A DNA stretch of 64,000 nucleotides from Natronosalvus rutilus (GTDB lineage Archaea; Halobacteriota; Halobacteria; Halobacteriales; Natrialbaceae), in NCBI RefSeq assembly GCF_024204665.1, contig NZ_CP100355.1, forward strand, positions 310,001 to 374,000, in the 5' to 3' direction. Position 1 is the first letter of the stretch. Each line of letters starts with the position of its first letter. Both the position numbers and the translations under genes were made by a program. The notes under the pieces are model-generated. The model did not search any database and had not been told where the DNA came from. It saw only the letters and a list, made by a program, of their open reading frames with translations. Shown in pieces: positions 1 through 64,000 of the stretch.

Positions 1-1
1 G

Positions 2-1078
2 ATGCTTCCGTGGGAAGTGCTGGCGCTCGCGGCAGTACCGCTGGTGGTGCGTCTGGTCGCGTCGATTCCTATCGCGGGATTTCTCACGGTCGCCACCATT
101 GCGCTGCTCATCGCCGTGGAACTCGATACGTACACCTCGGTCGAAATGACGTCGCGGTTCGCCGTCTCGTTCGTCGTCCTCGCGACGATGGCCGTCGCCG
201 GGTGCTGGGTTATTCTCCAATGGACCAGCGACGCACTGCTCGGTACGTCCCACCTTACGGGGGTGGTCCCCCTCATGTGGGACATCGTCTACGCGACCGC
301 CTTCGGGGGACTCGCAGGCGCGCTCTTCGTCCTCTACTTCTTCCAGCGCGACGACGCAGACGGTGATCTGACGCAGGAACGAGCGGACCACGACGAGGGA
401 CGGGATCACCGCTCCTCGAGCGAGTCGGACACGAGCGACAGCGATACCGTCCTCGGACTCTCCGAACGACGGTGCTGGCGGGGAGTGAGGCTGCTCCAGG
501 GCGCGCTCGCGCTTCTGGTCGGTTACGCGGTCGTCACCGTCGATCCGGCGCTGTTCGTCAACGCCGCGCTCCCGCTCGCGCTCACCTTCGCCCCGACCCT
601 CGTCCGCCGAACGTCCGGCCACGAGATGGGAGCGGGGCTCGCGCTCTGGATCGCCGCTGCCGCGTTCCTCCACACGGTCGGCGCGATCAGGCTGTACACG
701 ACGTTCGGGTGGTTCGACCAGCTCACACACACCCTCTCGGCGACGCTCGTCGCCGGTCTGGGGTACGCGGTCGTCGACGCCCTCGAGCGCACGGAAAGCG
801 GCGTGGACTTCCCCACCGAGTTTCGGTTCGTGTTTCTCGTGATCTTCGTCCTCGCCTTCGGCGTTGCCTGGGAGATCCTCGAGTTCGGGTCGGGTGGCCT
901 CGCCAGCCTCGTCGGCGGCGAAGCCGTCCTGGCCCAGTACGGGACGAGCGACATCGCGCTCGACCTCCTGTTCAACGCCGTCGGTGCCGTCCTCGTCGGT
1001 CTCTGGGGGACCGGGTACTTCGACGGGCTTGCCCGGGTGTTCACGAATCGGTTCGACGACTCCCGCGACGTCACCTGA
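2..1078 (+). CDS. Multi-pass membrane protein, DUF2238/VanZ-like C-terminal half
   Basis: The product is 358 aa if the ATG at base 2 is the true start; the window edge hides any upstream extension. Residues 1-115 contain about four hydrophobic segments. A charged Asp/Ser/Glu-rich loop follows (about 116-155), then about six more membrane segments. The C-terminal half has FDQLTH near residue 237 and WEILEF near 289, an arrangement I associate with the DUF2238 (YjdF-like) membrane family. The family's function is not established, so no substrate is proposed. It is not closely coupled to the small downstream gene. Membrane nature is directly visible; the family assignment is moderate. Confidence 0.75.
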   Translation: MLPWEVLALAAVPLVVRLVASIPIAGFLTVATIALLIAVELDTYTSVEMTSRFAVSFVVLATMAVAGCWVILQWTSDALLGTSHLTGVVPLMWDIVYATAFGGLAGALFVLYFFQRDDADGDLTQERADHDEGRDHRSSSESDTSDSDTVLGLSERRCWRGVRLLQGALALLVGYAVVTVDPALFVNAALPLALTFAPTLVRRTSGHEMGAGLALWIAAAAFLHTVGAIRLYTTFGWFDQLTHTLSATLVAGLGYAVVDALERTESGVDFPTEFRFVFLVIFVLAFGVAWEILEFGSGGLASLVGGEAVLAQYGTSDIALDLLFNAVGAVLVGLWGTGYFDGLARVFTNRFDDSRDVT

Positions 1079-1226
1079 TCCGGCGCGGGACGCGAGGGCG
1101 TCCCCGCCAGGACTACCGATGGACTCCCTCCCCCACCTCGAGTCCGGCCACTCGCTCGAGGGGTGGGCCGGCGAGCGTGAACCTGCTGGCTGGCCGTTTT
1201 TTCCCCTCCGCAGTGTCCACTCTCGT

Positions 1227-1496
1227 ATGGCAGACGTACCCGACATCGAGACCGTCGAGACCGAGGACGACTACATCCACGTCCGCTTTCGAGACCCCGA
1301 CGAGTTCGACGAGATTCGCACGCCCGACTGGGCGCAGAACCCGGCGGAGTCGCTCTCGGAGGGCGCGGAGGGCAGAACCGGAAACACGGAAGGCAACGAC
1401 GACTGGGAGGTTCAAAGTGTCCTCATCAAAAAGTCGGTCGGCGAGGGGAAGGCGAGAGAGCAGGCGAAAGACATCGTCAAGAAGATCCAGTCTTGA
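1227..1496 (+). CDS. Small acidic hypothetical protein (89 aa)
   Basis: I start the gene at the ATG at 1227; a T-run at about 1197-1203 sits where an archaeal TATA element would be for a leaderless start. The protein is soluble: an acidic N-terminal half (EDDYIHVRFRDPDEFDE) followed by a Lys-rich amphipathic C-terminus (EGKAREQAKDIVKKIQS) that should form a helix. No cysteine pair, membrane segment or enzyme motif is present. The amino-acid composition is typical of a real haloarchaeal protein. I do not recognise a function. The longer in-frame extension upstream has unlikely Ser/Pro-rich composition and was discarded. Confidence 0.7.
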   Translation: MADVPDIETVETEDDYIHVRFRDPDEFDEIRTPDWAQNPAESLSEGAEGRTGNTEGNDDWEVQSVLIKKSVGEGKAREQAKDIVKKIQS

Positions 1497-1610
1497 GGAT
1501 CGTTCGAGCGTTCGGGCGCCTCGCTATCCAGTTGCGGAACTCGAGAACGGTCCGCCCGCATAGCGCATCCCACTGTTCTCGCCCAGCGAAGGAAGCCGAG
1601 TCCAGCGACC

Positions 1611-2774
1611 TCAGGCGACGTTTCGTTCGGCGAGCGTCTCACCACGGTCGAACCGACCGCTGTCGAGCGCCGACACGTCGACGAGGGTCGCCTCGCCGTC
1701 GAGCATGATCTCCGCGACGATCTGCCCCGTTGCCGGGGCGTGCTGGAATCCGTGTCCCGAGAAGCCAGCAGCGGTCACGAAACCGGAAATCGTTTCCTCG
1801 AGGATCGGGTGGTGATCCGGCGTCACCGCGTACAGTCCCGCCCAGCCCCGTCTGATGCGGGTTTCCGGGCCGAAGTACTCGGCGTAGTCGGCCGCGTACT
1901 CGACGGCGCGGGCCGCCCACTCGAGGTCCATCCCCTGGTCGAAGTGACCGGGGTCCATCTCCGGGTCGTCGTCCTCGGCAAAGTGGCCCCCGACGAGGGC
2001 GACTCCCTCGCGTTCGGGGCGAAAGTACGACCCCGTCTCGAGGTCGATGGTCAACGGGATCGATTCCGGCATCGGCGGCGTCGGATCGACGACCGCGACC
2101 TGTCGCCGTCGCGGCGAAATGGGTAACTCGACGTCAGCCAGTTCGGCGAGCGCGCCTGCCCACGCCCCGGCGGCGTTGACCACGTAGTCTGTCTCGTGAC
2201 GTTCGTGGCCGTCGGGTCCCTGCACGTCGACGCCCACAACGCGGCCGTCCTCCAGGCGAACGTCCGTGACGGCCGTCCCCGTTCGTATCTCGACGCCTAG
2301 TTCCCGGGCCGCCGCCGCGTACCCCTGTACGGCGAGGTTCGGATCCGCCACGCCGTCGTCGGGATTGAACGTCGCGCCGACGAACGGCTCGGGGTCCAGG
2401 CCGGGACAGTGGTCGGTCGCCTCCGTCGGCGACAGGTACTCGCTTTCGGCCCCGAGACGCCGTTGCATGCGAACGTTTTCGCGGAACCCGTCGGCGGTGG
2501 ACTCGGTGCGGGCGAGAAACAGGTAGCCGTTCTTTCGAAGCCCGATGTCGACGCCGAAGGTCTCCTCGAACGCGTTCCAGACGCGTTTGCTGGCGAGCGA
2601 GAGTTCGACGTTGACCGCCGTCGAGAACTGCGACCGGATCCCGCCGGCCGCACGGGCGGTACTCCCGGCGCCGAGCGATCCGCGCTCGTAGAGCGTCACG
2701 GACGCGCCACGCTCGGCCAGATAGTGTGCCGACGAGAGTCCGACGATGCCCCCACCGACGACGACTACGTTCAT
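1611..2774 (-). CDS. FAD-dependent oxidoreductase, DadA/sarcosine oxidase-like
   Basis: 387 aa. The N-terminus carries the dinucleotide-binding motif VVGGGIVGLSSAHYLAERG followed by an acidic end of beta-2 (LYERG), and the C-terminus carries the second FAD contact region (GFVTAAGFSGHGFQHAPATG). This is the D-amino-acid dehydrogenase / glycine oxidase / sarcosine oxidase-beta fold, which oxidises an amine or amino acid to an imine with FAD. Residues 60-90 contain the family's arginine-rich substrate-side region. The gene is divergent from an ornithine cyclodeaminase-family gene 107 bp away and precedes an amino-acid ABC transporter, which suggests use in amino-acid catabolism. The substrate cannot be read from sequence. 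Confidence 0.88.
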   Translation of the reverse strand: MNVVVVGGGIVGLSSAHYLAERGASVTLYERGSLGAGSTARAAGGIRSQFSTAVNVELSLASKRVWNAFEETFGVDIGLRKNGYLFLARTESTADGFRENVRMQRRLGAESEYLSPTEATDHCPGLDPEPFVGATFNPDDGVADPNLAVQGYAAAARELGVEIRTGTAVTDVRLEDGRVVGVDVQGPDGHERHETDYVVNAAGAWAGALAELADVELPISPRRRQVAVVDPTPPMPESIPLTIDLETGSYFRPEREGVALVGGHFAEDDDPEMDPGHFDQGMDLEWAARAVEYAADYAEYFGPETRIRRGWAGLYAVTPDHHPILEETISGFVTAAGFSGHGFQHAPATGQIVAEIMLDGEATLVDVSALDSGRFDRGETLAERNVA

Positions 2775-2881
2775 GACACTCCATCGGCCCCGGGGAGCAT
2801 AATCGTTCGCCGACTCGAGGCACCCGTCAACGCGGACGGCCCGTGACGAAAAACTAAGTCCGAAGGGGGCAATGCCCGCTC

Positions 2882-3853
2882 ATGGTACTCGTACTCTCCG
2901 AGGCGGCGGTCGAGGAGACACTCGACCTCGCCGGCCTCGTCGACACGGTCGGAGACGCACTCGTCAAACAGGCCGCGGGTGACGTCGAACGACCCGACCG
3001 ACCGCACTTCCCCGTCGGCTCGGGGCTTGAGGGGGACGAGCCGCTGGGAACCGGGATCGCGATGCCCGCCTACGTCCACGGCGACGACCAGTACGCGACG
3101 AAACTCGTCGGCGTCCACGAGGGGAACGCAGAATGTGGGCTGCCGACGATTCATGCACAGATCGTCCTCACGGATGCCCGGACCGGCGTTCCGGAGGCGT
3201 TCATGGGCGGGACGACCATCACGAACGCCCGAACGGGCTGTATCGGCGCGCTCGCGGTCCGCGAACTCGCCCCCGACGCGATCACGCTCGGCGTCATCGG
3301 CGCGGGCGCGCAGGCTCGCTGGCAGACCCGGGCCATCGAGACGATCGCCACGCTCGAGGACGCGCGCATCTACTCCCCGAGTTCGTCCCGGGACGCCTGT
3401 GCCGCCGACCTGACCGGCGAAGGGATTCCAGCTCGAGCGGTCGACACCCCGGCGGCCGCTGTCGACGGGGCCGACGTGGTCGTGACCGCGACGACCGCCA
3501 CCGCGCCGGTGTTCCCGGCCGACGCGCTCGATCCGGGGGCGCTCGTCGTCGCCGTCGGCGCGTTCACCGCCGAAATGCAGGAAGTCGAGCCAGCCGTTCT
3601 CGAGGATGCTGGCACGGTGTTCGCCGACGTCCCGTCCGAGGTCGCCGAGACAGGTGACGTCCTCGCCACCAGCATCGGCGCCGAGGACCTCGTCGCCCTC
3701 GGCGAACTGGTCGCCGACGGCTACGAGCGTCGATCACCGGACGAGGTGGTCGTCGTCGACAGCGTCGGTTCAGCGACGCTGGACGCGGTTGCGGGGACGA
3801 CCGTCTACCAGCGGGCGCTGGAGAGCGACGCCGGGACCGAGGTTTCGCTGTAG
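2882..3853 (+). CDS. Ornithine cyclodeaminase / mu-crystallin family protein
   Basis: 323 aa, normal for the family. The NAD(P)-binding motif GVIGAGAQARWQ lies near residues 140-151, preceded by the conserved stretch GGTTITNARTGCIGALA (about 110-126). The upstream Lys in the YATKLVG segment corresponds to the substrate-binding lysine. Members include ornithine cyclodeaminase, archaeal alanine dehydrogenase and imine/ketimine reductases such as pyrroline-2-carboxylate reductase. Because the divergent partner makes imino products from amines or D-amino acids, a paired oxidation and reduction of amino/imino acids is an attractive inference, but activity cannot be assigned. Confidence 0.88.
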   Translation: MVLVLSEAAVEETLDLAGLVDTVGDALVKQAAGDVERPDRPHFPVGSGLEGDEPLGTGIAMPAYVHGDDQYATKLVGVHEGNAECGLPTIHAQIVLTDARTGVPEAFMGGTTITNARTGCIGALAVRELAPDAITLGVIGAGAQARWQTRAIETIATLEDARIYSPSSSRDACAADLTGEGIPARAVDTPAAAVDGADVVVTATTATAPVFPADALDPGALVVAVGAFTAEMQEVEPAVLEDAGTVFADVPSEVAETGDVLATSIGAEDLVALGELVADGYERRSPDEVVVVDSVGSATLDAVAGTTVYQRALESDAGTEVSL

Positions 3854-4039
3854 TTCGTCTCGTTTCGTCGAACCGCGGTCATTGCGTTACGCCCGACGAG
3901 CGAGAGATTAGAGTGACTGTCTCCAGGAATCGGTGCTCGAGTGACACCAGGCCGAACGACACCGTCTCAAGCAACCGACTCGAGTATCTCCGAACCGAGA
4001 AACACCGATTCGAACGACACCGTCTCGAGCGACTCGCTG

Positions 4040-4744
4040 CTACCCACCGAGGAACTGCCGCCGGACCTCGGGATCGTTCAACAGCACCTCGCCCTCGTCG
4101 ACATACCGATTTTCACCCTGGGCGAGGACGTAGCCGCGATCACAGCGACGCAGTGCGGTCGTCGCGTTCTGTTCGACGATGAGGATCGTCACGCCGCGGT
4201 CGTTGATCGCGTCGATGTGATCGAACATCTCGTCGACCAGGTCCGGAGCGAGCCCCGCGGACGGCTCGTCGAGCAACAGCAAGGGCGGGTCGGGGATCAG
4301 CGCTCGCGCCATCGCGAGCATCTGTTGCTGACCGCCCGATAGGTTCCCCGCCCGCAGGTCGAGACGCTCCTCGAGGATCGGGAACTGCTCGAGGGCCGCC
4401 GCCAGTCGGTCGTCCGGGAGGTCGCCCAGCAGGTACGCGCCGATGCGGAGATTTTCCTCGACCGTCAGCGACGGGAAGACGTTCTCGGTCTGGGGAACGT
4501 AGCCGACGCCGCGGTCGATGATCGCCTGTGGCTCCAGTCCGGCAACGTTCTCGCCGTCGAAGCGAATCTCGCCGCTCATGTGCGTCGCCAGTCCCACGAC
4601 GGCCTTCATCGCGGTGGATTTCCCCGCGCCGTTGGGGCCGACGATCGCTACGTACTCGCCGTCGTCGACGTGGAGATCCACCCCGTACAGTACCTGTAGC
4701 TCGTCGTAGCCCGCGTCCAGGTCGGTGAGTTCGAGTAAACTCAT
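4040..4744 (-). CDS. livF: Branched-chain amino-acid ABC transporter ATP-binding protein LivF
   Basis: 234 aa, the usual LivF length. Walker A is GPNGAGKST (about residues 36-44), the signature is LSGGQQQMLAMARAL, and Walker B is LLLLDEPSAGL followed by the H-loop region LIVEQN. It energises import with LivG on the cytoplasmic side of LivHM. It is the last gene of the operon livK-livH-livM-livG-livF. Its ATG overlaps (ATGA) the stop of a 22-codon micro-ORF that fills the gap after livG. Substrates of this family include leucine, isoleucine, valine and sometimes amides or urea. Confidence 0.93.
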   Translation of the reverse strand: MSLLELTDLDAGYDELQVLYGVDLHVDDGEYVAIVGPNGAGKSTAMKAVVGLATHMSGEIRFDGENVAGLEPQAIIDRGVGYVPQTENVFPSLTVEENLRIGAYLLGDLPDDRLAAALEQFPILEERLDLRAGNLSGGQQQMLAMARALIPDPPLLLLDEPSAGLAPDLVDEMFDHIDAINDRGVTILIVEQNATTALRRCDRGYVLAQGENRYVDEGEVLLNDPEVRRQFLGG

Positions 4745-4809
4745 CGGCCACCCCGTCGCGGTTCGCGTTCGGGTCTCCGTTCGGAGACGTGCTCGTAGAA
4801 TGTGCTCAT
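4741..4809 (-). CDS. Possible 22-aa micro-ORF between livG and livF
   Basis: On the minus strand an ATG at 4809 opens 10 nt after the livG stop. It encodes 22 residues (MSTFYEHVSERRPERE, then PRRGGR) and ends in a TGA that overlaps the livF ATG in the sequence ATGA. The geometry is exactly that of a translationally coupled operon gene. The Arg/Glu-rich sequence could still be chance coding of a GC-rich spacer, whose only role may be to deliver terminating ribosomes to livF. No homolog is recognised. Confidence 0.3.
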   Translation of the reverse strand: MSTFYEHVSERRPEREPRRGGR

Positions 4810-4819
4810 TGTCCTGTCT

Positions 4820-5575
4820 TCACCCACCCAGGTATGCTTCGATGACCTCCTCGTGTTCCATAATCTCCGCCGGCGTCCCGGTTGCGAGGACCCGTCCGTC
4901 CGCCAGGACGACCAGGCGGTCGACCAGTTCGGTCAACGTCTCCAGTTCGTGCTCGATGATGAGCAGCGTGAGACCGTCCTCGTTGAGCGCCTCGATGTGC
5001 GCCACGATTTCGTTCGTCAGCGACGGATTGACGCCGGCGAACGGCTCGTCGAGCAGCAGCATCTTCGGGTCGAGCATGAGCGACCGCGCGAGTTCGAGGA
5101 GTTTGCGCTGGCCCCCGGAGAGGTTACCGGCGTACTCGTGGACCATCGTCTCGAGGTCGAACACCTCGAGGAGTTCGAGCGCCCGTTGCCGGGCCTCGGC
5201 TTCGCGCCGTTCGCTCGCTCCCGTTCGTCCGACGGCGTGCCAGGCTCGCTCGCCGGGATGGTCGGGTGCCGGGAGGAGCACGTTCTCCTCGACGGTCAAC
5301 GTCTCCAGTTCGCGAGTCCGCTGGAAAGTCCGGACGAGCCCCCGTCGCGCGAGGGCGTGGGGCGGAAGCGTCGTGACGTCCTCCCCGTCGAACGTGACGG
5401 TCCCGGCGTCGCTCTCGATGACGCTCGAGAGGCAGTTGAACGTGGTCGTCTTCCCGGCGCCGTTCGGGCCGATCATGCCGACGATTTCGCCCGCCTCGAC
5501 CTCGAAGGTGACGCCGTCGACGGCGACGAGGTTGCCGAACGACCGGCGAAGGTCCTCGACGCTGAGCAACGTCAC
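4820..5575 (-). CDS. livG: Branched-chain amino-acid ABC transporter ATP-binding protein LivG
   Basis: 251 aa from a GTG start at 5575, chosen because GTGA overlaps the livM stop by 4 bp and the protein then begins VTLLSVEDLRRSFG as LivG proteins do. It has Walker A GPNGAGKTT, a Q-loop region with RTFQRTREL, signature LSGGQRKLLELARSL, and Walker B MLLLDEPFAGVNP; the insertion after the Q-loop (DHPGERAWHAVGRTG) is characteristic of LivG. It pairs with LivF to power the LivHM permease. The much longer open frame upstream is an Arg-rich shadow of livM and was excluded. Confidence 0.93.
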   Translation of the reverse strand: MTLLSVEDLRRSFGNLVAVDGVTFEVEAGEIVGMIGPNGAGKTTTFNCLSSVIESDAGTVTFDGEDVTTLPPHALARRGLVRTFQRTRELETLTVEENVLLPAPDHPGERAWHAVGRTGASERREAEARQRALELLEVFDLETMVHEYAGNLSGGQRKLLELARSLMLDPKMLLLDEPFAGVNPSLTNEIVAHIEALNEDGLTLLIIEHELETLTELVDRLVVLADGRVLATGTPAEIMEHEEVIEAYLGG

Positions 5576-6621
5576 GACTCCACCCCCAGCCTGTCGGCGT
5601 CTCCCCAGAGCCCCTCCGGGCGGTATCTGATGATGAGCATCAACAGGAGCCCGACGAACATCAGCCGGATCGAGGCGAACTGGTCCTGGGTAATGAACGG
5701 AATCGCGTCGTTGAAGAAACGGGTGACCAGCTGAAAGCCCATGATGATCGCGAGTCCGCCGATGACGCCGCGGTCGTTGCCCGCCCCGCCGATGAGCATC
5801 CCGACCCAGACGATGACGGTCACGTCGATGGTGAAAAAGCCCTCCGCGGCGGCGCCGTTGTAGAAGACCAGCAGCGCACCCGCCAGTCCCGCGATGGCGG
5901 CGCCGTAGACGAACACGGCGATCTTGTACCGGAACACGCGCTTGCCGAGCGTCTCCGTCACCTGATCGTCGGCGCGAATCGCGCGGAGGACCCGCCCGTA
6001 CGGCGAGGACGACAGCCGACGGAAGACGCCGTAGAAGAACAACGCGAGCGCCGCGAAGACGAGAATCGTCGACACGAGCGCTGCACCACCGCCGACGTCG
6101 GTGGTCCCGGCGATCGGTCGCGGAACGCTGGTGAGGCCGACCGTTCCGCCGGTCACGTCGCGGAACGCGATGATCAACCCGTGGACGATTTCGGCGACGG
6201 CCAGCGTGACGATGGCGAGGAAGTCGTCGCGAAGCCTGAGCGTTGAGACGCCGATCAAGACGCCGAGCGCGGCCGCGGCGAGGACGGCGGCGACCACCCC
6301 GACCGGCCACGGGAATCCGAGCCCGACGGCCTGGTACGGATCGTTTGCGGTCAGGATCGCTGCGGCGTAGCCACCGACCGCGAAGAAGGCGACCGGGCCG
6401 AAGTTGACCAGTCCGGCGTGGCCAAACTGGAGGTTCAACCCGACCAGGATCATCGCGTACAGGAAGAAGAGAACGCCGACCTCGAAGAAGACGAACGAGC
6501 CGCCCGGCGGCTGGACGAAGAGCGGACTCACCAAGAACACTACCGAAAGCACCAGCAACGCGAGTCCGGCGTGGACCGCGTCGAACGGCAGGTTCTCGAG
6601 CCGGGACGTCGGGGCGCTCAC
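5572..6621 (-). CDS. livM: Branched-chain amino-acid ABC transporter permease LivM
   Basis: 349 aa from a GTG at 6621 that overlaps the livH stop (GTGA). Eight or more hydrophobic segments are visible. The family motif region FGHAGLVNFGPVAFFAVGGY lies near residues 65-85 and the ATPase-contact EAA-like region GRVLRAIRADDQVTETLG near 215-232. It forms the membrane channel with LivH. The N-terminal residues before the first span are short and polar, consistent with the chosen start. A longer reading frame in the same phase upstream encodes Arg/His-rich nonsense inside livH. Confidence 0.92.
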   Translation of the reverse strand: MSAPTSRLENLPFDAVHAGLALLVLSVVFLVSPLFVQPPGGSFVFFEVGVLFFLYAMILVGLNLQFGHAGLVNFGPVAFFAVGGYAAAILTANDPYQAVGLGFPWPVGVVAAVLAAAALGVLIGVSTLRLRDDFLAIVTLAVAEIVHGLIIAFRDVTGGTVGLTSVPRPIAGTTDVGGGAALVSTILVFAALALFFYGVFRRLSSSPYGRVLRAIRADDQVTETLGKRVFRYKIAVFVYGAAIAGLAGALLVFYNGAAAEGFFTIDVTVIVWVGMLIGGAGNDRGVIGGLAIIMGFQLVTRFFNDAIPFITQDQFASIRLMFVGLLLMLIIRYRPEGLWGDADRLGVES

Positions 6622-7502
6622 GACGTCCGCACCTCCGCGTTGACGAGGCCGCCGGGACGGACGAGCAGGACGACGATGAGGACGACGAACGCCATGGTCG
6701 CGTTGAGTTCCGACAGCCCGGACGGGAGAAACGCGACGGAGACGGTGATGCCGATGCCCAGCAGGTACGATCCGACGATGGCCCCGTAGGGACTGCCCGC
6801 GCCGCCGAGGATGGCGGCGGTGATGATCAACAGGAGCTGGCCGAAGCCCACGGTGGGATTGGCCGACTGCGAGACGGCGAGCATGACGCCCGCGACGCCT
6901 GCGAGGCCGGACGCGGCGAGCCAAACTGCGTTTCTGATTCGACGGGTGTCGATCCCGGAGACGAGCGCGAGGTCCTCGTTGTCCGAGGTCGCGCGCATCG
7001 CGATCCCGAGCATCGTCCGGCTGAGAAAGACGTGGAGGACGACGACGGCGACGAGCGTCACGCCGATGATGAACAGCTGCTGACTCGTGACGAAGAAACC
7101 CCAGTCGTCGAAGCGGTACGTCGTGACGTCTCGCGGCAGGCTCCGACGATCCGCCCCCGCAATCACCCGGAACCCATTCCGCAAGACCAGACCCAGACCG
7201 ATGGACATCAACAGCAGCGGAACCGCCCCCGCCTCGTTCATGGGTTCAAACGTGACGCGGGCGATGACCCAGCCGACGATTGCCGTGATCACCAGGGCGA
7301 CGACGACGGCCACCGGGATCGAGAGACCGCCGAATACGACCGCGAGATAGCCGACGAACGCACCGACCGTGATGAACTCGCCGTGAGCGAAGTTAATCAT
7401 GTTGACGAGGCCGTACACCAGCGTAAATCCGATCGCGCCGAGTGCGATGTACGAACCGATAACCAGACCGAAGATGATCTCCTGTGCGAGTGGAATTTCC
7501 AT
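6618..7502 (-). CDS. livH: Branched-chain amino-acid ABC transporter permease LivH
   Basis: 294 aa with about eight membrane spans. The LivH hallmark is GLVNMINFAHGEFITVGAFVG (in short pieces, INFAHGEF near residues 37-44). The cytoplasmic ATPase-contact loop is GIAMRATSDNEDLALVSGID (RATSDN near 165). Near the end the sequence AAILGGAGSPYGAIVGS matches the conserved LGG-GS-GA pattern of the family. The start lies 18 bp after the livK stop, so the two are surely cotranscribed. It forms the transmembrane path with LivM. Confidence 0.92.
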   Translation of the reverse strand: MEIPLAQEIIFGLVIGSYIALGAIGFTLVYGLVNMINFAHGEFITVGAFVGYLAVVFGGLSIPVAVVVALVITAIVGWVIARVTFEPMNEAGAVPLLLMSIGLGLVLRNGFRVIAGADRRSLPRDVTTYRFDDWGFFVTSQQLFIIGVTLVAVVVLHVFLSRTMLGIAMRATSDNEDLALVSGIDTRRIRNAVWLAASGLAGVAGVMLAVSQSANPTVGFGQLLLIITAAILGGAGSPYGAIVGSYLLGIGITVSVAFLPSGLSELNATMAFVVLIVVLLVRPGGLVNAEVRTS

Positions 7503-7520
7503 AGATAGTTCTACGACTCG

Positions 7521-8885
7521 TCAGTACTCGTCGATCTCGTCCTGCAGGTCGTCGCCGCTGATAGTGAACTCCGTCTCGAAGCCGTCGGGCGTCACCCGTT
7601 CGACGACCACGTCACCCCAGACGTTCCCGTGTTCGGTGAAATCGCAGTCCGTGACGGCGCCCTCGTAGTTGATTTCGTCGCCGTTGTCGAGCGCTTCCTT
7701 GCCCTCGGCGAACGTCGTTACGGTCGTTCCGTCGGGGCGAGATACCGCGCCGATGCTCTGCTGAATAGCCTCGTGAGACGTCTCGCCGGCGTGGTGAATT
7801 GCCAGCGCGAGAATGTTCGTCGCGTCGTAGGCCGCGACTCCCCAGGGATGAAGCCCCTCGTCGCTCACCTCCTCGTAACTCGAGAGGAACTGATCGTAGT
7901 TCGGGCCTTCCGTACTCCCGGCGGCGATCCAGGCGCCTTCCGCCTGTTCGCCGACTTCGTCGATGAGGGAATCGTCCCGGAGGCCGTCTTCCATCAGCAA
8001 CTGGCCGCCGTAGCCGCCGTCCTCCCAGTTGCGGAGGATCGTGATTGCGTCCTCCAGGGCGAACGACAGCGCCCACGCGTCGAAGTCGTTGCTGAACAGT
8101 TCGTTCAGTTGGCTCTGATACGACGACTGCCCTGCGTCCGCCGAGATGACCTCGACGATTTCGCCGCCGAGTTCCTCGTACCAGCTGGTGAACTGCCGTG
8201 TCCAGCCCTCCTCGCCGGCGCTCGTGGCGCTGAGGATACCCATTCGTTCGACACCGGCCTCCTCGATCATCGCCTGGGCGGCGCCTGAGGTGTGGACGGT
8301 GTCACCGATGACGGTTCGCCAGAGCCACTCGTCGTCGTCCGTCTCGTCGGTTCCCTTGTCCCCGCCTCTGGTGTCGAGGTACGTCGACCCTGGCCACGGC
8401 GTGATTATCGGAACCTGCTGTTCCTGGATGAACTCCCAGAGCGGTTCGATCTCGCTCGAGTACAGGCCGTTGATAGCGGCCACGCCGTCGCTGTCGATGA
8501 ACTGCCGGAGCACTTGACGAGCCTGTTGCGGGTCGACCGTGGTGTCCTGGCGGTTGACCTCGAACTCCGCGTCAAGCGGCCCACCAGCGTCGTTGATCTG
8601 CTGTACCGCCAGGTCCGTCGCGTCGGAGGCCGCTGGCTGCAGGAAGTCCCACGCGCCGGTCAACGACGCCGGCTGTCCCACCATGACGGTGTCGGGCGAC
8701 TCGCCGTTGCCGCCATTGCTGTCGTTGCTGCCGTTCCCTCCGTTTCCGCCGTTGCCTCCGTTGCCACCGTTCCCGTCGCCCTCGGTCCCGATACAACCCG
8801 CCAGGCCGACCGTCGTCAGTGCGCCCGATCCAGTGATCGCCAGAAAGGTTCGGCGATCGGTCCCGACTGATTCCTTGCGTGACAT
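7521..8885 (-). CDS. livK: Branched-chain amino-acid ABC transporter substrate-binding lipoprotein LivK
   Basis: 454 aa. The N-terminus has a Tat motif (RRTFLAI, Arg11-Arg12) and a lipobox LAGC with Cys31, so it should be exported folded and lipid-anchored outside the membrane. Residues 36-65 are a tandem Gly-Gly-Asn linker, typical of haloarchaeal lipoproteins. The mature domain begins DTVMVGQPASLTGAWDF and follows the periplasmic-binding type 1 (leucine-binding) fold. It is first in the liv operon. The upstream strand shows a TATA-like TACTTTTATG near 8927-8936 and a GAGAGG just before the start. Ligand could be a branched-chain amino acid, an amide or another amino acid. Confidence 0.92.
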   Translation of the reverse strand: MSRKESVGTDRRTFLAITGSGALTTVGLAGCIGTEGDGNGGNGGNGGNGGNGSNDSNGGNGESPDTVMVGQPASLTGAWDFLQPAASDATDLAVQQINDAGGPLDAEFEVNRQDTTVDPQQARQVLRQFIDSDGVAAINGLYSSEIEPLWEFIQEQQVPIITPWPGSTYLDTRGGDKGTDETDDDEWLWRTVIGDTVHTSGAAQAMIEEAGVERMGILSATSAGEEGWTRQFTSWYEELGGEIVEVISADAGQSSYQSQLNELFSNDFDAWALSFALEDAITILRNWEDGGYGGQLLMEDGLRDDSLIDEVGEQAEGAWIAAGSTEGPNYDQFLSSYEEVSDEGLHPWGVAAYDATNILALAIHHAGETSHEAIQQSIGAVSRPDGTTVTTFAEGKEALDNGDEINYEGAVTDCDFTEHGNVWGDVVVERVTPDGFETEFTISGDDLQDEIDEY

Positions 8886-9398
8886 TCTTTCACAACCCTC
8901 TCTGGTGCGTATCGATACCAGGCAAGCATAAAAGTATTGCTCAGGGTAATTCGCCCGACAGGAGACCGACAGCAGTCACCTGCGTCGACGCGACCCAACC
9001 TCGTCCAGGCCGGCCACCGGCGGCGAGAACCGAACCGGGAGGACGGAACGACGACGGTTAGCGGCGAGCGGTCGACTCTCGAGTGATTGGCGAACGCGGT
9101 CGGTTCATCGCTCGAGCAGCCTGCTCGATGTACCCGGGCCGTCCGCTTCGTTCGCCGTCCAGGTCGAAGCTCACGTACTCGAGTCGAATCTCACCACCGT
9201 TCAGCTGCGTTCAGCGATACCGATCGACAGTGATAAGATCTACGGCCGAACGTGGAACGGGAGGCCGGCTCAGATTCGAACCACGGTCGCGGCGAAGCCG
9301 CTCCCTGATTCGAACCTTCGCCTCATCATCGACTCCCACACTTCGATTACCTCGCGGCGCGTGCGCGTCGCTCGGCGGTGTGAGGTGCGGGAGTAGTA
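8886..9398. other. 513-bp gene-free stretch with livK promoter and tRNA-derived repeat
   Basis: The left end holds the livK promoter (minus strand, TATA-like element near 8927-8936). The rest shows no convincing gene. A short minus-strand open frame near 9070-9170 (containing FDLDGERSGRPGYIEQAARA) has protein-like composition but no proper start, and may be a remnant. At 9263-9281 there is a perfect copy of the last 19 bases of the neighbouring tRNA-Pro gene. Confidence 0.6.
9263..9281 (-). repeat. 19-bp duplicate of tRNA-Pro 3' end (att-like scar)
   Basis: GGCCGGCTCAGATTCGAAC occurs here and again at 9401-9419 inside the tRNA gene, in the same orientation and 138 bp apart. It covers acceptor-stem and T-arm bases, the segment that archaeal tyrosine-recombinase elements usually use and duplicate on integration. 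No integrase gene lies between the copies. Confidence 0.6.
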
Positions 9399-9471
9399 TG
9401 GGCCGGCTCAGATTCGAACTGAGGTTACGGCCACCCGAAGGCCGAAGGATACCAAGCTACCCCACCGGCCC
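9399..9471 (-). tRNA. tRNA-Pro (anticodon CGG)
   Basis: On the minus strand the gene begins GGGCCGG and ends CCGGCCC plus discriminator A, giving a perfect 7-bp acceptor stem. The anticodon arm is CGGCC-TTCGGGT-GGCCG with anticodon CGG, and the T-arm is CTCAG-TTCGAAT-CTGAG. Length is 73 nt with no intron, and CCA is not encoded. It reads proline codon CCG. Confidence 0.92.
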
Positions 9472-9522
9472 GCACTCGAGTTGAGGCCCGCCGACAGTTT
9501 AACGTTTGCGAATGGGTCCGGT

Positions 9523-10047
9523 TCAGGAAACGCGCGCCTCGAGCGTCTCACAGATCGCGGCCAGTTGGCGACGGGTCTCCCCCAGCGAGCCCGAGTTGTC
9601 CACCCGGTAGTGAGGCTCCGCTGGCGGCTCGAACTCCGACTCGAGGAGTTCGTAGACGGCGAAGTCGGCATCGCTCTCGTCACCCTCGCGTTCCGCGATA
9701 CGCGTACGGACAACGGACGTGTCACACTCGACGCGAACGAGTTCGAATCGGGCGTCTGCGTCCTCGGCGACCGCCCGCGCTCGCTCGCGAAGGGGTTCAC
9801 GGCGAAAGGTCCCGTCGACGACCGCGACGTCGTCGCGCTCGAGCGCCCTGGACGCGCGAGCGAGCGTCGCCTCGTAGGTCGCCTGCGTCTCCGTCTCGGT
9901 GTACTCCGGGTCGGGGAACCGATCCTTGCGCACGACGTCGGTGCGGACGAGGTCGGCCTCGAGTCGCTTCGTGAGGTCCGACGCGACGGTCGTTTTTCCG
10001 GTTCCGGGGAGCCCGCAGACGACGACGAGACGCTTCCGTTCGGACAT
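9523..10047 (-). CDS. P-loop kinase / AAA-type ATPase, gluconate-kinase-like
   Basis: 174 aa. Walker A GLPGTGKTT sits near residues 13-21, and the protein then follows the small-molecule kinase pattern: RTDVVRKDRF (substrate/LID side, about 35-44) and VAVVDGTFRREPLRERARA (Walker B-like DGTF near 78). Cytosolic kinases of this COG0645 type phosphorylate small molecules or nucleosides, but substrate specificity cannot be assigned. It is transcribed in the same direction as trmY, about 96 bp downstream. The start at 10047 gives a short MSERKRLVVVCG lead, which is normal. Confidence 0.8.
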   Translation of the reverse strand: MSERKRLVVVCGLPGTGKTTVASDLTKRLEADLVRTDVVRKDRFPDPEYTETETQATYEATLARASRALERDDVAVVDGTFRREPLRERARAVAEDADARFELVRVECDTSVVRTRIAEREGDESDADFAVYELLESEFEPPAEPHYRVDNSGSLGETRRQLAAICETLEARVS

Positions 10048-10143
10048 TTCGGGTTCGATGAGTGAATGGGACGGTGGGGGTTTGGCCTTTGCGCTTCGGT
10101 GCGGTTCGTGCGAATGGGGCGTTCGCGACGGCCGCGTGCCGGA

Positions 10144-10746
10144 TCAAACTCGCTCGTAGCCCTCGGTGTCGAGGTAGTGGTGCGCGACGGTGATCGCCTG
10201 GTCGGCGTGAAGCAGCGTCGGTCCGAGTCGAAGCCGTCGGTCGGCCGCCTCGGCGAGCAGGTCGACCTCCTCCTCGGTGAAGTCGTGGTGATCCGAGAGG
10301 ACGAATGTGGGGTCGGCGAGCGATTGTGGATCGGCGTCGACGATGGGATCACCGTCCTCGTGGAGTTGAATCACCGGCCCGTCCCCACCAACTGTCTCGA
10401 GCGTCCCGGCGAACCCACGTCGATACAGTTCGACGCCGGGGCTCGGTTCGGCGGGCAGTGCGCCGATGGCCTCCTCGCGGTGCTCGAGGGCCGTTCGGAC
10501 CAGCGCGGCGGTGCTTCGCTCGTCGGGGTTGAGGTTCCGGAGGTCGCGCCCGTCGAAGGTGATCGTGTAGGTGTCCTGGACGACGAGGTGGACCTGGACG
10601 TCGGTTCGGATGCCGTGGGAGGTGACGAACGCGGCGGTGATCGACCGGCAGAGGGCGTCGAGTCGGCCGGCGCCGCCGGCGAGGTCGGCGAGCGAGAAGT
10701 CGGCGTCGGTGGGGACGTTGTGGGCGATGAGGACGAACTGGCGCAT
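10144..10746 (-). CDS. trmY: tRNA (pseudouridine-54 N1)-methyltransferase TrmY
   Basis: 200 aa from the ATG at 10746 (MRQFVLIAHN), which matches the conserved TrmY N-terminus better than the ATG five codons earlier. The family stretch PTFVLSDHHDFTEEE near residues 150-165 forms part of the SPOUT knot region that binds SAM. The enzyme methylates pseudouridine 54 in the T-loop of archaeal tRNA, the archaeal counterpart of ribothymidine-54. It sits among other tRNA genes and a kinase with no obvious operon partner. Three imperfect GC-rich repeats lie upstream at about 10815-10895. Confidence 0.9.
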   Translation of the reverse strand: MRQFVLIAHNVPTDADFSLADLAGGAGRLDALCRSITAAFVTSHGIRTDVQVHLVVQDTYTITFDGRDLRNLNPDERSTAALVRTALEHREEAIGALPAEPSPGVELYRRGFAGTLETVGGDGPVIQLHEDGDPIVDADPQSLADPTFVLSDHHDFTEEEVDLLAEAADRRLRLGPTLLHADQAITVAHHYLDTEGYERV

Positions 10747-10814
10747 GCGGATACTCGACACTCGAGGTGCTGGGCGTGTATGGGTATCGATCGTCAGATT
10801 ACGCCAGTGGGCGG

Positions 10815-10895
10815 ATCGTCGGACCTCGCGTCAGTCGGCAGGTCGTCAGACTTCGCGCCAGTCAGCAATTCACCGAACCTCGCGTCAATCGTACA
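10815..10895. repeat. Three imperfect ~33-bp repeats between trmY and thrB
   Basis: The cores GACCTCGCGTCAGTCGGCA, GACTTCGCGCCAGTCAGCA and GAACCTCGCGTCAATCG recur with about 33-36 bp spacing. The last copy runs into the 3' end of thrB (stop at 10885). They contain no gene and no clear dyad, and the function is unknown. Confidence 0.4.
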
Positions 10896-11763
10896 GCGTC
10901 GCGCCTTGACCGATTCGGGTCTGGTAGGCCCGACTCTCGACGCCCGCGGCGTCGAACGTCTCGAGCATCGCGTCGGCCACTGCCCGCTGGTCGCTGGCCC
11001 GACAGACCGCCAGCAAGGACGGGCCGGCGCCGCTGACCGTCACGCCCGTCGCACCGGCGTCGAGAGCCGCTGCCCTGACGTCGTCGTAGCCGTCGATCAG
11101 GGCCGCTCGAGCGGGTGTGACCACGGGGTCGTCCATCCCTCGTCCGACGAGGTCGGGATCGTTTCGCGTCATTCCCACCGCGAGCGTCGCTGCGTTGCCC
11201 ACGGTTTCGGTGACGGCCGCTCGCGACGTCGACGAGGGGACGACCTCGCGGGCGTCGCGCGTCGAAACCACCATTTCGGGGAGACAGGCGACCAGCGACA
11301 GCGACGCGTCGACCTGCGTAATGCCGTCGTCGGTGACGACGGTGAACCCGCCCAGCAGCGACGGCGCGACGTTGTCGGCGTGAGCCTCCCCGGAGACGAG
11401 CGCCTCGCCCTCGGCGGCCGCCGAGACGAGCTCCGTTCGACTGTGTCCGAGGTCGTAAAGGGCGTTCAACGCGAGGGCGGCACCGGCGGCGCTCGCGGCC
11501 GAGGAGCCGAGCCCCGACGATGGGCGGACGCCCTTGTCGATGTGGATGTGTGCGGTCACCCCGAGCGCCTCCGCGACCGCCCCGACGGTGTTCGACTTCG
11601 GATCTTCCGGGATGTATGTGCTGCCGACGCCCGTCACCGAAATCGAGGTCTCCTCGGCGCGCTCGACTCGAACCACGTCCGCGGGCGTCTCGAGTGCGAG
11701 GCCGAATACGTCGTAGCCACTGCCGAGATTCGCGCTCGTCGCGGGCGCTCGCACGGTTCGCAT
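10885..11763 (-). CDS. thrB: Homoserine kinase ThrB (GHMP family)
   Basis: 292 aa from the ATG at 11763 (MRTVRAPATSANLGSGYD); the 26 codons of open frame before it are hydrophobic nonsense. The GHMP ATP loop is VRPSSGLGSSAASAAGAA (near residues 84-101), and the C-terminal GHMP motif is GVTVSGAGPSLLAVC. It phosphorylates L-homoserine with ATP, the step before threonine synthase, whose gene thrC is at 37.8 kb in this window. The two pathway genes are therefore unlinked. Family length is about 290-310, so the protein is complete. Confidence 0.93.
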   Translation of the reverse strand: MRTVRAPATSANLGSGYDVFGLALETPADVVRVERAEETSISVTGVGSTYIPEDPKSNTVGAVAEALGVTAHIHIDKGVRPSSGLGSSAASAAGAALALNALYDLGHSRTELVSAAAEGEALVSGEAHADNVAPSLLGGFTVVTDDGITQVDASLSLVACLPEMVVSTRDAREVVPSSTSRAAVTETVGNAATLAVGMTRNDPDLVGRGMDDPVVTPARAALIDGYDDVRAAALDAGATGVTVSGAGPSLLAVCRASDQRAVADAMLETFDAAGVESRAYQTRIGQGATLYD

Positions 11764-11835
11764 GGCGTGTCGTACCCACAGCGGCGGGAAAAAGGTAGCG
11801 AAGCGTGCGATGATCGCCGCTCGAGCCGCGGCTGT

Positions 11836-11889
11836 CGGCACCTATCGGGAGCTATCGGTCCAGAGTCAGCCGGCACCTATCGGGAGCTA
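11836..11889. repeat. Pair of 19-bp direct repeats upstream of thrB
   Basis: CGGCACCTATCGGGAGCTA is present at 11836-11854 and again at 11871-11889 with a 35-bp period. The spacing is a little over three helical turns. It lies about 75-125 bp before the thrB start, so it could be an operator pair or a slippage duplication. No protein is proposed to bind it. Confidence 0.5.
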
Positions 11890-11931
11890 CCGACCGCCTG
11901 CAGGCGGGGTCTATCTCCGGCTCGAAGCCGA

Positions 11932-12045
11932 TTACCGATGCTCGCCGAGTCGTCTAAAGTGGACGTGGAGAGAGAGCCCCGCGAGCCCGGTCGCGATCAA
12001 GATGGCGTAGATCGCAACCTCGAGTACGGTTGGGAGAGGATCCAT
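11932..12045 (-). CDS. Small single-span membrane protein (37 aa)
   Basis: An ATG at 12045 on the minus strand opens 37 codons ending in TAA at 11932. The sequence begins MDPLPTVLEVAIYAILIAT and ends FRRLGEHR. Residues 8-28 form one uninterrupted hydrophobic helix followed by a positively charged tail, so a membrane protein with the tail inside is expected. It lies in the space between the MFS transporter and thrB, all on the same strand. No homolog is recognised, and the coding call rests on this very typical small-membrane-protein layout. Confidence 0.45.
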   Translation of the reverse strand: MDPLPTVLEVAIYAILIATGLAGLSLHVHFRRLGEHR

Positions 12046-12123
12046 CACCCATCATTTGCGATCCGGGTGGTACAATCCCACGGCTGGATATGTGTACGCC
12101 TCAAGTACTGAAGCGGGTCAGTG

Positions 12124-13446
12124 CTACCTGTCGGCCGGTTCGTCGCGTTCGCCCTGCTCGTCGACACGGTCGATCTCGAGCGTCTCCTCGACCTGCGTTA
12201 TGACGAGTACTGCGCCGACCGCGGCGATCGCGCCGCCGAAGAGAAACGGCACCCGAAAGCCGTAGCCGACGAGCGTCCCGGAGGCGAAGGGGCCGAGGGC
12301 GATGCCGAACCCGAAGGCCATCGTCAGCACCGACAGTTTCGTCCCGGACTCGCCCGCGCCCGCGAGGTCACCTGCTAGCGCGAGCGAAGGGGCGAACACC
12401 ATCGCACCGGCGACGCCCTGGGCCAGGCGGGCGAGGAACATCGTCTCGGGGGTGAACGCGTACCCCTGCACGATCGTCGTCGGGATCAACAGGACCATCC
12501 CGGCGACGATGAACGGCCGTCGCCCGACCCGGTCGCTGGCCCGGCCGATCGGCGTCTGGAGGAGGATCTGCGCGATCACGAAGCCGGCGAACTGGAGCCC
12601 GAACCAGGTCGATCCCTGCTCGAGGCGAGCGTTGATCTGGGGCTGGAGCGTCGCGAACAGGGCGATCGAGCCCGCGAGAAAGAGCGTCGCGACGCCGAGG
12701 GTGAAGATCGGGTCGAGGAGGTGACGACCCGATCGGTCGAGAATAGCGATGGAGAGGTCCGACCCCGCGTCCGCCACCGTCGACTCGGGATCGGAGACCA
12801 GGACAGTGACCAGCAGGTAGCTCACCGCCGCGGTGACCGTCGCGACGTAAAAGGCCGCGTCGAACCCGTTGACGGCGACTCCGAGGCCGTTCGTCCCGGG
12901 GACCGACAGCGCATATGGCCCCGCGCTGACGACCACCCCGGCGGCGACCGGACCGGCACCGAAACCGATCAGCCGAAAGGTGTTGTAGACGCCCATGTTG
13001 CCGCCTCGATCCCGCGTGGTCGCGAGTTCGTTCACGAGCGCGATCGACGTCGGGACGATGAAGGCGACGCTCACGCCCTGCAGGCCGCGAATCAGGAACA
13101 GGTGCGCGTAGGTGTCGGCGAAGACGTACGCCAGGTTGGTCACGGCCAACCCGGCGAGGCCGACCAGGATGAACGCCTTTCGCTTGCCCGTTCGGTCGGA
13201 GTACCGCCCGGTGAACGGCTGGGCGCTGCTGTTGAGAAAGCCGTACAGCGAGAGGATCGTGCCGATGACGACGGCCTCCTCGAGACCGAACGCGTTTCCG
13301 GCGATCAGGTCGCTGCCGACGTACAGCGGGATGACGATGATCAGAAACGAGTTGCCGACGCCGTCGGCCATCCGGGCGAACGCGAGCGCCAGCACGCGCC
13401 GGTCGACGCGAAAGAGTGAGAGGAAGCGACCGACGATCGACAGCAT
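12124..13446 (-). CDS. MFS transporter
   Basis: 440 aa from the ATG at 13446 (MLSIVGRFLSLFRVDRR). About twelve hydrophobic segments form two halves. The loop between spans 2 and 3 carries the MFS motif A variant GRYSDRTGKRK, and its counterpart in the second half is GRASDRVGRRP. The charged middle region (about 215-240) is the usual central cytoplasmic loop. It resembles proton-coupled drug or metabolite exporters, but substrate is not readable. The reading frame extends upstream without membrane character, so the internal ATG is preferred. Confidence 0.88.
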   Translation of the reverse strand: MLSIVGRFLSLFRVDRRVLALAFARMADGVGNSFLIIVIPLYVGSDLIAGNAFGLEEAVVIGTILSLYGFLNSSAQPFTGRYSDRTGKRKAFILVGLAGLAVTNLAYVFADTYAHLFLIRGLQGVSVAFIVPTSIALVNELATTRDRGGNMGVYNTFRLIGFGAGPVAAGVVVSAGPYALSVPGTNGLGVAVNGFDAAFYVATVTAAVSYLLVTVLVSDPESTVADAGSDLSIAILDRSGRHLLDPIFTLGVATLFLAGSIALFATLQPQINARLEQGSTWFGLQFAGFVIAQILLQTPIGRASDRVGRRPFIVAGMVLLIPTTIVQGYAFTPETMFLARLAQGVAGAMVFAPSLALAGDLAGAGESGTKLSVLTMAFGFGIALGPFASGTLVGYGFRVPFLFGGAIAAVGAVLVITQVEETLEIDRVDEQGERDEPADR

Positions 13447-13582
13447 GCCTCCACCTCCGGGGACCAGCCGAGTAATCGTTCCGGAACCGGGTTCGCTTTC
13501 AGGAATCCAAAGCGTCCGCGGACGCCCCACCCGTTCGACCACGAACCAAAACGGCTACTCGCTGGCGGACGAATCCCCGCGT

Positions 13583-13993
13583 ATGATCTCTCGAGAGAGT
13601 CGCGTCCTGCTGGGGTCGATGGCGCTCGTCGCCGTCGTCATCCTCGGACTGGACCTCGTGACGGACGCGCTCGGATTGCCTCGCTGGTCGAGTCCGCTCT
13701 TTGGCTTCCTGGTGATTGTCGGCCTCGGCGTCGCCGCGCCGCAACTGTACCTCGCGCGCACCGACGACGACCGATCGCCCCTCACCCGGCTACGGATCGT
13801 GGTCTTCCTGACCGTCGTCTTCGGGTTCCTGTTCGTGGGAGCCGCCCAGGGACTCGAGCAGCTGGCGATCGTCGGCCTCACTGCCCTCACCGTCGTCGGC
13901 TGGTTCGGCTACGAGTTCCTGGTCGCGTTTCGTGCTGCAAGGGAGGATCCGTCTCGACTCCCCGACGTCGACGGCGGGCCGGGAAGCCCCTGA
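13583..13993 (+). CDS. Four-span membrane protein of unknown function (136 aa)
   Basis: The ATG at 13583 is preceded at short distance by the end of the divergent MFS region. Four hydrophobic segments lie near residues 8-26, 36-54, 69-90 and 92-110, joined by short loops. The tail REDPSRLPDVDGGPGSP is polar. No signal peptide or catalytic motif is visible. The next gene, a DUF1684 protein, starts 40 bp downstream, so the two may share a transcript. I do not recognise a family. Confidence 0.78.
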   Translation: MISRESRVLLGSMALVAVVILGLDLVTDALGLPRWSSPLFGFLVIVGLGVAAPQLYLARTDDDRSPLTRLRIVVFLTVVFGFLFVGAAQGLEQLAIVGLTALTVVGWFGYEFLVAFRAAREDPSRLPDVDGGPGSP

Positions 13994-14033
13994 GTACGGA
14001 AGGCATACCTGTCCGGCGGGCCAATCGGCGGCT

Positions 14034-14657
14034 ATGACGACCGACGACCCTGACCCTGGCTCCGCGAGCGGCCGCGGAGCCACTACCGACGTCGACCGCG
14101 AGGAGTACCGTCGAGCGCTCGAGGAAAAACGTGCCGAGAAGGACCGATTCTTCGGCGATCACCCCCAGTCGCCGGTTCCACCCGAGGACCGCGAGGACTT
14201 CGACGGCCTCGCGTACTTCGACCCGGACCTCGAGTACCGGGTGACGGCGACAGTCGACTTCGAGGACGACCCCGAGGCAGACCCCGTCGCGATGGAAACG
14301 ACCGCGGGACGCGAAGTGCGCTACCTCCGGGTCGCCATCCTTGCGTTCGACCTCGAGCGCGCGGATCCGGACCTCGCGGGGGGAAGGTACGAACTCACGG
14401 CCTACAGTCAGGACGGGAGTACCGACGAACTGTTCGTCCCGTTCCGGGACAAGACGACGGGACAGCAGAGTTACCGCGGCGGCCGGTACATGGAACTCGC
14501 GGTCGACGGCGACCTCGAGGACGGACAGGCCCTCGTCGTCGACTTCAACCTCGCGTACTCGCCGTTCTGTGCGTTCAGCGAGACGTTCGACTGTCCGCTC
14601 CCGCCCGAGAAGAACTGGCTCGAGGTGGCGATTCCGGCGGGAGAGAAGGCGTACTGA
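14034..14657 (+). CDS. DUF1684 family protein
   Basis: 207 aa from the ATG at 14034. The stretches EKDRFFGDHPQSPVP (about 36-50), GLAYFDPDLEYRV (about 61-73) and the C-terminal YSPFCAFSETFDCPLPPEKNWL are hallmarks of DUF1684 proteins. They have no signal peptide and no biochemical role that I know of. The core is conserved from bacteria to haloarchaea. The gene follows a small membrane protein by 40 bp on the same strand. The YSPFCAF and FDCPLPPE segments each hold a cysteine that may be structural. Confidence 0.87.
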   Translation: MTTDDPDPGSASGRGATTDVDREEYRRALEEKRAEKDRFFGDHPQSPVPPEDREDFDGLAYFDPDLEYRVTATVDFEDDPEADPVAMETTAGREVRYLRVAILAFDLERADPDLAGGRYELTAYSQDGSTDELFVPFRDKTTGQQSYRGGRYMELAVDGDLEDGQALVVDFNLAYSPFCAFSETFDCPLPPEKNWLEVAIPAGEKAY

Positions 14658-14717
14658 GTGGCAAGAGAATGCGTACTTAGCGGCGGGAGAAAGCGTGCTG
14701 AGAAGGGTTCGTTAGCG

Positions 14718-15398
14718 TCAGGGCGCGACGCCCACCGTCAGGAGCGTCCCGTACTCCCGGTACCGTTCGACCATGTCCTCGCGCGTCTCCCAGTCGTCGG
14801 TGGGGAAGGCGCTCTCGTCCGGGATCTCGGTCTCACGGTCGGGAATCGAGTCCTGTTCGGCGACGTACAGCCCCGCCTCCCGGAAGGCCTTCCGGTACTG
14901 GTCGCGACTCCAGCGGGTCATCTCCACCGAGATGTTGTCCTGCCAGCCGTGTGAGTGGACGTTCTCCTCGTAGTAGTTGACGGCGCAGTAGAAGGTCCCA
15001 CCCGGGCGAAGCACGCGGGCGACTTCCTCAAGCGCCTCGTGAGGGTCGGCGGCGTAGTAGAAGGCCTCCATCGTCCAGACGTGGTCGACGCTGTCGTCGG
15101 CGAACGGGAGGGACCCGAAGTCGCCGACGACGTAGCCGACGCGCGAATCGTCGGTGTAGCTTGCGGCGTTGCGGGCCATCTCGGGCGCTCCATCCAGGCC
15201 GTAGACGGCCCCGGCATCGTTCGTCTCCTGGAGGGCGCGTCCGGCGTAGCCGCTGCCACATCCCAGGTCGAGGACCGTCTCGCCCGCTTCGACCGGCATC
15301 CGCGCGAGCGCGTGTTTCGCCGTGTGCCAGTGGCGCGTCTCCATACCCTTGTCCCGGCCGTCAGCCGCCCACTCGTCGAACTCCTCGCGAACGCTCAT
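14718..15398 (-). CDS. Class I SAM-dependent methyltransferase
   Basis: 226 aa. Motif I is VLDLGCGSGYAG (near residues 42-53), with a binding acidic residue after beta-2 (VYGLDGAP), motif II GDFGSLPFADDSVDHVWTME and the post-II region EVARVLRPGGTFYCAVNYY. This is the Methyltransf_11 fold. Substrate is unknown, with no neighbouring biosynthetic genes to suggest one. It converges on the DUF1684 gene (60 bp between ends). A strong palindrome resembling an iron-repressor box lies 71 bp upstream of the start and could control this gene. Confidence 0.87.
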   Translation of the reverse strand: MSVREEFDEWAADGRDKGMETRHWHTAKHALARMPVEAGETVLDLGCGSGYAGRALQETNDAGAVYGLDGAPEMARNAASYTDDSRVGYVVGDFGSLPFADDSVDHVWTMEAFYYAADPHEALEEVARVLRPGGTFYCAVNYYEENVHSHGWQDNISVEMTRWSRDQYRKAFREAGLYVAEQDSIPDRETEIPDESAFPTDDWETREDMVERYREYGTLLTVGVAP

Positions 15399-15737
15399 GG
15401 TCTACGTCGAGCACGAGCGAGGAAAGGAATTTCCGTTTCGAGACGCGCTCGAGGCGCGACCGACACATTTTTTAGGACGGCCTAAAAAGATGGGAGTGGA
15501 GGGAGGTCGTACAGCCGAACCCGTGGGCATCGGGTGAGTGTCTGCCGTCCACTGAAGCCCTCCGTTCTGTCCCATTTCGTCCGACGAAGCGTACCGAGTC
15601 GAGAGTACCAAGTACGTCGGACACGCGAGCGAGAGAGGGCTCGCGTTCCCGTTGCGCTCGGTCGGACGGGAGTCGGAAACCGAACGCCAACGGACATCCG
15701 CATCCTTAAGTCAATCCCGGAACTTGTTCACGCCAGT
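15399..15737. other. 339-bp intergenic region with operator-like palindrome
   Basis: This is the divergent spacer between the methyltransferase and the RecA-like gene. It contains the palindrome at 15469-15488, a small hairpin near 15520-15535, and a TATA-like CTTAAG near 15701-15707 that fits the rightward gene. No open frame here has convincing composition. Confidence 0.6.
15469..15488. promoter_or_regulatory. Palindrome resembling a DtxR-family (iron repressor) operator
   Basis: TTTTTAGGACGGCCTAAAAA has 8-bp perfect arms (TTTTTAGG / CCTAAAAA) around a 4-bp spacer. The TTAGG...CCTAA core matches the layout of DtxR/IdeR-type metal-repressor sites, a family known in haloarchaea. It sits 71 bp before the methyltransferase start and 250 bp before the rightward gene. 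The protein that binds it is inferred, not shown. Confidence 0.5.
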
Positions 15738-16316
15738 ATGGAGTACGCGCTCGAAATCGAGGGGACGCCGGAGACCGTACCGGGGGGGACGGGGATTCTC
15801 CTCCTGCACCCGAGCACCGGCGAAACTGACCGCATCGACACCGACTTCCTGAAGACCGACACCGATTCGTTCCTCGTCGTCTCGACGCGAACCACCGCCC
15901 GCGAGGTCACCCAGAAACTCGAGTACTACGACGTCGACGAGTCCCGCGCCGTCATCCTGGACACGCTGAGCATCGAGCGGGGGTACTCCCGGCGCTCGAG
16001 CGACGACGTCCACTACGTCGCCGCCCCTGACGACGTCGACGGCATCGTCCGTCAGGTCGAGCGCTTCCTCGAGGAAAACGACGGAAAGGTACGGTTGAGT
16101 TTCGACTCGGTCACTGAACTCGCCTACTACGCCGGCGAAGACGCCGCCCTCGAGACCGTCGAACGACTGGTGGGGTTGCTCGAAGAACACGACGCCGTCG
16201 GCCTGTTTCACCTCTCCGAAGAGGTCCACGACGCCGACGTCGTCGATCAGTTCCGAGGGCTGTTCGCCGGTATCGTCGACCTCGACGAGGACGGGACCGT
16301 CACGGCGGAGTTCTGA
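15738..16316 (+). CDS. Haloarchaeal RecA/KaiC-like protein without Walker A (HTR-like)
   Basis: 192 aa from the ATG at 15738 (MEYALEIEG), about 30 nt after a TTAAG element. The pattern is that of a RecA-superfamily core: an acidic beta strand after a degenerate P-loop region (GGTGILLLHPSTGETDRI), SFLVVSTRTTAREV, AVILDTLSIERGYSRR, and a late segment RLSFDSVTELAYYAGED. It lacks the GxxxxGKT nucleotide-binding lysine, so it probably no longer hydrolyses ATP. Such proteins are often called HTR-like in haloarchaeal genomes. Role unknown; a signalling or regulatory partner of KaiC-like ATPases is a guess. Confidence 0.75.
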   Translation: MEYALEIEGTPETVPGGTGILLLHPSTGETDRIDTDFLKTDTDSFLVVSTRTTAREVTQKLEYYDVDESRAVILDTLSIERGYSRRSSDDVHYVAAPDDVDGIVRQVERFLEENDGKVRLSFDSVTELAYYAGEDAALETVERLVGLLEEHDAVGLFHLSEEVHDADVVDQFRGLFAGIVDLDEDGTVTAEF

Positions 16317-16381
16317 ACGCGGCTTCGTAGGCGCGAGTCTGCACTCGAGGCTTACGACTCAATTACTCACGCTTCGAGAGC

Positions 16382-17176
16382 TTACACATCCTCGAGCGCC
16401 GCGAACGTCTTCTCGGCCCACCGGACCGCGTAAGACGGGCCGTGGTCGCGGTAGGCACTCGTATCGAGGGCCGCGAACGGGGCCGGCAACTCGAGACCGT
16501 GTTTGATGGCCGCACACGCGAGTTCCGTGGCGTCGGCGAGGTCCGTCTCGCCGCGGGCGACGGCCCCCGGGAGTTCGGAGACCCGACCCTCGAGTCTCGT
16601 CCCCGCGTCCGCCCACGCCGCCGCCAGTTCGGGGAGGATGTCCGTCCAGGACTGGAAGACCTCGCGGGTCTGTAGCCCCGTCCAGCCGTCGTACAGCGCG
16701 GCGGCGATCTGGTAGGTGGCGTTCGGTTCGAGCGGGACGGCCGCGTCGAGGTCTCGATACGCCTCCTCGAAGAACCCCAGGAAGTGCTCGGGCACCTCGA
16801 GGCCGAGTTCGACGAGCGCCTCCGCGAGTAAAAAGTCCAGAAACGGTTCCGGAGTGCCCTGGACGCGACTCTTGACCAGCACGACCGGCGGCCTGGTCTG
16901 GCGAGTCCAGACGATGCTCCCGTCGCCGGGCATCCCGATAGTGAAGTCCCGTCCGGCATACCGAGCGAGGAGTCGCGGGGCGTCCTCGGGGAGCCACTCG
17001 GCGGGGTAGGTCGACGGCTCGAGGGATTGGACCAGCAAGCCGAGGTCTTCCGCCTGGGCCGGCGGGAACGTCTCGAAGTCCCGGCCCGTGTCCAGGACGA
17101 GCGCCTCGGGGGCGTGTTCCTCGCGAACGGCGTCGACGGCCGGTGAGAGCGTGCGCTCCTCGAACATCACGTTCAC
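16382..17176 (-). CDS. Haloarchaeal protein of unknown function (264 aa)
   Basis: The start is a GTG at 17176 that overlaps the stop of the small upstream membrane-protein gene (GTGA); an internal ATG three codons later (MFEERTL) is an alternative. The protein is soluble and acidic with no cysteine cluster. It has a mixed alpha/beta N-terminus (VLDTGRDFETFPP) and a helical C-terminal half rich in Ala/Glu. The Trp-Tyr-containing end (YRDHGPSYAVRWAEKTFAAL) is probably conserved. I recognise no catalytic motif. Coupling to the small membrane protein suggests a shared function. Confidence 0.8.
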   Translation of the reverse strand: MNVMFEERTLSPAVDAVREEHAPEALVLDTGRDFETFPPAQAEDLGLLVQSLEPSTYPAEWLPEDAPRLLARYAGRDFTIGMPGDGSIVWTRQTRPPVVLVKSRVQGTPEPFLDFLLAEALVELGLEVPEHFLGFFEEAYRDLDAAVPLEPNATYQIAAALYDGWTGLQTREVFQSWTDILPELAAAWADAGTRLEGRVSELPGAVARGETDLADATELACAAIKHGLELPAPFAALDTSAYRDHGPSYAVRWAEKTFAALEDV

Positions 17177-17265
17177 GCGGCGGCGATCGACTGGGCGACG
17201 AACAGCAGCGCCAGTAGGGCCGAGGCGGCGATCGTGGTGACGACGACCTTCGTTGCAGTGCTCAT
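17173..17265 (-). CDS. 30-aa single-span membrane protein, coupled to the downstream gene
   Basis: The ATG at 17265 gives MSTATKVVVTTIAASALLAL followed by LFVAQSIAAA, one hydrophobic helix after a short positively charged N-terminus. A TATA-like TTTTAAG lies about 28 bp upstream (near 17291-17297), so the mRNA is probably leaderless. The stop overlaps the GTG of the downstream gene. Promoter placement and coupling both support a real gene. It could be membrane-inserted or a weak signal-like peptide. Confidence 0.62.
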   Translation of the reverse strand: MSTATKVVVTTIAASALLALLFVAQSIAAA

Positions 17266-17360
17266 GACGCCAACTCGGCGAGCGATTCGCTTAAAACCAT
17301 CTGTCTGCCCGCGCTTGAGGATGGGTTCGACCGGCAGTACGGGAAATTCGATGGACGAAC

Positions 17361-18677
17361 CTACGTCCCGTGATCCCACGAGCCCATGTACTCGCGCTGG
17401 ACGTCCGTCAGGTCGTCGAATTCGACGTCCTCGGCAGCGAGCTTGATCTCGGCGATCTCCTTGTCGAGTTCGTCCGGCACGTCGTGGACGCCGGGGCCGT
17501 ACGCCTCGCCGTTCTCGACCATCTCGCGGACGCAGACGGCCTGGATGCCGAAGCTCTGGTCCATGACCTCGACCGGGTGGCCGAGCGCGATGGGCGCCGC
17601 GAGGTTGACCAGTCGGCCCTCCGCGATCACGTTCAGGCGGCGGCCGTCCGCGAGTTCGTAGGCCTGCACGCCGTCGCGAGCCTCGTACGTGTCGACGGCG
17701 AGGTCGGCGAGCCCCTCGAGGTCGACCTCGATGTCGAAGTGGCCCGCGTTGGCCAGCAGGACGCCGTCTTTCATGGACTCGAAGTGCTCCTCGACGACGA
17801 CGTCGCGGTTGCCCGTCGTCGTGAGGAAGACGTCGCCGATTTCGGCGGCCTCGGCCATCGGCATCACGTCGTAGCCCTCCATGTGGGCCTCGAGCGCCCG
17901 GCGGGGCTCGACCTCGGTGACGATCACGTTTGCGTTCTGGCCGGCGGCCTTCTTCGCGACGCCCTTCCCACAGTAGCCGTAGCCGGCGACGACGACGTTC
18001 TTGCCGGCCCAGGAGAGGTTCGTGGTCATCGCGATGGACGCGAGGGAGGACTCGCCGGTGCCGTGGACGTTGTCGAACAGCCGCTTCATCGGCGTGTCGT
18101 TGACTGCGAAGACGGGATACTCGAGGGCGCCGTCTTCGTCCATCGCGCGCAGGCGGTGAACGCCCGTGGTCGTCTCCTCAGCACCGCCGACGATGCCGTC
18201 GATGAGTTCGGGGTAGTCTTCGTGGACCGCCGCGACGAGGTCCATCCCGTCGTCGACGGTGATCGTCGGCTCGAGGTCGAGGGTCGCGTGGATCGCGTCG
18301 TAGTACTCCTCGCTGTCGACGCCACGTTTCGCGTAGCTCGTAATGTGCTCGTGGGTGTCGAGCGCCGCGCTCACGTCGTCGTGGGTCGACAGCGGGTTAC
18401 AGCCGGTGATGGCGATTTCGGCGCCGCCATCGGCCAGCAACTCGACGAGGTTCGCCGTCTTGGCCTCGACGTGCATCGCCATCGCGATTCGCTCGCCCTC
18501 GAAGGGCCGGTCGGCCTCGAACTCCTTCCGGAGGGCGGTGAGGATCGGCATGTGCTGGGCGGCCCAGTCCATCTTGCGTCGGCCCTCCTCGCGTACGGAC
18601 TCGAGGTCCTGGACGTCCGAGTCGGGGTCCTCGGCGGCGGCCGATAGCTGGTCGCTGATCGGTGGATAGTCGGTCAT
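17361..18677 (-). CDS. ahcY: Adenosylhomocysteinase
   Basis: 438 aa from the ATG at 18677 (MTDYPPISDQ); a further 250 codons of upstream open frame are low-complexity Thr-rich shadow. The NAD-binding motif is VVAGYGYCGKGVAKKA (near 215-230). Other family marks are MDWAAQHMPIL, GCNPLSTHDDVSAAL, VHGTGESS and HPVEVMDQSFGIQA. It reversibly splits S-adenosylhomocysteine to adenosine and homocysteine, relieving product inhibition of methyltransferases. The deaminase-family gene at 20.0-21.3 kb can act on the same substrate, so this locus handles SAH disposal. Transcribed toward the small membrane-protein gene 95 bp away. Confidence 0.95.
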   Translation of the reverse strand: MTDYPPISDQLSAAAEDPDSDVQDLESVREEGRRKMDWAAQHMPILTALRKEFEADRPFEGERIAMAMHVEAKTANLVELLADGGAEIAITGCNPLSTHDDVSAALDTHEHITSYAKRGVDSEEYYDAIHATLDLEPTITVDDGMDLVAAVHEDYPELIDGIVGGAEETTTGVHRLRAMDEDGALEYPVFAVNDTPMKRLFDNVHGTGESSLASIAMTTNLSWAGKNVVVAGYGYCGKGVAKKAAGQNANVIVTEVEPRRALEAHMEGYDVMPMAEAAEIGDVFLTTTGNRDVVVEEHFESMKDGVLLANAGHFDIEVDLEGLADLAVDTYEARDGVQAYELADGRRLNVIAEGRLVNLAAPIALGHPVEVMDQSFGIQAVCVREMVENGEAYGPGVHDVPDELDKEIAEIKLAAEDVEFDDLTDVQREYMGSWDHGT

Positions 18678-19017
18678 GGTCCGATAGAGACGGAGGGCGC
18701 TCAAAACCCTACCGAAGGCGGGTCGGGCTGTGAGGGAGTCCGCGTCTCGAAGGCGTAATCGGACCTCGAGCAGTGACGAGTCCGAAGAAACCTGTCGGTT
18801 TAGGTGTGGAGTGGACGGCTTGAGGAGGTCGCAATTCGCGGGGAGTTCAGAGCAGGGTGTCCGGCGAGGAGCGTAGTGGGTGCCTCTGACAGCGACCGCG
18901 TCCGGTACGCTCCCCCAGCAGCGCGTCGACCCGAAGCCGGTTGGGGGGGAGTCAGTCCGGGTTCGGGTTCTGATTCGGGCTCGATTCAGGTTCGGGTTCG
19001 ATCGTGGTAGATCGGGG
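18678..19017. other. 340-bp spacer with no gene; low-complexity Pro/Glu-type tail repeats
   Basis: The left part is the ahcY promoter region. At about 18955-19010 short GGGTTC/GGTTCG repeats occur. On the minus strand, read past the TAA that ends the secreted protein, they continue in frame for about 21 Pro/Glu/Asn-rich codons to a TGA. They could be a former C-terminal extension. Nothing else gene-like was seen. Confidence 0.5.
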
Positions 19018-19809
19018 TTAGCTGTCGTCGCCGTCCTCGTCTTCGTCGTCACCGTCTGCGCCGTCGTCGTCTTCGTCGTCATCGTCAGCTTCGTCAGCCT
19101 CGTCAACTTCTTCCCCACCGTCGTCCGCATCGCTGTCAGGACCCGCGTGGGCTGGTGGGCCGCGCTTGTCGTCATCGTCTCTGTCCGGCGAGCCACGACG
19201 GTCGTCATCGTCTTCGTCGTCAGCGTCACCATCGTCTTCCCCATCGTCGTTCGCATCACCGTCAGGACCCGCGTGGGCTGGCGGGCCGCGCTCGTCGTCG
19301 CTTGGCGGGCCGGCGTGATCCGGGGCGTTCCCGGGGTTGTTCTGGACGACGAAGTTCGCGACGGCGATTCCGAACGGACCGTCCGTGTCGTTACGGTTCT
19401 CCTCGACGAACTGCGAGACGAGGGCACCGAAGGAGTCGGCCGCCTCGTCTTCGTCGTCGGCCGCCTCGAGCGTCACGCTCTTGGTGGCCGTCACGTTGTC
19501 GGCGGACGCCGTGAGATCGACGGAGACGTTCTCCTCGGGGGTCGGCAACGCGACGGTCCCGTTCTCGTCGGCTGTGTACGTTCCGTTACCCGCGTAGGAG
19601 TCGTTCTCGTCGCTCGGGGTGACCTCGAGCGTGGCGTTGTCGGCTGCCGTTCCGTTTCGTTCGATCGTCACGACGACGTCGTCGGTCTGGTCGACGTCGA
19701 TCGTGAGCGGCGAGTCCCCGCTGGCCATGGCCGCTGCACCGAGCGGGGCCAGCACCGAGAGGATCATCGCCGCAGCCAGTACCGCTGCGGTGAGTGTGTG
19801 GCGTCTCAT
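19018..19809 (-). CDS. Secreted acidic repeat protein (263 aa)
   Basis: The N-terminus MRRHTLTAAVLAAAMILSVL is a signal peptide ending around residue 27-30. Residues 33-125 look like a small beta-rich domain (DVVVTIERNG, NATLEVTPSDEN, VTATKSVTLEA). The last 110 residues are extremely acidic and contain two copies of RGPPAHAGPD followed by Asp-rich spacers. Several N-x-S/T sequons suggest glycosylation. The upstream strand has TATA-like GGTTTATCAG about 28 bp before the start. No family recognised; an exported, intrinsically disordered surface protein is the cautious reading. Confidence 0.82.
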   Translation of the reverse strand: MRRHTLTAAVLAAAMILSVLAPLGAAAMASGDSPLTIDVDQTDDVVVTIERNGTAADNATLEVTPSDENDSYAGNGTYTADENGTVALPTPEENVSVDLTASADNVTATKSVTLEAADDEDEAADSFGALVSQFVEENRNDTDGPFGIAVANFVVQNNPGNAPDHAGPPSDDERGPPAHAGPDGDANDDGEDDGDADDEDDDDRRGSPDRDDDDKRGPPAHAGPDSDADDGGEEVDEADEADDDDEDDDGADGDDEDEDGDDS

Positions 19810-19996
19810 CCCGGTTGGAACACCCTCGAGATCACTGATAAACCCCGTCAGCAGTTCGGGTTCGTTGACGTTCGTTTTGGCGCCTCGAGAACCGTTTATA
19901 GCGTTTATAGAATAAGCTGAGTGTTCAACGTACGTTCACGACTGCGGTACGTCCGGGACCGACCGTTCGTTTCGCTGAACAGTGCGAACGACCTCG

Positions 19997-21286
19997 TCAG
20001 GCCACCCGCTCCAGGACGGCCGCGGCGTGCTCGGTCGCTCGTCGTCGAACGGCGGCCTCGTCGAGCGTCTGGACGACCCGGTCGCGCATCAGCACCTGCC
20101 CGTCACAGATCGTGTGGCGGACGTCGCTCGCGGCGGCCGCGTACGTCAGGTGGCTCACGAGGTCGTGGCGGGGCGTCAGGTGGGGCGCCTCGAGGTCGAT
20201 TACGGCGAGGTCGGCCACGCCGCCGACTTCGAGGCGGCCGCTCTCGAGACCGATGGCGTCGGCGCTCCCCCGGGTGAGCATCTCGACGACTGCCTCGGCG
20301 GGGACCGCGCTGGCGTCGTTCGCGGCGAGTTTGCCGAGCATCGCGGCGTCGCGGGCCTCGTCCAGCATCGAGAGGTCGTTGTTCGAGGCGGCGCCGTCCG
20401 TGCCGAGGCCGACCGTGGCCCCCGCGTCGAGGAGTTCCTGGATCGGCGCCATGCCGCTGGCGAGTTTCATGTTCGAGGCCGGGCAGTGGATCACGCCGGT
20501 TCCGGTCTCGGCGAGCAACTCGATTTCGCGCTCGTTCAGGTGGACGCCGTGGGCGACGAAGTCATCGGGTTCGAGCATGCCGACGTCGTCCGCGTACTCG
20601 AGCGGGCGAACGCCCTGGGCCTCGACGACGGGATGGACCTCGTCGGTGGTCTCGTTCGCGTGGTAGTGGACCGGGATACCGTCGGCACGGGCCTTCGGGA
20701 CGAACTCCTCGAGGATCTCCTGTGAGACGGTCGTCAACGAGTGGGGCATGAACGCCGTCGAGATGCGGCCGTCGGCCGCGCCGTCGAACTCCCGGGCGAC
20801 ATCGAGGCTCTCCTGGGCGTCTGCTCGCGCGTCGGCCTCGTCCTTGCCGACGGTGACGATGCCGTGGCCGAGTCGCGCCCGGAGGCCGGCCTCCTCGACC
20901 GCGGCGGCGATCTCGGACACCTCGAAGTACATGTCGGCGAAGCCGGTGACGCCGCCCTTGATGAACTCGAGCAACCCTAGCTCGGTGCCGGCCCGGACGT
21001 CCTCGGCGGAGAGGGCGGCCTCGGCGGGCCAGATGTCCTCGCTGAGCCAGGCGTCGAGGGGCTTGTCGTCGGCGTACCCCCGAAGGAGCGTCATCGCGAC
21101 GTGGGTGTGGCCGTTCACGAAGCCGGGCGTCACCAGACAGTCGGTCGCCTCGAGCGTCTCGTCGGCCGAGAAATCCTCGCCGATCTCGAGGATCTCGCCG
21201 GTCGATTTATCGATCAGTACGTCCGCACGTTCGACGGTTCCATCGGGGCGGAGGCAGTCCCCGCCGACGATCGCCAGCGTGGTCAT
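19997..21286 (-). CDS. mtaD: 5-methylthioadenosine/S-adenosylhomocysteine deaminase
   Basis: 429 aa. The metal-binding GHTHVAMTLLRG (near residues 59-70) is the amidohydrolase HxH motif. Others are GVTGFADMYF, HYHANET (third His) and GLGTDGAASNN with the catalytic Asp. This pattern matches MtaD/SAH deaminase of the TRZ/ATZ group. It deaminates methylthioadenosine, S-adenosylhomocysteine or adenosine to inosyl forms. With ahcY 1.3 kb away it indicates two routes for SAH turnover. The exact preference cannot be told from sequence. The start at 21286 gives MTTLAIVGGDCL, typical of the family. Confidence 0.9.
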   Translation of the reverse strand: MTTLAIVGGDCLRPDGTVERADVLIDKSTGEILEIGEDFSADETLEATDCLVTPGFVNGHTHVAMTLLRGYADDKPLDAWLSEDIWPAEAALSAEDVRAGTELGLLEFIKGGVTGFADMYFEVSEIAAAVEEAGLRARLGHGIVTVGKDEADARADAQESLDVAREFDGAADGRISTAFMPHSLTTVSQEILEEFVPKARADGIPVHYHANETTDEVHPVVEAQGVRPLEYADDVGMLEPDDFVAHGVHLNEREIELLAETGTGVIHCPASNMKLASGMAPIQELLDAGATVGLGTDGAASNNDLSMLDEARDAAMLGKLAANDASAVPAEAVVEMLTRGSADAIGLESGRLEVGGVADLAVIDLEAPHLTPRHDLVSHLTYAAAASDVRHTICDGQVLMRDRVVQTLDEAAVRRRATEHAAAVLERVA

Positions 21287-21312
21287 TGCGTGACGTTTCG
21301 GCGGGATCGGTG

Positions 21313-22464
21313 TTAATCTGCCGTCTCCGATTTCGACGCCGCCTCGCTCTCCGCCGATTCGTCGGCCAGCGGGAGCGTGAACGTAAACGTCGACCCCTCC
21401 CCGGGTTCGGACTCGACCCAGATTCGCCCGTCGTGGCGGTCGACGATGCGCTTACACAACGCCAGTCCGATCCCCGTCCCCGGATGCTCGTCGCGGGTGT
21501 GCAGTCGCTCGAACACGTCGAAGATCCGGTCCTGGTTCTCCGGGCTGATGCCGAGTCCGTCGTCCGTCACGCTCACCTGGCACCGCTCCCCGTCCGCTTC
21601 GGCGGCGATACGGATGGTCGGCGACTCCTCGTCAGTGTACTCCAGGGCGTTGCTCAACAGGTTCTGAAAGAGCTGTCGGAGTTGCTCGGCGTCGCCACGA
21701 ACCATCGGAAGTGGGTCGACCGAAACCTCCGCCTGGGACTCTCCGATCTTCATCCGCAGATCCGAACGCACGTTCTCGACGACCGTCTCGAGGTCCACCG
21801 GTTCGAACGACCCCGACTCGGTGTCGACCCGCGAGTACTCGAGGAGCGCCTTGATCATCCGATGCATGCGTTCGGCCCCGTCGACGGCGTACTCGAGGAA
21901 CTCCTCGCCGTCCTCGTCGAGGTCGTCGCCGTAGCGCCGTTCGATCAGCTGGAGGTAACTCGAGACCATCCGCAGCGGTTCCTGGAGGTCGTGACTGGCC
22001 GCGTAGGCGAACTGCTCGAGCGCGCGATTGGACTCCTCGAGGCGGGTGACGGAGTGCATCAACTCGAGCGACTGCTGGCGCCGGGCGAGCAGCGAGTTGA
22101 GCTGTCGAACCAGCGGCTCGCACTCGATCGGCGCGGTGACGATCTCGTCGACCAGGAGCGAATCGTCGTTCTCCTCCGGGTCGGGGAGAACGATCCGGGG
22201 GTTCGTCCGTTCCCGCCGGACGAGGACGACCGGGCAGAACGCCGGATTGCTCGCCTCGACGCGCTCTTCGAGGGCCGCGTGGTAGTCGGGAAACGAGAAG
22301 TCGTCGACCAGGTACGCGTCGGCCTCGACCACCGACTCGTCGGTGAGCACCTCGTAACGATCCTCGAGCAGGTGACGGACGGCCGCCCGGTTTCGTTCCT
22401 GGGAGATCAGGAGCTGGACGCGGCTTTCGGACCGTCGTCGCTCGACGCGGTTCAAGTTACTCAT
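21313..22464 (-). CDS. Sensor histidine kinase with receiver-like N-terminal domain
   Basis: 383 aa from the ATG at 22464 (MSNLNRVERRRSESR). A GTG at 22518 that overlaps the KaiC-like stop (GTGA) is an alternative start adding 18 residues. Residues 10-130 form a CheY-like fold without the usual Asp pocket. A coiled linker precedes the HisKA H-box ASHDLQEPLRMV (phosphorylated His) and HATPase_c motifs NLLSNALEYT (N-box), VTDDGLGISPEN (G1) and GTGIGLALCKRIV (G2). No membrane span, so it is cytosolic. It is in an operon with a KaiC-like ATPase, implying joint signalling. Confidence 0.87.
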   Translation of the reverse strand: MSNLNRVERRRSESRVQLLISQERNRAAVRHLLEDRYEVLTDESVVEADAYLVDDFSFPDYHAALEERVEASNPAFCPVVLVRRERTNPRIVLPDPEENDDSLLVDEIVTAPIECEPLVRQLNSLLARRQQSLELMHSVTRLEESNRALEQFAYAASHDLQEPLRMVSSYLQLIERRYGDDLDEDGEEFLEYAVDGAERMHRMIKALLEYSRVDTESGSFEPVDLETVVENVRSDLRMKIGESQAEVSVDPLPMVRGDAEQLRQLFQNLLSNALEYTDEESPTIRIAAEADGERCQVSVTDDGLGISPENQDRIFDVFERLHTRDEHPGTGIGLALCKRIVDRHDGRIWVESEPGEGSTFTFTLPLADESAESEAASKSETAD

Positions 22465-22514
22465 TGGTCGGGTGTACCAGCTGGTGGAGGGGTGTCGATC
22501 GACTCGAGCGTCGG

Positions 22515-23987
22515 TCACTCATCCTGCGCGAGGTCGCGGACATCGCTCATGCGTGGGTTCCCCTGGAGGACGCCGTGGAGTCCGGAGAGCGGGTCGCCGA
22601 CCCGGAGACCGTCGTCGGTGATCTCGAACTCCCGGAGACTGTGCTCGAACCCGCCAGTTCGTTTCTTCAAGACGCCGATGACCTTCCGCAGTCGACCGTC
22701 CATCTCGACGTAGCTCATGAACATGAGGTTGTCAGCCAGGTAGCTGATGTTCGGGCTCGTCGCCGTCGAGATGCCGGTGATCTCGGAGATTTCGTTCGTG
22801 AAGATGACCGTCACGCCCTCGTTTTTGAGGTAGCGGGTCAGTCCGTGAAGCTTGCGGATCAGCGCCGACTCCTCGCCACGGACCGAAATCGTGTAGCCGT
22901 CGATGCCGTCGATGAACACGACGTCGGTTCCCTGGGTTTCGGTCTGTTCGATGATCCGGTGGGCGAATTCCTCACTCGAGAGCGTCAGCGGTTCGACCTG
23001 GTTGACCGAGAGGTCGCCCGATTCGCGCATGTCGCTGATGGGGAACCCGATCGACTCCGTGCGGTGGCAGTAGGTTTCAATGCTCTCCTCGAAGAGGTAG
23101 GCCGCACAGGTCAACCCCTCCTCAATCGCCTGGGCCATGAACTGCGTCCCGATGGTCGTCTTCCCGACGCCAGAGGGGCCGCTGACGAACGTGACCGTCT
23201 GTTGCTCGAATCCGCCCTCGAGCAGGTCGTCGAGCTCGTCGATTCCCGACCGAAGCGCGATCGGGTCGAACGTCGTCTCTTCGTGCACGGGAACGACGTC
23301 CGGGTAGACCTCAATTCCGTGTTGTCTGATCTCGAGCCCGTGTTCGCCCTCCATCTGCCCGAGCGCACGGTGCTTCGCGGGATTGATCCGTCGGCCGTCG
23401 GGTCCGCGCGTCAGTTCGATGATTCCGTCGCTCAGCGAGCGTACCTCGGCATCGGACTTCTCGTCGTAGGCCGAGGGCGCCGTCGCGACGACCGTGATAT
23501 CGCGCTGCTTGAGGAATCGCATGAACGCGAGCATTCGCTTGCGGAACTGGTGGCCGCTCGACTCGACGTACCGGAGCTGGGTGATCGGGTCGAGGACGAC
23601 CCGCGTCGGATCGATCTCCTTGATCGCGTCGTGAATGTCGCGGGTGTACTGCTCTTGCTCGAGGTCGCTCGGGTGGACCAGGTCGTAGGCCTCGTCCTGG
23701 GTGAAGAAGTCAGATTCGGGACCCAGATCGAGGAACTCGGCGTCTCTGACGTCGATTCCGACGGCCAGTCCGTTCGAGACGATTTCTTCCTGGGATTCCT
23801 CGCCGTGGATACACAGGACGGTCTCTCCCTCCTCGAGTCCCGTCTCGAGAAAGTGCATACCGAGGAGCGTCTTTCCCGTCCCGGGCCTTCCCTGCACGAG
23901 GTACATGCGGCCACGAACGAGTCCGCCGTTGAGAAGCGTATCGAGGCCATCAATTCCCGATCGGATCGTTGAGATGGACGCCGACAT
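22515..23987 (-). CDS. KaiC-like ATPase with two RecA domains
   Basis: 490 aa from the ATG at 23987 (MSASISTIRSGIDGLD). Domain 1 has Walker A QGRPGTGKT (Lys39), paired glutamates in HGEESQEE and Walker B VVLDPITQ. Domain 2 starts near residue 250 with IALRSGIDELDDLLEGG, Walker A SGPSGVGKT (Lys about 276), FEESIETY and VVFIDGI. This is the KaiC/RAD55 double-domain form common in haloarchaea, here without evident clock partners. It lies directly before a histidine kinase (stop and GTG overlap), suggesting regulation of signalling by ATP-dependent hexamer state. Family assignment firm, function not. Confidence 0.9.
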   Translation of the reverse strand: MSASISTIRSGIDGLDTLLNGGLVRGRMYLVQGRPGTGKTLLGMHFLETGLEEGETVLCIHGEESQEEIVSNGLAVGIDVRDAEFLDLGPESDFFTQDEAYDLVHPSDLEQEQYTRDIHDAIKEIDPTRVVLDPITQLRYVESSGHQFRKRMLAFMRFLKQRDITVVATAPSAYDEKSDAEVRSLSDGIIELTRGPDGRRINPAKHRALGQMEGEHGLEIRQHGIEVYPDVVPVHEETTFDPIALRSGIDELDDLLEGGFEQQTVTFVSGPSGVGKTTIGTQFMAQAIEEGLTCAAYLFEESIETYCHRTESIGFPISDMRESGDLSVNQVEPLTLSSEEFAHRIIEQTETQGTDVVFIDGIDGYTISVRGEESALIRKLHGLTRYLKNEGVTVIFTNEISEITGISTATSPNISYLADNLMFMSYVEMDGRLRKVIGVLKKRTGGFEHSLREFEITDDGLRVGDPLSGLHGVLQGNPRMSDVRDLAQDE

Positions 23988-24266
23988 AGACGACGAGACA
24001 CTACGAGAGGGGTGAGATAAAACCTGTGTGCTCCACACCCTGAAAATCGCAACGAACGGCGGTTGTCACCGGTATTCGGTACAATCGACCGGGAATCGAT
24101 GCAAGCGTGGTAGCCACCGCCACAGTCTCCGCTATCGGTCGGACCGCCGGAGACACCACGATGTCGGACGCGATTGCGAGGATTCGCCACGTTCGGGGCC
24201 TGCAACGACCTCCACCGCGCCCGTTACAGTCGGCGGATTTATCGCTTTGCTGACCGAACGTGGCGT

Positions 24267-25091
24267 ATGGCGACACGTTCGCGAGCGGCGACGGACTCGA
24301 GGGACGGGCCACTCGTGCTCGTGCTCGCACTGGCGGGTCTGTCGCTCCTGACAGCACTGTATCTCCTGGTCACGGAATCGTCGATTCGCCCCGCAGCCGG
24401 GGCGTCGCTCCTGGCGGTCGGGTTCGCCGCGTTCGCCGCCATCGATCGACTGAGCAGGCGCCGGGTGCTCGCGGCCCTCGAGGCCGGGTGGCGCGAGCAC
24501 CGACCGTACGTCGGCTTCGCTGCCGCGACCTTCGCCATTGGGATCCTCCTGGGGGTACTCCTCTACGCGCTCGGGGTCGACCTGCTCGAGTTCGTGCTCG
24601 AGGCCCTCGGGGAGGAACTCGTCGGGGACGAGGAACTCGAGCCCGGTGGCGAACCGGGGACCGAAAGCTCATCGATCGAACTGACGGCCGGACTGTTCGT
24701 CGTCAACAACTCGGGCCCCTTCGTGCTCGCCATTCTCGGCGCCGTCTCGCTCGGGGCGTTCACGCTCCTCATCATGGTTTTCAACGGCGTCCTCATCGGA
24801 AACCTTGGCGCCGGCATCGGCGGCCTGATCGGTTACGGCGAGTTCGTCGCCCTGCTCGTTCCCCACGGCGTGTTCGAACTCACGGCGCTCTTCATCGCCG
24901 CCGGCATCGGCTTCCGGCTCGTCCACCGATTCGGCCAGCGCCTTCGCGGGAACCGCGACTCGTTTCTCACGAAGCGGTACCTCTATCGAACCGGCCTGCT
25001 GGCGTGCTTCGGCTGGCTCTTGCTGGTGCTGGCGGCGTTCGTCGAGGCGTACCTGACCATCGCCATCGTCGAGGCGCTCTTCGGAATCTGA
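24267..25091 (+). CDS. SpoIIM-like integral membrane protein (DUF95/stage II sporulation protein M family)
   Basis: 274 aa from the ATG at 24267, with a TATA-like GATTTATCG about 28 bp upstream, so leaderless. About six membrane spans. The central block NNSGPFVLAILGAVSLGAFTLLIMVFNGVLIG followed by a G-rich stretch and PHGVFELTALFIAAG is the SpoIIM signature (PHG-FEL; pieces NGVLIG and PHGVFELTA are visible). An acidic loop EELVGDEELEPGGEPG lies between spans 3 and 4. In archaea the role is unknown; homologs are often proposed to affect membrane remodelling or transport. Convergent with the downstream minus-strand gene. Confidence 0.85.
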   Translation: MATRSRAATDSRDGPLVLVLALAGLSLLTALYLLVTESSIRPAAGASLLAVGFAAFAAIDRLSRRRVLAALEAGWREHRPYVGFAAATFAIGILLGVLLYALGVDLLEFVLEALGEELVGDEELEPGGEPGTESSSIELTAGLFVVNNSGPFVLAILGAVSLGAFTLLIMVFNGVLIGNLGAGIGGLIGYGEFVALLVPHGVFELTALFIAAGIGFRLVHRFGQRLRGNRDSFLTKRYLYRTGLLACFGWLLLVLAAFVEAYLTIAIVEALFGI

Positions 25092-25169
25092 TCGGCTAAT
25101 CGGCTTGATCGGCTGATCGACGGGGCGGCACTAGGGAGACGATACCAGCAACCGCGGCGTCCTGGGCGC

Positions 25170-25613
25170 TCACTCTCGAGGCGAATCGTCCACCGGCATC
25201 TCCCTGTCGTGGGTCGTCACTGGAACGATCACGGAGCCCGGCGGCGCGTCGGTCACCGTCGCCGCCACCGTCGTCTCCTCGAGGTCGGTGTCAGACTCGA
25301 GGAACTCGTAGCCGTCGTCCGTCTCGACGGCGACCGCGACGTCGGTCGGACTGGCCCCCGGCGGTAGTTCCGAGGGGTCGTACGGGAGTTCGACGCGGCA
25401 GGCCACGAGTCCCTCGACTTCGTCGACGGCGTACAGTTCGACCGGATCGCCCAGGGCGCCGGGCGGGGCCTCGACGTCGGACTCAGCCTCGACGATATCG
25501 ACGGCGTCGGGGACCGAGGAGGCGACCAGTTCGAGGCGAGCGGTCGTTCCGGGAGCGGTCCGCTCGAGTGTCCGTTCGACGATGTCCTGCGGATCGTAGC
25601 CGGGAATGGGCAT
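25170..25613 (-). CDS. Haloarchaeal hypothetical protein (147 aa)
   Basis: Soluble, acidic protein starting MPIPGYDPQDIVERTLE. It is dominated by beta-type segments and proline/glycine turns (VELPYDPSELPPGASPTD near 75-92, and TDAPPGSVIVPVTTHDRE near 119-136), with no cysteine or catalytic motif. The two copies of an APPGA/APPGS phrase hint at internal repeats. Next to a UspA gene on the same strand, 72 bp away. No function proposed. Confidence 0.7.
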   Translation of the reverse strand: MPIPGYDPQDIVERTLERTAPGTTARLELVASSVPDAVDIVEAESDVEAPPGALGDPVELYAVDEVEGLVACRVELPYDPSELPPGASPTDVAVAVETDDGYEFLESDTDLEETTVAATVTDAPPGSVIVPVTTHDREMPVDDSPRE

Positions 25614-25684
25614 GGGCTAACGTTCGAGCGTCATCGCTGTAGTTCCTCGGCGTGCTATCGCGTGGTCGGCTTCCGCGACCGTAG

Positions 25685-26143
25685 TCAGACCGACAGCACC
25701 GGCTGACTCGCGTACGAGAGGACGTACTCGGCGGCCTTCTCGAGGACCTCCGTCGGCGCGTCGGTCACCGACTCGCGCGGGAGCACGATGAAGTCGGCGT
25801 CGACGGACTCTGCGGCGTCGAGGACGACGCTTCCGGGATGGCGCGTCTTGACCGACGACGAGAAGCCGTGAGCCGTCGACATCGAGAACGAGACGTCGTA
25901 GGCGTCGGTCACGCCCGCGACCTCCTCGAGGAAGCCCTGGGTGTTCTCGGCGACGTCGGTCTCGGAGACGACGCCCGAATCCATGCCGTGAACGACCTCC
26001 CGTCCGAGGACGAACAGGACGTGGACGGTGGCGTCGTATCGGTCGGCGATGGCGACGGCGTACTCGACGGCGGTGGCGGAGTCCTCGCTGCCGTCGACCG
26101 GGGCGAGCACGGTGTCGACGGTGAGCGGATCGCTGACGTCCAT
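25685..26143 (-). CDS. UspA-family universal stress protein
   Basis: 152 aa from the ATG at 26143 (MDVSDPLTVDTVLAPVDGSED). The N-terminal VLAPVDGS strand and acidic residue is the UspA start. The C-terminal region (DFIVLPRES...YVLSYASQPVLSV) follows the fold but lacks the G-x2-G-x9-G-S/T ATP-binding loop, so this copy probably does not bind ATP. The divergent neighbour is a second UspA with an intact loop, and the pair is about 210 bp apart. Role probably in stress or membrane-partner regulation, not determinable. Confidence 0.85.
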   Translation of the reverse strand: MDVSDPLTVDTVLAPVDGSEDSATAVEYAVAIADRYDATVHVLFVLGREVVHGMDSGVVSETDVAENTQGFLEEVAGVTDAYDVSFSMSTAHGFSSSVKTRHPGSVVLDAAESVDADFIVLPRESVTDAPTEVLEKAAEYVLSYASQPVLSV

Positions 26144-26353
26144 ACGGTTAGTGGGCGTGCCGATGGCAAAAAACCAACCGTCTCTACGCTCGGGCAATCG
26201 TCCGTCGACCGCGGTGTCGAGACACGCGGTCCGTCACTCAGATATCGAGACGCGCCGTCTACTCGAGGCGTCGGTTCCGACCGATCGATTCCGACCGAAC
26301 GAGACCCGCGCCGTTCGAATGCGTTTATAGGCTCGGAGGGGAAACGTACGACC

Positions 26354-26824
26354 ATGTTCGACACGGTCGTCGTCGCGACGGACGGGTCCGAGAGCGTCGA
26401 GCGCGCCGTCGAGGTCGGCATCGACCTCGCCGCCCGGTTCGGCGCCGACGTACACGCCCTCTCGGTCGTCGACGCCAGCGAAGTCGACGCCTCGCCCGAA
26501 CAGCTCCGCGAGGAGCTCCGAACCGCCCTCGAGACCCACGCCGAAGGTGCGCTCTCGAGCGTTCGCGACGAGGCTGGTCCCGGAATCACGACCGCGGTCC
26601 GAGAAGGGCGTCCGGCCCCCGAAATTGTCGCGTACGCGCGCGAGCAAGACGCCGATCTGATCGTCACCGGCACGCGCGGTCGCCACGGCGAGAACCGCCT
26701 GCTGCTGGGGAGCGTCGCCGAGCGCGTCGTCCGCACGTCACCGATTCCGGTCCTGACGGTCAGACAGCTCCCCGACGCGGAAGGCGAGGAGACGGCTGCC
26801 GGGAGCAGTCAGGCGACGACATGA
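26354..26824 (+). CDS. UspA-family universal stress protein (ATP-binding type)
   Basis: 156 aa from the ATG at 26354. TATA-like CGTTTATAGG lies about 28 bp upstream, so the mRNA is leaderless. Starts TVVVATDGSESVERAVEVG, and near residues 116-133 carries GTRGRHGENRLLLGSVAE, which matches the G-x2-G-x9-G-S nucleotide loop. The end PIPVLTVR is typical. Unlike its divergent neighbour it should bind ATP. The last 15 residues are an acidic tail. It lies 54 bp upstream of the DHH phosphoesterase gene in the same direction. Confidence 0.9.
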   Translation: MFDTVVVATDGSESVERAVEVGIDLAARFGADVHALSVVDASEVDASPEQLREELRTALETHAEGALSSVRDEAGPGITTAVREGRPAPEIVAYAREQDADLIVTGTRGRHGENRLLLGSVAERVVRTSPIPVLTVRQLPDAEGEETAAGSSQATT

Positions 26825-26878
26825 ACGGACTCGAGCGACATCCGGCGGTTACTTCCCTCTCGCCCCCTCAGCAGGGGT

Positions 26879-28096
26879 ATGGACGCCGATCTCATCTCGA
26901 GTTCCGATCTCCCACTGGGTCGCAAATCCGTACTCCCGGGCACCGGCTTCTTCCTGCCCGACGACGTTGAGGACGGCCTCGAGGAGCAGAAAGCGCGGGC
27001 CGCCCTCGAGGGCGCCGAAGTCGCCGTCGTCGCGGACCCGGACGCCGACGGACTGGCCTGCGTGGCCATGATTCGCGAGGCGTACGACGACGTGCAGGTG
27101 GTTCCGGAGCCGCCGACGGACGACCAGGACGAGGAAGAAGGTGACGGGGTTGGTGAAGACGACCCCGATGCCGACCCCCTCGATGAACTCGAACCGACCC
27201 CTCACCGCGTCGCCTTGCTCCCCGCGAGCCCCCACAACGTCGAGGAGGCCCTCGAGCGCGTCGCCGCCTACGCCGAACCGGGAATCGACTGCTACGTCTG
27301 TGACCTCTGCCCTGATCGCTACGAGTACGTCGAGGACGAACTCGCGGCGCTGCTCGAGGTCTCCGGCGACATCTCGTGGTTCGACCACCACCAGTGGGAC
27401 GACGCCGTCGCCGCGGCGGTCAGGGACGCCGGCGTCGACCTCGTCGTCGGTGACTCCGAGGAGGAGTGTACCGCCGACGTGACCCTCCGGTCGCTCGCCT
27501 ACGACTTCGACGACAAGTACGAAACCCTCGCGGCGGTCACCCGCGACCACGACCTCTGGCTCCGCGAGGACCCGCGAAGCGACGACCTGGCCGACTACGC
27601 CTACTGGACGAACCCCGCGGAGTACGTCGAGGTCGTCAGGGAGTACGGCGTCGACTTCCCCGCGTGGGTGCACGAGTTCATCACCGAGCGCCGCGTCGAG
27701 AAGGAGGCCCTGATCGAGCAGGCAGTCGGCCGTGCGAAGTTCCACGACGTCGGCGGCTACACCGTCGGCGTCACCTACGGCCGCTGTTCGCAGAACGAGG
27801 TCGCCGAGGCCATGCGCGAGGAAGGCGCCGACGCCTCCGTCGTCGTCAAACCCGCCGGGTCGGCCTCGATCCGCGGCACCGACGAATTCGACCGCTGTCA
27901 CGAGGTTGCGGGACGGGTCAACGGTGGCGGCCACCCGAAGGCCGCAGGCTGCAAGCCCGACATCTACGACGACATGCTCGACTACGCCCACCACTGGACG
28001 ACCCGTGGCGCGGTCACCAAACAGGTCATTCTCGAGGCGTTCGAGGCCGTCGTCGAGAGTTCGAGCGGCGACGGCGAAGGCGAACTCGAGGAGTGA
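26879..28096 (+). CDS. DHH-family phosphoesterase (RecJ-like archaeal protein)
   Basis: 405 aa. VVADPDADGLA (near 50-60) is the first motif, with Asp in place of the usual first His of DHDADG. WFDHHQWD (about 163-170) is the DHH motif, and the DHHA1 domain ends with RVNGGGHPKAAG (near 340-351). Residues 78-105 are a very acidic insertion typical of halophiles. The enzyme should use a manganese pair to cleave phosphodiesters in nucleic acid ends or nucleotides. Archaeal relatives include RecJ-like proteins tied to replication (GAN) and others of unknown role; which class is not certain. Follows a UspA gene by 54 bp. Confidence 0.88.
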   Translation: MDADLISSSDLPLGRKSVLPGTGFFLPDDVEDGLEEQKARAALEGAEVAVVADPDADGLACVAMIREAYDDVQVVPEPPTDDQDEEEGDGVGEDDPDADPLDELEPTPHRVALLPASPHNVEEALERVAAYAEPGIDCYVCDLCPDRYEYVEDELAALLEVSGDISWFDHHQWDDAVAAAVRDAGVDLVVGDSEEECTADVTLRSLAYDFDDKYETLAAVTRDHDLWLREDPRSDDLADYAYWTNPAEYVEVVREYGVDFPAWVHEFITERRVEKEALIEQAVGRAKFHDVGGYTVGVTYGRCSQNEVAEAMREEGADASVVVKPAGSASIRGTDEFDRCHEVAGRVNGGGHPKAAGCKPDIYDDMLDYAHHWTTRGAVTKQVILEAFEAVVESSSGDGEGELEE

Positions 28097-28501
28097 ATCA
28101 GAGCGGGGCGATACGCTCCCCGCGTCGCCACGTGTACGGCTTTCCACCTTGTCGTTCCGTTCACGAGTTGGCGACCGGACACGCAGAATCCGCTTCGGTC
28201 GCGAGTTCTCCTCCCTCGCGGAACTACCCGAGGACGGCGAGGTCGTCGCTTCGGAGCCCGATTCGAAGACACACAGCGAGCCAAACGTATCGAAGTAAGT
28301 TCGTCGTGGAGCGACGCGTGCTGGTCCACCAATCTGACGATGAACGCGCGGTAAAGCGGAGAAACGTTGGCCGTCGTTCGGGTTGCCTGCCACGTGTACA
28401 ACCGTGGTAACTCAGGGTTACAGCCCCGGTTTTCGTCCTCCCGACGGGTGCAAGCACCGCCGTTATCCTCGACTGGGCAACAGGTCCGGACGGAGTTCAT
28501 C
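28097..28501. other. 405-bp spacer with weak terminator-like hairpin
   Basis: Just after the DHH stop, GCGGGG (28103-28108) and CCCCGC (28118-28123) can pair, but no T-tract follows, so termination is doubtful. No open frame on either strand looks like a gene. A promoter for the SPW-repeat gene must lie at the right end, but no clear TATA is visible there. Confidence 0.5.
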
Positions 28502-28939
28502 ATGAGCGATACACCAACAGACACCGAACCGGCCGGTCGTCGCGAAGCCGCGCGAAATACCATAAACACGGACGTCATGCAATGGCTGAGTGCTCTAGTC
28601 GCACTGATCGGCCTATACGTCGTCGCGTCGCCCTTCATCTTCGAGGCCACGGACGCAGCGGCGTGGAACGACACGCTCGTCGGCACGGCGATTTTCCTGC
28701 TCGCCGGGTACAACTTCTACCGGCTCTCGAGGGATCGACTGGCGAGCGTCGGCGCCGCGTCGCTGACTGTCCTGCTCGGCCTGTGGCTGTTGATCGCGCC
28801 CTCGTTCATCGAGATGGGAAGTGATCAACTCGCGACCGGTACCGCCATTTCCGGCGCGCTCGTGGCCCTCCTCTCGGCGTACAACGCGTACGCCAACAAC
28901 AAGGCCGACGCGCCCGATCGCGCTCGTGCTCGCGCCTGA
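28502..28939 (+). CDS. SPW-repeat membrane protein
   Basis: 145 aa from the ATG at 28502. Four hydrophobic segments occur after an N-terminal polar region of about 25 residues. Two related blocks, LIGLYVVASPFIFE (about 36-49) and LLGLWLLIAPSFIE (about 90-103), each followed by a W- or Q-containing linker and another span, fit the SPW-repeat layout (Ser-Pro-Trp variants). The family is membrane-embedded with unknown function. The segment WNDTLVGTAIFLLAG is repeated in relaxed form as DQLATGTAISGALVA. A longer upstream extension lacks coding character. Confidence 0.82.
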   Translation: MSDTPTDTEPAGRREAARNTINTDVMQWLSALVALIGLYVVASPFIFEATDAAAWNDTLVGTAIFLLAGYNFYRLSRDRLASVGAASLTVLLGLWLLIAPSFIEMGSDQLATGTAISGALVALLSAYNAYANNKADAPDRARARA

Positions 28940-29170
28940 GACGGTCAGTCTTCTGTTTTGGTAGACGAATAGTAATTTCGGCTGCGAGTGTGCGTTTCCT
29001 CATCGATACGTCCAGGAAGCAGGTTGAGACAGCGGAAGTGTTCGTAGCAGACTATAGTTTCTATATCAAAGCTCGAGTCGACTCGACCCGCTCGAGTAGG
29101 GCATCGAAGCCACGCGACGAGTGAAAGAATAGCGACCGCAAAGCGAGTCGGGAAGCGGGAGTCGAACCAA

Positions 29171-29749
29171 CTACGGGGCTTCGTTCGTCTCGATCGAGAA
29201 CTCCCCGCGCGGGTAGCCGACGCACGTGAGGACGTATCCCTCACCCATCTCGTTCTCGTCGAGCATCTGCTGGTTGTCGTGTTCGATGAGTTCGTTCGCG
29301 TCACCCGAAATCTTGGCCGAACAGGAGACGCAACTGCCCTCGCGGCAGGCGTAGGGCAGGTCCCAGCCCTGGTCTTCGCCCTGGTCGAGTAGCGGTTCGT
29401 TGTTCGCGACTTCGATCGTCTCGCCTTCCTTGACCCACTCGACCTCGTAGTATTCGATTTCGTCCTCGGGAATGTCCCCGGGTCCGGATGCGGCTTCGCT
29501 CTCGCCCTCACCTCCCTCGAGTTCGGCGCCTGCTTCGCCGCCGACGGCTGCGACGGCGCCACCGCCGCCGATAGACCGGTTCATCGGCTCCGGGAAGTCC
29601 GTTTCGGGGACGCTCTTCGCACGGTGTTCGAGGACGTCCTGGGAGATGTCCTCGGTCGGGCGCCACGGGGTCCCGCGGGCGAGGTGAAGCACGGTCGCCC
29701 CGAGGGTCAGGGTGAGCCCGATGATGAGCCCCATCTGGCTGTAGTCCAT
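29171..29749 (-). CDS. Membrane-anchored 2Fe-2S ferredoxin
   Basis: 192 aa. Residues 6-24 are one hydrophobic span, and residues 55-95 are a Gly/Glu-rich flexible linker. From 98 to 192 runs a plant-type ferredoxin domain with Cys135, Cys140, Cys143 and Cys176 (CREGSCVSC, then VLTC), binding one 2Fe-2S cluster. The anchor places an electron carrier at the cytoplasmic side of the membrane. The soluble haloarchaeal ferredoxins have the same domain without a span. The redox partner is not visible; tgtA downstream is transcribed the same way but is unrelated in function. Confidence 0.9.
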   Translation of the reverse strand: MDYSQMGLIIGLTLTLGATVLHLARGTPWRPTEDISQDVLEHRAKSVPETDFPEPMNRSIGGGGAVAAVGGEAGAELEGGEGESEAASGPGDIPEDEIEYYEVEWVKEGETIEVANNEPLLDQGEDQGWDLPYACREGSCVSCSAKISGDANELIEHDNQQMLDENEMGEGYVLTCVGYPRGEFSIETNEAP

Positions 29750-29834
29750 ATGCGTGGGATTTGGGTGCAGTGATTTATGTGTGTTGTTCTTTCCTCGAAC
29801 GGTATTCCGACGGCTCGTCTCGTCGCCGACGGGA

Positions 29835-31322
29835 TCAGCGCGGCGGACGATCGGTCGTCAGGTCGAGACACTGCACGTTCCCGGGCACCGACTCGAGGAC
29901 GCTCGCCGGCCAGTGGCGGTGGCCCAGCGTGAACGCGCTGTCGGGGTTGGCATCGGCTAGTCGGGCGATCCCCGCGGCCGCCGCCTCGAGGGCCGCCCGA
30001 TCCCGGCGGTCGGGCACCTCGGCCGCGAGCGGGTAGGTTCGCGAGAGTGCCCGCGGGAAGGGACCGAAGGGGGGCAGGACGCGCCAGGAGGCGTCGTACC
30101 GGTCCTCGCTCGAGGCGTCGCCCTCGGTGAGGAAGACGGAGTCCGGCACGTCGAGGCGCTCGAGCCGGCGGTGGTGGCGCAGGACTTCCGGGCGGCGGGC
30201 GCTCTCGTGGGAGGTGTAGAAGAACGTCCCCTTCGAGATGGGGTCGGTCCGCTCGAGTTGCTCGGCGTGGTCGAGCAGGGCGCGGTAGCCGTCGAGCATC
30301 GTCGGATGTGAACGAGCGCGCTGTTCGACCAGCTCGAGGAGGCGACCCGCGCGGATCGCGTCCTTGATCCGGCGGATTTCGGCGAAGCTGACGTGGAGGT
30401 TGTGTTCAGCGAGGGCGGTCTCGCGGGCGTCGTCGTCCAGTGCGGACAGGCTGTCGGGGTCGTGGCTCGTACAGATGGGGCAGGGACAGGGCAGGTGCGT
30501 CAGGTCGTCGAGGTGGCGCGTCCCCCAGACGGTGAGGTAGCGGTCGTCGCGGGCGTAGAGTGCGTAGGCGGCGGAGTCGAAGAGGTCGCAGCCGATGGCG
30601 GTCGCGAGGGCGAACATCATGGGGTGGCCCGCTCCGAAGAGGTGGACCGGCGCGTCGGCACCCAGTCCTCGCTTCGCGGCGGCCACGACATCGACCATGT
30701 CGTCGTATCGATAGTCGTTCATCAGCGGGACGACCGCGCCCACGGGAAACACGTCGAGGTCGGTTTCGTCGGCGTGTCGGCCCGCCCGCTCGCGCAGGTC
30801 GGGATAGGTCGAGCCCTGGACGGGTGCGTTGACGAGCATATCGCCGGTGTCGACGGCTTCGGCGGCCTCGAGGCGCTCCTGGGTGGTCTCGAGTTCCGTC
30901 TCGGCACGCTCGCGGGAGACGTCCGGCGGGGTCGGGATGTCCACGGGCGTCCCGATGTCAGAGCCGATCGCGTGCTGGAACTCGAGGATTTCCTCGGTCG
31001 TGACGGAGATGTCGCCGTATTCGGACAGCTGGAAGGAGCCGGAGTCGGTCATGATCGCACCGTCGAAATCCAGGAGGTCGTGGAGGCCGTCCTCGAGCGC
31101 CTGCTCGCGGACGTCCTGGCTGTTGTGGATGATGTAGGCGTTGGTGATCAGAATCTCCGCGCCGAAGTCCTCGCCCAGGCGGCCCGGCTCGATGGTGTCC
31201 AGGTGGGGGTTGATGACGGGGAGCAACGCCGGCGTCTCGACCGTGGTGTTGGCCCGCGGGACCGTCAACTCGCCGAGGCGGCCGCCGGCGTCCGTCGTCC
31301 GGATTTCGAAGCACTCGCGCAT
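29835..31322 (-). CDS. tgtA: tRNA-guanine(15) transglycosylase (archaeosine synthesis)
   Basis: 495 aa. Starts [15 protein letters not shown], then NPHLDTIEP, the active-site [11 protein letters not shown] (about 91-101) and [10 protein letters not shown], followed by [14 protein letters not shown] and a CPCPIC cysteine cluster (about 270-275) that binds zinc. It exchanges guanine-15 of tRNA for preQ0, the first step to archaeosine. The C-terminal part ([18 protein letters not shown] and later) is longer than bacterial Tgt, with an archaeal extension but no complete PUA. It sits downstream of a ferredoxin gene in the same direction. Firm call. Confidence 0.95.
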
Positions 31323-31569
31323 CGACCGAGTGTTGGCGAGCGCGCCGGTAAACGTTCCGTTCCGGATCGTCAGGACGAAGTCGGCCCGTCTAAACAGCGA
31401 GCCAATCCGTCGTCGCTCTCCTCACTGTTTCGGGTGAGCGCACTCGGATACGTCGTTGCTGCTAAAACATCATTATCGGATAGATCGATGGGACAGCACC
31501 GATTTCCCTCGAAGAAATCTCGTAACAGTCTCCTCGTTTTACGCCGGCCGTCAGTGACAGACAGGTGTC

Positions 31570-32652
31570 ATGGTTTTACGAACACACACTCTGGGCGTCA
31601 TCTTCGTCGCAGTACTGGTCGCCGTCGCGTTCGGTGGCGGCCCTGCATTGGCGGGTGCGACGACGGGCGTGAGTGCGGATGACGCGACAACAGAACACGT
31701 GAACGTATCGATCGAGAACGTACAGGTCGGAACCCTCGAACTCGAGAACGTCACCTTCGAGAACGTGACGATCGAGGAGCTCAATGTCGAGAACCTGAAC
31801 GTCACGGGGGACGAACTCGAGCAAGCGCTCGACGGGAACGAGACGAACGAATCGGGGACTAACGACACTGATACGGAGATGGACACCGGCACCCAGGAGA
31901 CAACCATTTCGGATATCGAGATCGAATCACTCCAGCTCGAGAACGTCTCGATGACCGATCTCAGTTTCGAGGAGGATGGAGTAGCCGGCGGTGATGGCGT
32001 TGACACCGACAACGCGACTGACGACAACCTCACCGACGACAACACGACTGACGACAACCTCACAGATGACGGCAACGAGAGCGACATCGGGACCGACGAC
32101 CAGCAGGTCGTCGAACCGGATACCGACGAACTGGTCGTTCAAAACGCGACCATCGAGCAAATGAACGTCGGACAGTTTACTATCGAAGAACTCACCGTCG
32201 AGGAGAGCGGTGAAGGCATCATCGATCGAATCGGCGGCTTCTTCGAGGGGCTGTTAGGCGGCGGCGAGGAAGAGACGGATACAAACGAGACTGACGTCGG
32301 CAACGAAACCGACGACAACGAGACGGATGCCGGCCAGGCGGGAGAGCAGAACACGCAGGAGATCGAGGATCTCACTATCGAAACGTTCGACATCGATGAG
32401 TTGACCTTCGAATCGATGACCATCCAGTCGCTCGAGAGCGGTGACGAGACTGAAACCGACGACAACGAAACCGACCAGGATATGGACGGCACCGGAACCA
32501 GTGAAACGGTCGAATACGTCTCCGCAAGCGAGGTAACCGTCGAGAACTCCGCCGCCGAAACGGTTACCCTCGGCGACACCAGCGAACTCGAGGAGGCGCT
32601 CGAGGAAGACGACGCTAACGAAACCGGCATGAACGAGACGGAAACCGACTAG
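31570..32652 (+). CDS. Secreted pentapeptide-periodic protein with many N-glycosylation sites
   Basis: 360 aa. The signal peptide MVLRTHTLGVIFVAVLVAVA is followed by an Ala-rich cleavage area near residue 28. The mature protein has blocks with five-residue periodicity, for example VTFEN VTIEE LNVEN LNVTG and later QNATI EQMNV and FDIDE LTFES MTIQS, separated by Asp/Asn/Thr-rich disordered linkers. I count about 20 N-x-S/T sequons. The strict hydrophobic-every-five pattern suggests a right-handed quadrilateral coil like pentapeptide-repeat proteins. A TATA-like CGTTTTACG is about 30 bp upstream of the start. No known function. Confidence 0.8.
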   Translation: MVLRTHTLGVIFVAVLVAVAFGGGPALAGATTGVSADDATTEHVNVSIENVQVGTLELENVTFENVTIEELNVENLNVTGDELEQALDGNETNESGTNDTDTEMDTGTQETTISDIEIESLQLENVSMTDLSFEEDGVAGGDGVDTDNATDDNLTDDNTTDDNLTDDGNESDIGTDDQQVVEPDTDELVVQNATIEQMNVGQFTIEELTVEESGEGIIDRIGGFFEGLLGGGEEETDTNETDVGNETDDNETDAGQAGEQNTQEIEDLTIETFDIDELTFESMTIQSLESGDETETDDNETDQDMDGTGTSETVEYVSASEVTVENSAAETVTLGDTSELEEALEEDDANETGMNETETD

Positions 32653-32871
32653 CCTTCCCGCCGTTCCCGAGCTGAATTGAGCGCGCCACGTGGGCGTCAC
32701 CCGCTCACCTCGCGTTCGATTTTCTGAGCGCTCGAGCTTCGAGTATCGACAGCACTCCCTTCAACTCCCGGCACAGCCCTTCGATTCCACGCCGTTCGAT
32801 CCGCTCGAAACGGTCAGGTTGGGACGGACACCAGACCCGGAATTGATACCGAGTCCCCTCGTAACGCCGGT

Positions 32872-33159
32872 ATGTCCGACCGTTCCGTCTCGACCATCGA
32901 ATCAGCACTCGAGCGCGCGACCGATCTCGAGACCGACGAGGCGCTCGCGGTCCTCGAAGACGCGCACCGAAAGCTAGCGGACCTCGACGATTCGCAACTC
33001 CAGGAGGCGGACCTGGACGTCGACCTCGAGGGCCACACATCGCCTCGGGAAGCCCTGGAAACACGAATCGAGCAGCGGATTCGCGAAATCAAGAACCGCG
33101 ACGCCTACGACGGCGGCCTCGGGTCGGCGATGAACCCGGGCGACGACGACGCACCCTGA
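32872..33159 (+). CDS. Small haloarchaeal alpha-helical protein (95 aa)
   Basis: ATG at 32872, with a TTGATAC element near 32842 in the TATA position. Residues 5-75 are predicted almost entirely helical and could coil (ALERATDLETDEALAVLEDAHRKLADLDDSQLQEADLDVDLEG), and the last 15 residues are flexible. A Lys/Arg-containing segment EQRIREIKNRDAYDGG precedes the tail. No metal or catalytic motif. Not recognised, but well-spaced promoter and codon use support a gene. Confidence 0.72.
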   Translation: MSDRSVSTIESALERATDLETDEALAVLEDAHRKLADLDDSQLQEADLDVDLEGHTSPREALETRIEQRIREIKNRDAYDGGLGSAMNPGDDDAP

Positions 33160-33278
33160 GCCGTAGGATGGCCAAACCGCCTTCAGTCCTTTTCCGCTCT
33201 CGAGTGAACCCGAGCCGAAACCGGCAGCGCCGGCCGAACACCTAGCGTTTAATCACCCTGCCGACCCCAGAATCGGGT

Positions 33279-33953
33279 ATGCGAATCGCACTCCTCGGTG
33301 GGACCGGCGACATCGGCGAAGGACTGGCGCTGCGCTTTGCTCGGGACACCGACCACGAGATTCTGATCGGTTCTCGCGACCCGGAGAAGGCTCGAGACGC
33401 CGCCGACGCTTACGTCCAGGCGATCGAATCCGACTGCCCCGGCGGGGAGCCGACGGTCAAGGGCTTCGCCAACGAAATGGCGGCCGACCGCGCGGACGTC
33501 GTCGTCCTCGCGGTGCCGCCGTACCACGTCGGCGACACGGTCGAGGCGGTCGCCGAAAAACTCGACGCGGACTCGATTCTGGTTAGCCCCGCGGTCGGCA
33601 TGAAGGGCGACGAGGACGGCCTGCACTATCACCCGCCCGGAACCGGGAGCGTCACGGCGCTCGTCGCCCAGCGCGCCCCCGACGACGTGCCGATCGTCGG
33701 CGCGTTCCACAACCTCGCCGCCGCGAAACTGTCGAACCTCGAGGCCGACCTGGACGTCGACACCCTCGTCGTCGGCGACGACGCCTCGGCGAAAGAGACG
33801 GTGCGGCGACTGGCGACGGAGATCGACGGCCTCCGGGCGCTCGATGCCGGCCCCATCGCCAACGCACCCGAAGTCGAGAGCGTGACGCCGCTCGTAATCA
33901 ACGTCGCCCGGTACAACGAAGATATGCGCGACGTTGGTGTTCGATTCCACTGA
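33279..33953 (+). CDS. npdG: F420H2:NADP+ oxidoreductase (NADPH-dependent F420 reductase)
   Basis: 224 aa from the ATG at 33279, with TATA-like GTTTAATC 27 bp upstream. The N-terminus MRIALLGGTGDIGEGLALRF (GGTGDIG near 7-13) is the Rossmann loop, followed by ILIGSRDPEKA, where Ser-Arg contacts the NADP 2'-phosphate. Later, VDTLVVGDDASAKETVRRLATEI and NAPEVESVTPLVIN match the family. It moves hydride between F420H2 and NADP. F420 is used widely in haloarchaea. Stands alone here, with no operon partner. Confidence 0.92.
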   Translation: MRIALLGGTGDIGEGLALRFARDTDHEILIGSRDPEKARDAADAYVQAIESDCPGGEPTVKGFANEMAADRADVVVLAVPPYHVGDTVEAVAEKLDADSILVSPAVGMKGDEDGLHYHPPGTGSVTALVAQRAPDDVPIVGAFHNLAAAKLSNLEADLDVDTLVVGDDASAKETVRRLATEIDGLRALDAGPIANAPEVESVTPLVINVARYNEDMRDVGVRFH

Positions 33954-34301
33954 CCTGTACAGAGGAGCACTGGCACCGCTTCTCGAGGCGCCGATGAACG
34001 ATGGCGTCACGGTACTGATTCTCGACGAGCGGTCCTCGACCGCCGACACCAGGACCCTCACCGACGCGTACGCGTCGATGAATCGATCTTGAGACGGAGG
34101 ACGAAAAACCGATTTGGCCTGAGACGGAGGACGATACGATCACCGCCCTCCAGGCTTACCTCGAGCGCATCAGCGACGTCGACGTCCCGCTCGTCGATCG
34201 GAACGTACTCGTTCGTCACGGCGAAAAACGCGGAGAGAATCGTCCGTCCGAGCGACGAACCGATTTTCGGTCGCCCGGGCCTCAGCGCTCGGTCGCGGTC
34301 C
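33954..34301. other. 348-bp spacer with possible gene remnant
   Basis: This stretch separates npdG and the thioredoxin gene. A short minus-strand open frame (34058-34219) looks somewhat protein-like. TGAGACGGAGGACGA is repeated (34090-34104 and 34120-34134). No complete gene was found. Confidence 0.5.
34058..34219 (-). other. Short minus-strand open frame, possible gene fragment (53 aa)
   Basis: From a GTG at 34219 the frame reads VTNEYVPIDERDVDVADALE and ends with an Arg/Lys-rich tail (RFFVLRLKIDSSTRTRR). The acidic start and basic end are unusual for a haloarchaeal protein. It has no start context, so it is probably the tail of a decayed gene rather than a live one. No family recognised. 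Confidence 0.25.
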
Positions 34302-34580
34302 TTACGCGCCGGCCGATTCGAGAGCGTCTTCGATGTCCTCGCGCTGGGTAACGCCGACGAAGCGTTCGACCACGCCGTCGTCGTTCTCGATGATGAGCGT
34401 CGGCAGCGAGCGAACCTGATACTCGTTTGCGACGTCCTGTTCCTCGTCGACGTTGACCTTCTCCACTTCGAATCGGCCGTCCCAGTCGTCCTCGAGTTCC
34501 TCGAGGATCGGATCCTGGGTCTTACAGGGGCCACACCAGTCCGCGTAGAAGTCCTTGAGCGTAACAGTCATGCCGTTCAT
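34302..34580 (-). CDS. trxA: Thioredoxin
   Basis: 92 aa. The redox pair is WCGPCK (Cys16, Cys19), and the fold continues KVNVDEEQDVANEYQVRSLPTLII with the cis-Pro before TLII. Two ATGs are possible, at 34580 (MNGMTVTLKD) and 34571 (MTVTLKD); I used the first. It is a short thioredoxin without the N-terminal strand of the E. coli protein, as in many archaea. An AT-rich TATA-like CCCTTATGC is about 24 bp before the start. It reduces disulfides in the cytosol; no thioredoxin reductase is nearby. Confidence 0.93.
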   Translation of the reverse strand: MNGMTVTLKDFYADWCGPCKTQDPILEELEDDWDGRFEVEKVNVDEEQDVANEYQVRSLPTLIIENDDGVVERFVGVTQREDIEDALESAGA

Positions 34581-34783
34581 CGAATCTTTCCGCCCGCCGC
34601 GCATAAGGGTTTCCCACCTGTGTATGCTTGCCGGAAGTCCGGGTGTTAGATGTGTAAGAGGTCCATACGAGCGGCCGTAGTGATCTGGGAACGATCGGCC
34701 GCATCCGAAATCTTTGGGCGAGCGACGCGACGATCGGTCGAAATCACCATCCCCAAAGGGACGGTGAGACGTACACGACTCGT

Positions 34784-35491
34784 ATGGAGAAAGACGTGAT
34801 CCGCGAACGAACCTGGGACGACCTCGAGTCCTCCGGAACGGCCCGGTTTCCCTACCCACCCCACGGCCGCATTCCGAATTTCGAGGGGGCGAGCGAGGCC
34901 GCGGCGGTGCTGGCCGACCAACCGGAGTGGCGGGCCGCAGAGACAATCAAGGCCAATCCGGACGCGCCACAGCTACCCGTGCGGCGGCGAGCGCTTCGAG
35001 ACGGAAAGACGGTGTACATGGCGGTCCCGCGCCTTCGAGACGAGCGGTGCTTCCTGGAACTCGATCCAGAGACGCTCCAGGACTACGACGCGGCGACGAC
35101 GGTCTCCGGATCGTCGACCCACGGCACCGCGGTTCGACCCGAATCCGTCCCCGACATCGACCTGATCGTTTCCGGAAGCGTCGCCGTCGCCGGAACGGGA
35201 ACGCGGATCGGCAAAGGCGAGGGCTACAGCGACCTCGAGTACGCGATCCTTCGCGAACTCCGCCTGGTCGACGACGAGACAGTCGTCGCGACGACCGTCC
35301 ACGAACGACAGCTGGTCTCGGGTCTCGAGGCGGATGCTCACGACGTCCCAATGGACCTGATCGTCACACCGGAACGCGTTCTCCGCCCGGACTCGGCAGA
35401 CAGACCGGCGGGTATCGACTGGAACGCGCTCGCTGACGAACGGCTCGACGAAATACCGATACTGCGGGCACTTCGAGACGACATCGACTAG
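34784..35491 (+). CDS. 5-formyltetrahydrofolate cyclo-ligase family protein
   Basis: 235 aa. Starts MEKDVIRERTWDDLESSGTA. The ATP-grasp-like core motif GKGEGYSDLEYAILREL (near 144-160, GKGEGYSDLE) is the MTHFS signature. It would cyclise 5-formyl-THF to 5,10-methenyl-THF with ATP. A conserved VMVP-like segment (YMAVPRLRDERCFLELDP) precedes it. Haloarchaea use folate in one-carbon metabolism, so the role is reasonable, but this longer archaeal subgroup is less studied. No operon partner is evident. Confidence 0.85.
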   Translation: MEKDVIRERTWDDLESSGTARFPYPPHGRIPNFEGASEAAAVLADQPEWRAAETIKANPDAPQLPVRRRALRDGKTVYMAVPRLRDERCFLELDPETLQDYDAATTVSGSSTHGTAVRPESVPDIDLIVSGSVAVAGTGTRIGKGEGYSDLEYAILRELRLVDDETVVATTVHERQLVSGLEADAHDVPMDLIVTPERVLRPDSADRPAGIDWNALADERLDEIPILRALRDDID

Positions 35492-35919
35492 AGATCGATC
35501 TCGAGGGTGGGAAATTGCAGGGACGAAGGAGGCCGGTGCAGAGCCCCCGTCGTCAACAGCCACGAACCGGCCGGAGGAGGTGCAGGCCTCCGTCCGCGAA
35601 CGCGGCGCGGCAATGGTGGGGAAGGGTGCTGTGGTGGGTTGCTGGAAGTCACGGGATCGACTAAGGCTTGGGGTGCCTCTTGTGGTGGGATTCGCCCGTC
35701 GACCTCCATCAACGACAACGAGTGGTAGTTACTTCAACGGCGGTGTCGGTCCACCCGATTCGGTCGGATTCTACCACACTTTACCCGGATTTAATCTGCC
35801 GAATTCAGGGGTTAGAAAGTTCATTAGCGGTATATTCCAAATCCACACGATCAATTGCAACGAATTTATTCCAGTTGCAGGCAAAATGTGCCAATCCCGC
35901 GGGAACTAGCGACGAGTGG
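35492..35919. other. 428-bp convergent spacer with an unusually AT-rich patch
   Basis: Between two convergent genes the G+C falls sharply from about 35730 to 35890, with TTTAATC, TATATTCC and AATTTATTCC words unlike the neighbours. Open frames here have no coding character. It may be a relic of foreign DNA or an AT-rich 3'-end region. No inverted repeat or transposase was recognised. Confidence 0.5.
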
Positions 35920-36252
35920 TCACGGCGATGGCTCCCGGACGAGTTCGCTCGCGAGCACGTCGGGTGCGATCAGGGCCGGGTCGACCGCGAGATCGAGCTG
36001 GCCGCGTACGAACTCTGGAACCGTATTTCGGTCGTAGACGACCGTCCGAACGTCGTCGGTGAGATCACAGACGATCGGGATCGTCGTCGACTCGCCGACG
36101 TCAGTCAGGACGTACAATTCAGCGTCGACGATGCCTGCTTCCTCGAGTACCGGCCGGGTCAGGGGCCCCTCGAGCCGTTTTACGTCGGCGCCGACGGCCT
36201 CGAGCGCGTCGGCGATACCGTCCTCGTCGGGAGCAGTGACAATCGCGTTCAT
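35920..36252 (-). CDS. Small Rossmann-like haloarchaeal protein (DUF7126-type)
   Basis: 110 aa from the ATG at 36252 (MNAIVTAPDEDGIADALEAVGADV). The alternation of strands and helices (AIVTAP, VKRLEG, ELYVLTD, VRTVVYD) looks like the nucleotide-binding half of a TrkA-N-like domain, without a glycine-rich loop. Proteins of this type occur near core genes in many haloarchaea under the label DUF7126, sometimes mislabelled CTP synthetase. Function unknown. The tail (PDVLASELVREPSP) is short and polar. Confidence 0.72.
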   Translation of the reverse strand: MNAIVTAPDEDGIADALEAVGADVKRLEGPLTRPVLEEAGIVDAELYVLTDVGESTTIPIVCDLTDDVRTVVYDRNTVPEFVRGQLDLAVDPALIAPDVLASELVREPSP

Positions 36253-36330
36253 CGTGGCTGAGGCGACGGGCCCCGGGGGTTTGTGTGTATCGAAGCGGCA
36301 CAAAACCCAGCGGGGAAGCCGCCGTCCCGG

Positions 36331-36828
36331 TCAGGGCTGGATCAGGGCGTAGACCGTGCCGAGAACGAGGCCGTAAACGGCGTGACCGACGAGGCTGAGT
36401 TCGCTGACGTTCGGAAGCGGCGGAGCGCCCGGGAAGCCGACTGCGTCGAGCCAGACCGGCATGACGAGGACCGCCAGGGCGGCCCACACGACGACGCCGT
36501 ACAGCAGTCCAACCAGCGCGGTCTTGATACTCGAGTTCGTCCAGGTAGCGATCGGTCCACGGTGAACCAGCGCGGCGAAGACGACGCCGATAACGGCGCC
36601 GTGTGAGAGGTGGATCACCCAGCCCGCGAGTTCCGCAGGGTTCGCGGGCGTGGCCTCGATGCCGTACATATTCGGAATCGCAACCTCGAGGACGGGGTTC
36701 GGGATCATGGTCACCATGAGCGCGCCGAAGACGACGGAGCCGAGTAGTCCGCCGACGGCCCCGGCTTGCCAGGGCTGGATCGATGTTCGATTTGCGACGG
36801 CAGTCTGTGATGTGGTACCTGATGCCAT
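36331..36828 (-). CDS. Four-span membrane protein (165 aa, DUF6789-like)
   Basis: ATG at 36828 (MASGTTSQTAVANRTS). Membrane segments lie at about 22-43, 66-87, 100-122 and 138-160. The His in VIHLSHGAVIGVVF (near 72-85) and in SLVGHAVYGLVLG (near 146-158) make two related halves, each with a H-G motif, suggesting an internal duplication. No heme or catalytic signature beyond those histidines. Matches what I know as the DUF6789 group only approximately. The facing gene DUF7126 is 78 bp downstream. Confidence 0.72.
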   Translation of the reverse strand: MASGTTSQTAVANRTSIQPWQAGAVGGLLGSVVFGALMVTMIPNPVLEVAIPNMYGIEATPANPAELAGWVIHLSHGAVIGVVFAALVHRGPIATWTNSSIKTALVGLLYGVVVWAALAVLVMPVWLDAVGFPGAPPLPNVSELSLVGHAVYGLVLGTVYALIQP

Positions 36829-36969
36829 GCGAGAGGACGTACAGTCCTCGAGGAACTACGTCTATCTCGGTGTGGACTCATCCATACACGACCGCGCGTG
36901 CGTGGCGACGGGAACAGACGGGGTAACGGAGAGAAACCGTTTTTCCCGTGGTCCTCGAACGGAGAACGA

Positions 36970-37275
36970 ATGACGACGCCGTTGCGGATCGCGGCCGGCG
37001 AGCACCCGTCCGAAACGATTCTCGAGGCGCTTCGAGACGGACGCCGAGTCGTGATCACGACCAGGGCACTCGGCGAGAGCCACGACGTCACGCTCCGCGT
37101 CGTCGACGGCACGTACTACTGCGATACGCCGACTCGCCTTCACCGGCACGAGACGCTCGAGGAGATGCGAGCCTGCATTCGAAAGATGGGATACGCGAAA
37201 TCGAATGCTACGGATTCAGCCGACTCGAGCGGCGACACGGAATCGGCGGACTCGGACAGCAGCGACGGAGACTGA
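36970..37275 (+). CDS. Small haloarchaeal protein with Ser/Asp tail (101 aa)
   Basis: ATG at 36970. Residues 1-75 are compact and mixed (TETILEALRDGRRVVITTRALG, then VDGTYYCDTPTRLHRHETLEEM). Residues 76-101 are a Ser/Asp/Gly-rich acidic tail. A single Cys-Asp-Thr (YYCDTPT) and a following histidine pair (HRHETLE) might form a metal site but there is no partner. Unknown function. A helix-turn-helix regulator follows 63 bp downstream on the same strand. Confidence 0.7.
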   Translation: MTTPLRIAAGEHPSETILEALRDGRRVVITTRALGESHDVTLRVVDGTYYCDTPTRLHRHETLEEMRACIRKMGYAKSNATDSADSSGDTESADSDSSDGD

Positions 37276-37338
37276 GTACGATCGATACTCCTGCAGAGCG
37301 AGCGAGAGTTTTTGGCGCCACCGACCGCACGTGAACGC

Positions 37339-37710
37339 ATGTCGAACGATCCACGCCATCGACTCGAGGAGTTGATGGAGCAGTCGGATCCGCAATTTCG
37401 AACCGTGATGAGTTGCGTCTTCGGAATCGAAACCCACGAGACGCGGACCTATCTGGCGCTCCTCGAGCACCCCGGGAGCACGATCGCGGAGCTGGCGTCG
37501 GTGCTCGACCGCGACCGAAGCACGGTGAATCGATCGCTGTCGACGCTCGTCGAACGCGGACTCGCGCAGCGAGACCGGCGGCTACTCGACGGCGGTGGAT
37601 ACGTCTACCAGTACACCGCCGTTCCCCTGCCCGAGGCGAAAGAAGCGCTCCACGAGGCGCTCGACACCTGGACCGCGAGCGTTCACGAGGTCATCGACGA
37701 CTTCTCGTGA
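37339..37710 (+). CDS. TrmB-type winged-helix transcriptional regulator
   Basis: 123 aa from the ATG at 37339 (MSNDPRHRLEELMEQSD). The DNA-binding segment is TIAELASVLDRDRSTVNRSLSTLVERGLAQR (about 52-82). The turn between helices 2 and 3 and the following wing strand are typical TrmB/HTH_20, with a cluster of three Arg around the recognition helix. A short C-terminal helix (EALHEALDTWTASVHEVIDD) probably dimerises. There is no effector domain, so it is a small regulator. The next gene, thrC, is 126 bp away; regulation of it is only a guess. Confidence 0.85.
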   Translation: MSNDPRHRLEELMEQSDPQFRTVMSCVFGIETHETRTYLALLEHPGSTIAELASVLDRDRSTVNRSLSTLVERGLAQRDRRLLDGGGYVYQYTAVPLPEAKEALHEALDTWTASVHEVIDDFS

Positions 37711-37836
37711 GCGCAGACGTCGTGATGACCACCGACGTCGCGATGGCCACCGGCACCGTGGTGGCCCGATAGCTCTCGACGGCAGCATCCGCAGCAACCC
37801 GCCCACTTTTCCCCGTTGGCTCCCTCCCGCCGGATA

Positions 37837-39120
37837 ATGACTGATAGCCACGATCCATCGCACACCCTCTCTCTCACGGCCGACTGGGAGTCACCAGCCG
37901 AAACCGCGGCCGACGGTACCTGGCTCGAGTGCGTCGCCTGCGGCGAGACGTTCGCGCCGTTCGAGACCATCCGCTACACCTGCGACGCCTGCGACGGGTT
38001 GCTCGAGGTTCGCTCCGACGACCTTCCCACGTTCGACGACTTCTCGGGAACCGGGGTCTGGCGGTACGCCGAATCGCTCCCGCTCGACTCGGGCGTCACG
38101 ATCCAGGAGGGGAACACGCCGCTCTACCGAGTTCCTCGGCTCGAGGCCGACGTAGGCGTCGAGACCCTTCGGATCAAACACGAGGGGATGAACCCGACCG
38201 GGAGCTTCAAAGATCGGGGAATGACCGTCGGCGTCGCCGTCGCCCGTGAACTCGGCGTCGACCGCCTCGCCTGCGCCTCCACGGGCAACACCAGCGCTGC
38301 CCTCGCGGCGTACGGTTCTCGCGGCGGCATGGAAACGCTCGTCCTCCTCCCCGCGGGCAAGGTCGCCGCCGGCAAGGTCGCCCAGGCCAGCCTCCACGGG
38401 GCGCGCATTCTCGAGGTCGACGGCAACTTCGATCGATGTCTCGACATCGTCCAGGAACTGGCAAGCCGTGGCGAAACCTACCTCCTCAACTCGCTGAACC
38501 CGTTCCGCCTCGAGGGCCAGAAGACGATCGGCCTCGAAATCCTCGAAGGGTTCCAGGCCGACTACGGGACCTGGCCCGACCGGATCGTCCTCCCCGTCGG
38601 CAACGCGGGGAACACTGCGGCGCTGTACAAGGTCTTCCGCGAACTGGTCCAGACGGGCGAACTCGCGGTCGAGGACGTGCCAAAACTGACGGGCGTGCAG
38701 GCCGAGGGGGCCGCGCCGATGGTCGAAGCGATCGAGAACGACGCGGACGCGGTGCGCCGCTGGGACGAAGTCGAGACGCGCGCGACGGCGATCCGGATCG
38801 GCAATCCCGTGAACGCGCCGAAGGCCCTGCCCGGGATCAGGGAGACCGGCGGGACCGCTGTCGCTGTCAGTGACGAGGCGATTACCGCAGCCCAGCGCGA
38901 CCTGGCCGAGGAAGGGATCGGCGTCGAACCCGCCTCGGCCGCGTCGGTCGCTGGCCTTCGAAAACTCCGAGCACAGGGCGTCGTCGCCGCGGACGAACGC
39001 GTCGCCTGCCTCACCACCGGACACTTGCTCAAGGACCCCGACGCGGCCGCCGCGGCCGGCCGCGATCCGGAGCCGGTGCCCGCCGATACGGCGGGCGTCC
39101 TCGAGGTTCTCGAGTCCTGA
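37837..39120 (+). CDS. thrC: Threonine synthase
   Basis: 427 aa from the ATG at 37837. The N-terminal zinc-ribbon-like CVACGETFAPFETIRYTCDACDG (CxxC pairs at 28-31 and 46-49) is typical of archaeal ThrC. The PLP lysine lies in NPTGSFKDRGMT (near 120-131), and the phosphate loop is LPVGNAGNTAALYK. It converts O-phosphohomoserine, made by the ThrB product at 11 kb, to threonine. Length and motifs are complete. The preceding TrmB-type gene ends 126 bp upstream. Confidence 0.94.
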   Translation: MTDSHDPSHTLSLTADWESPAETAADGTWLECVACGETFAPFETIRYTCDACDGLLEVRSDDLPTFDDFSGTGVWRYAESLPLDSGVTIQEGNTPLYRVPRLEADVGVETLRIKHEGMNPTGSFKDRGMTVGVAVARELGVDRLACASTGNTSAALAAYGSRGGMETLVLLPAGKVAAGKVAQASLHGARILEVDGNFDRCLDIVQELASRGETYLLNSLNPFRLEGQKTIGLEILEGFQADYGTWPDRIVLPVGNAGNTAALYKVFRELVQTGELAVEDVPKLTGVQAEGAAPMVEAIENDADAVRRWDEVETRATAIRIGNPVNAPKALPGIRETGGTAVAVSDEAITAAQRDLAEEGIGVEPASAASVAGLRKLRAQGVVAADERVACLTTGHLLKDPDAAAAAGRDPEPVPADTAGVLEVLES

Positions 39121-39124
39121 CTCG

Positions 39125-39619
39125 CTAGTCGGCGAAAGGGAGGCCGAACTCGAGCAACGAGACGGCGATTGCCGCCGTCAGTCCGCTGATGACGAACCAC
39201 CCCAGGAAATTCCACCACGGAACTCCGCGGCGACGGGGTCCGGGGAGACTGTCGGTGTAGGTCCAGTATCCCTCCTCGACGCCCTGATGATCGACTAACA
39301 GATCGTACCCGGTCGCGAGCGCGGCCGCGAGGACGACGACATTCCAGCCGTCGACCGCGAGAAACGCGAGCCGAAGCGCGACGTAAATCACGCCGGTCCA
39401 GCCGAACAGTACGTAGAGCGGCACGCCCACGACCTTCGGGCCGACGTGGTGCTCGAGCCACCCGAGGCCGATGACGAGTGCTTCCGCGACGAACGCGATC
39501 AGCGCGCCGCCGACGAAGAACGCGACGGTCGCGCGCGTTGGCCACGTGAACGCCGCGTGCGTGAGGGCAATGACGCCGACGAGTACCGTCGTGAGTGCGA
39601 ATTGGCGACTGCCTGGCAT
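39125..39619 (-). CDS. DUF422-like membrane protein (carotenoid-hydratase-related)
   Basis: 164 aa, about five membrane spans. The motif VPWWNFLGWF (about 135-144) after the conserved turn, with GYWTYTDSLPGP shortly before, matches DUF422, whose member CruF hydrates carotenoid intermediates in haloarchaeal bacterioruberin synthesis. This copy is much shorter than CruF (about 270-300 aa), so it may be a shortened relative with a different role. A GTTCCT-N8-AGGAAC palindrome sits just before the start. It converges on thrC with 4 bp between their ends. Confidence 0.7.
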   Translation of the reverse strand: MPGSRQFALTTVLVGVIALTHAAFTWPTRATVAFFVGGALIAFVAEALVIGLGWLEHHVGPKVVGVPLYVLFGWTGVIYVALRLAFLAVDGWNVVVLAAALATGYDLLVDHQGVEEGYWTYTDSLPGPRRRGVPWWNFLGWFVISGLTAAIAVSLLEFGLPFAD

Positions 39620-39961
39620 ACGTCGTTCCTTTCATTCCAGGAACAAATACGTGCTCCCTCTAGCTCGGGGCGAGTGAGGGCGCACGATTCCGTCGAGAGA
39701 AACCCACGAACTGTGATCAATCCGGATTAACTAACCCAGTTCACATACTTAGCGCCCGTTCGAGCGGTCGATCGACGAATTCACTGATCCGAACGGAGTT
39801 AGCTGGCGAGTAACCCATCGACCCCCTCGCGTGCGTGAATGTCGTTTCTGGGGGAGCGTTATTGGTTCGAATAATTGCAACTCTATTGTTTTATTCCTGA
39901 AATTCGAGAGTGAAACGTTACAGAGCCTATAGCCAAATAGTCACTGTTCTCAGGGCCTTCC
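39620..39961. other. 342-bp AT-richer intergenic region with palindrome
   Basis: Left of it lies the DUF422-like promoter and a 6-bp-arm palindrome. The right third is AT-rich (AATAATTGCAAC, TTGTTTTATTCC near 39869-39900) and should carry the promoter of the beta-helix gene. No open frame with protein-like composition was found. Confidence 0.55.
39625..39644. promoter_or_regulatory. GTTCCT-N8-AGGAAC palindrome at the DUF422-like gene start
   Basis: Two 6-bp arms (39625-39630 and 39639-39644) flank an 8-bp spacer and end 5 bp before the start codon on the minus strand. An ATTTG TATA-like word overlaps the far arm. This would place a repressor on the transcription start, but arm length is modest. 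Confidence 0.35.
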
Positions 39962-41464
39962 GTGAGTTCCAACGAACCACAGTCGGCTCGATTCGGTCGG
40001 AGATCGTATCTGAAAGGTTGTCTCGTCGGCGCCGGTTCTGCGCTCGCTCTTTCGGGCGTGACGTCCGCGTCTGACGATACACTCGAGGACCAGTATCGGA
40101 CGGTTATCGACGTCACGGAGGAGGGGGCGGATAACACCGGGAACGAATCGGTGACACCCGTTATACAGCGGCTCGTCAACGACGACACGCTGCTGAAGTT
40201 CCCCGAGGGGCGTTACTACATGGACGAGCAGGTCCGGTTCACCAACTTCGAGAATGCCGGGTTCGTCGGGGACAACGCGACGCTGGTACCCGCGAACTAC
40301 CACAATTTCGATGGACCGCAGTACCGTCTGTTCAGGCTCGGCACTGCCGATCGTCCTGGACGGGACCTGCACTTCGAGAACTTTACCGTGGATCAGAGCG
40401 CCAAGGACACGGGGATCCGCGTAATCAACGCGGAGGTCGAGGACGGCCTCTACGTCGGCAGAATCGGTATTTACGGCCTGCACGACAGCGGCACGTGGGG
40501 TCCGGGTCTGTTCAACATTACCGATCCGGGGGGATCGGGATTCGTCGAGTGTTTTCGTGCGAAAGCTGGCGGGGCCCACGTCGACGACACGCCCAACAGC
40601 GGGAACATGTGGCGCGGACCCACCGGGATCAGCGTCAACCCGAATCATCACGGGTCGCTCACGCTGAGTGACTGTACCCTCGGCGCGTTCCCTGACAACG
40701 GCCTCTACGAATCGTCGGACGACGGCGAACTCGTCGTCCAGGGTGGTCTGTTCAGAAACAGCGGCACCGCGTCGATTCGACTCTCCGGGAACAAAGCTAC
40801 GGTAAACTACCCGACCATCATCGTGGACGACAATGCCGTGCGAGCAGCGGGCCAGCACGCGATTCGACTCGATCGTGGGGCCTCTTTCGAGATCGACGGT
40901 GCCGACATCAGGATTCCCGAACCGAACGGGGCCGCGATACGAGTGTTGGACGACGTCGACGAGGCGACGATCAGGAATACCTCGATTTCGATCGGTGACG
41001 GTAACAACTCGGGAATCCGGATCGATCCCGAGTCGGGGCGAACGACGGTCGAAAACGTCGACGTGGACATCGACGCCAGTGGCTACGCGTTCCGCATCCT
41101 CGGCGAGGACGCCGGCATCGTTAGTCTGCGAAATGTGAACGTGACCGGCGACGCGACCAGGTCGCCGATCCGGCACACGATCTACTGTGAGCGAAGCAAC
41201 TGCCGGTTCCACGACCTGTCGATCGACCAGCCCGGTGATGGCCGCGGGGGACTCGAGCTCCGCGGTGACAACTACCACATTACCGACGGCGAGTTCACGA
41301 CGGATGATATTCCCATCGTCGTCAACGGTTCCGACGACGTGGTGATCGAAGACAGTTACAGCGAGTCCTACGAGGGCGAGGCCTCCCTGCTCATCCTCGA
41401 CGGTTCGAGTAACGTCTCGCTTCAGAACAACGACTTCCCCGGCGGCGTGAAAGACACCCGGTAA
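39962..41464 (+). CDS. Tat-exported right-handed beta-helix protein
   Basis: 500 aa from a GTG at 39962. Arg13-Arg14 in FGRRSYLKGCLVGAG is a Tat signal with cleavage near TSASDD (about residue 36). The mature protein is a series of short beta-strand rungs: LHFENFTVDQ, LTLSDCTLGAFPDNGLYE, LVVQGGLFRNSGTASIRL, FEIDGADIRIPEPNGAAIRV, VSLRNVNVTG and VVIEDSYSESY. This is the parallel beta-helix fold of polysaccharide lyases and surface adhesins. No catalytic triad of a known lyase is visible. It is isolated on the plus strand beside tRNA-Arg. Confidence 0.85.
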   Translation: MSSNEPQSARFGRRSYLKGCLVGAGSALALSGVTSASDDTLEDQYRTVIDVTEEGADNTGNESVTPVIQRLVNDDTLLKFPEGRYYMDEQVRFTNFENAGFVGDNATLVPANYHNFDGPQYRLFRLGTADRPGRDLHFENFTVDQSAKDTGIRVINAEVEDGLYVGRIGIYGLHDSGTWGPGLFNITDPGGSGFVECFRAKAGGAHVDDTPNSGNMWRGPTGISVNPNHHGSLTLSDCTLGAFPDNGLYESSDDGELVVQGGLFRNSGTASIRLSGNKATVNYPTIIVDDNAVRAAGQHAIRLDRGASFEIDGADIRIPEPNGAAIRVLDDVDEATIRNTSISIGDGNNSGIRIDPESGRTTVENVDVDIDASGYAFRILGEDAGIVSLRNVNVTGDATRSPIRHTIYCERSNCRFHDLSIDQPGDGRGGLELRGDNYHITDGEFTTDDIPIVVNGSDDVVIEDSYSESYEGEASLLILDGSSNVSLQNNDFPGGVKDTR

Positions 41465-41540
41465 CGGTAGTCGGGCCGCTGTTGGCCTGCGTTTTTTGGA
41501 GCACACTCGAAGGGAGTGACGGAGTCTTCCACCGGAGGGT

Positions 41541-41660
41541 TACGTCCACGAGAGCGTTCTAACGGAACCTCCGCTGAGACTACGTTCACGAGAGCGTCCT
41601 GACTGAGCCTCCGTCCAGAGGTACGTCCAAAGAACGTCCTGACGGAGTCTTTCGCGAGCG
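41541..41660. repeat. Three ~40-bp tandem repeats related to the tRNA-Arg 3' end
   Basis: Units begin TACGTCCACGAGAGCG (41541), TACGTTCACGAGAGCG (41581) and TACGTCCAAAGAACG (41622), and contain GTTCTAACGGA, GTCCTGACTGA and GTCCTGACGGA respectively. The last words equal the complement of the tRNA-Arg acceptor/T-arm 3' strand, so the units look like decayed copies of the end of that gene. Confidence 0.6.
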
Positions 41661-41676
41661 AAAGGCACGTCAGGAC
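41636..41676. other. Nested hairpin next to tRNA-Arg
   Basis: GTCCTGAC (41636-41643) pairs with GTCAGGAC (41669-41676), and inside it CTTTCGC (41649-41655) pairs with GCGAAAG (41658-41664). Both stems are perfect. Whether it acts in RNA (as a terminator or processing signal for the tRNA transcript running leftward) or as DNA is unknown. Confidence 0.5.
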
Positions 41677-41725
41677 CGAACCCGCAGCGAGCGCTGAGCA
41701 ACGCGAAGCGCTCGCCAGAAGTGAG

Positions 41726-41798
41726 CGTCCTGACGGAGATTTGAACTCCGGTCCCTGGCTCCGCAAGCCAAGAGGATAGTCCACTACCCTACCAGGAC
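41726..41798 (-). tRNA. tRNA-Arg (anticodon GCG)
   Basis: The minus strand begins GTCCTGG and ends TCAGGAC plus discriminator G. The anticodon arm TTGGC-TTGCGGA-GCCAG has anticodon GCG for CGC/CGU codons, and the T-arm is CGGAG-TTCAAAT-CTCCG. Length is 73 nt, no intron, CCA not encoded. A TTAAAG TATA-like element at 41824-41829, next to a CCCTTTCGAAAGGG palindrome (41830-41843), lies about 28 bp upstream. Confidence 0.92.
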
Positions 41799-41823
41799 TC
41801 ATCTCATGGTTACCCGGAGTCGG

Positions 41824-41843
41824 TTAAAGCCCTTTCGAAAGGG
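41824..41843 (-). promoter_or_regulatory. tRNA-Arg promoter (TATA plus adjacent palindrome)
   Basis: On the transcribed strand the order is CGAAAGGGCTTTAACC: a purine-rich BRE-like stretch, then TTTAA about 26-31 nt before the tRNA 5' end. CCCTTTCGAAAGGG at 41830-41843 is a perfect 14-bp palindrome overlapping the BRE side. Confidence 0.55.
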
Positions 41844-42021
41844 AGGCGGTGTCGCTGTCGATTCTGTGGGACGTGACCGCAGCGCACAGCTCTCGAGTCA
41901 CTACCTCGAGTCCGTCACGAATCGCTCGCGAGTCACTCACGAGTCAGGATTCCGAACCACGTTCTAGGTCACGACCTCGAGCACCAGCGCACGCTCGACA
42001 CCGACCGTCGGCGGCCGACGG

Positions 42022-42029
42022 TTTAAATA
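42022..42029 (+). promoter_or_regulatory. Strong TATA box upstream of the rpa leader ORF
   Basis: TTTAAATA lies 27 bp before the ATG at 42052, the spacing of haloarchaeal leaderless promoters. A second weaker element, GCTTATGC at 42091-42098, has the right spacing for the rpa ATG at 42125, so two start sites are possible. Confidence 0.5.
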
Positions 42030-42051
42030 CGATCCCGCGGCAGATCCCGGT

Positions 42052-42123
42052 ATGAACGACCGAATCCGGCGACGACCGCAAATGGACAATGCTTATGCGC
42101 GGGCTACCCATGCACGAGCATAG
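42052..42123 (+). CDS. Possible 23-aa leader ORF immediately before the rpa gene
   Basis: ATG at 42052 is 27 bp after a strong TATA box. The frame encodes 23 residues (MNDRIRRRPQMDNAYARATH and ARA) and ends in TAG at 42121-42123, with one base before the rpa ATG at 42125. Arg-rich, so not typical of a haloarchaeal protein. It could be a regulatory leader peptide coupling ribosomes to rpa, or chance in an untranslated leader. Confidence 0.35.
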   Translation: MNDRIRRRPQMDNAYARATHARA

Positions 42124-42124
42124 A

Positions 42125-43603
42125 ATGAGCGAGATCGAGGGTATCTACGAAGACCTCGAGGCCGACGTCTCCCTCGAGGAGTTCCAGGAGGCCGTCGAGG
42201 CCAAAGTCGAGCAGATGGGTGGGCTCGCCGACGAGGAAACGGCAGCGATGCTCATCGCACACGAACTCGGCGAGAGCGAGGTCACCGGCGTCGCGGACAT
42301 CGAACCGGGGATGGAGGAAGCGAAGTTCACGGCGAAGGTCGTGAAAATCGGCGACATCCGCACGTTCGAACGCGACGGCGAGGACGAGGACGGGCGCGTC
42401 GTCAACGTCGAAGTCGCCGACGAAACCGGGAGCGTCCGGGCCGCGTTTTGGGACGAACACGCCCAAGCGGCCGTCGACGAACTCGAGGAGGGACAGGTTT
42501 TGAAGATCAAGGGCCGCCCGAAGGAGGGGTTCAGCGGCGTCGAAGTGAGCGTCGACGACGTCGAACCGGACGACGACACCGAGATCGACGTCCAAATCTC
42601 CGACACCTACACCGTCGAGGCGCTCTCGCTCGGCCTCTCGGACGTGAATCTCGTTGGCGTCGTCCTCGACACCGACGCCGTCCGAACGTTCGACCGGGAC
42701 GACGGCTCGGAGGGGAAGGTGGCCAACCTCACCCTCGGCGACTCGACCGGACGCGTCCGGGTCACCCTCTGGGACGAGCGAGCCGACCTCGCCGAGGAGT
42801 TCGCTCCCGGGGACACGGTCGAGGTCGTCGACGGCTACGTGCGCGACCGTGACGGCTCGCTCGAACTCCACGTCGGCAACCGCGGCGCCGTCGAGGAAGT
42901 TGAGGCAGACGTCGAGTACGTCCCCGAGAGTACGCCGATCGAATCCCTCGAGATCGGGGACACGGTCGACATCGCGGGCGTCGTTCGATCCGCGGACCCG
43001 AAACGCACGTTCGACAGGGACGACGGCTCGGAGGGACAGGTTCGAAACATCCGCGTCCAGGACGCGACGGGCGACATCCGCGTCGCCATGTGGAGTGAGA
43101 AGGCCGACGTCGACATCGGTCCCGGCGACGAGGTCGCGCTGGCGGACGTCGAGATTAAAGACGGCTGGCAGGACGACCTCGAGGCCTCCGCCGGGTGGCG
43201 CTCGACCGTGACGGTGCTCGGCGAGGGCGGTGGCGGTGGTGCCAGCGCCGACTCGAGCGACGGCGGGAGCGAGTCGGCCGGGCTCTCAGCGTTCGCGGAC
43301 GGCGATGCCGGCGGGGCGAACGCGGCTAAAGACGGTGAAGGTGGCGATACAGACGGGACAGGTGATGCTGCCGATACCGCCAACGCCGACGACACCAACG
43401 ACGCCAACGACCCCAACGACCCCGAAGACGGCGAACAGATCGAGTTCACCGGCGTCGTCGTCCAGGCCGGCGATCCGGTTGTCCTCGACGACGGCGAGAC
43501 GACGATGAGCGTCGAGACGAGCGCCGACGTCGGCCTCGGGGAAGAAGTGACGGCACGTGGCCAAGTCAGCGACGGGCGACTCGAGGCCGACGAGGTCTTC
43601 TGA
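42125..43603 (+). CDS. RPA-like single-stranded DNA-binding protein with three OB folds
   Basis: 492 aa. OB folds lie at about 60-150, 160-250 and 260-345, marked by the repeated phrases VVKIGDIRTFERDG, DTDAVRTFDRDDGSEGKVANL and SADPKRTFDRDDGSEGQVRNI and by RAAFWDE, RVTLWDERA and RVAMWSEKA. A low-complexity Gly/Ser/Asp and Asn-Asp linker (355-440) leads to a further small beta domain (IEFTGVVVQAG). This layout resembles the stand-alone haloarchaeal RPA (RpaC of Haloferax). It binds ssDNA in replication and repair. It is followed by the histone gene, as in other haloarchaea. Start chosen at MSEIEGIY. Confidence 0.88.
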   Translation: MSEIEGIYEDLEADVSLEEFQEAVEAKVEQMGGLADEETAAMLIAHELGESEVTGVADIEPGMEEAKFTAKVVKIGDIRTFERDGEDEDGRVVNVEVADETGSVRAAFWDEHAQAAVDELEEGQVLKIKGRPKEGFSGVEVSVDDVEPDDDTEIDVQISDTYTVEALSLGLSDVNLVGVVLDTDAVRTFDRDDGSEGKVANLTLGDSTGRVRVTLWDERADLAEEFAPGDTVEVVDGYVRDRDGSLELHVGNRGAVEEVEADVEYVPESTPIESLEIGDTVDIAGVVRSADPKRTFDRDDGSEGQVRNIRVQDATGDIRVAMWSEKADVDIGPGDEVALADVEIKDGWQDDLEASAGWRSTVTVLGEGGGGGASADSSDGGSESAGLSAFADGDAGGANAAKDGEGGDTDGTGDAADTANADDTNDANDPNDPEDGEQIEFTGVVVQAGDPVVLDDGETTMSVETSADVGLGEEVTARGQVSDGRLEADEVF

Positions 43604-43663
43604 GCGGGCACGCCCGTAGCCTGTACGAAAAGCGTTAAGAAGGTCAACTTCGGCTATCTGTGT

Positions 43664-44095
43664 ATGAACGTCGAACTCCCGTTCGCTCCGGTGGACACGA
43701 TAATTCGACGGAACGCGGGGGACCTTCGGGTGAGCGCCGGTGCGGCGGAGGAACTGGCCAGGGAGATTCAGGCTCACGGTGCCCGGCTAGCGATCGACGC
43801 GGCCGAGCGAGCGACCGCGGACGGCCGGAAGACGCTGATGGCCGAGGACTTCGAGGTCGAAACCGTCGTCGACAAGGACGACCTCGAGTTACCGGTCGCC
43901 CCGGTCGATCGGATCGCGCGCATCGACATCGACGAACACTATCGCGTCTCCATGGACGCCCGCATCGCGCTCGCGGACATTCTCGAGGACTACGCCGACA
44001 ACGTCGCCCGCGCGGCGGCGACGCTCGCCCATCACGCCGACCGACGGACGATCACGGCCGACGACATCGAGACGTACTTCGCACTCTTCCAGTAA
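43664..44095 (+). CDS. hstA: Doublet archaeal histone
   Basis: 143 aa containing two histone folds in tandem: LPFAPVDTIIRRNAGDLRVSAGA (about 5-27) and LPVAPVDRIARIDIDEHYRVSMDA (about 76-99), each followed by a long central helix and a short third helix ending in KTLMAEDFEV and RTITADDIETYF. A single chain folds like a histone dimer. It is acidic, as in haloarchaea, and probably acts in gene regulation more than compaction. It has its own promoter (GTTAAGAAGG near 43635) and is followed 4 bp later by a histone-deacetylase-fold gene. Confidence 0.93.
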   Translation: MNVELPFAPVDTIIRRNAGDLRVSAGAAEELAREIQAHGARLAIDAAERATADGRKTLMAEDFEVETVVDKDDLELPVAPVDRIARIDIDEHYRVSMDARIALADILEDYADNVARAAATLAHHADRRTITADDIETYFALFQ

Positions 44096-44099
44096 TCAC

Positions 44100-45107
44100 A
44101 TGCGCTTTGGGTACAGCTCCACCTGCCTCGAACACGACCCCGGCCCGCGCCACCCGGAGACGCCGGACCGCCTCCGGGCGATTCGCGAGGGACTGAAGCG
44201 AAAACACGGCGTCGAGTACGTCGACGTCGATCCGCTGTCAATAGACACCATCGCTGCGATTCACGACCGATCGTATCTCGAGGACGTTCGCGAGTTCTGT
44301 GCCGACGGCGGCGGTAGCTGGGACCCGGACACGAGCGCCGTCGAAGAGACGTGGGACGCGGTCCGGGCCAGCGCCGGCCTCGCGTGCTGGGCGGCCGAAC
44401 GCGCCCTCGAGGGCGACGACGGTCGGAAGACGCCGTTCTCGCTGGGTCGGCCGCCGGGTCACCACGCCGTCTACGACGACGCGATGGGGTTCTGTTTCGT
44501 CAACAACGTCGCAGTCGCGGCCCAGTATGCCATCGACGAGTACGACGTCGACCGCGTCGCGATCATCGACTGGGACGTCCACCACGGCAACGGAACCCAG
44601 GACCTGTTCTACGAGCGCGACGACGTGTTCTTCGTTTCGCTCCACGAGAAGGGGCTGTATCCCGGGACGGGGGACGTCGACGAGACCGGGACCGACACGG
44701 GCGAGGGGACGTCCATGAACGTCCCGATGCCCGCCGGCGCACACGACGGCGACTACCTCGAGGCGCTCGACGGCGTCATCGCCCCGGTGCTCGAGGAGTA
44801 CGACCCCGGACTCGTCCTCGCAAGCGCCGGCTTCGACGCCCACCGCCACGACCCCATTTCGCGCGTACGCCTGTCGACCGAAGCGTACGCACTCATGACC
44901 GATCGGCTCCGGACGCTGACCGAAGACGTCGACGCGGCCCTCGCGTTCGTCCTGGAGGGAGGCTACGGCCTGGAGGTGCTCGCCGACAGCGTCGCGCTGG
45001 TCCACGAGACGTTCGATGGGCGCGACCCGCTCGGCCCGGACGACCCGGTGAGCGACGACGTCGCCGCGGTGCTCGAGGAGGTACGCGAGGCACACGGCCT
45101 CGAGTAG
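44100..45107 (+). CDS. Class II histone deacetylase-fold enzyme
   Basis: 335 aa, starts 4 bp after the histone stop. RPPGHHA (about 117-123), then GFCFVNNVAVAA, IDWDVHHGNGTQ (Asp157, Asp159 and His161 positions) and SAGFDAHRHDP and LEGGYGLEVLA are the zinc-dependent deacetylase signature. The zinc ligands would be Asp159, His161 and the Asp in GFDAH. Real substrates in haloarchaea may be acetylated proteins or polyamines, because archaeal histones are short. Genomic pairing with the histone is suggestive but not proof. Active-site residues are all present. Confidence 0.92.
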   Translation: MRFGYSSTCLEHDPGPRHPETPDRLRAIREGLKRKHGVEYVDVDPLSIDTIAAIHDRSYLEDVREFCADGGGSWDPDTSAVEETWDAVRASAGLACWAAERALEGDDGRKTPFSLGRPPGHHAVYDDAMGFCFVNNVAVAAQYAIDEYDVDRVAIIDWDVHHGNGTQDLFYERDDVFFVSLHEKGLYPGTGDVDETGTDTGEGTSMNVPMPAGAHDGDYLEALDGVIAPVLEEYDPGLVLASAGFDAHRHDPISRVRLSTEAYALMTDRLRTLTEDVDAALAFVLEGGYGLEVLADSVALVHETFDGRDPLGPDDPVSDDVAAVLEEVREAHGLE

Positions 45108-45210
45108 CGTCGCCGCGAATCGATTCACCGATGAGAATCAGGTCGTGCCAATCGAACGACTGGATAGAAGCCAACACACTCATTAGAACTGACTCGCCAG
45201 ATAGCACACG

Positions 45211-45864
45211 ATGAATCGCAGAGACGTTCTCGCGGGGACCGGCGCCGTCGGCCTCGCGAGTCTCTCGGGGTGTCTGGGTGTACTGGGACTTGCTGAACAC
45301 GAATCGGCGCCGGCCGGCGTCGACCAGTCGGTGCTCGAGGAGGCTGGCTACCAAGAGATCAGGACCGAACCGTTGGGCGTCGAAGAGAACGTCGACTTGC
45401 TCCTCTACAGCGAAACGGTGACCGTGACGAACTACCTGACGGAGTACGACAAGAGCGTCGACCTCGGGCCCCTCGGGAGTCTTCGCGCGGCCGTCTTCAA
45501 CGTGCTAACGACGCCGCAGGTCGATGTCCTCGGGCAGGAACTCAACCCGGTCGAGGAGATGTCGACGGAGGAGGTCATGGCGCTCGTCAAGAACAACTAC
45601 GACGGGTTCAGTAACGTTACCCACGACGCCGACGAGACGGTGGCGGTGCTCGACCAGGAGACGAGGATGTCGCGGTTCAGCGCGAGCGCGAACTTCGACG
45701 GTGCCGACCTCGACGTGTTCATTCACGTCACCGAAGCGATCCAGACCAGCGAGGATCACCTCGTGGCGATCGGCGTCTACCCGGAACAGATCCAGGGGCG
45801 AGAAGAACCGAACGTGTTCTCGCTCGTCGAGGGCGTTATCGAGGACGCAGGCGACGCCGAGTGA
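45211..45864 (+). CDS. Tat-exported lipoprotein of DUF6517 type
   Basis: 217 aa. MNRRDVLAGTGAVGLASLSGC has Arg3-Arg4 for Tat and a lipobox LSGC (Cys21). The mature domain has alternating strands (LLLYSETVTVTNYLTEYDKS, then LGPLGSLRAAVFNVLTTPQVDVLGQ) and ends with SEDHLVAIGVYPEQI. A DUF6517-type haloarchaeal surface lipoprotein is my best match. No catalytic motif. It stands between the deacetylase and CCA genes, with a short promoter gap (ACTCATTAG near 45178). Confidence 0.8.
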   Translation: MNRRDVLAGTGAVGLASLSGCLGVLGLAEHESAPAGVDQSVLEEAGYQEIRTEPLGVEENVDLLLYSETVTVTNYLTEYDKSVDLGPLGSLRAAVFNVLTTPQVDVLGQELNPVEEMSTEEVMALVKNNYDGFSNVTHDADETVAVLDQETRMSRFSASANFDGADLDVFIHVTEAIQTSEDHLVAIGVYPEQIQGREEPNVFSLVEGVIEDAGDAE

Positions 45865-45910
45865 GACGGCGCCGGTTGAAACGACGACGACTGAGACGGC
45901 ACTGATTCGA

Positions 45911-47377
45911 TCACGGCGTCGGTTCGAAATACGCCCGTAACGCTGCCCCGAACTCCTCGAGCAACGCGCTCACGTCGGACCCGACCAGCACCTCGTACTC
46001 GTCCTCGAGCGCCGTCTCGACGTGAGCGCCGAGCCCGACGTCCAGCAGTCGGTCGCTCTCGAGGAACGAAATGGCGTCGGTGAAATCCCGGCCGCGTTCG
46101 ACGACGTACCGGTCACCGTCGATGAACGGGCCGTACACCGTCTCGTCGTCTGCGTAGGCGTCGTGAAACCCCTCCGCGTGTCCCCTGACGTGAACCGGCG
46201 GCCCCTCGTGGCGCTCGACGGCCGGGCGCTCGGCGACGGCGAGTTCGACGAAGAGAACGGCGCTCGCGTCGGCGAACGTCTCGGCTCTGAGGACGTCGAA
46301 CTCGCGACGGTCGAGACCGCTTACGACGCCGTCGAGGGACTTCTGGAGTTGGGGGTAGAGCTGATCGTCGACGAGAGCAGGGGCATCGAATCGGATCGCG
46401 ATGGGTGTCGTCTCGCGTCGGTCGAGGTGGGCCGCGAGTTCGTCGGGCCCGAGTGGCTCCGGTTCGTCCGGTTCGAACAGATCGATTCGGGGCGACTCGA
46501 GCACCTCGCGCGCGTAGTGCTGGAATCGGGCGACGTTCGCCGCCGAGCACACCGCGGCGACGTTGCGTTCGGGATCGGTCGGGTCGATGACGACGAGCGG
46601 GTCGTCGAACGGGTAGTCGCCGTCCGCTCCATTCCGAGACGACGACGTCTCGCGCGCCCGCCCGTGATCTTCGGGATCGAGTTCGACGGGCGGGTGCCAG
46701 TCGGCCGCCGCCTCGAGCAGGGGCCGAAAGCCGCCGTACTCGACGACGAGCAACTCGGTCAAGTAGCCGCTGAATCCCTCCGTCCGGAGGTTCGACCCGT
46801 ACGCGCCAATCGCCTTCAGAAATTGCTTGGCGAGACGAACGTCGTCGGCGGTCTCGCCGTCGAGTCGGGCCTCGAGATACCGGTTGTGAAAGGGCGTCCG
46901 GTCGACCGCCGAGCGAATGTCGGTGGCGGCCTCGAGTCGAAAACAGGGGACGACGTCCACGTCGAACCCGTCGTACTCGCCCGTAACGTAGGGGTGTTCG
47001 GCGTACTCCTCGTGGCCCTCCGGGAGCGTCTCGTGGCCGACCTCGAGGCCGTAAGTCTCGAGAGTTTCGCGGTCGAGCGACGGTGGAAAGCGGACGAAGA
47101 CGTCGATGTCGCGGTCGCCGCTGATCCAGGTGTCGCGCGCCGTGGAGCCGACCTGGACGACGTCGGCGTCCGGACAGCGGTCGGTAGCCGCGGCGGTCGC
47201 TCGAGCGAGGAGTTCCTCGGCGGCCGCGTGCATGGTGGCTCGTTCGACGTCGTCGGGGCTGATTCGTTCCAGGACGCGCTCGGTGATGGCCTCGAGTGCA
47301 GCGGTCCTCGCGTCCGCGTCCTCGGGCGCCCCGTCGGCCCCGCTTTCGGGTTCGCCCTCCCCCGTGTCGTCGCTCAT
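45911..47377 (-). CDS. cca: CCA tRNA nucleotidyltransferase (archaeal class I)
   Basis: 488 aa. The polymerase motif GSTARDTWISGDRDIDVFVRF (about 77-97, in parts GSTARDTW and GDRDIDVF) provides the two metal-binding aspartates, and the third (DVDVVPCF) follows near 140. Archaeal class I enzymes have a tail domain as here (RTEGFSGYLTELLV, then PLGPDELAAHLDR). It adds CCA to tRNA 3' ends, and the tRNA genes in this window all lack an encoded CCA. A 25-residue acidic N-terminal lead is halophile-typical. Firm call. Confidence 0.94.
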   Translation of the reverse strand: MSDDTGEGEPESGADGAPEDADARTAALEAITERVLERISPDDVERATMHAAAEELLARATAAATDRCPDADVVQVGSTARDTWISGDRDIDVFVRFPPSLDRETLETYGLEVGHETLPEGHEEYAEHPYVTGEYDGFDVDVVPCFRLEAATDIRSAVDRTPFHNRYLEARLDGETADDVRLAKQFLKAIGAYGSNLRTEGFSGYLTELLVVEYGGFRPLLEAAADWHPPVELDPEDHGRARETSSSRNGADGDYPFDDPLVVIDPTDPERNVAAVCSAANVARFQHYAREVLESPRIDLFEPDEPEPLGPDELAAHLDRRETTPIAIRFDAPALVDDQLYPQLQKSLDGVVSGLDRREFDVLRAETFADASAVLFVELAVAERPAVERHEGPPVHVRGHAEGFHDAYADDETVYGPFIDGDRYVVERGRDFTDAISFLESDRLLDVGLGAHVETALEDEYEVLVGSDVSALLEEFGAALRAYFEPTP

Positions 47378-47608
47378 ACGAGGGACGTACTCGAGCGACG
47401 GCCGAAAGGGTATCGAAGGACGACGCGCCTTCGCTGGAAAGTGACGGCGAGCGCGCGTGCGACAGCGGAGCGCGGGGACGAAGACGAGGACGAGTTCGAG
47501 TGCGAGGACAAGAGGGAAGTAAACCCGTGTGCGACGTGAACTCGGGGCACGACCCGGGGAAAAGCGAAAGCCCTATCAAATCGACCCGACAACCAGCAGA
47601 TGCCCCAA

Positions 47609-47681
47609 GCCGAAGTAGCTCAGTTGGTAGAGCACCTCGCTGTTAACGAGGCGGTCCCAGGTTCGAGTCCTGGCTTCGGCG
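47609..47681 (+). tRNA. tRNA-Asn (anticodon GTT)
   Basis: Starts GCCGAAG and ends CTTCGGC plus discriminator G. The anticodon arm CTCG-CTGTTAA-CGAG has anticodon GTT, and the T-arm is CCAGG-TTCGAGT-CCTGG. 73 nt, no intron, CCA not encoded. A CCTATCAAA element about 32 bp before the 5' end may be the TATA. Confidence 0.92.
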
Positions 47682-47817
47682 CCTTCTCTCGCACTCATAC
47701 TCGCACTCGAGGAGCACCTACGCCGTGATTCGAGGACGCGATTGCGCTTCGCGAACGGCTATCGCAACACCGTTCTCGAGGAATGGCTATTAGTCCCCGC
47801 CCACCGGAGTGACGTCC

Positions 47818-48405
47818 ATGTCGACACCCGCCGACAGACGAACGACCGACGACGACGGACACGACGTCATCGATCCGCTACACGTGGGAATCGTCACCGT
47901 CTCGTCCTCGAGAGCCGCGAGCGACGAGCCGGATCCAGACGACCCCGGCGGCGACACCATCCAGGAGTGCTTCGAGGCCGAGGGTCACGAGGTCCGAACC
48001 CGCGAGCTCGTTCGCGACGACTACGCGGCGATCCGGACGGCCGTCAGGAGTCTGGTTGTCCAGCCCGAAATCGACGTCGTGCTCACGACCGGCGGGACGG
48101 GCGTCACCGTCGACGACGTCTCCCCGGACGCGGCCTCGTCGCTCTTCGAACGCGACCTGCCCGGATTCGGCGAGCTGTTCCGGTCGCTCTCGTGGGACGA
48201 GGTCGGGACACGGGCGATGGCCTCTCGAGCGACGGCGGGAATCGCCGCGGACACGCCCGTGTTCTGTCTCCCGGGGAGTACGAACGCCTGCCGAACGGCC
48301 TGCGAGCAGTTGATCGTCCCCGAGGCGCCCCATCTCGCGGGACTGGCAACGAAACATCGCGCCGGGACGGGTACGCAGACGCTCGCGGATTTCGACGGGG
48401 AGTGA
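47818..48405 (+). CDS. moaB: Molybdopterin adenylyltransferase-type protein MoaB
   Basis: 195 aa from the ATG at 47818; a GTG three codons earlier is less likely. VGIVTVSSSRA (about 23-33) is the MoaB/MogA start, and LTTGGTGVTVDDVSPDA (near 88-104) holds the TGGTG motif that binds the pterin phosphate, followed by GTRAMASRATAG and VFCLPGSTNAC. It adenylylates molybdopterin before metal insertion. TATA-like GGCTATTAG is about 28 bp upstream. No other moa gene is adjacent. Confidence 0.92.
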   Translation: MSTPADRRTTDDDGHDVIDPLHVGIVTVSSSRAASDEPDPDDPGGDTIQECFEAEGHEVRTRELVRDDYAAIRTAVRSLVVQPEIDVVLTTGGTGVTVDDVSPDAASSLFERDLPGFGELFRSLSWDEVGTRAMASRATAGIAADTPVFCLPGSTNACRTACEQLIVPEAPHLAGLATKHRAGTGTQTLADFDGE

Positions 48406-48482
48406 GGAGACGGTACTCGAAGCTCGAGGCGACCCCGGACAACAAGCGTTAATTAGCCTGCCCGTTTTCCCCCGATTGAAAG

Positions 48483-48557
48483 GGGCCCTTAGCTCAGTCT
48501 GGTTAGAGCGCTCGGCTCATAACCGAGTGGTCGATGGTTCGAATCCGTCAGGGCCCA
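48483..48557 (+). tRNA. tRNA with CAT anticodon, likely tRNA-Ile2 (or elongator Met)
   Basis: Starts GGGCCCT and ends AGGGCCC plus A. The anticodon arm is CTCGG-CTCATAA-CCGAG, 75 nt, no intron. The 5' GGGCCC-TTAGCTCAGT...GGTTAGAGC layout strikingly resembles bacterial tRNA-Ile2, which reads AUA after modification of C34 (agmatidine in archaea). The elongator tRNA-Met of the haloarchaea I know contains an intron. Ile2 is therefore favoured, but only a modification assay or full tRNA set can decide. TATA-like TTAATTAG lies about 33 bp upstream. Confidence 0.85.
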
Positions 48558-48689
48558 TCCAGAGACCACACGATTCCCAACCAACGTCTCTACAGGGGAC
48601 AGCGCTTGTGTCTCGTCTGTGACCGTAACTAGCGATTGGCCCTCGAGTCGTCGCTAGATTCCCCGGAACCACCTGATGAGCCAGTCCGC

Positions 48690-49943
48690 TCAGACTTTGC
48701 TGCCGATCGGCAACTCGTCGACGCCGCGGATTATTCGTTCGCGCTCGCGTTTGGCTTCCTCCCAGTCGTCAACCAGCTGGCAACCGATTGCGCGCAGTTC
48801 CTCGTTGTCCAGTTGCTCGTCTTCGTCGCCCGGCAGTGTGTGGAGGAGTTCCTCGCCGTCGTGTCTTCTGCCGAACTTCCAGTTCTTCCCGCGGATGCAG
48901 GTCGTCGGGTTTCGGTTCCGCGTGACCACCCACGGCTCCGTCAGCGCTTCGTAGTCCCCACCCGCTGCCAGCGTCGAGACGAGTTCCGGAAGGCGCCGCA
49001 GAGAGAACGGTTCCGTCACGGTGTCGTTCGGCCCGTTCCCAACGACCAGCGGGACGCGAGCGAGTTCCTCGTGGGGATACCCGCCGTGGCCGTATCGTCC
49101 GTGTTCGCCGAAGAGTTCGCCGTGGTCCGCGTGAACGATGAGCAACGGATCGTCGTCCATCTCCTCGAGATCGGCTAAGAGCTGCGAGAGGAACGCGTCG
49201 GTGTGTCGCACGGTGTCCTCGTACGCGTCCAGAAGCGCCGAGCGGAACCGCTCGTCGAACCAGTCCGGCCGCCCGGCGTACATCCACATGTTCGCCAGGT
49301 ACGTCATCAGTCGCGAGCGCGATCGATACTCGTCACCCGGAATGTACGGGAGGTGTGGGTCTACCAGAAACGCCCACGCGAAGTACGGGTCGTCCGCACT
49401 CTCGAGCCACGTGGTTATCTCGTCGTAGTAGTTCTCCCAGGACATGAACATGTCCTGTCCCTGCCACCAGTTGAGCGCCTGGACGAGCGCGTAGCGAGCG
49501 GAGTTTTCCGGCCGTCCGCCCTCGACGAGCCCCTTTGAGAGGTCTTCGTCCATGAAGTCCTCGAAGTAGTCGAATCCGGCATCGAACCCGAAGTGGCGCG
49601 AGGTCCACGGGTTTGCGGTGAATCCCGCGGTCTCGTAGCCGGCCGCCGACATCCGTTCGGCGAGCGTTCGCTGTGATCGGAGATGCGCTCGGATGTGCTC
49701 TCGCATCTGTGATTTGGTAATCTCGGTGCTACCCGGTCGCTCGACCGCGTGTTCGCCGGTCATGAACGTCGTCGCCGACTCGTGGGTCGCAGGCCCCGTA
49801 GCGATCGCGTTCTCGAACGCGAGACCGTCGTCCGCGAGGCGCTTCAACGTCGGCATCGTGTCCGACAGCTCGTCTGCGTAGCTACAGTAGTCGAGTCGAA
49901 GACTGTCGACCGTGACGAGTATGACGTTCCGTTGATCTCCCAT
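48690..49943 (-). CDS. Sulfatase/alkaline-phosphatase superfamily enzyme
   Basis: 417 aa. VTVDSLRLDYCSY (metal Asp near 12) opens the fold, TGPATHESATTFMTGEHA carries a Thr/Ser nucleophile position instead of the CxPxR formylglycine motif, and HADHGELFGEHGRYGHGG (about 268-285) gives the other metal ligands. It is therefore closer to phosphodiester- or LTA-synthase-like enzymes than to true sulfatases. It is cytosolic as annotated (no signal peptide). It is divergent from a small RHH-like gene. Substrate unknown. Confidence 0.87.
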   Translation of the reverse strand: MGDQRNVILVTVDSLRLDYCSYADELSDTMPTLKRLADDGLAFENAIATGPATHESATTFMTGEHAVERPGSTEITKSQMREHIRAHLRSQRTLAERMSAAGYETAGFTANPWTSRHFGFDAGFDYFEDFMDEDLSKGLVEGGRPENSARYALVQALNWWQGQDMFMSWENYYDEITTWLESADDPYFAWAFLVDPHLPYIPGDEYRSRSRLMTYLANMWMYAGRPDWFDERFRSALLDAYEDTVRHTDAFLSQLLADLEEMDDDPLLIVHADHGELFGEHGRYGHGGYPHEELARVPLVVGNGPNDTVTEPFSLRRLPELVSTLAAGGDYEALTEPWVVTRNRNPTTCIRGKNWKFGRRHDGEELLHTLPGDEDEQLDNEELRAIGCQLVDDWEEAKRERERIIRGVDELPIGSKV

Positions 49944-50053
49944 TACTGTCGCTACGGTCTATGGTCTCCCCAATCAACGTTTGGTATTCTACGAAGTCGC
50001 TATGATGGCTTATACACCCGATAATAATACGCTTCGCGGTCCAACTCACGCTA

Positions 50054-50299
50054 ATGAGTTCGGAACATGCCGCGCTAGAGCGCGACGAACGCGAGTCGAT
50101 AACCCTTCCGTCGGGACTCGTCTCCAGGATCGAAGCTCGACTCCCCAGAAGCGACTTCGACTCGGCCGACGAGTACGTAGCGTTCGTCATGCGGGAAGTG
50201 CTCACTTCCGTCGAAGCCGAAACCGAGACGGACGACTACGAAGGGGCGGCTCAGGAGGAAGTCGAAGCGCGACTCGAGTCGCTAGGTTATCTCGAGTAG
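50054..50299 (+). CDS. Small ribbon-helix-helix-like protein (81 aa)
   Basis: ATG at 50054, with TATA-like GATAATAATACG about 30 bp upstream. ITLPSGLVSRIEARLPRSDFDSADEYVAFVMREVL (about 16-50) fits the ribbon-helix-helix plan: one beta strand, then two helices, the second ending with charged residues. The C-terminus is acidic (ETDDYEGAAQEEVEARLESLGYLE). It may dimerise and bind DNA, or serve as an antitoxin-like regulator of the divergent sulfatase. No toxin-like partner is visible. Confidence 0.72.
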   Translation: MSSEHAALERDERESITLPSGLVSRIEARLPRSDFDSADEYVAFVMREVLTSVEAETETDDYEGAAQEEVEARLESLGYLE

Positions 50300-50440
50300 C
50301 GATCCGATCGCCGCTCGGTTTCGGTTACCCGATTCGCCCACTCGTTTGCGGGTGGCGCAACCATCGACAACCGGACAATTCTCGTTCGTCTGGAAGTATC
50401 GACACAGAAATGGCTCTCGAGAGAGACCAATGGAGTACGA

Positions 50441-50929
50441 ATGAGAGAGATGTCGAGACGCGCGGCTTTGCTGGCCGGCGGGAGTGCACTCGCCATTGCG
50501 CTGACAGGGTGCCTGAGCGATGGAACGGACGAGTGGGAGACGGACGAAGCGATTCCAGTGACCGCCGCGACGATGTACAAAGGGCCGAATTGTAACTGTT
50601 GTGACGTCTACGCGGAGTATCTCGACGACTCACTCACGGCCGACCTGGAGACGGTCGTTTCCGACGACCTCGAGGCCTTCAAGGATGATCGCGGAATCGA
50701 ACCCGGCCTTCGAAGCTGTCACACCCTCGAATTGGACGACTACCTCGTCGAAGGTCACGTTCCAGCCGAAACCATCGCCACGCTGTTCGAGGACGAACCC
50801 GATATCGCTGGAATCGCATTACCGGGAATGCCGTCCGGGTCGCCGGGGATGGGCGGGGAGAAAGACGGAACGTGGCCGGTGTACGAAATTCGGGTCGAAG
50901 GGGGCCGGGCAGTATATACAGAACTGTGA
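50441..50929 (+). CDS. DUF411 metal-binding Tat lipoprotein
   Basis: 162 aa. The N-terminus has SRRAALLAGGSALAIALTGC (Arg6-Arg7 and lipobox LTGC with Cys24) for Tat export and anchoring. The mature domain begins MYKGPNCNCCDVYAEYL, the CxCC copper-type site of DUF411, then FKDDRGIEPGLRSCHTLELDDYLVEGHVPAE with another Cys-His pair and ends GIALPGMPSGSPGM. DUF411 proteins appear in copper handling. No copper ATPase or regulator is adjacent here. ATG at 50450 is an alternative start. Confidence 0.88.
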   Translation: MREMSRRAALLAGGSALAIALTGCLSDGTDEWETDEAIPVTAATMYKGPNCNCCDVYAEYLDDSLTADLETVVSDDLEAFKDDRGIEPGLRSCHTLELDDYLVEGHVPAETIATLFEDEPDIAGIALPGMPSGSPGMGGEKDGTWPVYEIRVEGGRAVYTEL

Positions 50930-51055
50930 ACGGCCAGGAATCCAGGCCCTTCGAACGAGTGCTGTAAATCGAGCAGTGACGTGATCGGTCGATTCCAGCG
51001 TCAGGACACGAACCAGGAGAACCAGACGATGGCAGGGACTCTCGAGCGGCACCCA

Positions 51056-51211
51056 TCATTCCATTATCTCGAAGTCGCGACTGCCGCAGGAACACGCGTC
51101 TGTACCGATCGGGCGAATTCGTCCGCCCTCACAGACGATCGCCGCGTGGGAGGATCCACACTCGACGCAGATCGCGACCACTCTGTTCGACCCGTCTCCC
51201 CTTCGAGCCAT
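51056..51211 (-). CDS. 51-aa zinc-ribbon-like protein
   Basis: On the minus strand the ATG at 51211 encodes MARRGDGSNRVVAICVECG and continues with TCPC-like features: CVECG (about 15-19), a further Cys at 27, and CSCGS (Cys40 and Cys42). Four or five cysteines in two short CxxC/CxC clusters suggest one zinc ion. A TATA-like CATATTC lies about 28 bp upstream (near 51233-51239), so leaderless. Haloarchaea have many such small zinc-finger proteins, but I do not recognise this one. Stop is TGA at 51056. Confidence 0.62.
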   Translation of the reverse strand: MARRGDGSNRVVAICVECGSSHAAIVCEGGRIRPIGTDACSCGSRDFEIME

Positions 51212-51463
51212 AGCCTATCATACTCGGCCGCGCATATTCAAACCCCTTTATCAGGAATTCGAAAATCGGTCGGGGAGAACGGCAGCCTCGTCGGATACCG
51301 CGTCCAGGAACCTGCCGGGGACGACAGTCGCCTCGAGGAAGTGGCACGCGTACCGATCGCTGCTTCGCGTCGATTGCGTCGAACGTGAGTTCGATCACCC
51401 GACCGGGTCGAGTCCGACCATCCAGCCCATGACGCATATCACTCGTGTACGAGGATCGTTCGA

Positions 51464-51709
51464 CTACCTGCTTTTCGACCGGCTCGACCAGTAGAGCGGG
51501 ATCAGGAGGACGAGAAACACCGATCCCATCGCCGCGATCGAGATCCAGATGACGCCGATGATCTGTTCGTCGAGGTAGCCCGCAATCTCGAGCAACCAGA
51601 GGAGGCTGTAGACGGTGGTCACGATCACGATAGTGATGTAGACGCGGAGGAAGAGCCCAGCGGCGTGGTAGAGGGCCGTTTTCGAGGGGATGAGGGGAGT
51701 GTGCTGCAT
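51464..51709 (-). CDS. Small two-span membrane protein (81 aa)
   Basis: ATG at 51709. MQHTPLIPSKTALYHAAGLF is followed by two hydrophobic helices (about 15-45 and 52-75) and a basic tail WSSRSKSR. The gene starts 5 bp after the stop of the next small gene on the same strand, so the two form an operon. The pair lies just left of, and divergent to, the pilus-like operon, which might indicate a helper role. No family recognised. Confidence 0.7.
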   Translation of the reverse strand: MQHTPLIPSKTALYHAAGLFLRVYITIVIVTTVYSLLWLLEIAGYLDEQIIGVIWISIAAMGSVFLVLLIPLYWSSRSKSR

Positions 51710-51714
51710 GGGTG

Positions 51715-51846
51715 TTAGAAGATGGCCCCGAACTCGGCGCCAAGGATGATCGTTCCGACGAGCGCGATCCCGACGGCGATCGTCGAGAGGACGAGTATCC
51801 ACCACGCGAGCGGACTGAGTTCGTCGTGGAGACGGCGAAGTGCCAT
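51715..51846 (-). CDS. Small single-span membrane protein (43 aa)
   Basis: ATG at 51846. MALRRLHDELSPLAWWILVL followed by a long hydrophobic helix ending GTIILGAEFGAIF. The first 12 residues are charged and probably cytoplasmic. TATA-like TTTTATTATTC is on the upstream strand near 51880-51890. It is the first gene of a two-gene small-membrane-protein operon. Confidence 0.62.
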   Translation of the reverse strand: MALRRLHDELSPLAWWILVLSTIAVGIALVGTIILGAEFGAIF

Positions 51847-52076
51847 ATGCCTGTTCTGCTGAGAGACGGCCGCATCGAATAATAAAATGAGCGGTTTGTT
51901 CAGCCGGTGAACGTGTTCGACGAACACAATCCGTGAGACTGGACGAACGGAACCCGTAGGTCCCACTCTCTGACGAATCGTCGACTGTCGATCGCAAATG
52001 ATGGTCTTTTAACGTTAACCACAAGACAAAAATAAACGGGGTCGAAACGAGCGGTAGATACAGTGGAGGTGCTGAC
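51847..52076. promoter_or_regulatory. Divergent promoter region between the small membrane proteins and the pilus operon
   Basis: Leftward TATA-like TTTTATTATTC near 51880-51890 serves the small genes. Rightward AAAATAAA near 52028-52036 sits about 40-50 bp before the 44-codon ORF start and would give a short untranslated leader carrying its Shine-Dalgarno site. Confidence 0.5.
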
Positions 52077-52211
52077 ATGAGTGTGAGATCGAGGCAATCG
52101 GCGGGGCGCGAGACAGTGGCATGGACGGCGTCACCCGAGATTATCAGAAGTGGTAATTTCTGGATGAAACTTTTGATGGATGAGAGATTGGAGGGAGTCA
52201 ATGGCTACTGA
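52077..52211 (+). CDS. Possible 44-aa ORF with perfect Shine-Dalgarno, overlapping the secretion ATPase start
   Basis: ATG at 52077 is preceded by GGAGGT at 52065-52070, six bases away, an ideal ribosome-binding site. The frame encodes 44 residues (MSVRSRQSAGRETVAWTASP and so on, ending GVNGY) and stops at 52209-52211, overlapping the ATPase ATG (52201) in another frame. It could be a translated regulator that tunes the operon, or the site could belong to a longer leader. It is the best Shine-Dalgarno in the window. Confidence 0.42.
   Translation: MSVRSRQSAGRETVAWTASPEIIRSGNFWMKLLMDERLEGVNGY
52190..52194 (+). promoter_or_regulatory. Shine-Dalgarno of the secretion ATPase gene
   Basis: GGAGG at 52190-52194 precedes the ATG at 52201 by six bases (GAGTCA). 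Most genes here are leaderless, so this marks a leadered mRNA. Confidence 0.6.
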
Positions 52212-55200
52212 GGATGTCGACCAAACCGATCCGGGTGCGGTCACTGAGGGTGGTGACTCGGGATCGGCGTCGGGGTCGGATACGCAGACGACACACGAGC
52301 CGACTCGAGGCGCCGACGTTCGGGTCGGAGCGTACACGTGGGCCGATTTCATGACGGAGTACGGCTACGAGGACGAAATCTCGATTCTCTATCCCCACGG
52401 GGTGAGCGGCCCCGACGATCAGCTCGGGCTCGATACCGACGGCTCGACGGAGTCGACTGCGCCCTACGGCGCCGACTGGGAGCGCATCGAGTTCGATCCG
52501 GAGGCCCATCTGGGCTACGATCCGGACGAACTGCCGGACCTGATCGGCGAGGTATTTCAGCCGAACGGGGACCGTCTCCAGGACATCTTTCTCACCTACG
52601 TCGACCCCGAAACCACCCCGGTTCTGAAGGACTTCTACACCTGGGAGCACTACAAGTGGGAGTACTACTACGACGAGGACGGCAGTCGCCCCCGCGACGG
52701 GTCGGGCGAAATCGAGTCGTTCGACGAGGAGGAGGCACTCGGGTTCGATCCGGACGACATCCGTCGGAAGCTCCACCAGGGCGGGCAGGCCGCAATGGAA
52801 CTCGACGACGTCATCGAGGAGCGGACGGTCAACGTCAGCGAGGACCTCGACGAAGACAAGTTCTTCTCGACGGAGATCGGCGACACGACGGTCGTCAACC
52901 GGTACGACCTCGAGAAGGCGGTTCCGTTCGCCAAGAAGCGCCACTACCGCGAGGTCGAGCGCTACTGGGTGAACAAACCCTACGCGTTCGTCATCATCTT
53001 CCACTCCGAGAAGGAAAACGAGAAGAAGTACTACGCCGTCGAGCCCCACCTGAATCCGATCGAAGAGGAGCTACGGGACTTCCTCGGCGGGAAGTTGCGG
53101 ACGGCGATCAAGTACTCCGACGACGGGATCAAACACACCGCCGACCTGGACGGCCGCCGCGAGGTCATCGAGGAGGAAACCCGTCGGCTGCTGAAACGCT
53201 ACGACCTGTTCGAGAAGTCGAGCGGGAAGACCACGAAGGGGATCATCGAATCCCTGCGAACGCTGCTCGAGGACGAGGACGAGACGCCGACGACGGCCGA
53301 CCTCTACCTCGAGGGCACGGCGGCAAGGCCGGAGCCGGCGATTCTCGAGGACGACCCGGACACGCTGACCGAGTACCAGGTCGAGAAACTGCTCTACCTC
53401 CTGAAGCGAAACTTCCTCGGCTACGAGCGGATCGACCCGATCAAACACGACATCAACGTCGAGGACATCTCCTGTGACGGCTACAACTCGCCGGTGTTCG
53501 TCTACCACTCGGGGTACGAACAGGTCATCTCGAACATCTACCACGGCGAGAGCGAACTCGACGACTTCGTCGTCAAACTCGCCCAGCGCTCGGGCAAGGG
53601 GATCAGCAAGCGACTGCCCCAAGTCGACACCACCCTCCCCGACGGCTCGCGCGCCCAGTTGACCCTCGGCAAGGAGGTCTCCGACCACGGGACTAACTAC
53701 ACGATCCGGCAGTTCAAGGACGTCCCGTTCACCCCGGTCGACCTCATCAACTGGAACACGTTCAGTCTCGACGAGATGGCCTACCTATGGCTAGCCATCG
53801 AGAACCACAAGAGCCTGATCTTCGCCGGTGGGACGGCATCCGGGAAGACGACCAGCCTGAACGCGGTCTCGCTGTTCATCCCGAGCAATACGAAGATCGT
53901 CTCCATCGAGGACACCCGCGAGGTCGAACTCCCACAGCGAAACTGGATCGCCTCCGTCACCCGCCCGTCGTTCGCCGACGACGACCAGGGCGACGTCGAC
54001 GAGTTCGACCTGCTGCGCGCCGCACTGCGCCAGCGCCCCGATTACCTCGTGATGGGCGAGATCCGGGGCGAGGAGGGGCGAACCCTGTTCCAGGTCATGT
54101 CCACGGGGCACACGACGTACACGACGTTCCACGCCGACTCCGTCGACGAGGTGCTCAAGCGGTTCACGACGGACCCGATCAACGTCTCGAAGACGATGTT
54201 CACGGCGCTGGACCTGGTCTCGATTCAGACCCAGACCCGGGTGCAGGGCCAGAAGGTACGTCGGAACAAATCGCTCACCGAGATCAACCACTACGAGGCC
54301 GAACACGACGAGATCAACGTTCAAGACGTCTACCAGTGGCAGGCCGAGACCGACGAGTACCTCAAGATGGGGGACTCGAACACCTTAGAGGAGATCAAGT
54401 TCGACCGCGGCTGGAACGACGAGAAGCTCCGGACAGAGCTGTTCAAGCGGCAAGTCATCCTCGCGTACCTGATCAAGAACGGCCTCAACACGTACTCGGA
54501 AGTGGCGGCGACCGTCCAGGCGTTCATCAACGACCAAGAGACCATCCTGACGCTGATCGCCAACAGCCAGCTCGAGAACAGCCTCGAGGATCTCCAGGAG
54601 ATGGAGAGCGTCCTGATCGACGTCGACCCCGAGAAGGAGGAACTGGTGCCCCGGCCGGACTCGACTACCGAGACGTACAACCTCTCGACGGACATCCTCG
54701 AGCGGGCCGAGGAGTCGCTCTTCGAGGAGTACCGGGGACAGGTCCCGAGCGGCCTCGCGAGCGCGCTCGGCGACGTCGAACAGGCGGACCCGATCGAGGT
54801 CGACCGGGCCGACGTCGACGACTTCGACTTCGGCGGCGAGGTCGACGAGGACGTCTCGGACGACGAGTGGGACCTCGGCGACGGCTCGACCGAGTTCGCC
54901 TTCGACTCGGGCGATGGCCCCGCGTGGCTGAACGACGACGGGGACTTCGCCACTGCCGACGCGAGCGACGGAACGGCGGCGGAAGCGTCGTCGACACCCG
55001 CCGATTCGACGAGCGAGGCGCCGACGGCTTCGGCGTCCGCGCCGGAACTCGAGGCCGGGCCGGCGGAGACATCGACGGCTGTGCCGGACGAATCGACGTC
55101 CAGCCGATCTACCGACGAGGTTCAGCCGGCGACCGGGTCCGACGAGACGGCGAGCGAGGCGAGTCAGCCGGCACCCGACTCCGGTCCCGAGGACGGCGAG

Positions 55201-55995
55201 GAAGTGACGGCTCAGCAGGCAGACTCAGGGACGGCCGCGGCTGCCGATCACGATACGTCAGGAAAACCGAGCTCCGCGGCCGGGACGTCCGCCGAAGCCG
55301 ATGCGTCAGCTGCGACCGATACGTCCACTACGACTGACACATCCGCCACGGCTGAGACGTCAACCACGGCCGATTCGTCAGCTACAGCCGATACGTCCGT
55401 CACGAGCAGCACTTCGACGGCGACTCCCCCGGAGACGGCCGACGAGGGAGACGGCACCCTCGAGGGACTGTTCTCCGACATGGGGTCGACGCTCGAACGC
55501 CTCGAGGAGGGGCCGAGCACGGAGACACGGACGGAAACGCACTCCAAGCCGGGTCCCGACACGTCGGGATTCGACGCGATGTTCCCGGACCGGGATCTGG
55601 ACTCGATATTCGGGTCCGGCCCGGTGGCCGACGACGTCGACAGCTCGAGCAACGACGCTGGTTCCGATGCTGACGGCTCGAGCGACGACACTCCGGCGGA
55701 AGCCCCCCAGGGGTCGATCTTCGACGAGGACGACGGGTCGATCTTCGACGACGAGAATCAGACCACCGGCGCTGGCGCGGGTGACGGCCCCGCCGACTCG
55801 AGTACCGGAACGGATACCGTCGACTCGAACGATGGGAACGGCTCGATCTTCGGTGACGACGGTGGCGATTCGATATTCTCGGACGATGACGACGACGCCA
55901 GCGACGGGATCGACGGAAGCGTGTCGGGCTCGATATTCTCCGAGGACGGAGACGACGAGGCGGCTGACGACGACGCGGAGGCAGACGACGCATGA
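52201..55995 (+). CDS. pilB: Type IV pilus/secretion ATPase, PilB-type, with long C-terminal extension
   Basis: 1264 aa. The ATPase core has Walker A GGTASGKTT (Lys549), an Asp-box region near 571, and Walker B RPDYLVMGEIRGEE (about 612-624) with the His-box HTTYTTFHADSV (about 637). This is the type II/IV secretion ATPase family of archaeal pili. From about residue 840 the sequence is disordered: Asp/Ser-rich, a Thr/Ser-rich stretch (about 1040-1080) and six SIF motifs at 1135, 1172, 1180, 1215, 1224 and 1244, each next to acidic residues. It shares an ATGA overlap with the PilC-type gene. It powers assembly or disassembly of the appendage. Confidence 0.92.
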   Translation: MATEDVDQTDPGAVTEGGDSGSASGSDTQTTHEPTRGADVRVGAYTWADFMTEYGYEDEISILYPHGVSGPDDQLGLDTDGSTESTAPYGADWERIEFDPEAHLGYDPDELPDLIGEVFQPNGDRLQDIFLTYVDPETTPVLKDFYTWEHYKWEYYYDEDGSRPRDGSGEIESFDEEEALGFDPDDIRRKLHQGGQAAMELDDVIEERTVNVSEDLDEDKFFSTEIGDTTVVNRYDLEKAVPFAKKRHYREVERYWVNKPYAFVIIFHSEKENEKKYYAVEPHLNPIEEELRDFLGGKLRTAIKYSDDGIKHTADLDGRREVIEEETRRLLKRYDLFEKSSGKTTKGIIESLRTLLEDEDETPTTADLYLEGTAARPEPAILEDDPDTLTEYQVEKLLYLLKRNFLGYERIDPIKHDINVEDISCDGYNSPVFVYHSGYEQVISNIYHGESELDDFVVKLAQRSGKGISKRLPQVDTTLPDGSRAQLTLGKEVSDHGTNYTIRQFKDVPFTPVDLINWNTFSLDEMAYLWLAIENHKSLIFAGGTASGKTTSLNAVSLFIPSNTKIVSIEDTREVELPQRNWIASVTRPSFADDDQGDVDEFDLLRAALRQRPDYLVMGEIRGEEGRTLFQVMSTGHTTYTTFHADSVDEVLKRFTTDPINVSKTMFTALDLVSIQTQTRVQGQKVRRNKSLTEINHYEAEHDEINVQDVYQWQAETDEYLKMGDSNTLEEIKFDRGWNDEKLRTELFKRQVILAYLIKNGLNTYSEVAATVQAFINDQETILTLIANSQLENSLEDLQEMESVLIDVDPEKEELVPRPDSTTETYNLSTDILERAEESLFEEYRGQVPSGLASALGDVEQADPIEVDRADVDDFDFGGEVDEDVSDDEWDLGDGSTEFAFDSGDGPAWLNDDGDFATADASDGTAAEASSTPADSTSEAPTASASAPELEAGPAETSTAVPDESTSSRSTDEVQPATGSDETASEASQPAPDSGPEDGEEVTAQQADSGTAAAADHDTSGKPSSAAGTSAEADASAATDTSTTTDTSATAETSTTADSSATADTSVTSSTSTATPPETADEGDGTLEGLFSDMGSTLERLEEGPSTETRTETHSKPGPDTSGFDAMFPDRDLDSIFGSGPVADDVDSSSNDAGSDADGSSDDTPAEAPQGSIFDEDDGSIFDDENQTTGAGAGDGPADSSTGTDTVDSNDGNGSIFGDDGGDSIFSDDDDDASDGIDGSVSGSIFSEDGDDEAADDDAEADDA

Positions 55996-58046
55996 GCCTC
56001 CAGTCGAGCGACGGACCGGGCGGCATCGCGAGCAGTTCCGACCTTCTCGGCGAGATGTTCTACCCGCTCTACGACTGGCTGTTCAGTGAGGACAGCCAGT
56101 TCGTCTCCGACCTCGAGACGAAACTCGCCCAGGCCCGGATGACCGACACCGTCGAGATGTACCTCTCGCGGTCGCTCGGCATCGGGTTCATCGCCGGCCT
56201 CGTGCTCTGGCTCATGGGGCTGATGCTGGGGTACGGCCTGTTCGCGACCGGAGTGATCCAGGTCGATACGATCATCGGATTCCCCGTCAGCAGCGAGACG
56301 GTCCTCTCGATCATCGAAACGCTGCGGATTCCGGCACTGATCGTCACGACGGGCCTGTTCTTCGGGAGCCTCGGGTTCGCCTTCGGCTTCGGGACACTCG
56401 TCGCGATTCCGTACTCGCGCGCGTCGACGCGCAAGCGCGAGATCAACATGCTCCTGACGGACGCGGTCTCCTACATGTACGCCCTCTCGGTCGGCGGACT
56501 GAACCAGCTCGAGATCCTCGAGGCGATGGCCGAGGCCGACGACACCTACGGCGAGGTCTCGAAAGAGTTCCAGAGCATCGTCCAGGAAACCGAGTACTTC
56601 GACGTCGATTACCGGACGGCCATCCGAAAGCAGGCGATCGAGACCCCGAGCGACGACCTCTCGCAGTTCCTCACCGACATGCTCTCGATCGTCAACAGCG
56701 GCGGCGACATGGAGAGCTTCCTCGAGGACAAGAAAGAAAAGCACATGCGAACTGCCAAACAGGAGCAGGAACTCACCCTCGAGACGCTCGAGCTGTTCGG
56801 CGAGATGTACATGACGCTCTCGTTGTTTCCGCTCCTGTTGATCATCATCCTGGTGATCATGCAGATGGTGCCGGACGCGGCCGTCAATCCCAACCTGCTG
56901 TTCATGTCTGTGTACGGACTGATTCCGCTCACGGGCGTGGCCTTCATCGTCCTCGTTTCGACGGTCAAACACGACGAGCCCGGCGACGGCTACCTCGGAA
57001 CATCGAGTGGAGACAGCCGGATTAAGCACGAGCAGGACCGCGGCCTCCTCAACCTGGGCCTCGTCGAACAGTACACCGGCGCCCACCGCGTCTTCGACCG
57101 GATCAAGAACCGTGAGGGTACCCACGAGACCGTCAAGGTTCTGCAGGCACCGCACCTCTTCTTCCGGGACAACCCACTGTTCACGCTCGCACTGACCGTG
57201 CCGGCCGCCCTCGTCGTCGTGACGACGGCGATGGTCAACGGGAGCGCACCGACCTCGTGGGAAGGGATGAAAGCACGGCCCGTCTGGGGTACGTTCATCT
57301 ACCTCTACGCGCCGCTTTACATCACGATGGTCCCGCTCTCGGTCTTCCGGGAGTGGAACGTCATCTCGCGAAACGCCGTCGTCAAGACGCTCTCGGAAGA
57401 CTTACGCAAACTCGCGAGCGCGAACGACACCGGCCTCACGCTCCTCGAGTCGCTCAAGTCCGTCTCCGAAACGACCTCGGGGCGGCTGGCTCGCGAACTC
57501 GAATTGATGCACACCAAGGTCAACTACGGGATGAGCCTCTCGGAGGCGCTCGTCGAGTTCAACAACAAGTACCACATTCCGCGGCTGGCCCGGACGGTCA
57601 AGCTTATCACGAAGTCCCAGGAGGCGTCGAACCAGATTTCGGCGGTGTTGCGAACGGCCGCCCGCTCGAGCGAGAATCACGACGACATCGAACGGGAGCG
57701 AAAGTCCCGGACGCGGATGCAGGTCGTCATCATCATCATGACGTTCATGACGCTACTCGCGGTGATCGCCATCCTCCAGACCCAGTTCATCGGGACGATG
57801 GCGGGCCTCGAGACGGGCGGCAGCGACGTCGACGCCGGGGCGAACAGCCAGCTCGCGGACGCCAACTTCAGCGAGAACGTCGACATCGATCAGCTGTCGC
57901 TGCTGTTCTTCCACGCGGTAACCTTACAAGCCGTCCTCTCGGGGTTCATCAGCGGCTACATCCGCGACGCCGACCTGCTGAGCGGGTTGAAGTACGTGAT
58001 CATCCTCTCGACGATCGCCCTGGTCGCCTGGGCGCTGGTGGCCTGA
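55992..58046 (+). CDS. pilC: Type IV pilus/secretion membrane protein, PilC/TadC-type
   Basis: 684 aa, starting with ATGA overlap to the ATPase. About nine membrane spans; two T2SSF domains separated by a central hydrophilic section, with phrases such as ILEAMAEADDTYGEVSKEFQ and LLESLKSVSETTSGRLARELELM in each half. The second half contains SDVDAGANSQLADANFSENV in an exposed loop. It is the membrane platform on which PilB acts. The stop is followed 1 base later by the first pilin-like gene. Length agrees with haloarchaeal PilC proteins. Confidence 0.9.
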   Translation: MSLQSSDGPGGIASSSDLLGEMFYPLYDWLFSEDSQFVSDLETKLAQARMTDTVEMYLSRSLGIGFIAGLVLWLMGLMLGYGLFATGVIQVDTIIGFPVSSETVLSIIETLRIPALIVTTGLFFGSLGFAFGFGTLVAIPYSRASTRKREINMLLTDAVSYMYALSVGGLNQLEILEAMAEADDTYGEVSKEFQSIVQETEYFDVDYRTAIRKQAIETPSDDLSQFLTDMLSIVNSGGDMESFLEDKKEKHMRTAKQEQELTLETLELFGEMYMTLSLFPLLLIIILVIMQMVPDAAVNPNLLFMSVYGLIPLTGVAFIVLVSTVKHDEPGDGYLGTSSGDSRIKHEQDRGLLNLGLVEQYTGAHRVFDRIKNREGTHETVKVLQAPHLFFRDNPLFTLALTVPAALVVVTTAMVNGSAPTSWEGMKARPVWGTFIYLYAPLYITMVPLSVFREWNVISRNAVVKTLSEDLRKLASANDTGLTLLESLKSVSETTSGRLARELELMHTKVNYGMSLSEALVEFNNKYHIPRLARTVKLITKSQEASNQISAVLRTAARSSENHDDIERERKSRTRMQVVIIIMTFMTLLAVIAILQTQFIGTMAGLETGGSDVDAGANSQLADANFSENVDIDQLSLLFFHAVTLQAVLSGFISGYIRDADLLSGLKYVIILSTIALVAWALVA

Positions 58047-58047
58047 G

Positions 58048-58551
58048 ATGACGCGCCGACGCCCCCGCACCGTCTCGGTCTCGATTCCACGCGACTCGAG
58101 AGGCCAGACCACCCAGGACTTCGCGGTCGGCATCGGGGTGTTCCTGCTCGCGGTCGCGTTCGTGTTCTCGTTCGTCCCGTCGCTGATTACGCCGTTTTCG
58201 GCGTCGACGGCGCCGGAGTCGGCCCAGGCCGACCGGATCGCCGGCGAGATTGTCACAGAGTACTCGAGCGGAGAACCGAACGACCTCGATCTGGCGGCGC
58301 TCGAGGACGCCGATTCCGACGACCTCGAGAAACTGGGGCTCCGAAACACCGGATCGGTTCGGATCGACCGGATCAACGTGACAATCGTGAACGCCACTCG
58401 AGATTCCCAGTTTGGGGTCGGGGACGAGTACCGGGGCCAGTCGGCGGGTAGTGCGACACGAATCGTGTCGGTGACCAATCCTCCAGCAGGATATGACGAA
58501 GACGACATCAACTGTGACCCCGCCTGTCGACTCGTCGTGAGGGTGTGGTAA
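58048..58551 (+). CDS. Pilin-like single-span protein, DUF7287-like
   Basis: 167 aa. Positive N-terminus, then DSRGQTTQDFAVGIGVFLLA (RG at 18-19, Gln20, Asp24), the layout of archaeal class III signal peptides, in which cleavage follows RG and the hydrophobic helix (about 25-45) stays in the filament. The rest is a small soluble domain with three sequons (NVT, NAT, NCD not counted) and a Cys pair near the end (NCDPACRL). It is the first of five such genes; 2-base intergenic spacing indicates cotranslation. Structural or minor pilin function is inferred. Confidence 0.78.
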   Translation: MTRRRPRTVSVSIPRDSRGQTTQDFAVGIGVFLLAVAFVFSFVPSLITPFSASTAPESAQADRIAGEIVTEYSSGEPNDLDLAALEDADSDDLEKLGLRNTGSVRIDRINVTIVNATRDSQFGVGDEYRGQSAGSATRIVSVTNPPAGYDEDDINCDPACRLVVRVW

Positions 58552-58552
58552 T

Positions 58553-59194
58553 ATGATACGGAATACACCAAACTCGAGGACGACCGATCGCGGCCAGGCG
58601 TACACGCTCGAGGGGTTCATCGCGGCGTTCATCTTGCTGATCGCGGTGCTGTTCGCAGTGCAGTCGGTGGTCATCACCCCGTCTTCGGGCGGAGCGGTCG
58701 ACCGAACGGCCCAGGCACAGCAACAGCAGCAAGTCCAGGACGCGCTGATCGTCGCCCAGCAGGAGAACGACCTCTCGAGGATGCTCCGGAACGTCGAACT
58801 CGACGGGGACGACTTCGAAGAGTTCCACAACCAGTCGAGTGGCGTCCAGGGCGTCTATTCGACGGCAACGTTCGCCAACGAGTCGACCCTGGGAGCGATC
58901 CTGAATCAGCACCTCGACGCCGGCCAGAGTTACAACGTCGAGGTACACTACCAAGAGCGCGGGGACGAAGCCGAAGATCAGAATCAGAACCCTATCATGC
59001 TCGTCAACCAGGGCCCGCCCTCGAGCACGGCCGTGACGGCGAGTTACACGGTCGTCTTGCACGCGAATCAGCCGATCACGTCCGACGAAGATGGGACACT
59101 CGGTGACATCGGTGAGGCTGACGGCTATATATCGGACCTCGAGAAAGACAGCGGCCTCTACAACGTTGTCGAAGTCCGGGTGATCGTATGGTAA
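58553..59194 (+). CDS. Pilin-like single-span protein, DUF7288-like
   Basis: 213 aa. N-terminus TTDRGQAYTLEGFIAAFILL (RG at 13-14, Gln15, Glu20) matches a class III prepilin site followed by the hydrophobic helix. A Gln-rich stretch (AQAQQQQQVQDALIVAQQEN) follows the helix, then a soluble beta domain ending VVEVRVIVW. Two bases separate it from the upstream gene, and its TAA overlaps the next gene's start region. Exported, probably filament-associated. Confidence 0.78.
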   Translation: MIRNTPNSRTTDRGQAYTLEGFIAAFILLIAVLFAVQSVVITPSSGGAVDRTAQAQQQQQVQDALIVAQQENDLSRMLRNVELDGDDFEEFHNQSSGVQGVYSTATFANESTLGAILNQHLDAGQSYNVEVHYQERGDEAEDQNQNPIMLVNQGPPSSTAVTASYTVVLHANQPITSDEDGTLGDIGEADGYISDLEKDSGLYNVVEVRVIVW

Positions 59195-60042
59195 TGGCGC
59201 CCGAGACGAGCGACCTAGACCGCGGCCAGCTCGTCCTCATCTCCGCGGTCACCATCGCGTTCATCCTCCTCGGCGTCGTCGTCGTGTTCAACGGCGTCCT
59301 CTACACGCAGACGCTCTCCTCGAGTGCGTCGGGTCAGACCGTGTCGGACGCCGAGCGGACGGCGGTAGAGGTGATCCAGGGTGTACAGACGATCGCCGAG
59401 CAGCGAGACGAGGTGGCCGTCGATCCGGACGAAGACGACAGCGGCCCGTTCATCGACGGCATCGATACATTCCTGGTCCAGTATCAAAACCAGGCGACGA
59501 CGAATCGGCCGGTGGTCGTCTCGAGCGATCCGTCGCCAGTGAGTGGAACGTACGCGATCGCGAATCTTTCTGCCGGGCGAACCGTGTCGGACGCCGACAT
59601 CTACGGGGTGGCGCTCACGCTCGAGAGAGGCGACCTCGACGACGACGTCACCGTCAAACTGTCCGAAAGCACAGAGGTCACGATATCGGAGAACGACGGC
59701 ACCCTCGAGATCGAGCAGGGAGACGACCGCTGTGCGATCGAATTCGACGAAGAGCCGGCGACGATCGACTTCGTCACGGGAACGGTCCACGGCGCAGAAC
59801 GGACGACGTGTTCGGCGAGCAAACTCCCGCCGACCATGGACGGCGAACTCGTCGTCACGTCCGAGAATACGGAAGGCGTTCAGCTTGAAGTGCTTATAGA
59901 CGACGAGAGTTCGCTGGAGGGGTCGGAGCACGAAGAAAGCGCCGTCGTCGCTATCGAGGTCGGCCTCGAGTACGCCACGAACGACCTCACGCATTCTCGA
60001 ACGCTCGAGGTGTCGATGCCACTGGGGGTGTCCGACTCGTGA
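59188..60042 (+). CDS. Pilin-like single-span protein, DUF7261-like
   Basis: 284 aa from ATG 59188; ATG 59194 (TAATG with the previous stop) is an alternative. DLDRGQLVLISAVTIAFILLG has RG at 12-13 and a hydrophobic helix from 14 to 36. The soluble domain is beta-rich with two cysteines (CAIEF and TTCSAS) that could form a disulfide outside the cell, and an acidic loop. Length is longer than its neighbours. It is the third pilin-like gene and overlaps the upstream gene by 7 bp. Confidence 0.78.
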   Translation: MVMAPETSDLDRGQLVLISAVTIAFILLGVVVVFNGVLYTQTLSSSASGQTVSDAERTAVEVIQGVQTIAEQRDEVAVDPDEDDSGPFIDGIDTFLVQYQNQATTNRPVVVSSDPSPVSGTYAIANLSAGRTVSDADIYGVALTLERGDLDDDVTVKLSESTEVTISENDGTLEIEQGDDRCAIEFDEEPATIDFVTGTVHGAERTTCSASKLPPTMDGELVVTSENTEGVQLEVLIDDESSLEGSEHEESAVVAIEVGLEYATNDLTHSRTLEVSMPLGVSDS

Positions 60043-60515
60043 TTGGACCCGAGTCGAACGACCGCGGCGTCTCCATCGCCATCACCCACGTCCTCACCCT
60101 CGGCATCACCACCGTGCTGGTCGCCGGACTCCTCATCTCCGCCGGGACGCTTCTCGAGTCCCAGACCGACCGCAGCGCCCAGCAATCGCTCGAGACGATT
60201 GGCGAACGACTCGCGGGCGAAATCTCGAAGGTCGACCGGCTGGCAACGGAGGACGGGACGACCGAGTTGACCGTCGACCACCCGTCGATGGTCGCCTCGA
60301 ATCGCTACACGATCACGTTACTGGATAACGAAACGTGTGCGGAGGAACCGTTACTCACAGACGCGACGAACTGCATGCGACTGAGCGCACAGAGCGCGGA
60401 CGTAGACGTCTACGTGCCAGTGACCGCCCCCGTCGACGATGGGAGTTCGATATCGGGTGGCACCATCCGGATTGTCCACGACGGCGACAAAGTCACACTC
60501 GAGCGTGATCGCTGA
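60039..60515 (+). CDS. Pilin-like single-span protein, DUF7266-like
   Basis: 158 aa from a GTG at 60039 (GTGA overlap). SNDRGVSIAITHVLTLGITT has RG at 9-10, followed by the hydrophobic helix to about 33. The soluble part has two cysteines (ETCAEEP and TNCMRLS) likely bonded outside, and ends in an acidic/basic strand (RIVHDGDKVTLERDR). Fourth of the pilin-like series. Confidence 0.78.
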   Translation: MIGPESNDRGVSIAITHVLTLGITTVLVAGLLISAGTLLESQTDRSAQQSLETIGERLAGEISKVDRLATEDGTTELTVDHPSMVASNRYTITLLDNETCAEEPLLTDATNCMRLSAQSADVDVYVPVTAPVDDGSSISGGTIRIVHDGDKVTLERDR

Positions 60516-61261
60516 TGTTCGATCGTACCATAACTCACGATTGCGAGGACCGCGCCGTCTCCGAGGTCCTGGCGTTCATCCTCGTGTTCACCATCATCAT
60601 CGGCTCGGTGACGATGGTGTCGGTCTTCGGGATGCAATCGCTGACGAGCTACCAAGAGGGCGAGCAGTTGCGCAACGCCGAACGGGCGATGGACGCCCTG
60701 AGCGACAACTTCAACGACGTGGTCCGATACGACGGCGTGACGGCTCGAGCGGGCGAACTCAACCTTCGCGGTGGATCGGTGTCGACGGCGCACAAGGGGA
60801 CGGAGTTGACGGTTTTCGTCAACGACAGTACCAACGTCATTAATCGGACAGACGTGACGACCGGTGGCCTCGTCTACGAAGCCGGCAGCGGCACCGACAC
60901 CATCGCCTACGAGGGCAGCGCCATCTTCCGCGGCGACCACACCGGGAACGTCGCCCTCGAGGAACCCATGCTCCGCTGTCGGGACGACACCGCCGTCATC
61001 TCCCTGCTCGTCATCGACGCCGAACCACGGACCCTCCAGAGCAGCGAGATCAACCAACTTCGGCTCACAGAGAACACGTCGAAGACGACCCGACGGACCT
61101 ACACCGGAGTCGACGAGGTGACGGTCGACGTCGGCAACTCCGAATATAAGATGGCTTGGGAACGAACGCTTGAGGAGCGTGGGTTCGACGGAGAATGCAC
61201 GTTCAGCGGCGGTGACGGCCGCGTCACGATTCACGTCGTCTACGCGGACCTCGAGTACTGA
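60515..61261 (+). CDS. Pilin-like single-span protein, DUF7289-like
   Basis: 248 aa, starting in TGATG (1-bp overlap). CEDRAVSEVLAFILVFTIII has RA at 13-14 followed by Val15 and Glu17, close to the haloarchaeal pilin site (RGVSPVIG type), then a hydrophobic helix (18-41). The soluble domain has LRCRDDTAVISLLVID and ECTFSGGDG, with cysteines about 60 residues apart. It ends the operon, and the facing gene ends 25 bp downstream. Confidence 0.8.
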   Translation: MFDRTITHDCEDRAVSEVLAFILVFTIIIGSVTMVSVFGMQSLTSYQEGEQLRNAERAMDALSDNFNDVVRYDGVTARAGELNLRGGSVSTAHKGTELTVFVNDSTNVINRTDVTTGGLVYEAGSGTDTIAYEGSAIFRGDHTGNVALEEPMLRCRDDTAVISLLVIDAEPRTLQSSEINQLRLTENTSKTTRRTYTGVDEVTVDVGNSEYKMAWERTLEERGFDGECTFSGGDGRVTIHVVYADLEY

Positions 61262-61285
61262 TCGTCACGCCACCTCGAGTACTGC

Positions 61286-62635
61286 TCACTCCCAGTCGCC
61301 GGTCAACATCACCCGATACCCCGCTCGAGCGCCGAGTGCTTCGACTCGGTCGGCGTGGTCGGTCGGGGAACCCGCGGTATTGAGGTGGTAGCCGTTCGAG
61401 AGTTGCCGACTCCGCGGGAGACGTGTTGCACCGTCCTGGCCGACGAGAACCGGGCGGTCAAGGGTGCCGTCGGTGTCAGGGGTCTCTGGTTCCGATTCGG
61501 GCCACGGAACGCGGACGCCCGAGAGCCCCCGCTCGAGGAGGAACTCGGCGGCGTGGACGAGCGCTCCCGTCGACGAACCGTGGCCGATAGCGCCGATCGA
61601 GCCGTGGTCGGCGAAGAATCGCGCGACGTACTCGCCGTCCTCACTGTCGCTGGCGTCGCCGTCCCCGCTGCCACCGTCGCTGGCGTCACTATCGCCGTCT
61701 TCACCATCATCGTCACCATCGACGACGCTGGAGGCCTCGTCGGAGTCACTCGAGGTGCCAGCGTCGACTCGAGCCGATGAGTCGGTCGGCTGATCGGAGG
61801 GTGAATCGGTCGGCCGATCGTGGGTCGAATCCGTCGACTCACCGTGCGACGAAGAGCGCGACTGCGAGTCACCTCGCTCGTCGGAAGCGGCCAGGAACCG
61901 GTCGCGGTACTGAACGCGTTCTCGAGTCGACTCCTCGGCGGACTTGCTCTCGTCCTCGCTATTGCCCTCGCCTTCGAACGTCGGCACCCCGTCGTCGGCG
62001 TTCCCTGACGCGGACGCAGTGGCGGTCCCCGAGAACGAACCGACCAGGTGTTCGAGCAGTCGATCGACGGCCGCCTCGAGTTCGTCGGTGTAGGCCGACC
62101 CGGTGACCGCCTCGAGGTCGTCGACGAGCGTCTCTCGCACCGCCGTGCGCTCGACGGCCAGCCGACGAGCGACGGGCGCTCTGGAGTGGCGCCCAAGACG
62201 CCGCTCGAGCGCCCGTCGCTGGTAGTGCTCGAGCAGCGGCTCGAGCGTCTCCCGGCGGCGAAGGTCGCAGCGGTGGGTGTCGATCGAGTTCGTTCCGGCG
62301 AGCAACACCGCCTCGCGGCCGTTAGTGTAGATCGCTCGATCGACCCCGGTTTCGGCGAGGCACGTCCCGAGCGCTGAGAGGCGATCGCTCGAGGGAAACG
62401 CGCTCGCCGAGTCGACGGCCACGAACAGTGCGGGGGTCGCCTCGATCGAACAGACGTACTCGAGTGTGGTTCCCGCCACCGAGACGTTCCGCCGGCAGTC
62501 CTGGATGGTGTCCCAGCCGAGGGCGCTCAACAGCATGTCGACGATCGGCGTCGTTTCGGTCAGTGTCTCCGGCGGCGCGGCTTCACACAGGAGCCGTGTC
62601 CGGGTAACGAACGTCTCGAGAGAATGGGGAGGCAT
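61286..62635 (-). CDS. HsdR-N-like protein with disordered middle (449 aa)
   Basis: Residues 1-120 resemble the N-terminal nuclease-like domain of type I restriction R subunits (VDMLLSALGWDTIQDCRRN, then EYVCSIEATPALFVAVDSAS). Residues 200-330 are Ser/Asp-rich with repeats such as DRPTDSPSDQPTD. The end (GYRVMLTGDWE) is a small ordered piece. No helicase motifs, no modification or specificity genes nearby, so a restriction role is doubtful. A single isolated HsdR-N fold could be a nuclease or a fossil of one. Confidence 0.7.
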   Translation of the reverse strand: MPPHSLETFVTRTRLLCEAAPPETLTETTPIVDMLLSALGWDTIQDCRRNVSVAGTTLEYVCSIEATPALFVAVDSASAFPSSDRLSALGTCLAETGVDRAIYTNGREAVLLAGTNSIDTHRCDLRRRETLEPLLEHYQRRALERRLGRHSRAPVARRLAVERTAVRETLVDDLEAVTGSAYTDELEAAVDRLLEHLVGSFSGTATASASGNADDGVPTFEGEGNSEDESKSAEESTRERVQYRDRFLAASDERGDSQSRSSSHGESTDSTHDRPTDSPSDQPTDSSARVDAGTSSDSDEASSVVDGDDDGEDGDSDASDGGSGDGDASDSEDGEYVARFFADHGSIGAIGHGSSTGALVHAAEFLLERGLSGVRVPWPESEPETPDTDGTLDRPVLVGQDGATRLPRSRQLSNGYHLNTAGSPTDHADRVEALGARAGYRVMLTGDWE

Positions 62636-62769
62636 GTGCGCTCAGTGGGGAATACTCGGGTAGATATCCCGGGCTGACAACTTAAACGACACTGTTCGTC
62701 GAAGACCTGTTCTCAGTCGTGATAATCACGGGAGAGGATTTATTGTGGGTGATAGCTGTCTATGACCGT

Positions 62770-64000
62770 ATGTTAGGTCCGGTCCGAAAAGTCATTCCCA
62801 AATTCATCAGACGCCGATACGCACTCAAGTTCGCTATAGTGCTTCTCGTCATCGGTCTGTCTGTGGGTGCAATGGGGTATCTAGGGACGAATCAAATCGC
62901 GAGTGAAGTACAGTCGCAGGTGCAGAACGATTCCGCAGAGTTGGCACAGCAAGAGGCTCGGAACGTCGACAAGTGGAATCAACTGAACATACAGGAACAC
63001 CAGTCACTGGAGTCCTCGGTGGGAACGGGCGAACAGGTACGGCTGGTCGCCGCCCGGAATTCCATCTCAGGCGGCCATAGCGTCCACTACGTCAACCTAA
63101 ACGACAACGTGACGAACAGTACGGTTGATGCGCTTCACGGAAAGGCACCGGCAGAGATTGCCCAGGAGCACAAGACCGAGGACGGTGGGATTGCCTGGGC
63201 AGCAGAGCTGGGCAGAATCGAACCCAACTACGAGAGCAACCGCGATACGCTGCAATCAGGCGGACAGGTATTCGGAGAGCCGGTTTCGAACTTCGACACC
63301 AACGTCGCGGTCGTGCCACACGTTTCGACCGACGGGACGCCGGTGTTGAGCTACGTTTCGAGCGTTGACGGGAAAAACGAGTTCCTGGTAGTGTCGCTCG
63401 AGATGAGCGCGTACGCAGAGGAGATGATCCACACCGAAAACGAGGGTCGAATCTCGTTCATCGTCAGGGAGACTGGCGACGGCGCCCAGGTCGTCATGGA
63501 CCCGAGCGAAAACGCCTACTTCGAGGACTACTCGACGAAAGATATCAACTTCAGTGCAGTCGGAACCGAGGGCGAGCACTTCTCGACCGAGGAGCCAAAC
63601 GACGCACTGGCGTCCGCCGTTGGCGGCGATTACGGAAACGAACCGTACATCGGCGCGACGGCTCGTGTCACTGAGGGCAGTCCGTTCCTCGTCGTCGTCC
63701 ACACGCCCGAATCCGAGGCGTTCGGCTTCGTGCAGGACGTTCAGCAGTACGGTATCTACGCCTCCATCGGTGGCATCCTGTTCGTGATGCTCATCGGCGG
63801 CGTCATCGGGCGCAACACCTCGCGCTCGATCGACCGACTCACGACGAAAGCCGAGCGGATGGAAGAAGGCGACCTCGACGTCGAGTTCGAGACCCAGCGC
63901 GTCGACAGCATCGGTCGGCTCTACGCCGGATTCGCCAACATGCGCGACTCGCTGAAAAACCAGATCCAGAACGCTCAGAATGCCCGCGAGGAAGCCGAAC
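62770..64000 (+). CDS. Halobacterial transducer (methyl-accepting chemotaxis type), 3' end cut off
   Basis: The frame opens at ATG 62770 and is still open at the window end (410 codons). TATA-like GATTTATTG is about 30 bp upstream; an earlier ATG at 62762 stops after four codons. Residues 18-38 are span 1, about 39-325 an extracellular sensor domain, 328-350 span 2 (GGILFVMLIGGVIG), then HAMP (RNTSRSIDRLTTKAERMEEGDL) to 403. The signalling tip lies beyond the edge. Codons ATA, TTA and CTA are frequent in the first 80 codons, unlike neighbours. Confidence 0.85.
   Translation, partial: MLGPVRKVIPKFIRRRYALKFAIVLLVIGLSVGAMGYLGTNQIASEVQSQVQNDSAELAQQEARNVDKWNQLNIQEHQSLESSVGTGEQVRLVAARNSISGGHSVHYVNLNDNVTNSTVDALHGKAPAEIAQEHKTEDGGIAWAAELGRIEPNYESNRDTLQSGGQVFGEPVSNFDTNVAVVPHVSTDGTPVLSYVSSVDGKNEFLVVSLEMSAYAEEMIHTENEGRISFIVRETGDGAQVVMDPSENAYFEDYSTKDINFSAVGTEGEHFSTEEPNDALASAVGGDYGNEPYIGATARVTEGSPFLVVVHTPESEAFGFVQDVQQYGIYASIGGILFVMLIGGVIGRNTSRSIDRLTTKAERMEEGDLDVEFETQRVDSIGRLYAGFANMRDSLKNQIQNAQNAREEAE

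Follow-up and report, generated by a model that had tools for sequence, protein, structure and literature searches.

Introduction

PilB4 is an ATPase specific to Halobacteria that has additional domains at both termini and comes with a pilin set of its own (PMC4858521, Fig. 4B; HVO_1160 in H. volcanii). The ATPase is expressed, and a separate pilus-like structure has been suggested as its product (PMC4371748). GMM was the only medium in which PilB4 was detected (PMC7305310), and the level of PilB4 is lowered in H. gibbonsii during HFTV1 infection (PMC12542753). Makarova et al. (2016, PMC4858521) described modular behavior of the kind that we see below where cassette and PilB/PilC are unlinked. 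No pilin genes are present at the PilB3 locus (PMC4858521). Our literature search returned no deletion phenotype for PilB4, no cleavage, filament or phenotype for the pilin set considered here, and no paper naming DUF7287, DUF7288, DUF7289 or DUF7266 or HVO_1154-1159. Titles and abstracts on natural transformation contained no link to a PilB4-type system.

The window analyzed here is a stretch of 64,000 nucleotides (positions 310001-374000) of a haloarchaeal genome of 4.31 Mb. We identify the operon of PilB, PilC and five small proteins (P1-P5) in this window as the PilB4-type type IV pilus operon of haloarchaea, with a probability of roughly 0.88. Makarova et al. (2016, PMC4858521) have already described this type of system, under the name of the PilB4-type haloarchaeal pilus. 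In common with that locus type, the window operon encodes an ATPase confined to Halobacteria and extended at both ends, together with an adjoining PilC and a dedicated set of pilins. We found no difference of kind; in the family to which the window belongs (f1), the ATPase tail is longer and bears SIF repeats, and another gene takes the place that a second DUF7289 protein has in most lineages. The system is a near-universal surface system of haloarchaea, the five pilins of which are still filed as 'DUF', and our analysis marks the gene set to be considered together.

Operon organization

PilB, PilC and P1-P5 are packed tightly on the + strand between 52180 and 61261, with P1-P5 spanning 58048-61261 (+).

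PilB, 52180..55995, + strand: VirB11/T2SSE assembly ATPase of 1271 aa (Pfam T2SSE 6.4e-32, PilB3_C 4e-7)
PilC, 55992..58046, + strand: polytopic membrane platform with two T2SSF stretches (Pfam T2SSF 2e-28)
P1, 58048..58551, + strand: predicted DUF7287 prepilin (Pfam 2e-40), site R18-G19/Q20, D at +5, C-terminal VRVW
P2, 58553..59194, + strand: predicted DUF7288 prepilin (Pfam 8.5e-57), site R13-G14/Q15, E at +6, C-terminal W
P3, 59194..60042 (ORF opens at 59188), + strand: predicted DUF7261 prepilin (Pfam 6e-8, N-terminal part only), site RG/Q
P4, 60039..60515, + strand: predicted DUF7266 prepilin (Pfam 4e-19), GTG start, site R9-G10/V11, candidate major pilin
P5, 60515..61261, + strand: predicted DUF7289 prepilin (Pfam 3.5e-57), site R13-A14/V15, E at +3

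PilB and PilC overlap by 4 nt, a single nucleotide separates PilC from P1 and P1 from P2, and P2/P3, P3/P4 and P4/P5 overlap by 7, 4 and 1 nt, respectively. A sequence-only reading of the window had placed five near-contiguous genes directly behind PilB and PilC, with RG at residues 18-19, 13-14, 12-13 and 9-10 and RA at 13-14. Its coordinates, gene order and motif positions were all borne out, the genes being separated by gaps of 1 nt or joined by short overlaps. The true start of P3 is probably the ATG at 59194 and not 59188, because M3 is nearly invariant in the alignment of P3 orthologues; RG then falls at residues 10-11. Pfam labels all five families 'of unknown function' and NCBIfam is without a model for any of P1-P5.

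Prepilin-type N-termini

Near the N-terminus of each of P1-P5 stands a basic residue followed by G or A and a hydrophobic stretch of about 20 residues, as is characteristic of PibD substrates. We searched the N-termini with our own FlaFind-like class III rule, which demands a charged or polar residue, G/A, permitted residues at +1 and +2, and then a hydrophobic uncharged stretch. Among the 52 genes called in the window, the rule yielded five positives, exactly P1-P5. The probability that five random positives would be consecutive is about 1.8e-5, an estimate based on the window's 52 genes only. The positively charged leads ascribed to all five proteins are clear only in P1 and P2; the residues before the R at -2 are neutral or acidic in P3, P4 and P5.

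Across the orthologous loci of P1-P5, R followed by G/A is near-invariant, with the -2/-1 counts being partly by construction as the motif script preferred R and G/A in choosing the site. Counts at +1, +5 and +6 are independent of this preference, apart from the second P2 set, which was retrieved with the motif R[GA]Q[AV][HY][TA]LE and hence was not counted for P2 site conservation. Orthologues of P1 have Q+1 and D+5 in 40/40 and 81/81 cases, those of P2 have Q+1 and E+6 in all 41 (first set only), and those of P3 have Q+1 in 36/36 and 74/80. V+1 and S+2 predominate in P4. P5 has predominantly V+1, mostly S+2 as well, and predominantly E or D at +3. The entire proteins drop to about 20-35% identity between families, in contrast to the near-invariant sites. 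The conserved +1 residues thus define two classes, with P1-P3 sharing Q+1 and P4-P5 a PilA-like V+1. Conservation of the site in the sampled Halobacteria, and its position directly ahead of a long helix in the P2 and P4 models, support the earlier proposal that P1-P5 are likely PibD-type substrates.

The host genome encodes one prepilin peptidase (Peptidase_A24/Arc_PepC_II, PibD/FlaK type), the gene of which is located about 49 kb beyond the window. EppA-processed pilins of Methanococcus maripaludis have Q+1 and an acidic +5, which are also seen in P1 (PMC4371748). For the Q+1 proteins, we considered an additional peptidase of the EppA type and rejected it, as only one peptidase was found in the host genome. 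Unlike in the M. maripaludis system, Q+1 does not point to a second enzyme here because the single peptidase gene is of the PibD/FlaK type.

Relationships among the pilins

The soluble domains of P1-P5 had been described as unlike each other and unlike PilA-type pilins, a view that is correct only in part. P1 and P2 can be aligned over 139 columns (hhalign E 1.1e-4, probability 57), P2 also matches Pfam DUF7287 (E 3.6e-4), and a conserved C-terminal Trp is common to both. By profile comparison, P1 and P2 are distant relatives. P4 and P5 have the first ~46 residues in common (probability 95). A PilA profile from the host genome matches P4 with probability 74 (E 2.7e-5), P5 weakly, and none of P1-P3. 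P4 is thus closest to PilA, contrary to the claim of dissimilarity. P4 is our best guess for the main (major) subunit, because its profile resembles PilA most clearly. Pfam Pilin_N (PF07790) matches none of P1-P5 at E 0.1. Among PDB sequence profiles, the sole match was a non-significant one of P4 to Natrinema PilA2 (8gi2, E 0.24).

AlphaFold models were analyzed for P2 and P4. The P4 model (pLDDT 89.5) has a single helix from residue 9 to 68 followed by a beta head, and the P2 model (pLDDT 84.8) has a helix at 13-40, a break, a second helix at 48-70 and an alpha/beta head. Both models hence combine the site, a long N-terminal helix and a globular head, as in type IV pilins. The R[G/A] site falls at the very start of the N-terminal helix in these two models, and not inside a folded domain, which would have contradicted the sequence-only reading. 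Foldseek searches with the two models recovered no solved pilin as a clear match (best E 0.3 and 0.41). VIA searches gave best Z values of 3.8 and 4.6, scattered over unrelated folds. The lack of a match among solved structures for the P2 and P4 models says nothing either way about the pilin reading.

Assembly ATPase and platform protein

PilB has an N-terminal extension of ~260 aa and an acidic, low-complexity C-terminal tail of ~470 aa, with the core at 261-800 of 1271 aa. Pfam matches are to T2SSE and, weakly, to PilB3_N/PilB3_C. The protein is 76% identical over 536 aa to a Haloferax ATPase (L182). Within the acidic tail are seven S[IL][FL] motifs, several taking the form GSIFxDD or GSIFxED. 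The PilB tails of f1 have 4-7 such motifs compared with 0.1-0.35 expected after shuffling, and tails outside of f1 are mostly without them. The repeats are possibly a repeated binding motif.

PilC has one paralogue in the host genome (27% identical). Three T2SSE proteins are encoded there: the operon PilB, an ATPase of the PilB3 type that has a PilC of its own, and a PIN/KH ATPase. The PilB3-like ATPase is 68% identical to Haloferax PilB3. The T2SSE search of the host genome found no archaellum ATPase, and the organism may be without an archaellum. Four Pilin_N genes are located elsewhere in the genome.

In the Haloferax genome G190, the orthologous ATPase is encoded between arlI and pilB3, 48 kb from arlI (NCBIfam, 870 bits against a cut-off of 550) and 115 kb from pilB3 (PilB3_N and PilB3_C at 1e-61 and 1e-52). 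P2 of G190 is 96% identical to P2 of Haloferax massiliensis. By HVO numbering, this position, as read in G190, fits HVO_1160, the PilB4 locus.

Distribution and gene order

Searching genome contigs with a single P2 sequence gave no hits, and an alignment query worked. We compared 120 haloarchaeal loci in two sets of 40 (L044-L083) and 80 (L089-L168). The order PilB-PilC-P1-P2-P3-P4-P5 is present in most of them, with a few contigs being cut, and the junction medians are +1, -4, -4 and -4 nt. Loci of family f2 are without P3 (DUF7261). Pilin cassettes without adjoining PilB/PilC, or in tandem with a second cassette, were seen at L059-L062, L064-L067, L076, L083, L111, L121 and L128, and several of these belong to Haloarcula. 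In G199 and G142, the cassette and PilB/PilC are both present on different contigs.

DUF7288 scores above its cut-off in 272 of 292 genomes of the class Halobacteria. DUF7287 is absent from all 19 genomes without DUF7288. A full-length PilC orthologue is missing in 10 of these 19 (one, G216, has a fragment), and two further DUF7288-less genomes (G157, G282) contain broken or contig-edge PilC pieces. The shared absences, and the joint presence in G199 and G142 despite the lack of linkage, speak for co-inheritance of the cassette with PilB/PilC. At least seven genomes of the genus g43 retain PilC (57-60% identical) without DUF7287 and DUF7288. In the four g43 loci that we read (L169-L172), PilB/PilC is followed by one protein of 538-647 aa with a DUF7289-type N-terminus, which replaces the five pilins. 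The five pilins are therefore not strictly needed by this PilB/PilC, which counts against our reading of the operon. One of the single large DUF7289-like pilins has a match to the Ig-like domain Big_1.

Discussion

The window operon had been read as one complete appendage or secretion system. One type IV pilus-like system with PilB/PilC is supported, but 'complete' is too strong because the peptidase gene lies ~49 kb outside the window, because an additional large DUF7289 protein is encoded in most other lineages, as a rule by a gene convergent to the operon, and because the pilin cassette sits apart from PilB/PilC in some genomes. P5 (DUF7289) likely corresponds to the arCOG02911 signature minor pilin of PMC4858521, and P4 (DUF7266) might, as a guess, be a member of arCOG03926. 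The PilA1-6 adhesion pili of H. volcanii, built by PilB3/PilC3, are made of PibD-type prepilins too, and the PilA N-terminus is like that of P4. The window system uses a different PilB/PilC pair though, and P1-P3 have Q+1 and no similarity to PilA.

We suggest that PibD, as the single prepilin peptidase, cuts all five prepilins directly behind the G or A of R[G/A]. PilB/PilC would then extract the released hydrophobic helices from the membrane and assemble them into a filament whose heads face outward. P4 combines a PilA-like N-terminus, one continuous helix and a beta head, and would most likely be the main subunit. P1 and P2 (Q+1, acidic +5 or +6, C-terminal Trp) as well as P3 and P5 might serve as minor, tip or initiation subunits. 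Such a filament would be separate from the PilA pili of PilB3/PilC3, likely orthologues of which are also present in the host genome. Any search for these proteins in filaments would best begin with P4, and the analysis highlights as conserved residues D+5 in P1, E+6 in P2 and the C-terminal Trp in both.

The signal anchor of any protein has a hydrophobic helix, and P1-P5 could be ordinary N-terminally anchored membrane proteins with a chance RG motif that remain uncleaved. This is highly implausible given that R[GA] and +1 are near-invariant in about 120 loci among proteins otherwise ~20-35% identical, that the class III rule picks out just these 5 of the 52 genes in the window, and that PilB/PilC adjoin in most loci. 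P1-P5 might alternatively be only minor pilins of a tip or base, with a PilA-type pilin encoded elsewhere as the main subunit. PilB3 as a rule works with pilins supplied in trans (PMC4858521), the host genome has four Pilin_N genes elsewhere, and some cassettes sit apart from PilB/PilC. However, a PilB3-like ATPase/PilC pair is separately available for those PilA proteins, P4 itself is PilA-like, and Makarova et al. argue for the system's own major pilin (PMC4858521). A main subunit supplied from elsewhere thus seems rather unlikely.

Bacterial type II secretion systems encode several different pilin-like proteins, the pseudopilins, together with an ATPase and a platform protein. The window operon likewise has several pilin-like proteins with an ATPase and a platform, but no secretin or gene specific to type II secretion was seen in the operon, and we found no sequence or fold match. 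P1-P5 might nevertheless form a short pseudopilus moving protein or DNA across the envelope, as in type II secretion or competence, rather than an adhesive filament. The five different pilins in fixed order, the acidic residues at +5 in P1 and +6 in P2, which are reminiscent of bacterial pilins, and the near-universal presence of the system would be consistent with such a function, as would the fact that PilA adhesion pili come from another PilB/PilC (PMC4858521). We consider it improbable: neither in the operon nor next to it did we see a substrate, a secretion pore or a DNA-uptake gene, although the present data fit pilus and pseudopilus alike. Equally doubtful is the more specific proposal of a pseudopilus, conserved in haloarchaea, that serves secretion or DNA uptake and has P1 and P2 as a paired tip complex. 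If true, a pseudopilus would explain why the system is retained in >90% of Halobacteria genomes while PilB3/PilA handles adhesion.

Neighboring genes

Downstream of the PilB4-type operon, a convergent gene of 449 aa (61286-62635, -) has no Pfam or NCBIfam match and is kept beside the operon in f1. Most lineages other than f1 have a large second DUF7289 protein in its place. The following gene (62719-64000, +) runs off the window and encodes a transmembrane segment, then an apparent HAMP linker, and is possibly a transducer. This gene is found beside the operon only in the same genus and at one other f1 locus.
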